Source: Nitrosomonadales bacterium (GTDB taxonomy: Bacteria; Pseudomonadota; Gammaproteobacteria; Burkholderiales; Gallionellaceae). Taken from it: a DNA stretch of 35,791 nt. Position numbers and translations under genes: made by a program. Under the pieces are notes generated by a model, which saw nothing but the letters and a program-made list of their open reading frames with translations, searched no databases and was not told the DNA's origin. The stretch is from assembly GCA_016213335.1 (NCBI GenBank), contig JACRAQ010000064.1, forward strand, positions 1 to 35,791. Reading direction: 5' to 3'. Of the stretch, positions 1 through 35,791 are shown in pieces. Within the stretch, counting starts at the first letter, position 1; each line of letters starts with the position of its first letter.

Positions 1-1
1 C

Positions 2-229
2 GGGCGCGCCGAATATGTGGCCATCAACGACGACGAGGCGCTGGCGGCATTCCACGATCTGTGCCGTTACGAAGGCATCATCCCGGCGCTGGAATCCAGC
101 CACGCATTGGCCCATGCCGCGAAGGTTGCGCCTGGCATGGGCAAGGACAAGGTGCTGCTGGTGAACCTCTCCGGGCGCGGCGACAAGGATATCAATACGG
201 TGGCCAGACTGGCGGGGATCACGCTATGA
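2..229 (+). CDS. trpB: Tryptophan synthase beta chain, C-terminal part
   Basis: Partial gene entering from the left edge; only about 75 C-terminal residues are present. TrpB condenses indole with serine on pyridoxal phosphate to give tryptophan, in complex with TrpA. The visible stretch has typical TrpB C-terminal features: [14 protein letters not shown], the region that lines the active site, and [10 protein letters not shown], whose SGRGDKD motif belongs to the cofactor-binding end of the enzyme. The stop codon TGA overlaps the ATG of trpA (ATGA), which indicates translational coupling in a trpBA operon. The upstream start lies outside the window. Confidence 0.95.
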
Positions 230-1020
230 GCCGCATCCAGACCACCTTCGAAAAACTCAGGCTGCACAGCCGCAAGGCGCTGATCCCGTTCATCACGGCA
301 GGCGACCCCAGCCCGCAACTCACCGTGCCGCTGCTGCACGCGCTGGTGGAAGCGGGTGCCGACGTGATCGAACTGGGCGTGCCGTTTTCCGACCCGATGG
401 CGGATGGCCCGACCATCCAGCGCGCTTCCGAGCGCGCGCTGAAGCATGGCGTATCGCTGCACGATGTGCTCGCCATGGTGGCGCAATTCCGCAACAAGAA
501 CAGCGCTACGCCGCTGGTGCTGATGGGCTACGGCAACCCCATCGAAGCGATGGGCTGGGAGCGCTTCGCCAAAAACTGCGCGGAAGCCGGAGTGGACGGC
601 GTGCTGACCGTGGATTTCCCGCCCGAGGAAAGCCACGAGGCATTCGGCCATTTGCAGCGCCACGGCATTGATCCGATCTTCCTGCTGGCGCCGACCACCC
701 GGGATGAGCGCATCGCCAAAATCGCAAAACAGGCACGCGGCTATGTTTATTATGTCTCGCTCAAGGGCGTGACCGGCGCCGGAAATCTGGACTTGACAGA
801 TATCGCGCAGAAAATGCCGCACTTGCGCCAGCACATCAGCCTGCCCATCGGCGTGGGCTTCGGCATCCGCGATGCGGCCACGGCGCGGGCGGTATCGCGC
901 CTGTGCGACGGTGTGGTGGTGGGCAGCCGCATCGTGCAGGAAATCGAGAACTCGACTGAGCAGAACGTAGTTGGCAACGTGAGCAGGCTGGTCAAGGAAC
1001 TGCGAAGCGCGGTAGATTAA
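226..1020 (+). CDS. trpA: Tryptophan synthase alpha chain
   Basis: 264-aa TIM-barrel enzyme that cleaves indole-3-glycerol phosphate and channels indole to TrpB. The sequence begins [11 protein letters not shown] and shows the family motifs [11 protein letters not shown], the catalytic-Glu segment [13 protein letters not shown] and [11 protein letters not shown], plus the phosphate-binding GVGFGIRDA near the C-terminus. Length is normal for the family. The ATG overlaps the trpB stop by four bases, so this start is favoured over the longer upstream reading frame, which overlaps trpB out of frame. It sits directly upstream of accD, as in other betaproteobacterial trp-accD-folC operons. Confidence 0.97.
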
Positions 1021-1031
1021 AGCTGGTGATT

Positions 1032-1095
1032 GTCATTCCCGCGCAGGCGGAAATCCGGCTATTAATAACTGGGCTCCCGCTTGCGTGGGAGCGAC
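1032..1095. repeat. Paired-hairpin intergenic repeat between trpA and accD
   Basis: Two palindromes lie head to tail: an imperfect one starting GTCATTCCCGC and a second of the form GCTCCC/GGGAGC, joined by an AT-rich spacer containing TAACTGG. The same architecture (attcc-type hairpin, spacer, gctccc-type hairpin, end GACG) is seen at 26682-26746 and, in variants, at 19759 and 2435. This is a dispersed, MITE-like repeat family. Its position just after the trpA stop may influence trpA-accD read-through, but this is inference. Confidence 0.75.
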
Positions 1096-1115
1096 GAAGC
1101 AAAGGAGAGTATGCG

Positions 1116-2003
1116 ATGAGCTGGTTCCAGAAACTGTTGCCCCCAAAAATCAAGCGCCGCGAACTGGGCGAAGAAGGCAAGAAGAATGTGCCGGAAGGCT
1201 TGTGGCACAAATGCGCGTCCTGCCAGACGGTGCTGTATCACTCGGACATGGAGAAAAATCTCAATGTCTGCCCGAAATGCGGCCATCATCACCGCATCAC
1301 TGCGCGCACCCGGCTGGATTGGCTGCTGGACCTCGAAGGGCGTTTCGAGATAGGCGCCGAGGTGCAGCCGCTGGATACACTCAAGTTCAAGGACAGCAAG
1401 AAATACAGCGAGCGCCTGACTGCTGCGCAGGCGGATACCGCCGAGAGCGACGCGCTGGTGGTAATGCAGGGCAGTATCCACGCCATCCCGCTGGTGGTGG
1501 CGGTGTTCGAGTTCAACTTCATGGGCGGCTCCATGGGCTCGGTGGTGGGCGAGCGTTTCGTGCGCGGCGTGCAGCTTGCCACCGAACAGAAAACTCCCTT
1601 TGTCTGCTTCGCCGCGAGCGGGGGCGCGCGCATGCAGGAAGGCCTGCTGTCGCTGATGCAGATGGCCAAGACCTGCGCCGCGCTGACCCAGCTGAGCGCG
1701 GAAAAACTGCCGTTCATTTCCGTGCTGACCGACCCGACCATGGGCGGTGTTTCCGCCAGCTTCGCCTTCATGGGCGATGTGGTGATCGCCGAGCCCGGCG
1801 CGCTGATCGGATTTGCCGGCGCGCGCGTGATCCAGCAGACCGTGCGCGAAACGCTGCCGGAAGGCTTCCAGCGCGCGGAGTTTCTGCTGGAACACGGCGC
1901 GGTGGACATGATCGTGGACAGGCGCGAAATGAAAAACCAACTGGCGACGCTGATTACCCTGCTGACCAACCAGCCGAAAGTGGCGGAGATAGAGGCGGCT
2001 TAG
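1116..2003 (+). CDS. accD: Acetyl-CoA carboxylase carboxyltransferase subunit beta
   Basis: 295-aa beta subunit of the carboxyltransferase that, with AccA, moves the carboxyl group from biotin-BCCP to acetyl-CoA in the first step of fatty-acid synthesis. The N-terminal zinc ribbon is visible as two CxxC pairs (about C33/C36 and C52/C55). It is followed by the crotonase-like carboxyltransferase core with [20 protein letters not shown] and the [11 protein letters not shown] segment. The start at 1116 ([10 protein letters not shown]) is preferred over an upstream in-frame start because it matches the family N-terminus and follows a good AAAGGAG ribosome site. Spacing to trpA is enlarged by a palindromic repeat. 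Confidence 0.96.
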
Positions 2004-2030
2004 CCTGCATTAGACACACTTATGAGCAAG

Positions 2031-2112
2031 CGTAGGCTGGGCTGAATAAAATGAAGCCCAGCATTCCATCGCAAAATTCCGCTGGGTTTCGCTTCGCTCA
2101 ACCCAGCCTACG
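2031..2112. repeat. 82-bp element with 11-bp perfect terminal inverted repeats, spanning the folC start
   Basis: The left end CGTAGGCTGGG (2031-2041) is the exact reverse complement of the right end CCCAGCCTACG (2102-2112), and an inner GCCCAGC/GCTGGGT pair forms a second stem. The folC ATG at 2051 lies inside it, and the right arm is translated as part of the FolC N-terminus (segment SAGFRFAQPSLRS). It resembles a dispersed palindromic repeat that is widespread in proteobacterial genomes. Confidence 0.8.
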
Positions 2113-3493
2113 TTCGTTAGCCGACTGGCTTTCTTATTTAGAATCCCTCCACCCCAAATCCATCGCGCTCGGCCTGGAGCGCGTGGCACAGGTCAAACAG
2201 CGTCTGAACCTCAACCCCGATTTTCCCATCATCACGGTCGGCGGCACCAACGGCAAGGGCTCGGTGTGCGCGATGCTGGAAAGCATGCTGCACGCCGCCG
2301 GATACCGCGTCGGCTGCTATACCTCGCCGCACCTGCTGGATTACAACGAGCGAGTGCGCATCGCAAAAAAACCGGCAAGCGATGCGGAGCTGTGCACGGC
2401 ATTCGAGAAAGTAGAAGAGGCACGTAAACCGCAACTGGATTCACGCCTGCGCGGGAATGACGACCTCCCTGAAATTCCACTCACCTATTTCGAGTTCGGC
2501 ACACTCGCGGCGATGCAGCTTTTTATCGAAAAACAGGTGGAGGTTGCGATTCTCGAAGTCGGTCTGGGTGGCAGGCTGGACGCGGTGAATGTGTTCGACA
2601 GCGATTGCGCGGTGGTGGTCAGCGTGGACATGGACCACATGGACTATCTGGGTGATACGCGCGAAAAGATCGCTTACGAAAAGGCGGGGATTTTCCGCAA
2701 AGGCTGCGTGGCGGTATTCGGCGACCCGGACATGCCTGCGGCCATCGCCAGTGAAGCGCAACGCATCGGGGCGGAGCTGTGGCGGTTGGGGGGAGAGTTT
2801 GGCTTTGACGGGTGCTCCCCCACCCCTCACCCGTCCCCGGAGGGGGAGGGGCCTCTAATCCCCTCTCCCCTTGGGGGAGGGCTGGAGAAGGGGCAGATGT
2901 GGTGGAACTACCGCAGCAAAATTGGCGCGCGCAATTCCTTGCCCTACCCCGCCCTGCGCGGCGCGTACCAGCTCAACAACACCAGCGCGGCGCTGGCCGC
3001 ACTGGATGCGCTGAAAGACAGGTTGCCGGTGAGCATGGAGGCCGTGCGCCGCGGGCTGGCAGAAGTTGTTTTGCCGGGGCGTTTCCAGGTGCTGCCGGGC
3101 AGGCCGCAGATCATTCTGGATGTGGCGCACAACCCGCACGCAGCCCGCTCTCTGGCGCGCAATCTCGCAGACACCCCGCCCTGCCGCAAGACGATCGCGG
3201 TATTTTCCATGCTCGGCGACAAGGATATAGCCGGTGTGGCGCGCGCACTCGACGGGCAAGTGGATGTCTGGCTGGTGGCCGGGATCAACGCCCCGCGCGG
3301 GCTAAGCTCTGCCGAGCTGGCCCGGGTGCTGCTTGACGCGGGAGTGAAAGGCGCGGTACGGACGTTCGATACAGTGGCGGATGCGTTGCGGCAAGCCTGC
3401 AATGAGGCTGCCGAAAATGATAGAATCGCCGCCTTCGGCTCATTCTATACGGTGGCGGAAGCGATGCGCGCTCGCGGCCTGCGTTACGCCTGA
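2051..3493 (+). CDS. folC: Bifunctional folylpolyglutamate/dihydrofolate synthase, enlarged by repeat insertions
   Basis: 480-aa ATP-dependent ligase that adds glutamate to dihydropteroate and to folates. Visible motifs are the P-loop GTNGKGS (65-71), the lid region DYLGDTREKIAYEKAGIF, PGRFQVLP, DVAHNPHAAR and a C-terminal Mur-ligase-type domain. It is longer than the usual ~420-440 aa because three palindromic repeats are read in frame: one at the N-terminus (about residues 10-22), one giving LDSRLRGNDD (about 129-138) and one giving PHPSPEGEG...PSPLGGGLEKG (about 256-281). No frame is broken, so the enzyme may still work if these are surface loops. ATG 2051 is the only plausible start; its ribosome site is weak and lies in a repeat. 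Neighbours are accD and dedD, the normal order. Confidence 0.93.
   Translation: MKPSIPSQNSAGFRFAQPSLRSLADWLSYLESLHPKSIALGLERVAQVKQRLNLNPDFPIITVGGTNGKGSVCAMLESMLHAAGYRVGCYTSPHLLDYNERVRIAKKPASDAELCTAFEKVEEARKPQLDSRLRGNDDLPEIPLTYFEFGTLAAMQLFIEKQVEVAILEVGLGGRLDAVNVFDSDCAVVVSVDMDHMDYLGDTREKIAYEKAGIFRKGCVAVFGDPDMPAAIASEAQRIGAELWRLGGEFGFDGCSPTPHPSPEGEGPLIPSPLGGGLEKGQMWWNYRSKIGARNSLPYPALRGAYQLNNTSAALAALDALKDRLPVSMEAVRRGLAEVVLPGRFQVLPGRPQIILDVAHNPHAARSLARNLADTPPCRKTIAVFSMLGDKDIAGVARALDGQVDVWLVAGINAPRGLSSAELARVLLDAGVKGAVRTFDTVADALRQACNEAAENDRIAAFGSFYTVAEAMRARGLRYA
2435..2462. repeat. Palindromic repeat inside folC
   Basis: A CTGGATTC...GGGAATGACG hairpin of the ATTCCC/GGGAAT family lies in frame in folC and encodes the tell-tale peptide LDSRLRGNDD. 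Related copies are at 1032, 19759 and 26721. Confidence 0.8.
2813..2900. repeat. C-rich/G-rich palindromic repeat inside folC
   Basis: Alternating CCCCTC and GGGGGAGGGG blocks form two hairpins read in frame as PHPSPEGEG and PSPLGGGLEKG. This signature belongs to a widespread proteobacterial palindromic repeat family that often lies between genes; here it is inside one. The base composition (C run, then G run) is unlike the surrounding folC codons. Confidence 0.8.
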
Positions 3494-3546
3494 ACTTTCT
3501 TCTGTAAACACACCGTGGCGCGGAAACGCACAATGGAACATAACTG

Positions 3547-4122
3547 ATGGATGAAGAATCCAACCTGAAGCGCCAGGCAAGGCGGCGGCTGATCGGCGCG
3601 GTTGCGCTCACGACCGCCATCGTGGTGCTGCTTCCCGTGGTGCTGGACAGCGAGCCAAAACCGGCCGGGCAGGATATCGAACTGCGCATTCCCGGCAAGG
3701 ACAAAGCGGGCGAATTTGCGCCAAAAATTGACTTGCCGCCCACCAGCCTGCCCGCTGCAACGCCGCCCCTCCCCTCCTCCCCGGTTGCAGCCGCTCCGGT
3801 CCTTGCCGCATCGCAGGTTGCAGCAACGCCCGAGGCTGCCGCTGCGCCACAGGCAGCAGCAAAAGACAAACCCGCAGAACAACCCCAGGCCGCACCGCAG
3901 CCCGCTTTCGCGGTGCAGGTCGGCGCCTACAGCAAAACCGATACCGCGCATTACCTGCAAAAAAAACTGAGCAAGGAAGGCTTCAAGGCCTACACCGAAA
4001 AGGTTGCCGACAAAACCCGCGTCCGCACCGGCCCTTATGCCTCGCGCGAGGCGGCGGAAAAAGCGCGCCTCAAACTTGAAGCGCAGGGGCTGCACCCTGA
4101 AATTGTCACCTTGCCGCAATGA
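3547..4122 (+). CDS. dedD: DedD-like SPOR domain cell-division protein
   Basis: 191-aa inner-membrane protein. It has a short cytoplasmic N-terminus rich in Arg/Lys, one transmembrane helix (about residues 17-35, LIGAVALTTAIVVLLPVVL), a long Ala/Pro-rich periplasmic linker, and a C-terminal SPOR domain beginning AFAVQVGAYSKTDTA and ending in ...GLHPEIVTL. SPOR domains bind denuded septal peptidoglycan, and DedD assists constriction at the division site. The folC-dedD-cvpA-purF order is conserved in beta- and gammaproteobacteria. The stop codon overlaps the cvpA start (ATGA), suggesting coupled translation. Confidence 0.9.
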   Translation: MDEESNLKRQARRRLIGAVALTTAIVVLLPVVLDSEPKPAGQDIELRIPGKDKAGEFAPKIDLPPTSLPAATPPLPSSPVAAAPVLAASQVAATPEAAAAPQAAAKDKPAEQPQAAPQPAFAVQVGAYSKTDTAHYLQKKLSKEGFKAYTEKVADKTRVRTGPYASREAAEKARLKLEAQGLHPEIVTLPQ

Positions 4123-4607
4123 CCTCGCTCGATTACATCGTCATCGTGATAATCGTTCTGTCGGCGCTGCTGGGCTGGTGGCGCGGCCTGGTGTATGAAG
4201 TCCTGTCGTTGCTAAGCTGGGTGGCGGCCTTCCTGGTGGCGCGCCTGCTGGCCGCCAGCGTCCTGCCCTATATGCCCGCTTCGCTGGGTTCCGAAGCCAT
4301 CCGGACGGCGACGGCCTATGCCGCGCTGTTCGCCGTCACCCTGCTGGTCGGCAGCATTGCGGCCTGGGCCTTATCCAAGCTGGTGAAATTTGTCGGGCTG
4401 GGCTGGCTGGACCGATCGCTTGGCGTGCTGTTCGGCGCGGCTCGCGGTGTGCTGGTAGTGCTGCTGCTGGTACTGCTGGCCGGCCTGACCGACTTGCCGA
4501 AGGAAGCGGCGTGGCGCAATGCCTGGCTGAGCAAGCCGCTGGAAAAAACCGCCCTGCTTACCCGGGCGTGGCTGCCGGATAACGTGGCACAACGTGTGCA
4601 TTATTAA
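4119..4607 (+). CDS. cvpA: CvpA family membrane protein
   Basis: 162-aa integral membrane protein with about four hydrophobic helices: LDYIVIVIIVLSALLGW, VLSLLSWVAAFLVARLL, ATAYAALFAVTLLVGSIAAW and GVLVVLLLVLLAGL. The family motif WLDRSLGVLFGAARG precedes the last helix. CvpA proteins are needed for colicin V export and envelope tolerance; the molecular role is unsettled. Located between dedD and purF with a four-base overlap to dedD and 12 bases to purF, as in related genomes. The start is fixed by the ATGA junction. Confidence 0.93.
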   Translation: MTSLDYIVIVIIVLSALLGWWRGLVYEVLSLLSWVAAFLVARLLAASVLPYMPASLGSEAIRTATAYAALFAVTLLVGSIAAWALSKLVKFVGLGWLDRSLGVLFGAARGVLVVLLLVLLAGLTDLPKEAAWRNAWLSKPLEKTALLTRAWLPDNVAQRVHY

Positions 4608-4619
4608 GGAAAGCAAACC

Positions 4620-6137
4620 ATGTGCGGCATTCTAGGCGTCGTCGCCCACACACCCGCCAACCAGATCCTGTATGACGGCCTGCTGGTGCTGCAGCATCGC
4701 GGCCAGGACGCCGCCGGCATCGCCACCGTGGATGGCAACACGTTCCACATGCACAAGGGCAACGGGCTGGTGCGCGACGTGTTCCGCACCCGCAACATGC
4801 GCGCGCTGCGCGGCAACGCGGGCATCGCGCACGTGCGCTATCCCACCGCCGGCTCCGCGATTGACCACAACGAAGCCCAGCCGTTTTACGTCAACTCGCC
4901 ATTCGGCATCATGCTCGGCCACAACGGCAATCTGACCAACACCAGGCAGTTGCAGGAAGAATTGTTTCTGGAAGACCGCCGCCACGTGAACACCCGCTCC
5001 GATTCGGAAGTGTTGCTCAATGTGCTGGCGCACGAGTTACAGGACAACTCCAAGAAATACCGCCTCGATATCCAGACCATCTTCGCCGCCGTCTCGGGCG
5101 TACACCGGCGCTGCCACGGCGCTTACGCGGTAGTGGCCATGATCGCGGGCTACGGCTTGCTGGCGTTCCGCGACAGCTACGGCATCCGGCCGCTGGTGCT
5201 GGGCAGCCATCAAACCGTGTAAGGCACGGAATACCTGGTCGCCTCGGAAAGCGTGGCGCTGGACACCCTGGGTTTCAAGCTGCTGCGCGACATCGCGCCG
5301 GGCGAGGCGGTGTTCATTGACTTCGACGGCAACTTCCACAGCCAGCAATGCGCGAAAAACCCGACGCTCAACCCGTGCATTTTCGAATACGTTTACCTGG
5401 CGCGCCCGGACTCGGTGATTGACGGCATTTCGGTATACGAAACGCGATTGAACATGGGCGAAAACCTGGCCGACAAGATCGCGCGCACATGGCCGCAGGC
5501 GGATATTGACGTGGTCATCCCGATCCCAGATTCCAGCCGCCCCAGCGCCCTGCAGCTTGCCAACCGCCTGGGCATCCCGTTCCGCGAGGGCTTCGTGAAA
5601 AACCGCTATATCGGCCGCACCTTCATCATGCCTGGGCAGGAGATGCGCAAGAAATCGGTGCGCCAGAAACTGAACGCGGTCAACGTCGAGTTCAGGAACA
5701 AGAACGTCTTGCTGGTGGATGATTCCATCGTGCGGGGTACCACAAGCCGCGAGATCGTGCAGATGGCGCGCGATGCCGGAGCGCGCAAGGTGTATTTCGC
5801 TTCCGCTGCGCCCCCGGTGCGCTTCCCCAACGTGTATGGCATTGATATGCCTTCACGCCGCGAGCTGATCGCCACCGGACGAAGCGACGAAGAAATCTGC
5901 TGCGAGATCGGCGCGGACGGGCTGGTCTACCAGGACCTGGATAGCCTCAAGGCGGCGGTGAGCAAGGCCAACCAGAAGGTGCAGCATTTTGAAGCATCGT
6001 GCTTCAACGGCGACTACATCACTGGCGACATCACGCCGGAATATCTTGACGAGATCGAGGCGGAGCGCGAAAACGGCAATGCAAACAAAACTGATGATGT
6101 CGGCCAGATGGATCTCAACCTGGCGATCAACGGATAA
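4620..6137 (+). pseudogene. purF: Amidophosphoribosyltransferase, interrupted by an in-frame TAA
   Basis: First enzyme of de novo purine synthesis (PRPP + glutamine to phosphoribosylamine). The frame starts MCGILGVV, so Cys2 is the glutaminase nucleophile, and contains [19 protein letters not shown] and the PRPP loop [14 protein letters not shown]. The total of 505 codons equals the normal length. Codon 201 (5220-5222) is TAA in ...GSHQTV[17 protein letters not shown], a well-conserved region, and the same frame continues without any indel to the natural stop. It could be a true nonsense mutation, a base-call error, or a read-through site. If real, the product would be an isolated glutaminase domain. 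A GTG/ATG restart at about 5253 lacks the nucleophile. Confidence 0.9.
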
Positions 6138-6148
6138 GGAATAGCGCC

Positions 6149-6203
6149 ATGCCAGCAAACCCTATCAGCCGGAAACGCTCGCCGTGCGCGCGGGTGCGGT
6201 GTG
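6149..6203 (+). pseudogene. Remnant of the metZ 5' end at the left island junction
   Basis: Twelve bases after the purF stop an ATG with an upstream AAGGA is followed by sequence matching the start of intact metZ at 13914. Allowing for one missing base it would read MPANPYQPETLAVRAGAV and then TGA, against MSEKNSYQPETLAVRAGAV in the intact gene. This marks where metZ originally followed purF before the island was inserted. Confidence 0.8.
6166..6201 (+). repeat. Left copy of 36-bp direct repeat flanking the island
   Basis: Begins CAGCCGGAAACGCTCGCC and ends GCGGTG. It differs at one base (T6195 versus C13964) from 13935-13970. The pair brackets the Dnd-like operon, the HepT-MntA pair and the hairpin element, and behaves like an attachment-site or recombination duplication. 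Confidence 0.85.
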
Positions 6204-6245
6204 AATCTCGTGTTGCGCACCGTTGCGCAAGAAACCCGACCACTG

Positions 6246-6275
6246 TTGAGAAATTCCACACTCACAAACTAAATT
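6246..6275 (+). promoter_or_regulatory. Possible promoter of the Dnd-like operon
   Basis: TTGAGA and TAAATT are separated by 18 bases in the AT-rich stretch just before the first gene, so transcription would start almost at the start codon (a very short leader). No clear ribosome site precedes that codon, in keeping with a leaderless-like message. Inferred from motif only. Confidence 0.3.
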
Positions 6276-6286
6276 AAAATGTGTTT

Positions 6287-7420
6287 ATGAGGCTTGCGAA
6301 CGCATATCAGGCTGAAGCCTTAACTCTGTGGGAAGCCATAGTGGCTGATATCAAGGCTGAGTATTTGTCTGAAGCTCAGCGCTACCCTTGGATTATTGGC
6401 TTCTCTGGCGGCAAGGACAGTACGCTGGTTGCCCAGGCCGTTCTGGAAGCAATTCTCTGCATCACACCTTCTGACCGCACCCGTGAAGTTCATGTGGTCT
6501 CCAACGACACTCTTGTAGAAAGCCCATTGGTTATCGCTCATATGGTCAAGGCACAACAACAGATTGAGGATGCCGCCAAAAACATGGGGCTCCCGATTAC
6601 TGTGGTGACCACCAAACCAGAAAAGGATAAAACATTCTGGTCGTTGCTTATTGGCAAGGGCTATCCTAGCCCCAACCAGAACATGCGCTGGTGTACCGAC
6701 CGCCTGAAAATACAGCCCACCAGCACCTACATTCTCAACAATATTTCCAAACACGGGGCTGCCATCGTGGTGCTCGGTGTGCGTAAAGATGAGAGCAATT
6801 CACGTCGCAATTCAATCGACAAGTTTCAGAACATGGAGAATTCAAATCTCACTCCTCACGTTGAATTGCCCGGTGCCTACATCTATCGCCCTATCGTTGA
6901 TCTCGCGCTAGATGATGTATGGGAAATTCTTGGCCAATATCCGCCCCCTTGGGGCGGCACACATAGAGACCTTATTCAGCTTTATCGTGATGCAGGAGGG
7001 GGCGAATGCCCCGTGGTACTATCCAAAGAAGAAGCGCCAGGTTGTGGTACGTCTTCCAGCCGGTTCGGATGTTGGACATGCACCGTCGTTGAAAAGGATA
7101 GAAGCCTTCAGGGATTCATTGATGTGGGCAATCACCACTTCAAAGCCCTAGTGGACTTTCGTGACTGGATTAAAGAAATTCGCAACAAACCTGAATACCG
7201 TCAAGTGGAGCGCAGAAATGGCCGGATGCAATTTGACCTGCTGTCTGGCAAACACATCCCTGGGCCGTTCACCATTCAGGCACGCAAGATGATTTTAGAC
7301 AAACTGCTGCAAATAGAAAAAGAATTTGGCGACAAGCTTATCAGCAAGGATGAAATTGATTTCATCGAATACACTTGGGCTGAAGAGCTGCTTCAAAAGG
7401 GGGGAAACAAAAATGGCTGA
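6287..7420 (+). CDS. dndC: DndC-like DNA phosphorothioation sulfurtransferase
   Basis: 377-aa member of the PAPS-reductase/PP-loop ATPase superfamily. DndC adenylates the DNA backbone and passes sulfur, via an Fe-S cluster, to make phosphorothioate. The PP-loop SGGKDS is at residues 40-45. Candidate cluster or sulfur-handling cysteines are C136 in MRWCTDRLK, C241, and C253/C262/C265 in GCGTSSSRFGCWTC, a DndC hallmark. First gene of a tightly packed operon; its stop overlaps the next start. The start could also be GTG 6281. BREX BrxP-type proteins share the domain, but the DndD and DndE-like neighbours argue for Dnd. The symbol denotes family resemblance. Confidence 0.85.
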   Translation: MRLANAYQAEALTLWEAIVADIKAEYLSEAQRYPWIIGFSGGKDSTLVAQAVLEAILCITPSDRTREVHVVSNDTLVESPLVIAHMVKAQQQIEDAAKNMGLPITVVTTKPEKDKTFWSLLIGKGYPSPNQNMRWCTDRLKIQPTSTYILNNISKHGAAIVVLGVRKDESNSRRNSIDKFQNMENSNLTPHVELPGAYIYRPIVDLALDDVWEILGQYPPPWGGTHRDLIQLYRDAGGGECPVVLSKEEAPGCGTSSSRFGCWTCTVVEKDRSLQGFIDVGNHHFKALVDFRDWIKEIRNKPEYRQVERRNGRMQFDLLSGKHIPGPFTIQARKMILDKLLQIEKEFGDKLISKDEIDFIEYTWAEELLQKGGNKNG

Positions 7421-7682
7421 ATCTAATTCGAGTGACTTGGCCTCATGGTACGCCATAAGTGAGGAGTCTAAAAAAGCAAATATGTCAGAAGTATATTTGG
7501 GTGATCTGCCGCTTTGGTCAGACAACGAAGCCAGAGAAGTCATGGAGAAACTGTGCGAACAGCATAACGTTCCTGTAGATGTACTCACCGAGCTCGTAGC
7601 GATTCAACGCCATAACCAAGATAGAGCCAAGGCGTTTGGTATATATGACGCCATCAGCGAAGTTTTAAGCCGCATGGATTGA
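7413..7682 (+). CDS. Small DNA-modification-system accessory protein
   Basis: 89-aa acidic, probably alpha-helical protein of unknown function; no catalytic motif is seen. It starts at ATG 7413, overlapping the dndC stop by eight bases, with the G-rich AAGGGGGGAAA as ribosome site; a longer in-frame extension into dndC is unlikely. It ends 10 bases before the dndD-like gene. The conserved-looking core is EVYLGDLPLWSDNEAREVMEKL. Small ORFs between dndC and dndD relatives are known in some sulfur-modification loci, so a role as adaptor or assembly factor is inferred only from position. Confidence 0.75.
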   Translation: MAESNSSDLASWYAISEESKKANMSEVYLGDLPLWSDNEAREVMEKLCEQHNVPVDVLTELVAIQRHNQDRAKAFGIYDAISEVLSRMD

Positions 7683-7692
7683 AAGGGTAACT

Positions 7693-9741
7693 ATGTGGAT
7701 TTCCCGGCTTGAACTCATCAATTTCAAAAGCTACCAACACCAGGTTTTTGAATTTCCCTCACCCACCCAGGGCAAGAATGTCATTCTCATTGGCGGGATG
7801 AATGGATACGGTAAAACAACCATTCTGGAAGCTCTCTATCTTGGCCTCTACGGTAAAGACTCTATCATCCATCTGGCTCGCGCGGGTATAAAAGGTGATG
7901 TGGGCTACCCCGTTTTTCTTGAGCGTGCTTTACATGGCCACGCATTGAAAACAAAACGCGACACGATGAGTGTGACAGTGCAATTCAACACCAACGAGAA
8001 TGAAGGTTTTCAAATCACACGCAAGTGGTTTTTCTCACCAAAAGGTGATTGGAAAGACGAAGAAATTCTGATTTACGACACCCGCGATGGTATTCGTACC
8101 CAAACTCGCAACGCCGAAGAGATTGAAGAAATTCTGGATCAATACTTTGTCCCGGCTCACCTCGCCCCATTTTTCTTCTTTGACGGGGAAGAGGTGAAGC
8201 GTTTGGCCGACCATAACCGTGTTGAGCAGATCAAGATGGGCATGGAAGGCTTGCTCGGAGTGGTGTTGCTCCGTAAGCTGGAAACCAGATTACAGCAGTA
8301 TCAAACCAACAAGAGCCAAGGTGTACCAAAGGTCGATGAGGAAAAGCATCGCCAATTATTGGAAGAGCTTACCCAGCACGAGCAACAGATGGAAGAAATG
8401 CAACGAAAAATCGTCTTGGCAGACGGGGAGCTAGGTACACTCAAGGCCGAACGCACCAATCTAATGAACCGTGTTATGGCTCTCGGTGGCGGTGGTGGCG
8501 ATATTGCCAACGCACGAGACATTGTGGAAGAAATGACCCATGCCGAGATTAACCTGAAAAAATGCCAAGACAATCTGGAGCAGGTATTGGGCTCACGCCT
8601 TCCGTTCCACCTTATTTCGCAAGAAGCCCGTGATGCTTATGTGGCTCAACTTAAGGCCGAAGAAGAGCGTATCAAGTGGGATACCCGCAAAAACAGCCTG
8701 GAGCCGGATAAAGAAAAATTTGTCTCTCGCTTTTTTGCGGAAGACGCCCCGCAATTCAATCCAAACCTGACATGTGAGCAACATACCACTGTGGTTCAGC
8801 GTCTTGAAGCCGCGTGGGAGAGTTTGTTTTATCCCTTACCCGATGGTTGCGCCGAAGAAATCGTCCACGACTACATTCATGGAATGAAACGTCAGCGGGT
8901 CATTGGCTTGATGGAAAATTTGAGTATCGGCGCTCAGGATATCCTTGTGTTTCTGGAACAACGAGATAGCCTGAATGAAAAGATTCGTAGTCTTCGCAAC
9001 CGCTTATCCAAAATTGAAGGCATTGACCGTGATGGCACGTTGACTGCCCTCAAGGCTGAAATGGATGCCGTCAACGGCAAGATTGACCAAAAGCAGAATG
9101 AGCTAAGCGATATTGAGAAAAGAACCGCAACACTCCAGGTTGACATCAATAATGGGCGCTCCAACTACCAGCGTGAACATGAGAAATTCCTGAAAGCCAA
9201 TCCGGTGAAATCAGATGTAGCTCGTGCCGAGCGTGTTTGTAAACTGATCAGTGACCTAATCCCCAGCCTTTATTCTCTCAAGGTAAACCGCCTGGCTCAT
9301 GCCATGACTACCGTCTTCCAGCAACTGTCACACAAGAAGCAAGTGGCACGCATTGAAATTAATGAGGCTGGCAAGTCTCGCCTCATCAGCTTTGAAGGTA
9401 ACGAAATTACATTTGATAAATCTGCGGGAGAAGACCAATTGTTTGCCACTTCACTGCTTGCAGGGCTTGCCGAAATATCCGGCATCAAGGCGCCATTGGT
9501 TGTCGATACCCCGCTGGCACGACTGGACAGTAATCACCGCAAAAACATCCTGAATTACTGGATTTCGGACAAGAGTCGACAAGTGTTCCTATTGAGCCAA
9601 GACAAAGAAATTGACGCCTCAGTTCTTAACGAATTGAAAGGCAGCATCGCACAGACGTACCTGCTTCAACACCAGCAAATTGGTAACGGTGTAGGCATGA
9701 CAACAGCCACCAAGAACACCTACTTTGGGGTCCAGCAATGA
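7693..9741 (+). CDS. dndD: DndD-like SMC/Rad50-type ATPase
   Basis: 682-aa ABC/SMC-type ATPase. The N-terminal half site has MWISRLELINFKSYQ and Walker A GMNGYGKTT (35-43), followed by FFFFDGEEVKRLAD. A long charged central region (about residues 210-520) is predicted coiled coil. The C-terminal half site carries the signature-like SAGEDQ, then Walker B PLVVDTPLARLD and LSQDKEID. DndD is the ATPase of the phosphorothioation complex, thought to use DNA-stimulated ATP hydrolysis to open or nick DNA for modification. No CxxC zinc hook is seen. It has a ribosome site GAAAGGG, starts 10 bases after the small gene, and its stop overlaps the next start (ATGA). Confidence 0.85.
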   Translation: MWISRLELINFKSYQHQVFEFPSPTQGKNVILIGGMNGYGKTTILEALYLGLYGKDSIIHLARAGIKGDVGYPVFLERALHGHALKTKRDTMSVTVQFNTNENEGFQITRKWFFSPKGDWKDEEILIYDTRDGIRTQTRNAEEIEEILDQYFVPAHLAPFFFFDGEEVKRLADHNRVEQIKMGMEGLLGVVLLRKLETRLQQYQTNKSQGVPKVDEEKHRQLLEELTQHEQQMEEMQRKIVLADGELGTLKAERTNLMNRVMALGGGGGDIANARDIVEEMTHAEINLKKCQDNLEQVLGSRLPFHLISQEARDAYVAQLKAEEERIKWDTRKNSLEPDKEKFVSRFFAEDAPQFNPNLTCEQHTTVVQRLEAAWESLFYPLPDGCAEEIVHDYIHGMKRQRVIGLMENLSIGAQDILVFLEQRDSLNEKIRSLRNRLSKIEGIDRDGTLTALKAEMDAVNGKIDQKQNELSDIEKRTATLQVDINNGRSNYQREHEKFLKANPVKSDVARAERVCKLISDLIPSLYSLKVNRLAHAMTTVFQQLSHKKQVARIEINEAGKSRLISFEGNEITFDKSAGEDQLFATSLLAGLAEISGIKAPLVVDTPLARLDSNHRKNILNYWISDKSRQVFLLSQDKEIDASVLNELKGSIAQTYLLQHQQIGNGVGMTTATKNTYFGVQQ

Positions 9742-11270
9742 GCGATATAAGCTTAGAAAATGTGCTCGTCTCCAACTTCCAGACCAGCGCAGAAGCAGAC
9801 AAAATCACTGAAATGTTAAAAGGGCAATTGGGTCTTTCCGTGCGGTATCGTGTCGCTCGCCTCGCTATTGGCCGTTCGTTGGGTGAATCATCTTTTCCCA
9901 TGCAAAGCGTGGATGCCCAAGGGAAAACCATCAAAGGAGATTTACTGTTTGGACTGGATGAATATCCGTTGTGGGTAGGCCTGCTTATCACCAACATCAA
10001 AAAGCATATCCAAAAACCAGAGCTCACGATTCCCACCTTGCAAAACGCAGTTAGGCGACATTGGCATCGAGGCATCATGCTTTTGTTGGACGATTGGAAA
10101 GAGGCAAGGGAAGACCCAAGAAAGTTTTGGGAAATCTTGATTCATCGCAGAGCCATGCTGCCCGACACCGTTTCCAAACCAAGCAAATTCGGAGAAATAC
10201 ATCATGATAACGAGCCCGCCTTCACTGGTGTAGCCAAGGCTGTATACGTCGACTTGGGCAAGGGTGTGGATGCACCACACGAACAGTTCACACGCCTGGT
10301 GAATGGCGTTGGCACTTCTCCGCACATGGCGATTATGGGTCAGTCTGGCTCAGGCAAGACCCGTATCATGAAAGAGGTGCTGAAGCAGATTCACAATCAA
10401 ACTGGTGCACCCGTTATTCTGTTGGACTTGGGCAAGGGTGACCTTGCCAACGATACGGCGTTGATTGATGTACTGGAGGCGAAAATCCTGCGTGTCCCTG
10501 AAGACGGCATTCCGCTGGACATGTTTTACGCCTCCAACCTAAACGAAGAGGTCGCTACCGATACCGTGATGGGCTTCCGTGATTCCTTCTCCAGTGTGGT
10601 GCAAGGAAAGCTGGGGCCGAAGCAACTGGATAATCTGCGGGAAGCATTAAAACCGCTATTCATTTCCCAAGAGAAAATAACGCTGGAGCATGTGCGCTCT
10701 CGGCTTAGCCAGTATTATGAGGACAACGACTTGAAAGTGGATAGTGTAATGTCCACCATCAACGACCTGACACAATACACAATTTTCAGGCCTGACTTTT
10801 CACCCCAACAGTTTTTCTCTCAAAGTTGGATTATCACTTTTGCCCATGCTCACGACACCATCAAGAATCTGGCAGTTTTCTTATTGATGGATGCGTTAAA
10901 CACCTATATGAAACGCTCATCAGAGGCACCGCAAGATAGTGAAGGGCATCGTGCTATTCGTCTGGTTCTCGCTGTGGATGAAGCACGGCATCTGCTCGCT
11001 TCCAAACACGATGCCTTGAGCGACAATATTCGTTTGCATCGTTCCAAAGGCTTGGTGGTTACCCTTGCTTCACAAAGTCCAGACGACTACGACGGCAAGA
11101 GCGATGACTATTTGGAAAACATTGGGCTTCCTATCTGTTTCAATACAAACGCCGTAGCTACTAAAGTGCTCCAGAACATGTTCCGGGGCAAGGCGAACTT
11201 TGCCACGCTTCCATCGGGCGTGTTCATGACATTGAAGGACTTGAAGCAGGTCAAGGTTAAGGCATTTTAG
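9738..11270 (+). CDS. Probable DndE-domain/HerA-FtsK-like ATPase fusion
   Basis: 510 aa. Residues about 8-115 resemble DndE: a SAEADKITEMLKGQLGLS helix, then RYRVARLAIGRSL, and after a variable stretch DAQGKTIKGDLLFGLDEYPLWVGLL, matching the DndE pattern (R-I-A-L-x-x-S-L, E-F-N-x-x-T-L-x-G-E-Y-D). Residues about 160-510 form a HerA/VirB4/FtsK-type motor: Walker A GQSGSGKT (201-208), Walker B VLAVDEAR (410-417) and a sensor-like LASQSPDDY. DndE binds nicked DNA in known systems and is normally a ~110-aa stand-alone protein, so a covalent link to a translocase motor is unusual. No NurA-like nuclease accompanies it. The start overlaps the dndD stop. The DndE assignment is by eye; the ATPase assignment is firm. 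Confidence 0.75.
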   Translation: MSDISLENVLVSNFQTSAEADKITEMLKGQLGLSVRYRVARLAIGRSLGESSFPMQSVDAQGKTIKGDLLFGLDEYPLWVGLLITNIKKHIQKPELTIPTLQNAVRRHWHRGIMLLLDDWKEAREDPRKFWEILIHRRAMLPDTVSKPSKFGEIHHDNEPAFTGVAKAVYVDLGKGVDAPHEQFTRLVNGVGTSPHMAIMGQSGSGKTRIMKEVLKQIHNQTGAPVILLDLGKGDLANDTALIDVLEAKILRVPEDGIPLDMFYASNLNEEVATDTVMGFRDSFSSVVQGKLGPKQLDNLREALKPLFISQEKITLEHVRSRLSQYYEDNDLKVDSVMSTINDLTQYTIFRPDFSPQQFFSQSWIITFAHAHDTIKNLAVFLLMDALNTYMKRSSEAPQDSEGHRAIRLVLAVDEARHLLASKHDALSDNIRLHRSKGLVVTLASQSPDDYDGKSDDYLENIGLPICFNTNAVATKVLQNMFRGKANFATLPSGVFMTLKDLKQVKVKAF

Positions 11271-11278
11271 GGGGAGCG

Positions 11279-11755
11279 ATGAGCGATAACACGAATATGA
11301 AGCGCCCGGGCCGTGCTGAAATCGAGACTATCCTTACTTATGGGCTGATAGCCGTTGTAGTCGGAGGTGGCGCTGGGGTATACCTGCCATTGACTATGGG
11401 TAAGAATCTTAGCGCTGATGCGCTTTCAACTTACATTTTTGCCATGCTTGCGCCATTTTGGGTGGATGCGTTATTGCACGAGCCTTACTGGAAGAAGCTG
11501 TCCAAGGTTATTCGGATGAGAATTGGGCTTGGTTGTGCATCGGCAGCAATCTTGGCTATTATCGCCCTCATTCGAGACGGGAAATCTTGGGATTTAACAT
11601 TGGGTGGGCTAGGAACATTGCTTGTTCTGGTCGTTTGGTTTTTTCTTGCGCTCTACTCTGGCCGATTTGCACCAGATGAAGCTATTCCACCTACTGGCCC
11701 ACTGGGTGGCTCTGAGGTTACATCTGCACACCTTAGCGGTGGAGGTCTCCAATGA
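11279..11755 (+). CDS. Small membrane protein of the Dnd-like operon
   Basis: 158-aa protein of unknown function with about four hydrophobic segments: ILTYGLIAVVVGGGAGVYL, ALSTYIFAMLAPFWVDALL, GLGCASAAILAIIALI and LGTLLVLVVWFFLALYSG. The C-terminal tail is Gly/Pro/Ser-rich and probably soluble. It has a good ribosome site (GGGGGAGCG), lies eight bases after the ATPase gene, and its stop overlaps the next start (ATGA), so it is an integral operon member rather than a chance ORF. Membrane proteins are not part of the classic dndBCDE set; a role as effector or anchor is inference. Confidence 0.75.
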   Translation: MSDNTNMKRPGRAEIETILTYGLIAVVVGGGAGVYLPLTMGKNLSADALSTYIFAMLAPFWVDALLHEPYWKKLSKVIRMRIGLGCASAAILAIIALIRDGKSWDLTLGGLGTLLVLVVWFFLALYSGRFAPDEAIPPTGPLGGSEVTSAHLSGGGLQ

Positions 11756-12975
11756 CTACACATACCGATGGCATCAACACGTTTGCTATTCGCGTCAATC
11801 AACCTCTTGGGACGTTCTATGCATTTACCCTTGGAGCCAATGTATTAGATCAGATTACATATTCACAACCCGCAGAAGTGATGGCGCGGTTGGAGCAGGA
11901 ATCGGATGACAGCAAGGGGGGGTATTCGATTTTTGGTACTCAACGCGGCGAAAACAAGAAAAGACTTGAAGAGATCGCGTCTTTCATTAGAACAACCGAA
12001 GCAACGTTTCCAAACGCCATCATTCTCGCTGCTAACTATGATCCAGATGGTGGGTATATTGGAGAGGAAGACGCGCGGAGATGGTCGGTCAAAGGGGGGG
12101 GTGATGGGTCATGGAGACTACACATACCATCACTGAGCGAGCGATCAGCATCCATTATTGATGGACAACATCGGCTTCATGCTTTTAATAAGCTGCCACT
12201 GGACGCACCTGAGCGTTCGATGGAATTGCTGTGCGTGGTATTTCTCGAACTGCCAACGCCCTACCATGCCTACGTTTTTGCAACCATCAATTTCAATCAG
12301 AAGAAGGTGGATCGTAGTCTTGCATATGAGCTATTTGGATTCGATGTAGACGAAAAACCTGCACGCTTTTGGTCGCCAGAGACACTGGCTGTTTACTTGA
12401 CGCGCCTAATGAACACGGAAAAGGAATCGCCGCTATATAGGTCAATTTTCCCAGCGGCTGATTCCGACAAGCTGTTTTCTGATGCCGACGAACAACCAGA
12501 CTTGGATGTACGTGTGTCCATGGCAACCGTCGTGGATGGCATCTTGCGGCTGATTTCAAAGAATCCAAAAGAAGACCGCAATCTTGTCCGACGCCCAGAA
12601 AATAAGGGGCTTGGTCGGGATGCACTTACTCCGATCAAGGGAGTACCGTTGCGCGCACTGTACGTCCAAAATAACGACAAAGCCATTTATGATTTGTTGT
12701 GCAATTACTTCTTGGCCGTTCGATCCGCAGTTTGGGCTACAGCAGGAAAGGGCTCTTATTTGCGAAAGACTGTAGGCGTGCAGGCACTGTTTGATGTGTT
12801 GAAGGAGTTGCTTTGCGATTCACCAATTACTGCAAGTAATTTCTCGGCAATAACTCTCTCAGCATCTTTGCAACCATGTTCCAACTTAGACCCAAATGGA
12901 GATAAATATCAAGCCTCTGGTATCGGGCGAAGCGAGATTCGACGGGATTTGCTGAGAGCGCTAGGTAAAGCTTGA
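11752..12975 (+). CDS. DndB-like DGQHR-domain protein
   Basis: 407-aa protein with the diagnostic DGQHR motif at residues 137-141 (SIIDGQHRLHAF) and the family segment VFATINFNQKKVDRSLAYELF. In characterised dnd loci the DGQHR protein DndB represses the operon and tunes modification frequency. Here it is the last gene of the operon rather than a divergent first gene. It carries unusual poly-G runs of 7 (11916-11922) and 8 (12094-12101), which could slip and switch the frame. It is longer than a minimal DGQHR domain and comparable to DndB. Start fixed by the ATGA junction. A close DndB identity is not certain. Confidence 0.8.
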   Translation: MTTHTDGINTFAIRVNQPLGTFYAFTLGANVLDQITYSQPAEVMARLEQESDDSKGGYSIFGTQRGENKKRLEEIASFIRTTEATFPNAIILAANYDPDGGYIGEEDARRWSVKGGGDGSWRLHIPSLSERSASIIDGQHRLHAFNKLPLDAPERSMELLCVVFLELPTPYHAYVFATINFNQKKVDRSLAYELFGFDVDEKPARFWSPETLAVYLTRLMNTEKESPLYRSIFPAADSDKLFSDADEQPDLDVRVSMATVVDGILRLISKNPKEDRNLVRRPENKGLGRDALTPIKGVPLRALYVQNNDKAIYDLLCNYFLAVRSAVWATAGKGSYLRKTVGVQALFDVLKELLCDSPITASNFSAITLSASLQPCSNLDPNGDKYQASGIGRSEIRRDLLRALGKA

Positions 12976-13007
12976 TACTCAAAAGCTGCACAACCCCGGA
13001 GCTTTGA

Positions 13008-13406
13008 ATGGACATCGAACGATTTAATGAGCGCAGACGGGAGTTGAACACCGCCGTTCAGCGGCTGGAGGAGGCGTGTGCGCAGCCCTTCTCCAGTTTC
13101 ATCCGCGATTCGGTGATTCAACGCTTCGAGTTTTGCTGGGAGCTTGCATGGAAGACCTTACGCTTGAAGCTGGAGGCAGAGGGTGTGTTGGTCAGCACGC
13201 CGCGCGAAACCTGGCAGCAGGCATTGCAGGCGGGGCTGATCGAGGATGGCAACGCATGGTCTGAAGCGCAGAGGAAGCGCAATCTCACCAGCCATACTTA
13301 CGATGAGAAGCTGGCCGATGAGGTTTACAGCTATGTGCTGCAAGAGGGATTACCGTTGTTTCGCAAACTGGCCGCAGAAGCCGGAAAATGGCAAGTAGCC
13401 AACTGA
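13008..13406 (+). CDS. hepT: HepT-like HEPN toxin (HI0074 family)
   Basis: 132-aa all-helical HEPN protein, formerly called nucleotidyltransferase substrate-binding protein. The RNase-type motif R-x4-H-x-Y is intact at R91/H96/Y98 (RNLTSHTY). The N-terminus is IERFNERRRELNTAVQRLEEA, with a WELAWKTLRLKLEAEG helix typical of this branch. In type VII systems HepT is a toxic RNase that its MNT partner silences by adding AMP at the Tyr of this motif. The downstream gene overlaps it by 19 bases. Base composition is closer to the host than the Dnd operon, so it may have arrived separately. Confidence 0.88.
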   Translation: MDIERFNERRRELNTAVQRLEEACAQPFSSFIRDSVIQRFEFCWELAWKTLRLKLEAEGVLVSTPRETWQQALQAGLIEDGNAWSEAQRKRNLTSHTYDEKLADEVYSYVLQEGLPLFRKLAAEAGKWQVAN

Positions 13407-13720
13407 CCTTCGGCTTGTCCGATAGCATCCTCGGCGACCTGCGCCGGGTGTTCTCTGCTTATCCGGAAATCGAACGGGTGTTGATCTTCGGTTCGCGTGC
13501 CAAGGGTGCGTTCAAGGATGGTTCGGACATTGACCTGGCCGTGTTTGCGCCGACCATGAGCGATCAACGTTTCACTCGGTTGTGGGGTGAACTGGATGGG
13601 CTGCCACTGGTGTTCAAGATGGATGTACTGCACTGGAACAAGCTGGGCAACGAGCGTCTGAAGAGCAAGATACCCAATGAGGGTAAGGTGCTTTACCCTT
13701 TGCAGCGCCAGGCAGATTGA
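13388..13720 (+). CDS. mntA: MntA-like minimal nucleotidyltransferase antitoxin
   Basis: 110-aa MNT-fold protein with the full GSx10DxD motif: G35-S36 in FGSRAKGAF and D47/D49 in GSDIDL. MntA-type enzymes use ATP to AMPylate and neutralise the HEPN partner. It starts within the 3' end of hepT (ATG 13388), so the two are translationally coupled. The C-terminal part (FKMDVLHWNKLGNERLKSKI) is usual for the family. Toxin-first order is common in this type. Confidence 0.88.
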   Translation: MASSQLTFGLSDSILGDLRRVFSAYPEIERVLIFGSRAKGAFKDGSDIDLAVFAPTMSDQRFTRLWGELDGLPLVFKMDVLHWNKLGNERLKSKIPNEGKVLYPLQRQAD

Positions 13721-13794
13721 CAGTTTGCGGCAGCAAGTGCTACTTTCTTCCTGCGCCGATTTGAGGAACAGCTTGCGGGCGCATAATAAATTCA

Positions 13795-13820
13795 GCTAAA
13801 GCGGGGGAGCCCGGTTTAGC
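13795..13820. other. Strong hairpin upstream of the structured element
   Basis: GCTAAA pairs with TTTAGC and, after one G-G mismatch, CGGG pairs with CCCG around a GGAG loop. It lies after mntA and six bases before the two-hairpin element. There is no T-run on the + strand, so it is not a standard terminator. It is absent at the second element copy near ettA. Confidence 0.7.
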
Positions 13821-13826
13821 TCTGCA

Positions 13827-13874
13827 TAGCCAATCGGCTAGGCTGTCAAAAGACGACAGCCAAGTCGCTGGTTA
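13827..13874 (+). other. Two-hairpin structured element, copy 1 (before metZ)
   Basis: Hairpin A is TAGCC-aatc-GGCTA. Hairpin B is GGCTGTC, a 7-base loop ending GAC, then GACAGCC. The tail is AAGTCGCTGGTTA. It aligns without gaps to 35141-35188 (36 of 48 identical). Eight of the twelve differences fall in stem B and make four compensatory pair changes, so structure is under selection. It could be a structured RNA leader of metZ, a REP-like element, or the end of a mobile element; orientation is arbitrary. Confidence 0.75.
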
Positions 13875-13913
13875 GCGCCAAGCTTTCCGGGTTTTCTGCT
13901 TTCAGGAGATAGC

Positions 13914-15089
13914 ATGTCAGAAAAAAATTCATACCAGCCGGAAACGCTCGCCGTGCGCGCGGGCGCGGTGCGCAGTCAGTTTGGCGAAAACAGCGAGGCG
14001 CTGTTCCTCACTTCCAGCTTCACTTTCGACAGCGCCGCACAGGCCGCCGAGCGCTTCCTCAGCAACGAACCCAGCAACATCTACTCGCGCTTCACCAACC
14101 CCACTGTCACCATGTTCGAGGAGCGCCTTGCCGCCATGGAAGGTGCGGAGCGGTGTGTGGCGACGGCTTCCGGCATGTCGGCGATCCTGGCGTGCGTGAT
14201 GGCCCTGCTGAAAGCTGGCGACCATATCGTGGCATCGCAGAGCATCTTCGGCGCGACGATCAATCTGTTCAACAACATCATCAAGAAATTCGGCGTGGAG
14301 ACGACTTACGTTTCCGCCACCGATGTGTCCGAATGGGACGCGGCAGTGCGCCCCAATACCCGGCTGTTGTTTCTGGAAACCCCCTCCAATCCGCTCACAG
14401 AAGTGTCCGACATCGCGGCGATTGCGGCGGTGGCAAAGCGGCATGGAGTATTGCTGGTGGTGGACAACTGCTTTTGCACCCCCATCCTGCAACGCCCCTT
14501 TGATTTGGGCGCGGATATCGTGATCCATTCTGCAACCAAGTATATAGACGGGCAGGGGCGCGTGCTGGGCGGCGCGGTGCTGGGCAGCAAGAAGCACATG
14601 GAACCCGTGTTCGGTTTTCTGCGCACGGCGGGGCCGACCCTGAGCGCGTTCAACGCGTGGATCTTCCTGAAAGGTCTGGAGACGCTCAAAATACGCATGG
14701 ATGCACACAGCGCCAATTCGCTGGAGCTGGCGCGCTGGCTGGAGGTGCAACCCAACGTGGCGCGCGTGTACTACCCCGGCCTGCCTTCGCACCCGCAGCA
14801 CGCCCTGGCGATGAAACAGCAGAAAAGCGGCGGCGGCATCGTGTCGTTCGAGGTCAAGGGCGGCAAGGAGGCTGCATGGCGCGTGATTGATAACACGCGC
14901 CTGATCTCCATCACCGCCAACCTGGGCGACACCAAAACCACCATCACCCACCCGGCCAGCACCACCCATGGGCGCATCACGCCAGAAGCACGCGCTGCTG
15001 CAGGCATCACCGAAGGACTGCTGCGCATCGCCGTCGGGCTGGAAGCGGTCGTGGATATCCAGAACGACCTGGCGCGAGGGCTGGGTTAA
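13914..15089 (+). CDS. metZ: O-succinylhomoserine sulfhydrylase
   Basis: 391-aa pyridoxal-phosphate enzyme of the Cys/Met metabolism family. It makes homocysteine directly from O-succinylhomoserine and sulfide in methionine synthesis. Motifs: YSRFTNPTV, EGAERCVATASGMSAI, the cofactor-binding VVDNCFCTP, and the Schiff-base Lys209 in HSATKYIDGQGR. Length and N-terminus (YQPETLAVRAGAVRSQFGENSEALFLTSSF) fit MetZ rather than MetB or MetC. Ribosome site CAGGAG is eight bases before the ATG. metZ normally follows purF; here 7.7 kb of island separates them, so its transcription must now start inside or at the end of the island. Confidence 0.95.
   Translation: MSEKNSYQPETLAVRAGAVRSQFGENSEALFLTSSFTFDSAAQAAERFLSNEPSNIYSRFTNPTVTMFEERLAAMEGAERCVATASGMSAILACVMALLKAGDHIVASQSIFGATINLFNNIIKKFGVETTYVSATDVSEWDAAVRPNTRLLFLETPSNPLTEVSDIAAIAAVAKRHGVLLVVDNCFCTPILQRPFDLGADIVIHSATKYIDGQGRVLGGAVLGSKKHMEPVFGFLRTAGPTLSAFNAWIFLKGLETLKIRMDAHSANSLELARWLEVQPNVARVYYPGLPSHPQHALAMKQQKSGGGIVSFEVKGGKEAAWRVIDNTRLISITANLGDTKTTITHPASTTHGRITPEARAAAGITEGLLRIAVGLEAVVDIQNDLARGLG
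13935..13970 (+). repeat. Right copy of 36-bp direct repeat, inside metZ codons 8-19
   Basis: Same 36 bases as 6166-6201 with one difference. This copy is in the intact gene; the left copy is an abandoned gene start. Confidence 0.85.
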
Positions 15090-15097
15090 TACCTGCT

Positions 15098-15199
15098 GTC
15101 CACGAAATGCACGAAAGCATTCAGCAGGGTTTCCTGGCAAGCGGGAAGAGTATATTTTGTCTTTCAGGGTTGTTCGTGCCGTTCGTGTTTTTCGTGGAC
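15098..15199. repeat. 102-bp element with CACGAA-type terminal inverted repeats
   Basis: The left end GTCCACGAAATGCACGAA (from 15098) is complementary to the right end TTCGTGTTTTTCGTGGAC (to 15199) with two mismatches. It fills most of the metZ-pncC gap. The centre is AT-richer. It looks like a dispersed MITE or palindromic repeat; no ORF inside. Confidence 0.65.
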
Positions 15200-15220
15200 C
15201 ACTTAGGGTTTGGAAGTTAG

Positions 15221-15712
15221 ATGGACATACTCGCCGCACAAGTCGGAGGACAGCTCAAGGCGCACGGCCTGATGCTGGCAACCGCAGAGTCCTGCACCGG
15301 CGGCGGGGTGGCGCAGGCCATCACCGAAATAGCGGGCAGCTCGGCCTGGTTCGAGCGCGGGTTTGTCACCTATTCCAATCTCGCAAAACAACAGATGCTG
15401 GGCGTGAACGAGGCGACGCTCTACCAGCACGGTGCCGTGAGCGAGGCAGTGGTGCGCGAAATGGCGGCTGGCGCGCTGAAGCACAGCCACGCGCAGGTAT
15501 CGCTGGCGGTGAGCGGCATCGCCGGGCCTGACGGCGGCACGGCGGACAAACCGGTCGGGACGGTGTGGTTTGCCTGGTGCATCAAGGACCGGATGTGCGT
15601 GGCGCACCTGCACCACCTCCACGGCAACCGCTCGGAAGTGCGCGCGCAATCGGTACGCATTGCCTTGCAGGGCGTGCTAAACCTGTTGAGCCAAATAACC
15701 GAAGCCGCCTGA
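15221..15712 (+). CDS. pncC: Nicotinamide-nucleotide amidohydrolase (CinA C-terminal domain)
   Basis: 163-aa stand-alone CinA_C domain that deamidates nicotinamide mononucleotide to nicotinate mononucleotide in pyridine-nucleotide salvage. Motifs: ATAESCTGGGVAQAIT (catalytic Ser/Cys region), GSSAWFERGFVTYSN, GAVSEAVVREMAAGAL and AVSGIAGPDGGTADKPVGTVW. It lies directly upstream of recA, as in many proteobacteria where cinA/pncC-recA-recX cluster. ATG 15221 is followed by a normal N-terminal helix; the upstream region is a repeat. Confidence 0.93.
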   Translation: MDILAAQVGGQLKAHGLMLATAESCTGGGVAQAITEIAGSSAWFERGFVTYSNLAKQQMLGVNEATLYQHGAVSEAVVREMAAGALKHSHAQVSLAVSGIAGPDGGTADKPVGTVWFAWCIKDRMCVAHLHHLHGNRSEVRAQSVRIALQGVLNLLSQITEAA

Positions 15713-15718
15713 AATACC

Positions 15719-15763
15719 CATAGAACGATCGTTCTATGCAAACGCATTTTGATATGCCATAAT
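15719..15763 (+). promoter_or_regulatory. recA promoter with SOS-like palindrome GAAC-N4-GTTC
   Basis: CATAGAACGATCGTTCTATG (15719-15738) is a perfect 20-base palindrome. An extended -10 element TGCCATAAT follows at 15755-15763, so the palindrome covers the -35 position, the usual place for a LexA operator at recA. The core GAACGATCGTTC matches the Gram-positive SOS box type rather than the CTGT-N8-ACAG box of most beta- and gammaproteobacteria. LexA binding is inference. Confidence 0.7.
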
Positions 15764-15793
15764 CGCGCCGTCTTGAAAACAGGGAGCAACCAA

Positions 15794-16876
15794 ATGGATG
15801 ACACCAAGAGCAAGGCGCTCGCGGCAGCGTTGAGTCAGATCGAAAAACAGTTCGGCAAGGGCTCCATCATGCGCCTGGGCGAGCACGACGTGGCGCGCGA
15901 CATCCAGGTGGTTTCCACCGGCTCGCTGGGGCTGGACATCGCGCTTGGCGTGGGCGGCCTGCCGCGCGGGCGGGTGGTGGAAATCTACGGCCCGGAATCG
16001 TCCGGCAAGACCACCCTCACCCTGCAAGTCATCGCCGAGATGCAGAAACTGGGCGGCACCGCCGCCTTCATAGACGCCGAGCACGCGCTCGATCCGCAAT
16101 ACGCGCAAAAATTAGGTGTGAAGGTGGAAGACCTGCTCATCTCGCAGCCGGACAACGGCGAGCAGGCGCTGGAAATCGCCGACATGCTGGTGCGCTCCGG
16201 CTCGGTGGATGTGGTGGTGGTGGACTCGGTCGCCGCGCTGACGCCCAAGGCGGAAATCGAGGGCGAGATGGGCGAGCCGCAGATGGGCCTGCAGGCGCGC
16301 CTGATGTCGCAGGCGCTCAGGAAGCTCACCGCCAACATCAAGCGCACCAACACCATGGTGATTTTCATCAACCAGATCCGCATGAAGATCGGCGTGATGT
16401 TCGGTAACCCGGAAACCACCACCGGCGGCAACGCGCTCAAATTCTACGCCTCGGTGCGCCTTGACATCCGCCGCACCGGTGCGATCAAGCAGGGCGACGA
16501 GGTGATCGGCAACGAAACCCGCGTCAAGGTGGTGAAGAACAAGGTTGCCCCGCCATTCAAGGAGGCCAATTTCGACATCCTCTATGGCGAAGGCATCTCG
16601 CGCGAAGGCGAGGTGGTTGACTTGGGCGTGCTGCACAAGCTGATCGAGAAATCCGGCGCATGGTATGCCTACAAGAGCGAGAAAATCGGCCAGGGCAAGG
16701 ACAATGCGCGCCTCTACCTGAAAGAGCACCCCGAAATCGCTACCGAAATCGAGAACAAGGTGCGCGCTGCCGTCGGCGTAGCGGCAGTGAACAGTCCCGC
16801 AGCAGCCGAGGCGCAACCTGCCGCAAAGGGCGGCCCAAAGGGCGCCGCAGCCAAGAGCGTTGGCAAGGAAGCCTGA
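15794..16876 (+). CDS. recA: Recombinase RecA
   Basis: 360-aa recombinase that forms filaments on single-stranded DNA, drives strand exchange and triggers LexA self-cleavage. Walker A is GPESSGKT (66-73); other signatures are [48 protein letters not shown] and [22 protein letters not shown]. The C-terminal tail is Ala/Lys-rich rather than strongly acidic. The start at 15794 has ribosome site AGGGAG; an in-frame upstream start would cross the promoter. An SOS-like operator is upstream, and recX overlaps the 3' end. Confidence 0.98.
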
Positions 16877-17324
16877 ACCGGCGCTTCGCGTTCGCGCCAT
16901 GCAATGCCTGGCGCGGCGCGAACACAGCCGCGCCGAACTGCGCGCCAGGTTGCTGCCGCATGTGGCGGAAGGCGACGATGTCGAGGCCCTGCTGGACGAA
17001 CTGGCGCTGCGCAACTGGCTCTCGGATGAGCGCGCGGCAGAGCAGGTAGTCAGCCAGCGCCGCAACCGCTTCGGCACCCAGCGCATCGCCCACGAGCTCC
17101 GCCAGAAAGGCATCGCCGAAAACCTCATAGAGGCAGCCCTGCCGCAACTGCAGGAAACCGAACTGGAAGCAGTGCGCGCAGTGTGGCAAAAGAAATTCGG
17201 CTCCGCCCCCCGGGACGCGAAAGAAATGGCGAAGCAAGTCCGTTTCCTGCAATCGCGCGGATTCGCGCTGGACGTAGTTCTCAGGATGCTGCGCGCGGTG
17301 GAATCGGAATCATCTCCTCCCTGA
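16860..17324 (+). CDS. recX: Regulatory protein RecX
   Basis: 154-aa helical protein that binds the RecA filament and limits its activity. RecX repeats are visible: [59 protein letters not shown] and [18 protein letters not shown]. The likely start is TTG 16860, overlapping the last 17 bases of recA, which implies co-translation; ATG 16899 would remove the first 13 residues. Normal neighbour of recA. No terminator with a T-run is seen after it. Confidence 0.9.
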
Positions 17325-17473
17325 CAGCCCCCGCCTATTCCAAAAACCTGCCCCCCTTGCGCAATCGCTGCGCCCATCCCCGGCCAAACCGGCACTGGCA
17401 GCAAAATCAGCCGCCAGGGATCAGGAATTGCGGCCAATCCGCTTTCGTTTCACCCTGGTTTATTAAGCGCTAC

Positions 17474-17489
17474 TTGTACCTTAGTACAA
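17474..17489. promoter_or_regulatory. Operator-like palindrome
   Basis: TTGTAC-CTTA-GTACAA, a perfect six-base inverted repeat in an AT-rich stretch upstream of two small genes. TTGTAC itself could serve as a -35 element. The cognate regulator is unknown. Confidence 0.45.
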
Positions 17490-17558
17490 TAGTAATTTCC
17501 CACTAAATCTGTATGCTTATACATAACGATCTGGAGTTACCCAAATAGAGAAAGGCAA

Positions 17559-17579
17559 GGGAAACAGTCGCTGTTTTCC
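17559..17579 (+). other. Stable hairpin in a possible 5' leader
   Basis: GGGAAACAG pairs with CTGTTTTCC (one G-U pair) around a TCG loop. It lies 100 bases before the first small gene. No T-run follows, so it is more likely a leader or small-RNA structure than a terminator. Confidence 0.5.
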
Positions 17580-17678
17580 AGCTCGCCCCGGACAGGTGTG
17601 CGGCTGCCTATTCAGGAGAATCAAGCTCCAGCAAAGCGGCAAGCCAGATCGCGCAGTGATGAAGCCTGCGTTTTATGG

Positions 17679-17855
17679 ATGAAAGCTATCATGCTCGAAA
17701 TACTCGTCTATTACCATGATGTCCTGCGCTATACCATTTATGCGACTTCCGACAAGGCGCAGGAATTGCGGAACCAGGGATTTTATGTCGAAGTGAGGAC
17801 AATCCCTCTCCAGAACAAGAGCAGTGCGCAGCTCGTGCCGAGTGGCCAACATTGA
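17679..17855 (+). CDS. Small protein of unknown function
   Basis: 58 aa from ATG 17679, or 54 aa from ATG 17691; the longer in-frame extension to 17598 looks like leader. The core ILVYYHDVLRYTIYATSDKAQELRNQGFYVEVRTIPL could form a small beta-alpha-beta unit. It has a weak ribosome site. The next small gene follows after 24 bases. No family recognised. Confidence 0.45.
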   Translation: MKAIMLEILVYYHDVLRYTIYATSDKAQELRNQGFYVEVRTIPLQNKSSAQLVPSGQH

Positions 17856-17879
17856 GCTGAATACGGAAGGAGGTGTGCC

Positions 17880-18101
17880 ATGGGTAGCGTAATGAACATG
17901 AATAGCTGCGAAATCGAACAATCTCAGCGGGAAGAGGAATATGGCGAGGAAGTCATGTGCTCCGGCTGGAATCCGGCGGTAGCACTGGTATGCCAGCAGA
18001 CTGCACCCGAGCCAGCCCGCAGCCGGATGGCTCTGCCAGTTCATCTTGCGACAGTGGATGCGGAATCGTTCCTGAAAAAGATATACGCCGGCCTGCGCTA
18101 G
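17880..18101 (+). CDS. Small acidic protein of unknown function
   Basis: 73 aa preceded by a very strong ribosome site, AAGGAGG, about seven bases before the ATG, which supports real translation. The N-terminal half is acidic (EIEQSQREEEYGEEV) and the C-terminal half amphipathic (HLATVDAESFLKKIYAGL). It has three cysteines, none in a clear metal motif. Probably co-transcribed with the preceding small gene. No family recognised. Confidence 0.55.
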   Translation: MGSVMNMNSCEIEQSQREEEYGEEVMCSGWNPAVALVCQQTAPEPARSRMALPVHLATVDAESFLKKIYAGLR

Positions 18102-18117
18102 TTTCCCGGTTTGGTCA

Positions 18118-18141
18118 GCGCCAGCCTGTCAGCGCTGGCGC
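18118..18141. terminator. Hairpin after the small genes
   Basis: GCGCCAGC and GCTGGCGC form a perfect eight-base stem with an eight-base loop, 17 bases after the stop codon. No T-run follows, so it may be a factor-dependent terminator or an mRNA-stabilising hairpin. Confidence 0.45.
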
Positions 18142-18260
18142 ATATTCCCGTTCGCGGGGAACCCTCTTGATAAGCCATGGAAAATCTTGCCGGCCATGAT
18201 CGAAGGAGGGGGCTGGCAGCAGAAAGCATTCCCTGTTTGCCCGTACAATAGCGGGCAGCC

Positions 18261-19238
18261 ATGATTGCCTACCTCATCCGCCGCATCCTGTACGCCATCC
18301 CCATCCTGATCGGGGTGAACCTGCTCACCTTCGCGCTGTTCTTTGTGGTCAACACGCCGGACGACATGGCGCGCATGCAGCTCGGCATCAAGCGCGTGAC
18401 GCCGGAAGCCATCGAGAAATGGAAGCAGCAGCACGGCTACGACAAGCCGCTGCTGTTCAATGCCAAAGCGGAAGGCGCCGGCAAACTGGCGGACACCATC
18501 TTTTTCGAAAAATCCGCCAGCATGTTTGCCTTCGATTTCGGCTACTCCGACGACGGCCGCAACATCAGCCGCGAAATCGCCACGCGCATGATGCCCAGCC
18601 TTGCCATCGCGCTGCCGACCTTCTTCGTCGGGCTGCTCATCTACATCACCTTCGCGCTGCTGATGACACTGTTCCGCGCCACCGCGCTGGACATGGCGGG
18701 CGTGGCGCTGTGCGTTTTCCTGATGTCCGTCTCCGGGCTGTTTTACATCATCGGCGGGCAATTCGTGGCCAGCAAGTTGTGGCACTGGGTGCCGATTTCC
18801 GGCTATGCAGAAGGCGCGGACAGCATCAAGTTCGTGCTGCTGCCGGTGCTGATCGGCGTGGCGGGCAGCGTCGGTGCGAGCAGCCGCTGGTACCGCACCA
18901 TTTTCCTGGAGGAGATCGGCAAGGACTACGTGCGCACCGCGCGCGCCAAGGGGCTGTCCGAACTGCGCGTACTGTTCCGCCACGTGCTGAAAAACGCCAT
19001 GATCCCGATACTCACTGGCGTGGTGGTGGTCATCCCGCTGCTGTTCATGGGCAGCCTGCTCACCGAATCGTTCTTCGGCATTCCGGGGCTGGGCAGCTAC
19101 ACGATAGACGCGATCAACGCGCAGGATTTTGGCGTGGTGCGCGCGATGGTGTTCCTGGGTTCGGTGCTGTACATCGCGGGGCTGATCCTGACCGACATCT
19201 CTTATACCATCGTGGATCCACGGGTGCGATTGTCATGA
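18261..19238 (+). CDS. Peptide/microcin-type ABC transporter permease (DppB/YejB family)
   Basis: 325-aa inner-membrane permease. It starts MIAYLIRRILYAIPILIGVNLLTFALFF, the family's first helix, followed by a periplasmic loop and five further helices. The cytoplasmic coupling motif is KDYVRTARAKGLSELRVLFRHVLKNA (EAA loop), and the end is DISYTIVDPRVRLS. The partner permease overlaps by four bases. No periplasmic binding protein or ATPase gene is nearby, so the rest of the transporter must be encoded elsewhere. The substrate (oligopeptide) is inferred from family only. Confidence 0.88.
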   Translation: MIAYLIRRILYAIPILIGVNLLTFALFFVVNTPDDMARMQLGIKRVTPEAIEKWKQQHGYDKPLLFNAKAEGAGKLADTIFFEKSASMFAFDFGYSDDGRNISREIATRMMPSLAIALPTFFVGLLIYITFALLMTLFRATALDMAGVALCVFLMSVSGLFYIIGGQFVASKLWHWVPISGYAEGADSIKFVLLPVLIGVAGSVGASSRWYRTIFLEEIGKDYVRTARAKGLSELRVLFRHVLKNAMIPILTGVVVVIPLLFMGSLLTESFFGIPGLGSYTIDAINAQDFGVVRAMVFLGSVLYIAGLILTDISYTIVDPRVRLS

Positions 19239-20704
19239 AGATCGTCATCCTGTGGACCGATGCGATGATTTTCCTGCTGCTTGCGGTAGCCATCGCCAGC
19301 GCATGGTACATACGCAAACGCCCGCATCTCATGCTGCCCTGGCAGCGCGTGGCGAAGAGCGCGGCGGGCATGGTGTCGCTGCTGCTCCTGTCGCTGTTTC
19401 TGCTTGTCGGCCTGCTGGATTCGCTGCACTACCGCGCCGCACTGCCGGAAAAAAGCAACGGCCAAACCGTGTATTCTCCGGAGGTGCTGAGCGCTTTCGA
19501 CGCGCTGGCCGGCGGCCTCAGGAGCCGCACCGAGAAAACCTATTCCGCGCCGCTGGCGGCTTACCTGTACGCCAAGGAAAGCATCGAGACACCTGATGGC
19601 AAAACCTCGCGCGGCTACCCGCGCCTGAAATACGGTGGTGCGCACCTGGCCGATCCCGAGCGCGAGCTGGCGGGGGATGTGGTGAAGCGGACTGGGCTGG
19701 GCGCGCTGGTCGGTGTGGTGGTCGTGGTTGGAATATTGCTGCTCGCCGTAACTATCCGGTCATTCCGGCGAAGGCCGGAATCCAGTGAAATATATATTCC
19801 GCATAGCGGACAAGGCCGGGGTGTTGTCCCGCTGCGCGAGGCCGGTTCAATGGGCTGGATTCCGGCCTTCACCAAAATGACGGCGAATAAGCCATTTCGC
19901 GCTTTGCTGATTGCCACACTCATCATCGCCGCGCTCATCGGCGCCACCGCCAATCTCGCTTCCGCCTACCATGTCCTCGGCACCGACAAAGTCGGCCAGG
20001 ACGTGCTCTACCTCTCGCTCAAAAGCATCCGCACCGGGCTGGTCATCGGCACCGTGACCACGCTGGTGATGCTGCCCTTCGCGCTGCTGCTGGGCGTGGC
20101 CGCCGGATATTTTCGCGGCTGGGTGGACGATGTCATACAGTACATCTACACCGTGCTTAGTTCCATCCCCAGCGTGCTGCTGATCGCGGCGGCCGTGCTG
20201 ATGATGCAAGTGGTGATAGAAATGCACGCAGACTGGTTCGAGACCGCTGCCGCACGCGCCGACGTGCGCCTGCTGTGCCTGTGCCTGATCCTCGGCGTGA
20301 CCAGCTGGACCGGCCTGTGCCGCCTGCTGCGCGGCGAGACGCTGAAACTGCGCGAGATGGAATACATCCAGGCGGCGCAGGCGTTCGGCGTATCTTCTTT
20401 CCGCATTCTCACGCGCCACATCGCCCCCAACGTGATGCACATCGTGCTGATCTCGGTGGTGATGGACTTTTCCGCGCTGGTGCTGGCCGAGGCGGTGCTG
20501 TCCTACGTCGGCGTGGGCGTGGATCCCACCACCATCAGCTTCGGTACGATGATCAACGCCGCGCGCTTGTTGATGGGCCGCGACCCCATGGTGTGGTGGG
20601 CGCTGGCCTCGGCCTTCGGCTTCATGCTGGTGCTGGTGCTGGCGGCAAACCTGTTCGCCGATGCGGTGCGGGATGCGTTCGATCCGCGGTTGAGCCGGGC
20701 GTAG
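19235..20704 (+). CDS. Peptide-type ABC transporter permease (DppC/YejE family) with repeat insertion
   Basis: 489-aa permease, longer than the usual ~300-340 aa. The N-terminal part (1-170) has two hydrophobic helices and a large probably periplasmic domain. A palindromic repeat is then read in frame (about residues 175-216), and the transport core follows with HVLGTDKVGQDVLYLSLKSIRTGL, six helices and the EAA loop MEYIQAAQAFGVSSFRILTRHIAPN. It starts at ATG 19235, overlapping the yejB-like stop; a longer reading frame on the same strand merely overlaps yejB out of frame. Pairs with the preceding permease. Confidence 0.85.
   Translation: MKIVILWTDAMIFLLLAVAIASAWYIRKRPHLMLPWQRVAKSAAGMVSLLLLSLFLLVGLLDSLHYRAALPEKSNGQTVYSPEVLSAFDALAGGLRSRTEKTYSAPLAAYLYAKESIETPDGKTSRGYPRLKYGGAHLADPERELAGDVVKRTGLGALVGVVVVVGILLLAVTIRSFRRRPESSEIYIPHSGQGRGVVPLREAGSMGWIPAFTKMTANKPFRALLIATLIIAALIGATANLASAYHVLGTDKVGQDVLYLSLKSIRTGLVIGTVTTLVMLPFALLLGVAAGYFRGWVDDVIQYIYTVLSSIPSVLLIAAAVLMMQVVIEMHADWFETAAARADVRLLCLCLILGVTSWTGLCRLLRGETLKLREMEYIQAAQAFGVSSFRILTRHIAPNVMHIVLISVVMDFSALVLAEAVLSYVGVGVDPTTISFGTMINAARLLMGRDPMVWWALASAFGFMLVLVLAANLFADAVRDAFDPRLSRA
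19759..19882. repeat. Paired-hairpin repeat inserted in the permease gene
   Basis: GTCATTCCGGCGAAGGCCGGAAT at the left and GGATTCCGGCC...AAAATGACGG at the right flank a ~75-base centre with another GC-rich palindrome. This is the same family as 1032-1095 and 26682-26746. It keeps the frame open and adds peptides such as FRRRPESS and MGWIPAFTKMT, typical translations of this repeat. Confidence 0.8.
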
Positions 20705-20732
20705 GGCAGGGGTAAGTTTTCGCTCCCTCGCT

Positions 20733-21899
20733 TTATTCCGTCCCCCACCATGCGGTCGCGATCCCTTCGCCCAGGTCGGCCTCGATCAGGCGGCGGCGCA
20801 CCTCAAGCAGGCGCCCGATAAGCGCGGGCTCACTCCTGGCATAGGCATCTGCATCCGGAATCCGGTTCACCACGACACCAAGCAGCTCGGTGATCGCGTT
20901 GCCGATGGAATTCTGGCTGATGGTTACGATCAGCTTGCCCGCATCATTGCGGTAAACAAGCTGCTTGAAGGCAGGCTGCCAGCGTATGGCATTGGCATAT
21001 TTCGCATCCACGATACAGTGGTCGCGCACCTTCTTCGCCGTCTTCATGAAATCATTGTTGAACAGCAACACGCCCTCCACCTCTTCCGGAAAATAGACGT
21101 CCGGCAGCATGGGCGCGTTATGCGTGGAAACCTGCTAGAAGAACGTGCGGTAGAAATCAATAAAACCTTTCAGCACTTCATCGTATTCTTTCCAGAAATG
21201 CACATCCCTGAATGCATCCGCTCCGCCCTGAATCTCCCAACTGGGCAAACCCTGCGGGTACCCGGTCAGCCCGATGCGGGCGTCTGCCTCGCTCGCAGGC
21301 TTGAGTATCTTCAGATTCAGCGCCCTGTCGAAAAATTCGCGGTACACATCGCGCATGTAGGCCTGGAACAGGCAGTGCTGGCCGCCATCGGTCAGGTTGG
21401 GATTGCCGGCATCGGCCAGCCTGGCATTGCGCAGCGCCTCCATGCGGAAAACCACAAAGTGGTTATGCAGCATGCGAATGCTGGGCACACCGGGAGAAGT
21501 CAGCGGCCAGGTTGCATCCAGGCTCGCTTCACCGGCGAGAATCAGCGCCTCATCCGGATCGGGATACTGCTCCAGCATGTAATCCAGGATGATCTGGTTC
21601 ATCCGGTTCCATACCTGCTTCACGTTTTCCGCAACCTGCGTGCGCCGCACCGGTCGCCCCAGCGGGTTGAGAATGGTCTTGGAAGTGTTGTAGATGATCG
21701 AGCAATCGAACTCGGTGCTGTGCCCCAGCGCCTTGCGGTACAGCAACAGGTTTTCCTGGTTCACCAGCAAGCCGTTGTTATTCGCCAGATCGTTCAGGTT
21801 TTCCGTGCTGTTGAAAAATTCGTTGTGCTTCAGACCCTCCGGAACTTCAAGGGGGATAGGCCGGAAAGGGGTGGTAATTTCGCGCGGGCCGGGTTGCAT
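20733..21899 (-). pseudogene. Unknown 388-codon gene split by an in-frame TAG
   Basis: The upstream part reads from ATG 21899 (MQPGPREITTPFRPIPLEV), preceded by ribosome site AGGAG, to TAG at 21137-21135 after ...FIDFYRTFF. The same frame then continues without indel (QVSTHNAPMLPDVYFPEEVEGVLLFNND) to a stop at 20733. Codon 255 is therefore an isolated nonsense codon within one gene. No family recognised. Visible features are LRYRKALGHSTEFDCS-like polar segments, a histidine-rich MLHNHFVVF and a mixed alpha/beta pattern without signal peptide or membrane helix. It may be a decaying gene or contain a sequence error. Confidence 0.7.
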
Positions 21900-22077
21900 C
21901 GTGTTGCTCCTCATTCTTATGGAAAGAGCGAGCCATTCAACCTGACCGGAAGAATTCAGTCAATTACTCTAAAGGATGATGCCAGAAGAACCGCCGGATC
22001 GAAATCATGCTGATCGACAAGAGCCTGGCGGACGAAATGGGAAAAACCGTCAACTGATCCCCGCATGCGCACCTGAA

Positions 22078-23322
22078 TCATGAAGGGTGCGCGCCTTCCA
22101 GCCAATCCACCACGCCCCGGCCAGCGTGGCGCCCGCTGGAAAAACAGGCGGTCAGCAGATAGCCGCCGGTGGGTGCTTCCCAGTCAAGCATCTCGCCGGC
22201 ACAGAACACCCCAGGCATCGAGCGCACCATCAAATGCTCATCCAGCGCCTCGAATGCCACGCCGCCCGCGCTGCTGATCGCCTCATCCCGCGGGCGCGCC
22301 GCGATGAGCCGCAGCGGCAGGGATTTGATGGCGGCTGCCAGCCGTTCGGGATGATCGAAATCCGTCCGTGGCAGCAGCTCGCGCAACAGCCCGCTTTGCA
22401 CGCCCCTGATATTGGCCCGGCTCTGCAAATGGCTGGACATCGAGCGGGAGCCGCGCGGATGGCACACTTCGGCGATGACCCGGGACAGATCCTTGCCGGG
22501 AGCCAGGTCAAGGTAAAGGACAGCCTCACCACGGGCTTCAATCTCATCGCGCAGCATGGCAGACAGGGCATAGATCGGGCCGCCTTCCACCCCGCTCGCC
22601 GTCACCATCACGTCGCCCCGCCTGGTATGGGAATGGCCCGCCGCATCGGTAAAACTCACGCTCACCGACTTCAACGGCTGCCCGGCAAATTTCTCGCTGA
22701 AGTGCGCGCTCCAGCCGACATCGAAACCACAATTCGCGGGCCGTAGCGGCGCCACGGCAATCCCGCGCTGTGCGAGCAGCGGCACCCAAGCGCCATCGGA
22801 ACCGAGCCGTGCCCAGCTGCCTCCGCCCAGCGCCAGCACCACCGCATCAGCACGCACAACAACTTCGCCCTGAGCCGTGTCAAAACGCAACGCACCATTT
22901 TCATTCCAGCCACGCCAGCGATGGCGCATGTGGAAATTCACACCGGCCTCCCGCAAGCGGTGCAGCCAGGCACGCAACAGCGGCGCGGCCTTCATGTCGG
23001 CCGGGAACACGCGCCCGGAGCTGCCGGCGAATGTCGCAATGCCGAGGCCATGCACCCACTCCCGCAACGCACCCGGCCCAAAAGAATCGAGCAAGGGTTT
23101 GATCTGTGCGCGGCGTGCGCCGTAGCGCGAGAGGAATAAATCCAGAGGCTCGACATGCGTGATGTTCAAGCCGCCCTTGCCCGCGCGCAGAAACTTGCGT
23201 CCCACAGAGGGCATGGCATCGTAAACCTCAACCCGCACGCCGCCATGAATCAACACCTCTGCCGCCATCAATCCGGCCGGGCCGCCGCCGATGACGGCAA
23301 CTGCATGCGGAATATTTTTCAT
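22078..23322 (-). CDS. HI0933/BaiN-family FAD-dependent flavoprotein
   Basis: 414-aa oxidoreductase. The N-terminal Rossmann motif VAVIGGGPAGLMAAEVL binds FAD, followed by KFLRAGKGGLNITH, the family hallmark, then GRVFPADMKAAPLLRAWL, ALGGGSWARLGSDGAW, and the C-terminal FAD contact GVFCAGEMLDWEAPTGGYLL. Substrates of this family are mostly unknown; BaiN itself reduces bile-acid intermediates, which is unlikely here. Monocistronic. Upstream of its 3' end, at 21950-22034, a short unrelated stretch ends MLIDKSLADEMGKTVN-stop on the + strand and may be a gene remnant. Confidence 0.9.
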   Translation of the reverse strand: MKNIPHAVAVIGGGPAGLMAAEVLIHGGVRVEVYDAMPSVGRKFLRAGKGGLNITHVEPLDLFLSRYGARRAQIKPLLDSFGPGALREWVHGLGIATFAGSSGRVFPADMKAAPLLRAWLHRLREAGVNFHMRHRWRGWNENGALRFDTAQGEVVVRADAVVLALGGGSWARLGSDGAWVPLLAQRGIAVAPLRPANCGFDVGWSAHFSEKFAGQPLKSVSVSFTDAAGHSHTRRGDVMVTASGVEGGPIYALSAMLRDEIEARGEAVLYLDLAPGKDLSRVIAEVCHPRGSRSMSSHLQSRANIRGVQSGLLRELLPRTDFDHPERLAAAIKSLPLRLIAARPRDEAISSAGGVAFEALDEHLMVRSMPGVFCAGEMLDWEAPTGGYLLTACFSSGRHAGRGVVDWLEGAHPS

Positions 23323-23432
23323 CCGGCAGCTCCAACGCCATTAACAGTGCCGGCATCACAGCTTGGGCGGTATGAAGCCTGGAGGTTATTCAAGGAAATT
23401 GCTCGGCCGGCTCGATAGCTGCATGCGTGTGT

Positions 23433-23696
23433 TCAGGGTTTCCCGAACAGCTCGTCGCGCGGGTTTCCGCCTGCCGGGGCGCTGCCTGAAACGCGCCTGG
23501 CGGCGAATTCCTCCTCGATGTTGTCGCGGTAGAAGCTCCAGGCCGCTCCCGAGCTGCTGAGGCGTTGCCAGATTCCCTCGCCTACGCCGCTGTATTGCAG
23601 CGTGCTGCCGTCGTCGAGCTGCACCTGCAGCATCCGGGCGCGCGCATCGTAGCCGATGGCGCGCAACTTGCCCGAATTGATTTTCTTCATTTCCAT
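23433..23696 (-). CDS. KTSC domain protein
   Basis: 87-aa protein with one KTSC domain: SGKLRAIGYDARARMLQVQL, then LQYSGVGEGIWQRL and WSFYRDNIEEEF. KTSC domains occur alone or with lysyl-tRNA-synthetase-like or phage proteins; the function is unknown. The start MEMKKINSG has AGGA upstream. A 29-base copy of its start region (27/29 identical) lies at 28889-28917. Confidence 0.85.
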   Translation of the reverse strand: MEMKKINSGKLRAIGYDARARMLQVQLDDGSTLQYSGVGEGIWQRLSSSGAAWSFYRDNIEEEFAARRVSGSAPAGGNPRDELFGKP

Positions 23697-23998
23697 GGTG
23701 GCATCCTGAAGCTATTTTAACCCGGATATTTCACCAGACCGGACCGCAACCTGATTGCTGAAGCAGTAACACTATTTCTACGGCCAGCTCCTGCACTTTG
23801 ATGCTGCGCCGATTGGCTCAGCGATGCTGGCTGCTGACCACCACCTAGCCGTTAACCGGCTGCGCTGTCCAGAAAGGATGGCGCAGCCGCCAGGATTCGA
23901 CAGAGTTACCGTAAACGCAGGTTCCGCCTTATCCGGTACAACCCGGATTACCCCGGCTCCCTGCTAGAATGCGCGCCTGCCCAGCTCCCCACGCGCAC
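23697..23998. other. Intergenic region with GC-rich hairpins
   Basis: About 300 bases with no gene seen. At 23846 TAGCCG begins a structure in which AGCCG/CGGCT and GGCTGCGC/GCGCAGCC compete for the same GGCT. This recalls the two-hairpin element at 13827 and 35141 but lacks its conserved tail. The region probably also contains the divergent promoters of the KTSC gene and yaeQ. Confidence 0.4.
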
Positions 23999-24541
23999 AT
24001 GGCCATCAAAGCAACCGTCTTCAAAGCCGCACTCCAGATCGCCGACATGGATCGGCACTATTACGCCGACCACGCACTGACACTGGCGCGGCACCCCTCG
24101 GAAACCGATGAACGCATGATGGTGCGCCTGTTCGCCTTCGCGCTCTACGCTGGCGAAGCGCTGGCCTTTGGCAAGGGTCTGAGCAGCGACGATGAACCCG
24201 ACCTGTGGCAGAAAGACCTGACCGGCACGATCGAACGCTGGATAGAAGTCGGCCTGCCCGACGAGCGCGCCATCCGCAAAGCCAGCGGACGCGCGGCCAG
24301 GGTCGTGGTCGTCAGTTATGGACGCACGGCGAATATCTGGTGGAACGAAAACCGCGACAAGCTGCAACGCCTGGACAACCTCACCGTGCTCAATCTGCCG
24401 ACAGAGGCCACGCTGGCGCTCGCCGCGCTGGCCAGCCGCACCATGCAACTGCAATGCGCCATACAGGAAGGCCACATCATGATCACCAGCGAGGCCGGCA
24501 TGATCGAGATCGAACCCAGGATATGGCAGGGCGGCGTCTGA
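23999..24541 (+). CDS. yaeQ: YaeQ family protein
   Basis: 180-aa protein beginning MAIKATVFKAALQIADMDRHYYADHALTLARHPSETDERMMVRL, the YaeQ signature, and ending MITSEAGMIEIEPRIWQG. YaeQ has a PD-(D/E)xK nuclease-like fold; its role is uncertain (it was once linked to RfaH-like suppression). ATG 23999 matches the family N-terminus; an in-frame upstream ATG adds ten atypical residues. The ychJ-like gene follows after three bases. Confidence 0.92.
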   Translation: MAIKATVFKAALQIADMDRHYYADHALTLARHPSETDERMMVRLFAFALYAGEALAFGKGLSSDDEPDLWQKDLTGTIERWIEVGLPDERAIRKASGRAARVVVVSYGRTANIWWNENRDKLQRLDNLTVLNLPTEATLALAALASRTMQLQCAIQEGHIMITSEAGMIEIEPRIWQGGV

Positions 24542-24544
24542 CAG

Positions 24545-24928
24545 GTGGCCGCAAAAACCATCCCCTGCCCCTGCGGCGCTTCGGATTATGCCGCCTGCTG
24601 CGGCCGCTACCATGGCGGCGTGCCCCCGGCCAACGCGCTGGTCATGATGCGCTCGCGCTACAGCGCCTACGTGCTCAAGCTGGAAGGTTACCTGCTGGCC
24701 ACCTGGCACCCCGGCACCCGCCCGGCCGCGCTCGACCTCGCGGCGGACAATGCCAGGTGGCTGGGGCTGGAAGTAAAAAGGCACACGGTGGAATCGGCAG
24801 AGCGTGCCACGGTGGAATTCGTCGCGCGCTACAGGGTCGGCGGCCGCGCTCACCGGATGCACGAGATCAGCCGTTTCGTGCGCGAGGAAGGGCTATGGTT
24901 CTACGTGGACGGGGAGTTTCCGGGCTGA
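24545..24928 (+). CDS. YchJ-like SEC-C motif protein
   Basis: 127-aa UPF0225-type protein. The N-terminal SEC-C zinc motif is PCPCGASDYAACCGRYH, followed by the family segment ALVMMRSRYSAYVLKLEGYLLATWHPGTRP and an NTF2-like C-terminal half ending GLWFYVDGEF. Probably translated from GTG 24545, three bases after yaeQ, so the two form an operon. Function unknown; NTF2-fold plus zinc-binding suggests a small binding protein. Confidence 0.88.
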   Translation: MAAKTIPCPCGASDYAACCGRYHGGVPPANALVMMRSRYSAYVLKLEGYLLATWHPGTRPAALDLAADNARWLGLEVKRHTVESAERATVEFVARYRVGGRAHRMHEISRFVREEGLWFYVDGEFPG

Positions 24929-24947
24929 CCACCATGCCGTGCCCCGG

Positions 24948-25580
24948 TCAGCCGAGCGCCGGAAACAGCCCGCGCATACCGCTGGCAATGAATTCCACCG
25001 CGATGGCAGCAAGTATCAGTCCCATCAGGCGGGTAAACACATTGATGCCGATCTTGCCCAGCCGCTGCTCCACCCAGGGTGCAGCCAGGAATGTCAGCCA
25101 GACCGAGATGCTGAGCAGGACGATTTCCAGGCTCATAATCAAATAATGCTGGATGCCGCTCGCCTTGTTGGCCTCCAGGATCACCGCGCTGATCGAGCCC
25201 GGGCCGGCCAGCAATGGCGTGGATAAAGGCACAATGGCATTCGCCGTGACTGCTTCGCCTCCCGGCCCGTCATTCTTGCCGGCATCGCGCTCGTAAAAAT
25301 TCCCGAGCAGCATCTTGATCGCCATCAGCAGCAGCAAGATACCGCCTGCCACGCGGAACGAATTGATACTGATACCGAAAAACGCCAGCAGCGGCTGCCC
25401 GGCCAGCAATGCCACCAGCAAAATGGCGCAAACTGCCAGCGATGCCATGCGCCCGACGTGGGCGCGCCGGGCCGGCGCCATCTCTGCGGTGAACAGGATG
25501 ATGATGGGAATAATCCCGATCGGATCGAGGATCGCGAACAGGCTGATGAAAATCTTGGTGTATTCGGTGAAATCCAGCAT
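24948..25580 (-). CDS. MarC family integral membrane protein
   Basis: 210-aa protein with six hydrophobic helices, including FISLFAILDPIGIIPIIILFT near the N-terminus (the NPIG-like motif appears as DPIG) and IVPLSTPLLAGPGSISAVI in the middle, both typical of MarC/UPF0056. Transport function is suspected but unproven; MarC does not itself confer antibiotic resistance. ATG 25580 (MLDFTEYTKIF) is preferred over 25619 on N-terminal similarity. Convergent with the ychJ-like gene. Confidence 0.9.
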   Translation of the reverse strand: MLDFTEYTKIFISLFAILDPIGIIPIIILFTAEMAPARRAHVGRMASLAVCAILLVALLAGQPLLAFFGISINSFRVAGGILLLLMAIKMLLGNFYERDAGKNDGPGGEAVTANAIVPLSTPLLAGPGSISAVILEANKASGIQHYLIMSLEIVLLSISVWLTFLAAPWVEQRLGKIGINVFTRLMGLILAAIAVEFIASGMRGLFPALG

Positions 25581-25741
25581 GGCGCTCAACCGGAAACATG
25601 CAGTATAACGATGAAGCAAGGTACACTAAGCGGAAGATAGCAGAGGCGAATTCTTTTCAGTAGCTTTTTTATTGCCATAAACAAATCGCCTCCGGCACCC
25701 GTTGATTGATCCAGAAGGAAGCTTGAGCAAGAGATCAGACC

Positions 25742-26539
25742 ATGACTAGTCTCATCGAGGTCAACGACCTGCATTTTTCCTATGGACGGCTCCAGGTGCT
25801 GAAGGGCATCAACCTCACTATCCCGCGCGGGAAGGTGGTCGGAATAATGGGCACCAGCGGGTGCGGGAAATCCACCTTGCTGCGCCACTTCGGCGGCCAG
25901 TTGCGCCCATCGCGGGGCAGTGTGAAATTCATGGGGCAGGTGGTCCACCAGCTCGACGACGGCGAGCTGTACAGAATGCGCCTGAAAATGGGCATGATGT
26001 TCCAGGTCAGCGGCTTGTTCACCGACATGTCGGTATATGACAACCTGGCCTTCCCCTTGCGGGAGCACACCGATTTGCCGGAAGTGATCATCAATGATCT
26101 GGTGCTGATGAAGCTGCATGCAGTCGGGTTGCGCGGCGCCAATAACCTGATGCCGAGCGAGCTGTCGGGCGGCATGCAACGCCGCGTGGCGCTGGCGCGG
26201 GCGATCGCCACCGACCCCCTGCTGGTCATGTACGATGAACCTTTCGCCGGACTCGACCCGATCTCGCTCAACATCATCGCCAACCTGATTCGCACGCTGA
26301 ACGATGCGCTCGGCACCACCTCGATCGTGGTCACCTATGACCTGATGTCCTCGCTCAAGGTCGTGGATTACCTGTACTTCATCCATAACGGCGTGGTAGC
26401 CGCGCAAGGCACCGTGGATGAGATGCTCAACTCACAAGACCCTTCCGTCCACCAGTTCCTGCATGCCGAACCGGATGGCCCAATTGCCTTCCAATACCTC
26501 AGCAATCAATATCTGGAAGACATGAAGATCAAGGGCTGA
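25742..26539 (+). CDS. MlaF-like ABC ATPase with Tyr in the switch loop
   Basis: 265-aa ATPase of the Mla (phospholipid/toluene-tolerance) type: Walker A GTSGCGKST (37-45), Q-loop MMFQVSGLF, signature LSGGMQRRVALARAIA (141-156), Walker B LLVMYDEPFAGLDP, then SIVVTYDLMSS. Residue 199 is Tyr (TAT, 26336-26338) where the family has the catalytic switch His, one base away from CAT. No mlaE, mlaD or mlaC gene is adjacent, so it is an orphan, possibly a duplicate. The C-terminal FQYLSNQYLEDM resembles MlaF of betaproteobacteria. ATP hydrolysis may be impaired. Confidence 0.85.
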   Translation: MTSLIEVNDLHFSYGRLQVLKGINLTIPRGKVVGIMGTSGCGKSTLLRHFGGQLRPSRGSVKFMGQVVHQLDDGELYRMRLKMGMMFQVSGLFTDMSVYDNLAFPLREHTDLPEVIINDLVLMKLHAVGLRGANNLMPSELSGGMQRRVALARAIATDPLLVMYDEPFAGLDPISLNIIANLIRTLNDALGTTSIVVTYDLMSSLKVVDYLYFIHNGVVAAQGTVDEMLNSQDPSVHQFLHAEPDGPIAFQYLSNQYLEDMKIKG

Positions 26540-26653
26540 TGCCTTGCCGGAGTGCTGTCCAGGGAAAACAGGCCACCGCCTGCTTCCCGCTGCCATGGGC
26601 CACCGGCCCTGTCGGCGAGATGCACGCGCTTCCCGGCAGGAGCGGATGCATCT

Positions 26654-26764
26654 AGGGCGCTTCTAAAAATCCACTTTTCGCGCTCCCGCGAAGGCGGGAG
26701 CCCAGTTAAATCAATATGCTGGATTCCGGCTTTCGCCGGAATGACGAATTATTAGAAATGCCCT
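26654..26764. repeat. 111-bp MITE-like element with paired hairpins
   Basis: Outer ends AGGGCgcTTCTAA and TTAGAAatGCCCT are inverted repeats. Inside are two perfect 8-bp stems, GCTCCCGC/GCGGGAGC and ATTCCGGC/GCCGGAAT, joined by an AT-rich spacer. The right end abuts the stop codon of the minus-strand gene at 26765. It could also act as a bidirectional terminator. Same family as 1032 and 19759. Confidence 0.75.
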
Positions 26765-27307
26765 TCAGTACAGATCAAGCACATCCCCCAGGGAAGTACT
26801 GGTGATCTCGAATTCGCCCATGATTTTCTGCCAATCGCTTCCCGGGTGGGTACCGACATAATCCAGGAACGAGGCGTCCGGATCGTTCATCAGGATGGCG
26901 ACCGCGTAGCCATCAACATTGTCCCTGAGTTTCAGGATCGCATCGTATTTGGTGCCGCTGGCAAGGGGATCGTCTATCACCACCGGCGCCGGGTCAAAAA
27001 ACACCCTGGGGATATTGCTGAGGAGCGTCGTGGTAAAGTCGGACTTGAGGGCTAACTTTGCTGCGTCAAAGCTGCGGAATTCGGCGAAATGTCCGTAGGG
27101 GCGGATTTCGAAATACCTCCTTACCGGGGGTGCCTTGTCCTGTTCCTGCGCGGCATCAAAGGCCTCGTCGATTTCTGCGCGACCCCCCGCGATATGATGT
27201 ATCTGGATGATGAGCGCTTCCGTAATGCGGGTAAATCCCTGAATCTGGAAATGCCGCACGATGCGTTCGGCTGCATCATCCGCTGCCTGGCTGGTAAAGT
27301 CGCTCAT
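26765..27307 (-). CDS. Protein of unknown function
   Basis: 180-aa soluble-looking protein without signal peptide or membrane helix. It has a helical N-terminus (DDAAERIVRHFQIQGFTRITEALIIQ), an Asp/Glu-rich linker, and a mixed alpha/beta C-terminal part with FFDPAPVVIDDPLASGTKYDAILKLRDNVDGYAVAIL. No family recognised. Divergently placed to the exchanger gene at 27465, with about 160 bases between. The stop codon touches the palindromic element at 26654-26764. Confidence 0.7.
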   Translation of the reverse strand: MSDFTSQAADDAAERIVRHFQIQGFTRITEALIIQIHHIAGGRAEIDEAFDAAQEQDKAPPVRRYFEIRPYGHFAEFRSFDAAKLALKSDFTTTLLSNIPRVFFDPAPVVIDDPLASGTKYDAILKLRDNVDGYAVAILMNDPDASFLDYVGTHPGSDWQKIMGEFEITSTSLGDVLDLY

Positions 27308-27464
27308 TGAAAAAATCCATGTCCTGAAAAGCGCAGTTTACATAACCCGCAATGAAGCGCCAAGGCCGGCGAGCGGACAAACGGCATGGCGTGCAGTTTT
27401 TCTCCATGATTACAGCCGGCTGCAAATCCGCTACCATCTATCCGGCGAAATTGACCGGGGCAAA

Positions 27465-28523
27465 ATGGGCAAGGATAATTTTGCCGACGAATCCGAATCT
27501 GAACTGTATACCGTGCAAATCAAACTACCCGGCGGCGATTTCGTAGTCAATACGATCCAGACCTACTCGACCCATCCCTTATTCCAGCTCGCCGTTTTCA
27601 TCGTGGCGACAGCGGTCATGATCTGGAGGCTCCATGCGATGGAGGGCAAGGGCTTCGAAGGGACGGTGCTCGGCACACTCATCATGCCCTACTGCTCAGG
27701 ATTCGCGAACCTGGTTTTCGCCTATGTCATGAGCCAGTCAGCCAGCAATGGCGGCGCGGTGATTGAAAACAGCCTCGTCAACAATGCCACCAACCTGACC
27801 TTCATCCTCGGGCTGACTGCGCTTTTTGGCTCGGCAGTCGTCCTGCCCAAAACCAAGGCGCTGCGAAAAAAACATGCGGAATTTACCCGCATCAACCGGC
27901 TTAACCTGCTCTTCACCCTGATCGCCCTGTTCCTGTTCACCGGCACGCTCTGGGCACTGGCCAGCGACAATGAACTGAACTTCTACGACGGCCTGATCCT
28001 GGTCGGCCTGTTCCTCTTCTGGCAGATACTGCATGTGTTCGAGGTGCTGAAGGACAACATCAGGAACGAGAAAAGCATCCACTGGTCGATCGCCATAGAC
28101 CTGGCGCTGATCGCCGCAAGCGCCTGGGGCATCTACCATGCCGTCGACCACCTGGTGGAGTGGGTCTCCACCACCAGCAACCCGGTATTCAGCTTCGCCA
28201 GGATCGGCTGGTTCAGCGGCCTGCTCATGGTCCTGCCCAACGCCTTCCTGGCGTTTTACTATGCCCACATCGGCAGGCACGACATTGTCGTCAGCTCACA
28301 GGTCGGCGATGGGCACATCTGCATTCCAATGTGCATCGGCCTGTTCGCCATCTTCAATCCGATTCAGATCCCCGCCTCTTTCCAGACCGGCGTCTATCTC
28401 ATCCTCGGTGCAGGGCTGGTTCATTTCCTGTCAATCGCTGCCCTGGGGCGCATCCCCCGTTTTGTCGGCGGCGTACTCGTCTGCGCCTACGCATTTTTCC
28501 TGTACAACGGCCTCATTCAGTAG
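27465..28523 (+). CDS. Sodium/calcium exchanger-family membrane protein
   Basis: 352-aa protein with about ten hydrophobic segments and two inverted alpha-repeat-like regions: MPYCSGFANLVFAYVMSQ...NGGAVIENSLVNNATNLTFILGL and LLMVLPNAFLAFYYAHIGRHDIVVSSQVGDGHICIPMCIGL. These match the CaCA cation antiporter pattern (P-N/G-N, then G-x-x-N/S-x-x-x-N). The acidic residues expected in the ion site are partly replaced (E in AVIENS; D in VGDGH), so ion specificity is uncertain. ATG 27465 is chosen; the upstream extension lies in intergenic sequence. Confidence 0.75.
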   Translation: MGKDNFADESESELYTVQIKLPGGDFVVNTIQTYSTHPLFQLAVFIVATAVMIWRLHAMEGKGFEGTVLGTLIMPYCSGFANLVFAYVMSQSASNGGAVIENSLVNNATNLTFILGLTALFGSAVVLPKTKALRKKHAEFTRINRLNLLFTLIALFLFTGTLWALASDNELNFYDGLILVGLFLFWQILHVFEVLKDNIRNEKSIHWSIAIDLALIAASAWGIYHAVDHLVEWVSTTSNPVFSFARIGWFSGLLMVLPNAFLAFYYAHIGRHDIVVSSQVGDGHICIPMCIGLFAIFNPIQIPASFQTGVYLILGAGLVHFLSIAALGRIPRFVGGVLVCAYAFFLYNGLIQ

Positions 28524-28601
28524 GGTGTGCTCCGAGCCCGGTAATATTTGAAATCTGCTGGGTCAATGGAACCCGAGGGTAGCCACTTTGGTTGCCCAGA
28601 A

Positions 28602-28766
28602 TTATTTCTGCTTGTCGGCCTTGGCAGGAAGCGTGGCGGATTTGCGCACGACAAACGGCGTGCCAGTTTACTCGGCGAGTTGACGCGCCTTCTCGGATGC
28701 TCGCATCAAGGCTTGCGGAGCCTTTTGCAGGTCTGGGTCTTTCAGGTGGGAAACTGGCACTTTCAT
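28602..28766 (-). pseudogene. Small antitoxin-like gene broken by TAA
   Basis: From ATG 28766, with ribosome site GAAAGGT, the frame reads MKVPVSHLKDPDLQKAPQAL... to ...KARQLAE, then TAA (28670-28668), then TGTPFVVRKSATLPAKADKQK and a natural stop at 28602: 54 codons with one nonsense codon at 33. The pattern ...ARxLAexTGTPxVV is that of small DNA-modulated or antitoxin-like proteins (inference). Unlike the larger overlapping frames, it has a proper start signal. Confidence 0.55.
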
Positions 28767-28783
28767 TTGTTTTACCTTTCATC

Positions 28784-28858
28784 CAGCAATATGGAAAGGG
28801 TATCCAGGTGTTCAACGATTACGAAGAAGCGCAGGCCTGGGTGCAAACACCGGGTTAG
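28784..28858 (+). pseudogene. Fragment resembling the C-terminus of a STAS/SpoIIAA-like protein
   Basis: The last 24 codons of an open frame read QQYGKGIQVFNDYEEAQAWV then QTPG and stop. The F-x-x-x-x-E-A-x-x-W pattern is typical of the C-terminal helix of STAS/SpoIIAA-like proteins. Nothing upstream in frame supports a full gene, so it is a truncated remnant. Confidence 0.35.
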
Positions 28859-28888
28859 GTTTTTTAATCCGGGCCCCTTTTACTCTCG

Positions 28889-28917
28889 CATTTCCATGGT
28901 GGCGTCCTGAAACTATT
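28889..28917 (-). repeat. Copy of the KTSC gene start region
   Basis: Matches 23688-23716 at 27 of 29 positions, including ribosome site and ATGGAAATG. Here the frame ends at once (MEMRE-stop), so only the 5' end of a KTSC-type gene remains. Confidence 0.6.
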
Positions 28918-28932
28918 GCGATACTGCCCACA

Positions 28933-29073
28933 TTAGCTCTGTAATTTTTCAGGCTTACATACGTGTTTTTCTTTGTTTACCTTTTTGCCGCATTTGGCAC
29001 ATATAAACTTTGGATTTGCCTGTTTCTTGGCACGCTTTTTTGCACCCTTCGTTTGGCACATTGTTTTCGGCAT
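28933..29073 (-). CDS. Small zinc-ribbon-like protein
   Basis: 46-aa basic protein beginning MPKTMCQTKGAKKRAKKQ. It contains a CAKCGKKVNKEKHVC cluster (C-x2-C...H-x-C) that could bind zinc. ATG 29073 has a clear AAAGGA ribosome site; the longer upstream in-frame extension overlaps the neighbour's 3' end and is low complexity. Located 76 bases after the metallopeptidase-like gene on the same strand. Function unknown; possibly nucleic-acid binding, from its Lys-rich N-terminus. Confidence 0.65.
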   Translation of the reverse strand: MPKTMCQTKGAKKRAKKQANPKFICAKCGKKVNKEKHVCKPEKLQS

Positions 29074-29149
29074 AAAATCCTTTCCGCTCAGAAACGTGTG
29101 TCCCTTTACAACATCAATGTATGTTTGAAGTTCACTCGAACATGGAAAC

Positions 29150-30211
29150 TCACCCTCTAAAGGAAATGCGATGCTGGCCTTTTTCGCTCCTGGGTGCCGA
29201 ATATCCAGTCTGCTGCGCAGGTGACCACCCAGCCCAATAATCCCGTTCCAGCAAAACACAAACCAGCTCCCCCAAATCCATATCCAGATGCACCCGCGCA
29301 GCCGCTGCCCCCGCATCATCTGCATGTGCATTTGTCACAAAGCTCTTAAAAGACTGCCAATCCTTGGCGAGCAATTCCGCCATGATACGGGCGAGCTCAT
29401 AGGATAGTTGAAGGCCTTCATCCGCACGTTGAAATGAGGCACCAGACCAGAATTCCCGTATTTCCGATTCATGCCAATAGGCCAACAGCTTATGGTGCAA
29501 CTGCTGCGAGCCGCAGCCACCGCAAGATTTCTTATTGACCAACTGACGCTCGGTATTCACGGCAATACCCACGTTTAACCACAGCGGCAAAGGCAAGTGT
29601 GCCAGGCAATTACGCGTCATTTCATGAACCATCATGGACTGGATGGCATACAAATCGGCTTTAACTGCCACAAAATGCCCAACCCCAGCGCGAATATACA
29701 TGCCTCGACTCAGGCCAAGTGCGGCCGCGCCAGGATAAAAAAATGAGAGGTAACGGTAATAACTCTCAGCATCTTCAAACACAATCAGGATATCTTTACC
29801 CCACTGCGGCGCTTGGGCGATGCCATCCAATACACCCAGCACCTGTTCAAGCGCGTTGCCCATAAAATTGGCGGTAGTGCGTGCCGTATTGGGGTTAAGC
29901 GACGACAGTAATAATGCCGTTTTTGACTCGGTGACCTGAAAGTTTGCGCCTGAAGCATCGCGCACATGCAACAACCAGGCACGTTTCGCCTCCTCCCACA
30001 TTGCTGTACGAAATTCGGCCGCCACGTTGTCATTCAACCAGTTCGTCAGCCGATGGCCATCGAGCAGAGGCATGTTTTCGTGTTGAATAAAAAACTGCGG
30101 CAACAGAAGCACAGGCGCATTGCCCACAGAAATTTCCGTTGGAGCAACCGCATTCTCCGCTGAGGAGGTTTTGCTGTTATTGGAAAACACCTTGCGTAAT
30201 CGTCCTAGCAT
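29150..30211 (-). CDS. Peptidase-MA-like protein with lost zinc ligands
   Basis: 353-aa protein. Its central region MMVHEMTRNCLAHLPLPLWLNVGIA aligns by eye with the gluzincin pattern HExxH...LPxWLxEGxA. The second His is Arg (CGT) and the distal Glu is Val (GTG), so catalytic zinc binding looks lost while the fold is probably kept. The N-terminal part includes LLLPQFFIQHENMPLLDGHRLTNWL and a strand-rich segment. No signal peptide. Either a pseudoenzyme or a decaying gene. The family assignment is tentative. Confidence 0.65.
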   Translation of the reverse strand: MLGRLRKVFSNNSKTSSAENAVAPTEISVGNAPVLLLPQFFIQHENMPLLDGHRLTNWLNDNVAAEFRTAMWEEAKRAWLLHVRDASGANFQVTESKTALLLSSLNPNTARTTANFMGNALEQVLGVLDGIAQAPQWGKDILIVFEDAESYYRYLSFFYPGAAALGLSRGMYIRAGVGHFVAVKADLYAIQSMMVHEMTRNCLAHLPLPLWLNVGIAVNTERQLVNKKSCGGCGSQQLHHKLLAYWHESEIREFWSGASFQRADEGLQLSYELARIMAELLAKDWQSFKSFVTNAHADDAGAAAARVHLDMDLGELVCVLLERDYWAGWSPAQQTGYSAPRSEKGQHRISFRG

Positions 30212-30305
30212 TTAAAGCACCCGATTCATTTGTTGTTGATGCATGCGCAAAAATTAAGATGAGCTGATATTTGAACGAGGGGTGTGCCTTAACGTACCTG
30301 TCCGC

Positions 30306-31124
30306 TCATTCCGGATTCCGCAAGAACCAGTCCAGCGCGCGGTTTGCGTTCTGCGGATTGCGGTGAAAGGCGCCGTGGCCTTCGCTGCCGTCCTCGATCG
30401 CAAATGCGACCTCGGCGCCGAGTTTCTTCAGCCAATCTCCGGTGCGCCGCATGGCCGGGCAGCCATCCCGCTCCGAATGTGGGTCGCGTGCGCCGCAGGA
30501 CGTGATCCAGCGCGAACCCTTGTAAGGCCTGTCGCCGAATTTGCCGGTATCGACCGCCCGTGTCGGCGGATAATCCAGTGTAGCCCCGCCCGCATTCGCG
30601 ACGAACAGGCTGAAATATCGCTGCCCCTTGGTGCGGTCCAGCGCGGCTACCGCATAGAGGTTCGCCGAACCGCGGCTGAATCCCTCCAGCATCGCATCGC
30701 CGGGCTTGATCCCCATGCGCCGCAACAGCAGATCGACCTCGCGGTAGATGTCGAATGGCGAGTAGTAATCCTCCGTCTTCCCACCGCCGCCGAACCACCA
30801 TTGCAGGTTGATGATGCCGAGATTGCGGTCTTTGAGGTAAGGGCTCCAGATCTCCAGGTCGCGCGTCGCGAAACCGTTGCTGCCATGCAGCGAGACTACC
30901 CACTTGTGCGGCTTGCCCTTGAGGGCTTGCGGCTCCCACACCAGAAAGAAACTCCTGCCGTCCTGCGTGGGAACCACTTCCGGGCTGATGCTGGTGAGCC
31001 TTGCTTCCTGTGTCGCGCGGTCGTATAGCTGCCTGGCCTGACCGGAGAGTGGTTCGGCAGTGGCGTTCACGCCGGCGCCAGCCAGCATGAATGTCAAAAC
31101 AAAGCAGCGTACAAATTTGCTCAT
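30306..31124 (-). CDS. Secreted alpha/beta hydrolase
   Basis: 272-aa protein with an N-terminal signal peptide (MSKFVRCFVLTFMLAGAGVNATA, cleavage near residue 23). The alpha/beta-hydrolase elements are the oxyanion region SLHGSNG (78-84), nucleophile elbow GFSRGS with Ser150, and a late GSEGHGAFHRNP with a candidate catalytic His. Cysteines in SCGARDPHSERDGCPA could form a disulfide in the periplasm. Substrate unknown; resembles poly(3-hydroxybutyrate)-depolymerase-like or esterase families. ATG 31124 is chosen because GGAGG lies seven bases upstream of it; ATG 31136 lacks a site. Confidence 0.82.
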   Translation of the reverse strand: MSKFVRCFVLTFMLAGAGVNATAEPLSGQARQLYDRATQEARLTSISPEVVPTQDGRSFFLVWEPQALKGKPHKWVVSLHGSNGFATRDLEIWSPYLKDRNLGIINLQWWFGGGGKTEDYYSPFDIYREVDLLLRRMGIKPGDAMLEGFSRGSANLYAVAALDRTKGQRYFSLFVANAGGATLDYPPTRAVDTGKFGDRPYKGSRWITSCGARDPHSERDGCPAMRRTGDWLKKLGAEVAFAIEDGSEGHGAFHRNPQNANRALDWFLRNPE

Positions 31125-31179
31125 GCGTGCCTCCATGAATTCGTTTACCCGCTTGACACAGGCCGGCTAACAGGCGTCC

Positions 31180-32793
31180 CTAGATGTTTTGCTTGCCTTC
31201 CAGTTCCTTGTATTTCCTGAATTGCTCCTCTGCCTCTTTAGTGCGCCCCAGGCGCTCGAGCACAATTCCCAGAATATGGTGAGCAGAAGCAAAGTTCGGA
31301 TCGATGGAAATGGCCTTGCGGTATTTCTCGATGGCCTCTTCCGGCTTCTTCAGGTCGGATAGCGCATTACCCCAGTTGTTGTAGGCAAAAGCATCGTTCG
31401 GATCGATGGCGATGGCCTTGCGGTATTTCTCGATGGCCTCTTCCGGTTTCTTCAGGCCGGATAGCGTGTTACCCCAGTTGTTGTAGGCAACAGCATAGTT
31501 CGGATCGAGGGCGATGGCCTTGCGGTACTTTTCGATGGCCTCTTCCGGCTTCTTCAGGTCGGACAGGGCGTTACCCCAGTTGTTGTAGGCAACAGCATAG
31601 TTCGGGTCGAGGGCGATGGCCTTGCGGTATTTCTCGATGGCCTCTGCCGGTTTCTTCAGGCCGGACAGGGCGTTACCCCAGTTTTTATAGGCAACAGCAA
31701 ATTTCGGATCGATGGCAATGGCCTTGCGGTATTTCTCGATGGCCTCTTCCGGTTTCTGCAGGTCGGACAGCGCATTACCCCAGTTGTTGTAGGCAGCAGC
31801 ATCGTTCGGATCGAGGGCGATGGCCTTGCGGTATTCCTCGGTGGCATCTTCCGGCTTCTTCAGATCGGGCAGCGCACCCGGGCTGTTGCCGGCAAAAGCG
31901 GCTTTCGGTTCGAGGGAAATGGCCATGCCTTGCTTATCGATGGCCTCTTCCGGCTTCTTCTGGTCAGGTAGCGCGCTACCCTGCTTGCTGCCGGCAAGCG
32001 CACTATTGGGGTCAACCTGCAACAGCACATCGTAACTTTCCCTGGCCTCGTTATATTTCTTCATCCTGGTAAGGTAATACCCTTTACCCAGCAGCGCCCA
32101 TTTGTCGTCCTGCTTATTGTTGTTGGCCAGGAGCTCATCGAATATCGCCAGCGGCCCGGCATATGAACACGCCTCGCCTTTGCATTTTTTCTCCTCGTCC
32201 CCGGCAAGGTAAACGGCCAGCACATCAGGCAGGGCCGCATGCAAGGCTGCTTCAGCGATGCGGTCGGAGTAAACATCGGGGTCCGCCCCGAGGGACACGG
32301 TATATTGCTGGCCGGAATACTCCCCACCCTCCACCCTGACGCGGGCAACATGTTCGCCGCTCCCGCTCTCGATAACATCGGCGATGATGGCCACATCCTT
32401 TTTCCCGAATACGTCTTTCAGGAAGCGGGTGGCGGAACGGAAACCGGAATCCTGCACGGGCATCTGGATTTCGGGGCGATTGACGTTATCCACATTGAAC
32501 TGGCGCGGCATGACACTCAGGGCATTTCGATCCATGTATGCCATGCGGCTGGCAACCCGGGCGGCCAGCATTTTCGGGGAGAGCCCCTTGTCCTCCAGTG
32601 ATTTCGGAACGGGGATGGACTCGACAACCAGCGCTGTTGAATTAATTTCCTTGTAGAAGGCTCCCAGCAAAACGAGTATCGAAACAAGCGCCAGCAAGGA
32701 AATGGCCACCTTGCATGCATGCACCAGTTCCTGGGCGATCCTGCCAAGGCGCGATGCGGGTTTGTCTGTTTCCGGATTGCTCATCGTCTGCAT
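31180..32793 (-). CDS. Membrane-anchored TPR protein
   Basis: 537-aa protein. One transmembrane helix lies near residues 31-50 (VAISLLALVSILVLLGAFY), followed by a periplasmic domain of unknown type (about 55-230) with Cys pair CKGEAC, then about eight tetratricopeptide repeats of 34 residues with the consensus EEAIEKYRKAIALDPNYAVA. Six repeats are nearly identical in DNA as well; two, with GSALPDQKKPEEAI and PGALPDLKKPEDA, are degenerate. TPRs mediate protein-protein contact; the partner is unknown. The start may also be ATG 32784; neither has a strong ribosome site. Confidence 0.82.
   Translation of the reverse strand: MQTMSNPETDKPASRLGRIAQELVHACKVAISLLALVSILVLLGAFYKEINSTALVVESIPVPKSLEDKGLSPKMLAARVASRMAYMDRNALSVMPRQFNVDNVNRPEIQMPVQDSGFRSATRFLKDVFGKKDVAIIADVIESGSGEHVARVRVEGGEYSGQQYTVSLGADPDVYSDRIAEAALHAALPDVLAVYLAGDEEKKCKGEACSYAGPLAIFDELLANNNKQDDKWALLGKGYYLTRMKKYNEARESYDVLLQVDPNSALAGSKQGSALPDQKKPEEAIDKQGMAISLEPKAAFAGNSPGALPDLKKPEDATEEYRKAIALDPNDAAAYNNWGNALSDLQKPEEAIEKYRKAIAIDPKFAVAYKNWGNALSGLKKPAEAIEKYRKAIALDPNYAVAYNNWGNALSDLKKPEEAIEKYRKAIALDPNYAVAYNNWGNTLSGLKKPEEAIEKYRKAIAIDPNDAFAYNNWGNALSDLKKPEEAIEKYRKAISIDPNFASAHHILGIVLERLGRTKEAEEQFRKYKELEGKQNI
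31318..31855 (-). repeat. Tandem 102-bp repeats encoding TPR units
   Basis: About five and a half units of 102 bases with very high nucleotide identity, including synonymous sites, indicating recent amplification or gene conversion. Units alternate between LSDLKKP and LSGLKKP versions and between ALDPNYA, AIDPKFA and AIDPNDA versions. Confidence 0.8.
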
Positions 32794-32991
32794 AATTAAT
32801 CAGAAGCATGCATCATGGAGATGCAGTTGCGCCAATGGAAACCCGGCAACCAGCATCGCGATTGTTGTGGGCCAGCCATATCTGCCATCTGTTTCGATTT
32901 CGCCATGATGCCCGTCATTCAGGAATTCGCCCAACCCAATCTCCCATTCGACAGGGCGAACGGCGCAGATATGTCAGGCCGGGCAATTATC

Positions 32992-34047
32992 TCACTTCTG
33001 CTTCTCTTTCAATACCGCGCGGACGTGCTTGCCGAACGCCTTGTCCTTCCTGCGCTTGTCCAGATAGGACATCTCGTTGAAATCGGACTCGGCCTTGAGC
33101 TTCAGATAGCTCTGGTAATGCTCCGCGTTCAGCCCGCCGCTTTCGATGGCCTTGCGGATCGCGCAGCCCGGCTCGTTGCTGTGGCTGCAATCGGCAAAAC
33201 GGCATCGGCCCGCAAGCGCCATGATATCGGCGAAGCTGTCATCCAGCCCTTCACCAGCACTCAGAATGCCCAGCTCGCGCATCCCCGGCATATCGATCAG
33301 CAGCCCGCCATTATCCAGCACGACAAGATGGCGGCGTGTCGTGGTGTGCCGGCCCTCGCCCGTGCCGCTGACTTCCCGTGTCTCCAGATCGCCTTGCCCG
33401 AGCAGCAGATTGATCAGCGTCGTCTTGCCCACGCCGGAAGAGCCGAGCAGGCAATAGGTCTTGCCCGGCACCACCATCTCTTTCACCTGAGCAACGCCCT
33501 CTCCGGTCACATTGCTGAGAGTGATAATTCTGGCCGTGATGCCTGCCGCGCGGATATTGGCAACCATGCGCGCCAGCTCATCCGCGCTCACCAGGTCCGC
33601 CTTGGTCAGCAGCAGCACCGGCTCGATATGCCCCTCGTTGACCATCACCAGATAGCGCTCCAGCCTGCGCACATTGAAATCGAAATGGCACGACTGCATG
33701 ATGAACGCCACTTCGATGTTCGCTGCGATCATCTGGAAATCGACGTTCTTGCCGGGGGATTTGCGCCGCAGGAAAGACCTTCTGGGCACCAGATCATGGA
33801 TGCTCGCATGCGTGTCCGCATCGTGATACTGCACGCAGACCCAGTCGCCCATGCAGGGCATATCCACCGAGGATGCGGCGGTGTAAAGGAACTTGCCCGT
33901 CAGCTCGGCAGGCACTTCCCCGTGTTGATCGCGGACGACATATCGCCCGCGGTCCACGGCAGTTACCCGCGCCAAGCGCTGGCCCGATTCACACCTTGCC
34001 TGCTCCGCCGCAAGCCCGCGATCCAGACCGAGTTCGGCCAACTCCAT
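32992..34047 (-). CDS. rsgA: Ribosome small-subunit-dependent GTPase RsgA
   Basis: 351-aa circularly permuted GTPase that assists late 30S maturation. An OB-fold N-terminal domain (GRYVVRDQHGE...VDMPCMGDWV) is followed by G-motifs in permuted order: G4 LLTKADLV, G1 LLGSSGVGKTTLINLLLG, G3 IDMPGMRELG, and the zinc knuckle CRFADCSHSNEPGC. ATG 34047 (MELAELGLDRG) is chosen because AAGGAG stands nine bases upstream; a longer frame runs through a hairpin and is unlikely. The basic C-terminus (KRRKDKAFGKHVRAVLKEKQK) is normal. Confidence 0.94.
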   Translation of the reverse strand: MELAELGLDRGLAAEQARCESGQRLARVTAVDRGRYVVRDQHGEVPAELTGKFLYTAASSVDMPCMGDWVCVQYHDADTHASIHDLVPRRSFLRRKSPGKNVDFQMIAANIEVAFIMQSCHFDFNVRRLERYLVMVNEGHIEPVLLLTKADLVSADELARMVANIRAAGITARIITLSNVTGEGVAQVKEMVVPGKTYCLLGSSGVGKTTLINLLLGQGDLETREVSGTGEGRHTTTRRHLVVLDNGGLLIDMPGMRELGILSAGEGLDDSFADIMALAGRCRFADCSHSNEPGCAIRKAIESGGLNAEHYQSYLKLKAESDFNEMSYLDKRRKDKAFGKHVRAVLKEKQK

Positions 34048-34076
34048 GGCGAGGCGCTCCTTAATGCAGAAAAGAA

Positions 34077-34096
34077 CATCGCCCCTGCGGGCGATG
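34077..34096 (-). terminator. Perfect hairpin upstream of rsgA
   Basis: CATCGCCC and GGGCGATG form a perfect eight-base stem with a CTGC loop. On the minus strand TTCTTTTCT follows, so it can terminate transcription arriving from the higA remnant; rsgA would then need its own promoter or read-through. Confidence 0.6.
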
Positions 34097-34136
34097 TGTA
34101 GAAAACTATTGCGATGCTGATCCCTTTGATTCGCTC

Positions 34137-34255
34137 TCAAGCCGCCAGCGGCTCAAAGCGATGTATCTGCGCCAGTTCGTCGGATAATTCCTTCGCCGCT
34201 TCTTCAGTATCGTAGTCCGCCTGCAAGCCCATCCAGAAGCCGCTCGACGAGAGAA
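34137..34255 (-). pseudogene. Remnant of a HigA-type antitoxin gene
   Basis: The frame reads SSSGFWMGLQADYDTEEAAKE...IHRFEPLAA-stop, matching the C-terminal end of HigA/VapI-type XRE antitoxins (xEFWLNLQxxYD). It is cut off at its 5' side at about 34256, where the sequence becomes AATTAGGGACAGACCACGG, a motif often seen near REP-associated or IS elements. The helix-turn-helix part and the HigB toxin are missing. Confidence 0.6.
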
Positions 34256-34349
34256 CAATTAGGGACAGACCACGGTTTAGCGCCCACCAGCCGTGTGTTG
34301 GGTTTAGTAATGTCCAAGCTGCTCGCTGTGCATGCCATGCCCCCTTTGC
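34256..34349. other. Junction sequence between higA remnant and toxin gene
   Basis: No gene seen. It starts with the AGGGACAGACCACGG motif that cuts off higA and continues to the end of the DUF5615 gene. Likely debris of an insertion; no transposase frame remains. Confidence 0.3.
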
Positions 34350-34682
34350 TCAGCGCACTTCCACCACGGCATGGCCTTCCTGCAACTGCTCCCTGATTTG
34401 CGGCAGCAGTCCGGCGAATGTCTTCAACAACGCTTCCTTGCGGCAGTTGCCCAGCCTGACCCAAAGCACTTGAGGCGGAGTGGCGTTTTGCCGGTCGGCC
34501 AGTTGCGCGAAGTCTTCATCCTTGGTGACGATGACCATGCCTTCGCTTTTCGCATATTCCCAGATGGCCGGATCGCTTGCGCTATCCAGCCCCATGTCCA
34601 GTACATGTCGGCATTCAAATCCATTTGCTGTGAGGAACCGTGCCAGTGCCAGCGGCAACTGGTTGTCCACCAGCAGTTTCAT
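34350..34682 (-). CDS. DUF5615 PIN-like toxin candidate
   Basis: 110-aa protein: MKLLVDNQLPLALARFLTANGFECRHVLDMGL, then DPAIWEYAKSEGMVIVTKDEDFAQLA. The acidic residues D6, the E in IWEYA and the D-E-D in TKDEDF match the Mut7-C/PIN-like DUF5615 pattern of RNase-type toxins. The start overlaps the stop of the DUF433 gene (ATGA), the usual antitoxin-toxin arrangement. Toxic activity is inference from the family. Confidence 0.85.
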   Translation of the reverse strand: MKLLVDNQLPLALARFLTANGFECRHVLDMGLDSASDPAIWEYAKSEGMVIVTKDEDFAQLADRQNATPPQVLWVRLGNCRKEALLKTFAGLLPQIREQLQEGHAVVEVR

Positions 34683-34909
34683 GCGGCGATGAGGATGGGG
34701 TGATCCGCCTGGATGGCCGCATATTCGAGGGCAGCGAGGATGTCTTCTTCCTCGAGAAAGGGATAGTCTTTAAGTATTTCGCTGTGGGAAGCGCCGGAGC
34801 CAAGCAACCCGAGGATGTCCGCAACACGAATACGATATCCGCGTATGCAAGGACGCCCGCCACATTTACCGGGCTCTATCGTGATACGCTCGAGTCGTTT
34901 CGGGCTCAT
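34679..34909 (-). CDS. DUF433 antitoxin candidate
   Basis: 76-aa protein: RITIEPGKCGGRPCIRGYRIRVADILGLLGSG, then EILKDYPFLEEEDILAALEYA, the complete DUF433 pattern with a winged-helix-like core. ATG 34909 (MSPKRLERI) has a strong GGAGGAG ribosome site, so the longer frame to 34990 is rejected. First gene of a two-gene operon with the DUF5615 gene; likely autoregulates it. Confidence 0.88.
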   Translation of the reverse strand: MSPKRLERITIEPGKCGGRPCIRGYRIRVADILGLLGSGASHSEILKDYPFLEEEDILAALEYAAIQADHPILIAA

Positions 34910-35097
34910 GTTAATCTCCTCCTGTGCCTTGCAGGCAACATCATGAGGATTTCTGCCCTGTATTGCAATAGCGGCGGCACTGCGCTGCAATCGGCAACCA
35001 TTCTTGATTTCCCTTTCACCACCCTCTTGCTAATGCCACCAGCCATTCGATAAACGGCAACGCTGCAAAGTCGCTCCCGCAAGAGCATCATGAGGGC

Positions 35098-35142
35098 TAC
35101 CGGCTGATAGGTTTGTAACAAATTCGTTGGGCTTGGCTCCTA
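35098..35142 (-). pseudogene. Decayed copy of the ettA 3' end
   Basis: Aligns to 35215-35260 at about 36 of 46 positions with one single-base gap; several differences are transitions. It corresponds to the last codons [14 protein letters not shown] and the stop. It lies 75 bases beyond the real end of ettA, so the element between was inserted at the gene end. Confidence 0.65.
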
Positions 35143-35188
35143 GCCACTCGACTAAGCGAGCACACGACGCTCGCTAAGTCGCTGGTTA
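35141..35188 (+). other. Two-hairpin structured element, copy 2 (after ettA)
   Basis: Hairpin A is TAGCC-actc-GACTA (one mismatch). Hairpin B is AGCGAGC, a 7-base loop ending GAC, then GCTCGCT. The tail AAGTCGCTGGTTA is identical to copy 1 at 13827-13874. Stem B keeps seven pairs although four of them differ from copy 1. Confidence 0.75.
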
Positions 35189-35216
35189 TCACCCAACCGC
35201 TTTTCTTGCCCATCAT

Positions 35217-35791
<575 letters not shown>

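Follow-up and report, generated by a model that had tools for sequence, protein, structure and literature searches.

We consider it probable that three segments of the folC gene in a Gallionellaceae genome are dispersed palindromic repeats that were inserted in frame, with a DUF559 endonuclease as the likely mobiliser of the third repeat type. A wider proposal, on which we regard the scales as evenly balanced, holds that DUF559 endonucleases mobilise a broad class of bacterial palindromic repeats, with one hairpin type for each DUF559 subfamily. Such repeats would spread in two forms, the full element and a doublet without the gene, and, in contrast to REPs, would enter coding regions in frame, enlarging many Gallionellaceae proteins (about 20 in the genome studied here) and striking FolC repeatedly across species.

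Three Palindromic Repeats in the Reading Frame of folC

The window, by which we mean the whole stretch of DNA analyzed (35,791 nucleotides), is contig C35 of a Gallionellaceae MAG (G000; 2.54 Mb in 144 contigs, 92.7% complete), from a relative of iron-oxidizing bacteria. The product of positions 2051-3493 is FolC, as judged both by its score against the NF008101 equivalog HMM (425 bits, cut-off 360) and by the fold of its model, which superimposes on the E. coli FolC structure 1w78 (Z 50.5, rmsd 1.8, 409 aligned residues); it contains the Pfam domains Mur_ligase_M and Mur_ligase_C. Among named records, those of Gallionellaceae, Gallionella and Candidatus Nitrotoga contain its closest relatives. 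The features of the gene and its repeats are as follows:

2051..3493, plus strand: folC, bifunctional dihydrofolate/folylpolyglutamate synthase, 480 amino acids, intact open reading frame
2031..2112, no strand assigned: site 1, TIR palindrome GTAGGCTGGG...CCCAGCCTAC across the folC start, coding for residues 1-21
2051..2053, plus strand: folC start ATG, the sole in-frame ATG/GTG/TTG before the conserved W26
2426..2470, plus strand: site 2 insert (residues 126-140), flanked by E..AR125 and EIPLTYF
2437..2462, no strand assigned: ATTCCC-type hairpin core in site 2, with dispersed copies in the genome
2810..2890, plus strand: site 3 insert (residues 254-280), located in the turn that joins strands 250-252 and 284-289
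about 2830..2851, no strand assigned: site 3 hairpin A, imperfect, CCCGTCCCC/GGGGGAGGG-like in sequence
about 2860..2881, no strand assigned: site 3 hairpin B, CCCCTCTCCCCTTGGGGGAGGG, of the type of the repeats that bracket DUF559 genes

A sequence-only reading of this DNA had described three repeat types within folC, all in frame, and their coordinates, frame and encoded peptides are borne out by the sequence. The TIR element that it placed at the start codon has two arms (2031-2062 and 2081-2112) of 32 nt each that are 78% complementary; the ATG at 2051 sits between them, so that the palindrome supplies the folC start codon. Its DNA folds far better than dinucleotide shuffles (z -4.47), and two further copies, both weak, are present in the G000 genome. 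Many relatives possess the N-terminus M-P-N-T-L-A-D-W at this position.

The ATTCCC-type hairpin said to encode LDSRLRGNDD is likewise present at site 2, where LDSRLRGND is encoded by GGATTCACGCCTGCGCGGGAATGACG (2437-2462) with one mismatch to the ATTCCC consensus; the pattern recurs in 28 copies in the G000 genome at up to three mismatches, and its reversed control in none. Another ATTCCC-type copy, with two mismatches, is located on the minus strand at window positions 1031-1056, at the start of accD. At site 3, the peptide PSPLGGGLEKG (coding from position 2861) was correctly recognized, but what had been taken for a single CCCCTC/GGGGAG-type repeat is actually two hairpins placed back to back. 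The CCCTC-type pattern occurs at 55 places in the genome, for a total of 59 strand-hits (up to three mismatches; control, none). Single-strand stability was discarded as a proof of sites 2 and 3, since it is not significant against dinucleotide shuffles (z -1.87, weak, for site 2; z -0.63, no excess, for site 3); both sites are recognized as repeats because dispersed copies exist, and not because of the stability of their stems. No match at the Rfam gathering score was found for the inserts of the window or of loci L048, L049, L053, L063 and L068. The sole Rfam match is a SAM_alpha riboswitch at window positions 13743-13820 (37.7 bits; gathering score 36), away from the inserts.

The alignment with relatives that the same reading had called for shows the segments to be absent from outgroup FolC proteins, from the E. 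coli and Yersinia pestis enzymes at site 2, and from the E. coli enzyme at site 3. The stretch S-A-R-G-D-I of E. coli FolC (1w78) aligns with A-R-K-P-Q-L-D-S-R-L-R-G-N-D-D-L-P-E-I of the G000 protein, and E. coli residues 230 to 236 correspond to residues 253 to 285; the Y. pestis enzyme likewise has no site 2 segment, and its own turn at site 3 is somewhat longer. In an AlphaFold model of the window protein built with 39 sequences (mean pLDDT 86.8, pTM 0.88), values below 50 are confined to residues 1-18 and 259-281, and the block 131-140 averages 62. When mapped on this model, as had also been proposed, the peptides fall in loops of low pLDDT; as far as the prediction goes, the insert segments are the poorly predicted parts of FolC and the remainder of the protein is ordinary. 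FolC with its inserts would, we infer, remain active.

The sole genome of the same genus (G001, listed as 100% complete) had been a candidate for an empty-site control and was ruled out, as folC is not located downstream of accD there: accD, on contig C68 (locus L199, positions 1-8000), is followed by three repeats and then by other genes, and the G001 genome gave only a weak FolC-like match.

Recurrence of the Insertion Sites among Gallionellaceae

The family set comprises 60 distinct FolC rows, with named MAGs assigned by similarity and title, after the removal of eight identical rows; L086-L130 lie outside the FolC alignment. The outgroup consists of 17 rows, six of which were used in the tree, and one row counted as outgroup (L072) fell beside the Nitrotoga clade. 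Inserts of at least 6 amino acids are found at site 2 in 26 of the 60 family proteins (25, and L028 in a neighboring column) and at site 3 in 17; fewer than 6 extra residues are present in the other 34 and 43 rows, respectively. Elsewhere in FolC, only two rows have inserts of this size (L070 at the N-terminus and L063 at position 457). In the outgroup, two rows have 6 amino acids at site 2 and none has more, and site 3 is devoid of such inserts. Hence, the view of each repeat as an independent insertion specific to folC was not supported, as sites 2 and 3 recur family-wide and the left junction of site 3 is common to G000 and G006. Mapped on a core tree computed without the insert columns, presence changes at least 15 times at site 2 and at least 11 times at site 3, with gains and losses being indistinguishable in these counts. 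FolC as a specific hotspot was considered and rejected, since metG behaves alike.

The DNA of the inserts belongs to several unrelated types: ATTCCC, CCCTC/GAGGG, CCTTCCCCC/GGGGGAAGG, GTAGGTCGGG, and a decayed form found in the Nitrotoga clade. At its site 2, L082 has what appears to be a derivative of the GTAGGTCGGG hairpin of L059 with an in-frame deletion of 51 bases.

How much of this record reflects repeated insertion is debatable. The inserts at sites 2 and 3 could be old, inherited once and often lost or overwritten, and their variety could be a product of loop turnover or of recombination between folC alleles; we give this explanation somewhat less than an even chance. That part of the insert record is old is shown by junctions common to several genomes, namely that of site 3 in G000 and G006 and that of site 2 in G022 and G030; a full-length match to the 93-bp site 2 DNA exists in G030, G085 and G022 only. 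All nine Nitrotoga-clade rows retain an insert of about 18-20 amino acids at site 2, and this decayed, non-palindromic sequence resembles, and can be aligned with, that of G000. The FolC repeats of L048, L049, L053 and L068 are nested, with an additional 60-base element inside, which is also what one might expect of an old record. Against a single ancient origin, the insert-free rows keep an outgroup-like ARGDIPLTYF stretch, so that only exact losses could explain them, and different repeat families are found in sister rows (L043 and L044, for example). The sequence-only reading had named relatives with the same residues but without palindromic DNA as a sign of ancestral segments; the decayed Nitrotoga-clade insert at site 2 is such a case only in part, as the outgroups still lack the segment. 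Judged from sequence comparison, part of the site 2 and site 3 inserts may predate the lineage studied here.

The 60-base element just mentioned (GATGGAAC..CTAGCCATTCGACTAGGC..GCCAAGTCGCTGGTTAT) is an observation in its own right. It is present in 48 of the 60 family genomes, its length preserves the reading frame, and it occupies the loop of other, unrelated palindrome types in many of the 34 flanks inspected. It was seen in folC (L048, L049, L053, L063, L068) and also at L234-L263, L199 and L174; no Rfam match to it was found in the loci searched.

DUF559 Genes Bracketed by Hairpins

DUF559 is still a family of unknown function in Pfam. Its profile (PF04480) finds matches in 43 of the 60 family genomes and, across the phylum, in 46 of 150 genomes (G000 included); 85 of the 99 family matches (E < 1e-20) were used. 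In these loci, the gene is preceded by a hairpin and a G-rich arm and followed by a C-rich arm and a hairpin. When the 150 bases 5' of each gene were compared with the reverse complement of the 150 bases 3' of it, 66 of the 85 family loci reached an inverted-flank score of at least 24 and 62 a score of at least 30, as compared with 18 and 6 of 1000 control pseudo-genes taken from family loci, 8 and 1 of 1000 taken from other loci, and one of 17 metG genes at a score of at least 24. Outside the family, 17 of 27 testable DUF559 loci scored at least 24; this set stems from 28 loci tried (L419 gave no frame), does not include L425, and retains L413 and L416, the first and perhaps also the second with a wrongly assigned frame. 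The test was not passed by 19 of the 85 family loci and by 10 of the 27 others. A generic hairpin test, which the stricter inverted-flank test superseded, detected hairpins on both sides of the gene at 59 of the 85 loci, as opposed to 32 of 164 and 212 of 900 background windows. Most loci originate from MAGs, and repeats break assemblies.

The DUF559 subfamilies differ in their hairpin type (clusters of 12, 50, 15 and 6, and two singles), and the two are correlated (Mantel r 0.56, permutation maximum 0.15), with the reservation that the 85 loci share ancestry, so that counts and the Mantel p are not independent and common descent contributes to them. Over the 60 genomes, CCCTC repeats and DUF559 occur together in 36, the repeat only in 5, DUF559 only in 7, and neither in 12 (odds ratio 12.3, p 1e-4 by a Fisher test, which ignores the tree).

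DUF559 itself is also found within conserved genes. HrpA of G000 contains a whole DUF559 domain between HA2 and OB, with CCCTC hairpins on either side and a frame free of stops; in MetG of G017, G021 and G028, DUF559 is located in the linker, in frame and without stops. It is positioned in frame upstream of Helicase_C in four further genomes and beside an MmeI methyltransferase domain in two. Long frames that join DUF559 with a helicase or an MmeI methyltransferase were noted at L336, L356, L358, L361, L363, L365 and L367; for L365 and L367, these may be restriction-modification fusions of the ordinary kind.

Inserts of folC with a length of at least 40 bp were compared with DUF559 flanks, with shuffled sequences as the control, as the control flank set held the folC inserts themselves. 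Scores of at least 45 were obtained for 11 of 24 inserts at site 2 and for 12 of 14 at site 3; no shuffled insert exceeded 32. Site 3 of the window reached a best score of 48 (shuffled, 26), and site 2 of the window found no match among the DUF559 flanks (24; shuffled, 23). Several site 3 inserts (e.g., L061) share the layout of a DUF559 element's two ends, the gene being replaced by about 40 bases, and by its sequence site 3 of the window resembles such a gene-less derivative.

The association could also be explained by passive tolerance of repeats that are moved by an unrelated mobiliser, with DUF559 being mere cargo or a frequent neighbor for which the hairpins serve as terminators or as a repair substrate; we regard this as possible, if less likely than not. 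Five of the 41 genomes with repeats do without DUF559, and 7 of the 19 without repeats possess it. Moreover, PMC12907096 ties the Caulobacter DUF559 protein VsrA to DNA damage and proposes for it a role in mismatch repair, not in mobility. Nevertheless, most DUF559 loci have both ends inverted and near the gene, and the hairpin type tracks the DUF559 subfamily. A RAYT as mobiliser was rejected for G000, since the Y1 transposase profile PF01797 has no match in this genome, though it does in 33 of the 47 searched. Among the DUF559 papers that our literature search returned, none was found on palindromic repeats, and we claim absence of the association from print within that search. We favor DUF559 as the probable mobiliser of the CCCTC-type repeats.

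CCCTC-Type Repeats in Other Conserved Genes

All 83 places of the two repeat types in G000 (55 CCCTC and 28 ATTCCC, up to three mismatches) were assessed, with long spanning open reading frames being scanned with Pfam. A repeat was considered inside a gene when Pfam-matched residues of one and the same open frame flank it on both sides; places without open frames, or with short ones only, were counted as outside. For the second purL place, the overlapping open frame of L174 served as the basis, and one scan of 59 TIR, ATTCCC and CCCTC loci did not include L159, which is the copy in folC. By this definition, 31 of the 55 CCCTC-type copies are inside genes and in frame. Among the ATTCCC-type places, folC alone is clearly within a Pfam-spanned region.

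The affected genes, with names assigned from Pfam content, are hrpA (seven places), mutS (three), purL, a Mur ligase gene and cysS (two each), and, with one place each, folC, a PF02636 gene, mfd, an SBP_bac_5 gene, a GCV_T gene, comEC, metG, an HI0933-like gene, bioA, leuS, an aminotransferase gene, murD, a peptidase M3 gene, coaBC and an AcrB-type gene. FolC had been presented as a singular case, a view that is not supported, as 19 other genes of the same genome contain in-frame CCCTC repeats (22 when three probable ones are counted). These three (L183, L272, L280) are probably inside split domains and were excluded from the 31 copies. In MetG, MutS, BioA and PurL, alignment with solved PDB structures shows that few or none of the repeat residues have a counterpart. 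The metG loop 305-320 carries repeats in G000, G006 and G013 (L282, L287, L292), and the metG linker 623-645 does so in other genomes.

The 31 in-gene copies use all six reading frames (7, 4, 4, 3, 9 and 4 copies). This argues for tolerance at linkers and loops and against a selected peptide; of the two options in the earlier suggestion, insertions tolerated or selected as a loop, tolerance is the simpler one. That the peptides were selected as helpful to FolC or other enzymes, for instance as flexible loops, is improbable in our estimation: the long persistence of the site 2 insert in the Nitrotoga clade would fit it, but besides the free use of frames, the low pLDDT and a sequence that decays while its length stays speak against it. 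An assembly artefact or a dead gene copy, for which the fragmented MAG and the frequent location of repeats at contig ends could be invoked, is very improbable given the like pattern in many independent MAGs and in named Nitrotoga and Gallionella records, and the long open frames in which conserved domains flank the repeats.

A Proposed Route of Repeat Spread

We suggest that the inserts survived where FolC tolerates extra residues, that is, at its N-terminus and in two surface loops, and that the site 3 repeat is part of a REPIN-like family of elements which has entered many housekeeping genes. The full-length element would consist of the DUF559 endonuclease gene with its two arms and terminal hairpins, and the short inserts would be derivatives that have lost the gene. 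The hairpin ends might be recognized, perhaps as folded single strands, and the DUF559 protein, a Vsr/PD-(D/E)XK-type endonuclease, would nick or cut hairpin ends or targets so that the element is copied, as is done for REPINs by RAYT. Gene-less doublets would travel with the help of full copies elsewhere, and selection would then filter insertions into genes such that in-frame copies in loops and linkers remain. Recognition, nicking, copying, the mobilization of repeats by DUF559, and the order of these events are steps that we infer.

If this proposal is true, FolC has been hit repeatedly across species, and housekeeping proteins have been enlarged by DUF559-mobilized repeats. The Gallionellaceae case extends protein-coding palindromes beyond the reviewed Rickettsia cases to a free-living bacterial family, offers natural replicates in the form of two FolC loops hit by different repeats in many species, and provides a testable candidate enzyme for CCCTC/GAGGG repeats together with a possible role, mobility, for DUF559.

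Comparison with Known Repeat Systems

The Rickettsia palindromic elements (RPE), reviewed in PMC10969869 and PMC2229807, are palindromes located in frame within conserved protein genes; according to PMC2229807, the gmk enzyme remains active with its insert. The Gallionellaceae repeats are also dispersed, palindromic, and in frame in conserved genes. They differ in that their 31 in-gene copies use six frames, whereas RPE use one open reading frame with a conserved peptide, and in their lineage, their shorter units and their association with DUF559.

With the REPIN/RAYT system (PMC3116915), they have in common inverted doublets of short palindromes that are non-autonomous, and a nuclease gene flanked by cognate repeats. 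An inverted palindrome doublet with a short spacer is found at site 3 of the window and at L006, L007, L061 and L070. With regard to the tags beside the site 3 palindrome, no GTAG is present in 2813-2895, and the one CGTC is possibly there by chance. The nuclease is DUF559 (Vsr-like) here, whereas RAYT is a Y1 HUH transposase. Placement differs as well: according to PMC3116915, the REPs of strain SBW25 lie nearly all outside genes, with a gene overlap for 14 of 1067 16-mers, whereas 31 of the 55 CCCTC copies of G000 are inside conserved genes.

MITEs of bacteria that contain in-frame open reading frames (the 107-bp Correia element, ERIC and RU-2; PMC2229807) are likewise small mobile repeats fused in frame, but the full-length Gallionellaceae element carries DUF559. 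Insertion sequences that target REPs (PMC1525189) use palindromes as an insertion target and in this respect recall the 60-base nested element, which, unlike those IS elements, has no gene and is found in several unrelated hairpin types. The CCCTC repeats work like both RPE and REPIN/RAYT and, by the features compared, belong to neither, being set apart from RPE by their frame use and from REPIN/RAYT by the transposase and by their placement.

Follow-up and report, generated by a model that had tools for sequence, protein, structure and literature searches.

Short mobile palindromes of several kinds have been described in bacterial genomes. The closest to the element reported here are the GTAG REPs and REPtrons associated with RAYT genes, which are short, dispersed palindromes with a bulged stem, sub-families differing in the stem and a CT junction, some of them lying in other palindromes (PMC3733652, PMC8266576). 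The RAYT protein TnpA_REP cleaves at CT on either the 5' or the 3' side of a REP, and a bulge in the stem is required in E. coli REPs (PMC8266576). CGTC REPs represent a published case of REP-like palindromes lacking a dedicated transposase (PMC3733652). MITEs derived from IS200/IS605 (PATEs) also form a hairpin, insert without target duplication and have a fixed left-flank target.

Here, we describe an element of approximately 60 nt with no gene of its own, two copies of which are present in a 35,791-nt stretch of DNA (the window) from a Nitrosomonadales bacterium of the Gallionellaceae. The element is scattered over genomes of this iron-oxidising family, compensatory changes preserve its fold, and its insertion is precise and free of duplication, mostly right after CT and often in other palindromes. 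In the broad sense it is a REP-like mobile hairpin, that is, a dispersed non-coding palindrome with precise insertion and a conserved fold. It is very probably a non-autonomous, REP/MITE-like mobile DNA element composed of one bulged hairpin and a short 5' leader, with a presumed HUH-type mover acting in trans.

Two copies in the window and their fold

The two copies and the features around them are as follows.

9738-11270: N-terminal DndE domain joined to a HerA/DndH-like ATPase, in a defence cluster with DndC-like (PADLOC, E 2.9e-122), DndD/PbeC-like (1.4e-247) and DndB/DpdB-like proteins
13743-13820 (+): SAM-II (SAM_alpha) riboswitch aptamer of metZ (Rfam RF00521, 37.7 bits, gathering threshold 36)
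13810-13820 (+): left arm, CCCGGTTTAGC, of the intrinsic terminator; it overlaps the 3' end of the riboswitch (fold; uninterrupted terminator in 44 relatives)
13819-13874 (+): whole insert of copy 1, a mobile hairpin with a class II leader (filled L116 compared with empty L122)
13827-13874 (+): hairpin core of copy 1 (covariance model R1, 72.2 bits; fold z -5.3)
13880-13895 (+): right arm of the terminator with the U-tract, AAGCTTTCCGGG-TTTT (sequence, fold)
13914-15089 (+): metZ, a Cys/Met metabolism PLP-dependent enzyme (Pfam PF01053, E 3.3e-141)
35101-35216 (+): duplicated remnant of the 3' end of ettA, a minus-strand gene, holding copy 2 (flanks align to the true ettA tail, 35217 onwards)
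35141-35189 (+): copy 2 of the hairpin, core and terminal T, the usual 5' leader being absent (R1, 69.6 bits)

An earlier note had aligned 13827-13874 with 35141-35188 over 48 bases without gaps, and both the coordinates and the alignment are correct. RNA folding gave the two copies the same structure, ((((((..(((((.(((((((.......))))))).))))).)))))), with energies of -24.6 and -24.8 kcal/mol (z -5.3; 0 of 200 shuffles were as good). From the outside inwards, the hairpin is built from TAGCCA/TGGTTA (6 bp), a 2x1 internal loop, CGRCT/AGTCG (5 bp) and an A.A mismatch, beyond which lie a 7-bp variable stem and a 7-nt loop. In this variable stem, four of the seven pairs differ between the copies and all seven remain paired in the alignment and in both folds, as had been noted. 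The two-hairpin model proposed at the same time is incorrect, as the minimum free energy fold of both copies is a single bulged hairpin, with which the local "stem A" competes as a poorer fold. The tail AAGTCGCTGGTTA, described as conserved, does recur exactly (15 occurrences in the 2.54-Mb genome of the organism, with far fewer for reversed-pattern controls), but it forms the 3' side of the middle and outer stems. The looser relative suspected at 23846 is not a member of the family: model matches in the window comprise the two copies and a weak antisense echo of one of them.

The DNA phosphorothioation-type defence cluster occupies 6281-12975, between purF and metZ, and is an island, since relatives have purF directly upstream of metZ. 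It is followed, just upstream of the metZ leader, by an NTase substrate-binding (HEPN-like) and nucleotidyltransferase pair (13008-13720), which is likely an MNT-HEPN toxin-antitoxin module. Copy 2 adjoins a DUF433-DUF5615 (PIN-like) pair (34350-34990, minus strand), also likely a toxin-antitoxin module.

Family size and covariation

A covariance model was built from 35 distinct ungapped copies. With this model, the genome of the organism contains 21 copies (E ≤ 1e-3), copies were present in 20 of 250 genomes of the same order (its own genome counted), and 3 of 368 other genomes in a wider sample of the class showed a match, indicating that the element is rare outside the family. A strict pattern detected copies in 17 of 36 genomes of the same family and in 0 of 24 genomes of the same order. 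Covariance-model matches in other families of the order have the variant foot TAAGC..GCTTA. In one genome from another family of the order (G225, L202-L204), a 42-nt variant forms tandem arrays with a 49-nt period at contig ends. Genome G002 holds 43-nt copies with identical scores, which suggests a recent spread of the element there.

Conservation of the fold, taken earlier as evidence of selection on structure, is strongly supported by covariation in these many additional copies. Among the 35 distinct copies, standard pairs account for 95.6% of pair cells, and two-sided changes were found in 8 of 18 pairs (49 cells, which count sequences and not events). The covariation score was reached by 0 of 500 shuffles and was lost when the partners were slid. 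Most apical pairs show two or three pair types each, and the middle stem covaries as well (CGACT/AGTCG, CCACT/AGTGG and CCGCT/AGCGG, with changes from G-C to C-G and from A-U to G-C). There is hardly any change in the bulges, A.A mismatch and G.U pair or across most of the loop. Because the sub-families are so varied, a single ancestral change behind the covariation seems implausible.

Filled and empty sites

The SAM-II riboswitch upstream of metZ has an intrinsic terminator, and copy 1 occupies its apical loop. A SAM-II riboswitch has also been described upstream of metZ in S. meliloti, where SAM-induced transcription termination was predicted and a terminated sRNA was detected (PMC9373788). 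That leader and its terminator platform resemble those of the window in aptamer class and in the metZ gene, whereas the terminator loop here and in five relatives bears a mobile hairpin. A survey of approximately 200 proteobacterial genomes found SAM_alpha only in Rhizobiales and Rhodobacterales (PMC4239095). We observed SAM-II with a terminator commonly upstream of metZ in the Gallionellaceae (Betaproteobacteria; leaders L059-L138), 31 of 81 leaders being without it by pattern. The relatives compared bear the names Gallionella, Sideroxydans, Ferrigenium, Ferriphaselus and Nitrotoga, which places the host in the Gallionellaceae.

By pattern, the 81 metZ leaders comprise 44 in which SAM-II precedes an unbroken terminator of the form CCCGGTTTAGC-(short loop)-AAGCTTTCCGGGTTTTTT, six, the window among them, whose terminator loop is the exact site of the hairpin, and 31 without such a leader. 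In sister rows of the metZ tree, the empty L122 reads GGTTTAGC^GCAAGC (carets mark junctions) and the filled L116 reads GGTTTAGC^TCTGCATAGCC...GGTTAGC^GCAAGC, the two leaders differing by approximately one 56-nt unit. In copy 1 this insert comprises GCTCTGCA and the 48-nt hairpin (56 nt), with a boundary that is ambiguous over TTAGC/GC. The filled state is scattered over a quick tree of metZ, in which the starred branches force at least two changes, pointing to repeated gains, losses or transfers at this site.

With the element in place, the terminator folds as one continuous stem of -42.8 kcal/mol, compared to -12.3 kcal/mol for the usual terminator that is restored by in silico removal. The natural reading of these predicted energies is that the insertion is tolerated and perhaps strengthens the terminator, as the insert would lengthen the terminator hairpin into one long stem. 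In this leader, AGCUAAA (13794-13800) and UUUAGCU (13815-13821) could pair as an antiterminator that excludes the terminator arm CCCGGUUUAGCU. The strong fold, the covariation and the position of copy 1 between the SAM-II aptamer and metZ might indicate a structured RNA, acting either as a small RNA or, in the metZ leader, as a second switch of the riboswitch type. This is very improbable, given that the 44 relatives retain riboswitch and terminator without the element, that other copies lie at unrelated sites, including a former ettA coding end and a phage tail gene, and that neighbouring genes do not recur. In Rfam searches, the region of copy 1 matched only SAM_alpha upstream and copy 2 had no match, consistent with the view of the earlier note that the element fits no known riboswitch or attC consensus.

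A second comparison of filled and empty alleles comes from the gap between recA and recX. The empty allele, AAACTTTT^GG(C/G)CGGGCACCC, was found in L079 and L104, and the filled allele, CTTTT^GATGGAACCACTAGCC...GGTTAT^GGCCGGGCACCC, in L116, L072 and L086 (in short, CTTTT^GATGG...GGTTAT^GGCCGGG). The insert is exactly one 60-nt unit, with no loss and, unlike in a classical MITE, no target site duplication past a 1-nt T ambiguity. The 5' leaders fall into two classes, class I with GATGRAACNAC (11 nt) and class II with GCTCTGCA, the class II boundaries having few copies behind them.

The flanks of copy 2 represent a duplicated and degraded ettA 3' end, aligning to the true ettA tail with a score of 80 against a shuffled maximum of 49; the leader is absent there, together with about 5 nt of the target. 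The same arrangement recurs at L297 and L298 (in genomes G020 and G005), whereas the ettA tail of other relatives is unbroken. Several Gallionellaceae have the 3' end of ettA duplicated in tandem, some with the hairpin and some lacking it (L296-L298, L302). The earlier question of whether copies lie at mobile junctions can be answered in a stronger form, because the empty sites identify each copy as the insertion itself.

Target preference and candidate movers

CT precedes the leader in 57 of 73 non-redundant class I copies and in seven more with a leader one base longer, as at the CT junction of GTAG REPs, and 66 of the 73 copies have the terminal T. Palindromic repeats serving as targets include CCCTCT^CCCGCAAGCGGG..GAGGG, CGTCATT^CCGGCGAAGGCCGGAAT (a CGTC-type REP in G002) and the metZ terminator, and L122 contains tandem and nested copies of the element. 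The flanks fold more strongly than re-paired flanks (0 of 200 as low), whereas base pairs across the junction were not significantly more numerous than in re-paired flanks (30 of 200 had as many). Palindromes are thus likely, though not proven, to be preferred targets. On an IMG/VR contig with tail genes, one copy lies right where a reading frame stops, beside the end of a phage tail gene; carriage on catalogued plasmids or phages was considered and rejected.

The insertion after CT bears on an origin as an integron attC-like site, for which one could cite the folded imperfect hairpin, the dispersed copies and the toxin-antitoxin-like gene pair beside one of them. Integron sites insert at G^TT, and inspection of the ends and flanks revealed neither RYYYAAC/GTTRRRY core sites nor a cassette gene, so an attC origin is almost certainly wrong. 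The nesting in other palindromes, in turn, might reflect spread by template switching and recombination between palindromic repeats, with no dedicated enzyme. Such spread would fit the tandem and nested copies in L122, the joint travel of the element with a CGTC-type repeat in G002 and the lack of an identified transposase, but hardly the preference for CT at unrelated sites or the exactness of the 60-nt boundaries, and we regard it as unlikely.

No PF01797 (Y1) transposase was detected in the genome of the organism (92.7% complete) or in the high-copy genomes G005 and G026. This family was present in 13 of the 17 same-family genomes with the strict pattern and in 16 of the 19 without it, a weak test in that some of the latter hold divergent copies; the idea that its presence tracks the element was rejected for want of correspondence. 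No gene, including transposase genes, recurs beside the copies. We also found no replication-strand or lagging-strand-template bias (25 of 54 copies concordant with GC skew, p 0.68, skew over short regions being a noisy proxy). Among the matches listed, the left end is nearly always accompanied by a right end 30-50 nt away, and inspection by eye found no longer parent IS with these ends there.

Movement by a RAYT protein that cleaves the hairpin at CT and links it to a new site, in the manner of E. coli REPs, would explain the insertions after the TnpA_REP cleavage dinucleotide and the bulged stem (PMC8266576), and RAYT genes are present in many relatives. However, those genes are flanked by GTAG palindromes of their own (e.g. 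GTAGGTCGGGTTAGCGCAGCGTAACCCGAC around L212), and covariance-model searches of 50 HUH/RAYT loci gave no match to the element. The hairpin has no GTAG on its 5' side, and PF01797 was not detected in the three genomes named above, making a RAYT mover improbable. A miniature IS200/IS605-type derivative moved by a Y1 transposase would share the imperfect hairpin, the fixed left-flank dinucleotide and the lack of target duplication. Such derivatives have a pair of left and right ends, whereas this element is one hairpin only, has no strand bias and showed no parent IS among the matches listed; together with the Y1 result for its own genome, this leaves the derivative a low probability.

Under the preferred reading of a REP/MITE-like element mobilised in trans, the folded single strand would be recognised through its conserved bulges, G.U pair and loop, and a trans-supplied enzyme would cut and join the element 3' of the target dinucleotide CT. 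The mover is probably a HUH-type single-strand nuclease, which is the leading candidate because TnpA_REP cuts at CT. The element differs from GTAG REPs in lacking the GTAG tag, in its leaders (GATGRAACNAC or GCTCTGCA), in its 60-nt unit and in not lying beside the RAYT genes tested. It resembles CGTC REPs, for which the lack of a dedicated transposase has been reported, but has no CGTC tag itself; the tag occurs only in the flanking target repeat where the element inserts into CGTC-type palindromes (G002). The element represents a new family of REP-like mobile hairpins, and the tests separate it from GTAG REPs, CGTC REPs, classical MITEs, attC sites and known RNA families.

This family is ordinary in kind, and unusual in the question of its mover and in its riboswitch-terminator site. 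A bolder reading, possible though rather doubtful, is that it represents a third, untagged REP-like super-family, in which an unrecognised activity splices folded single-stranded hairpins into CT sites exposed on hairpins and has entered one riboswitch terminator loop more than once. Many REP-like palindromes have no known mover, and in this family the boundaries are exact, the empty sites clean, the young copies near-identical and the target dinucleotide defined, which opens its mover to a biochemical search. At metZ, a mobile hairpin lies inside a riboswitch expression platform with the terminator intact, providing a natural test of how far a terminator loop tolerates structured inserts.
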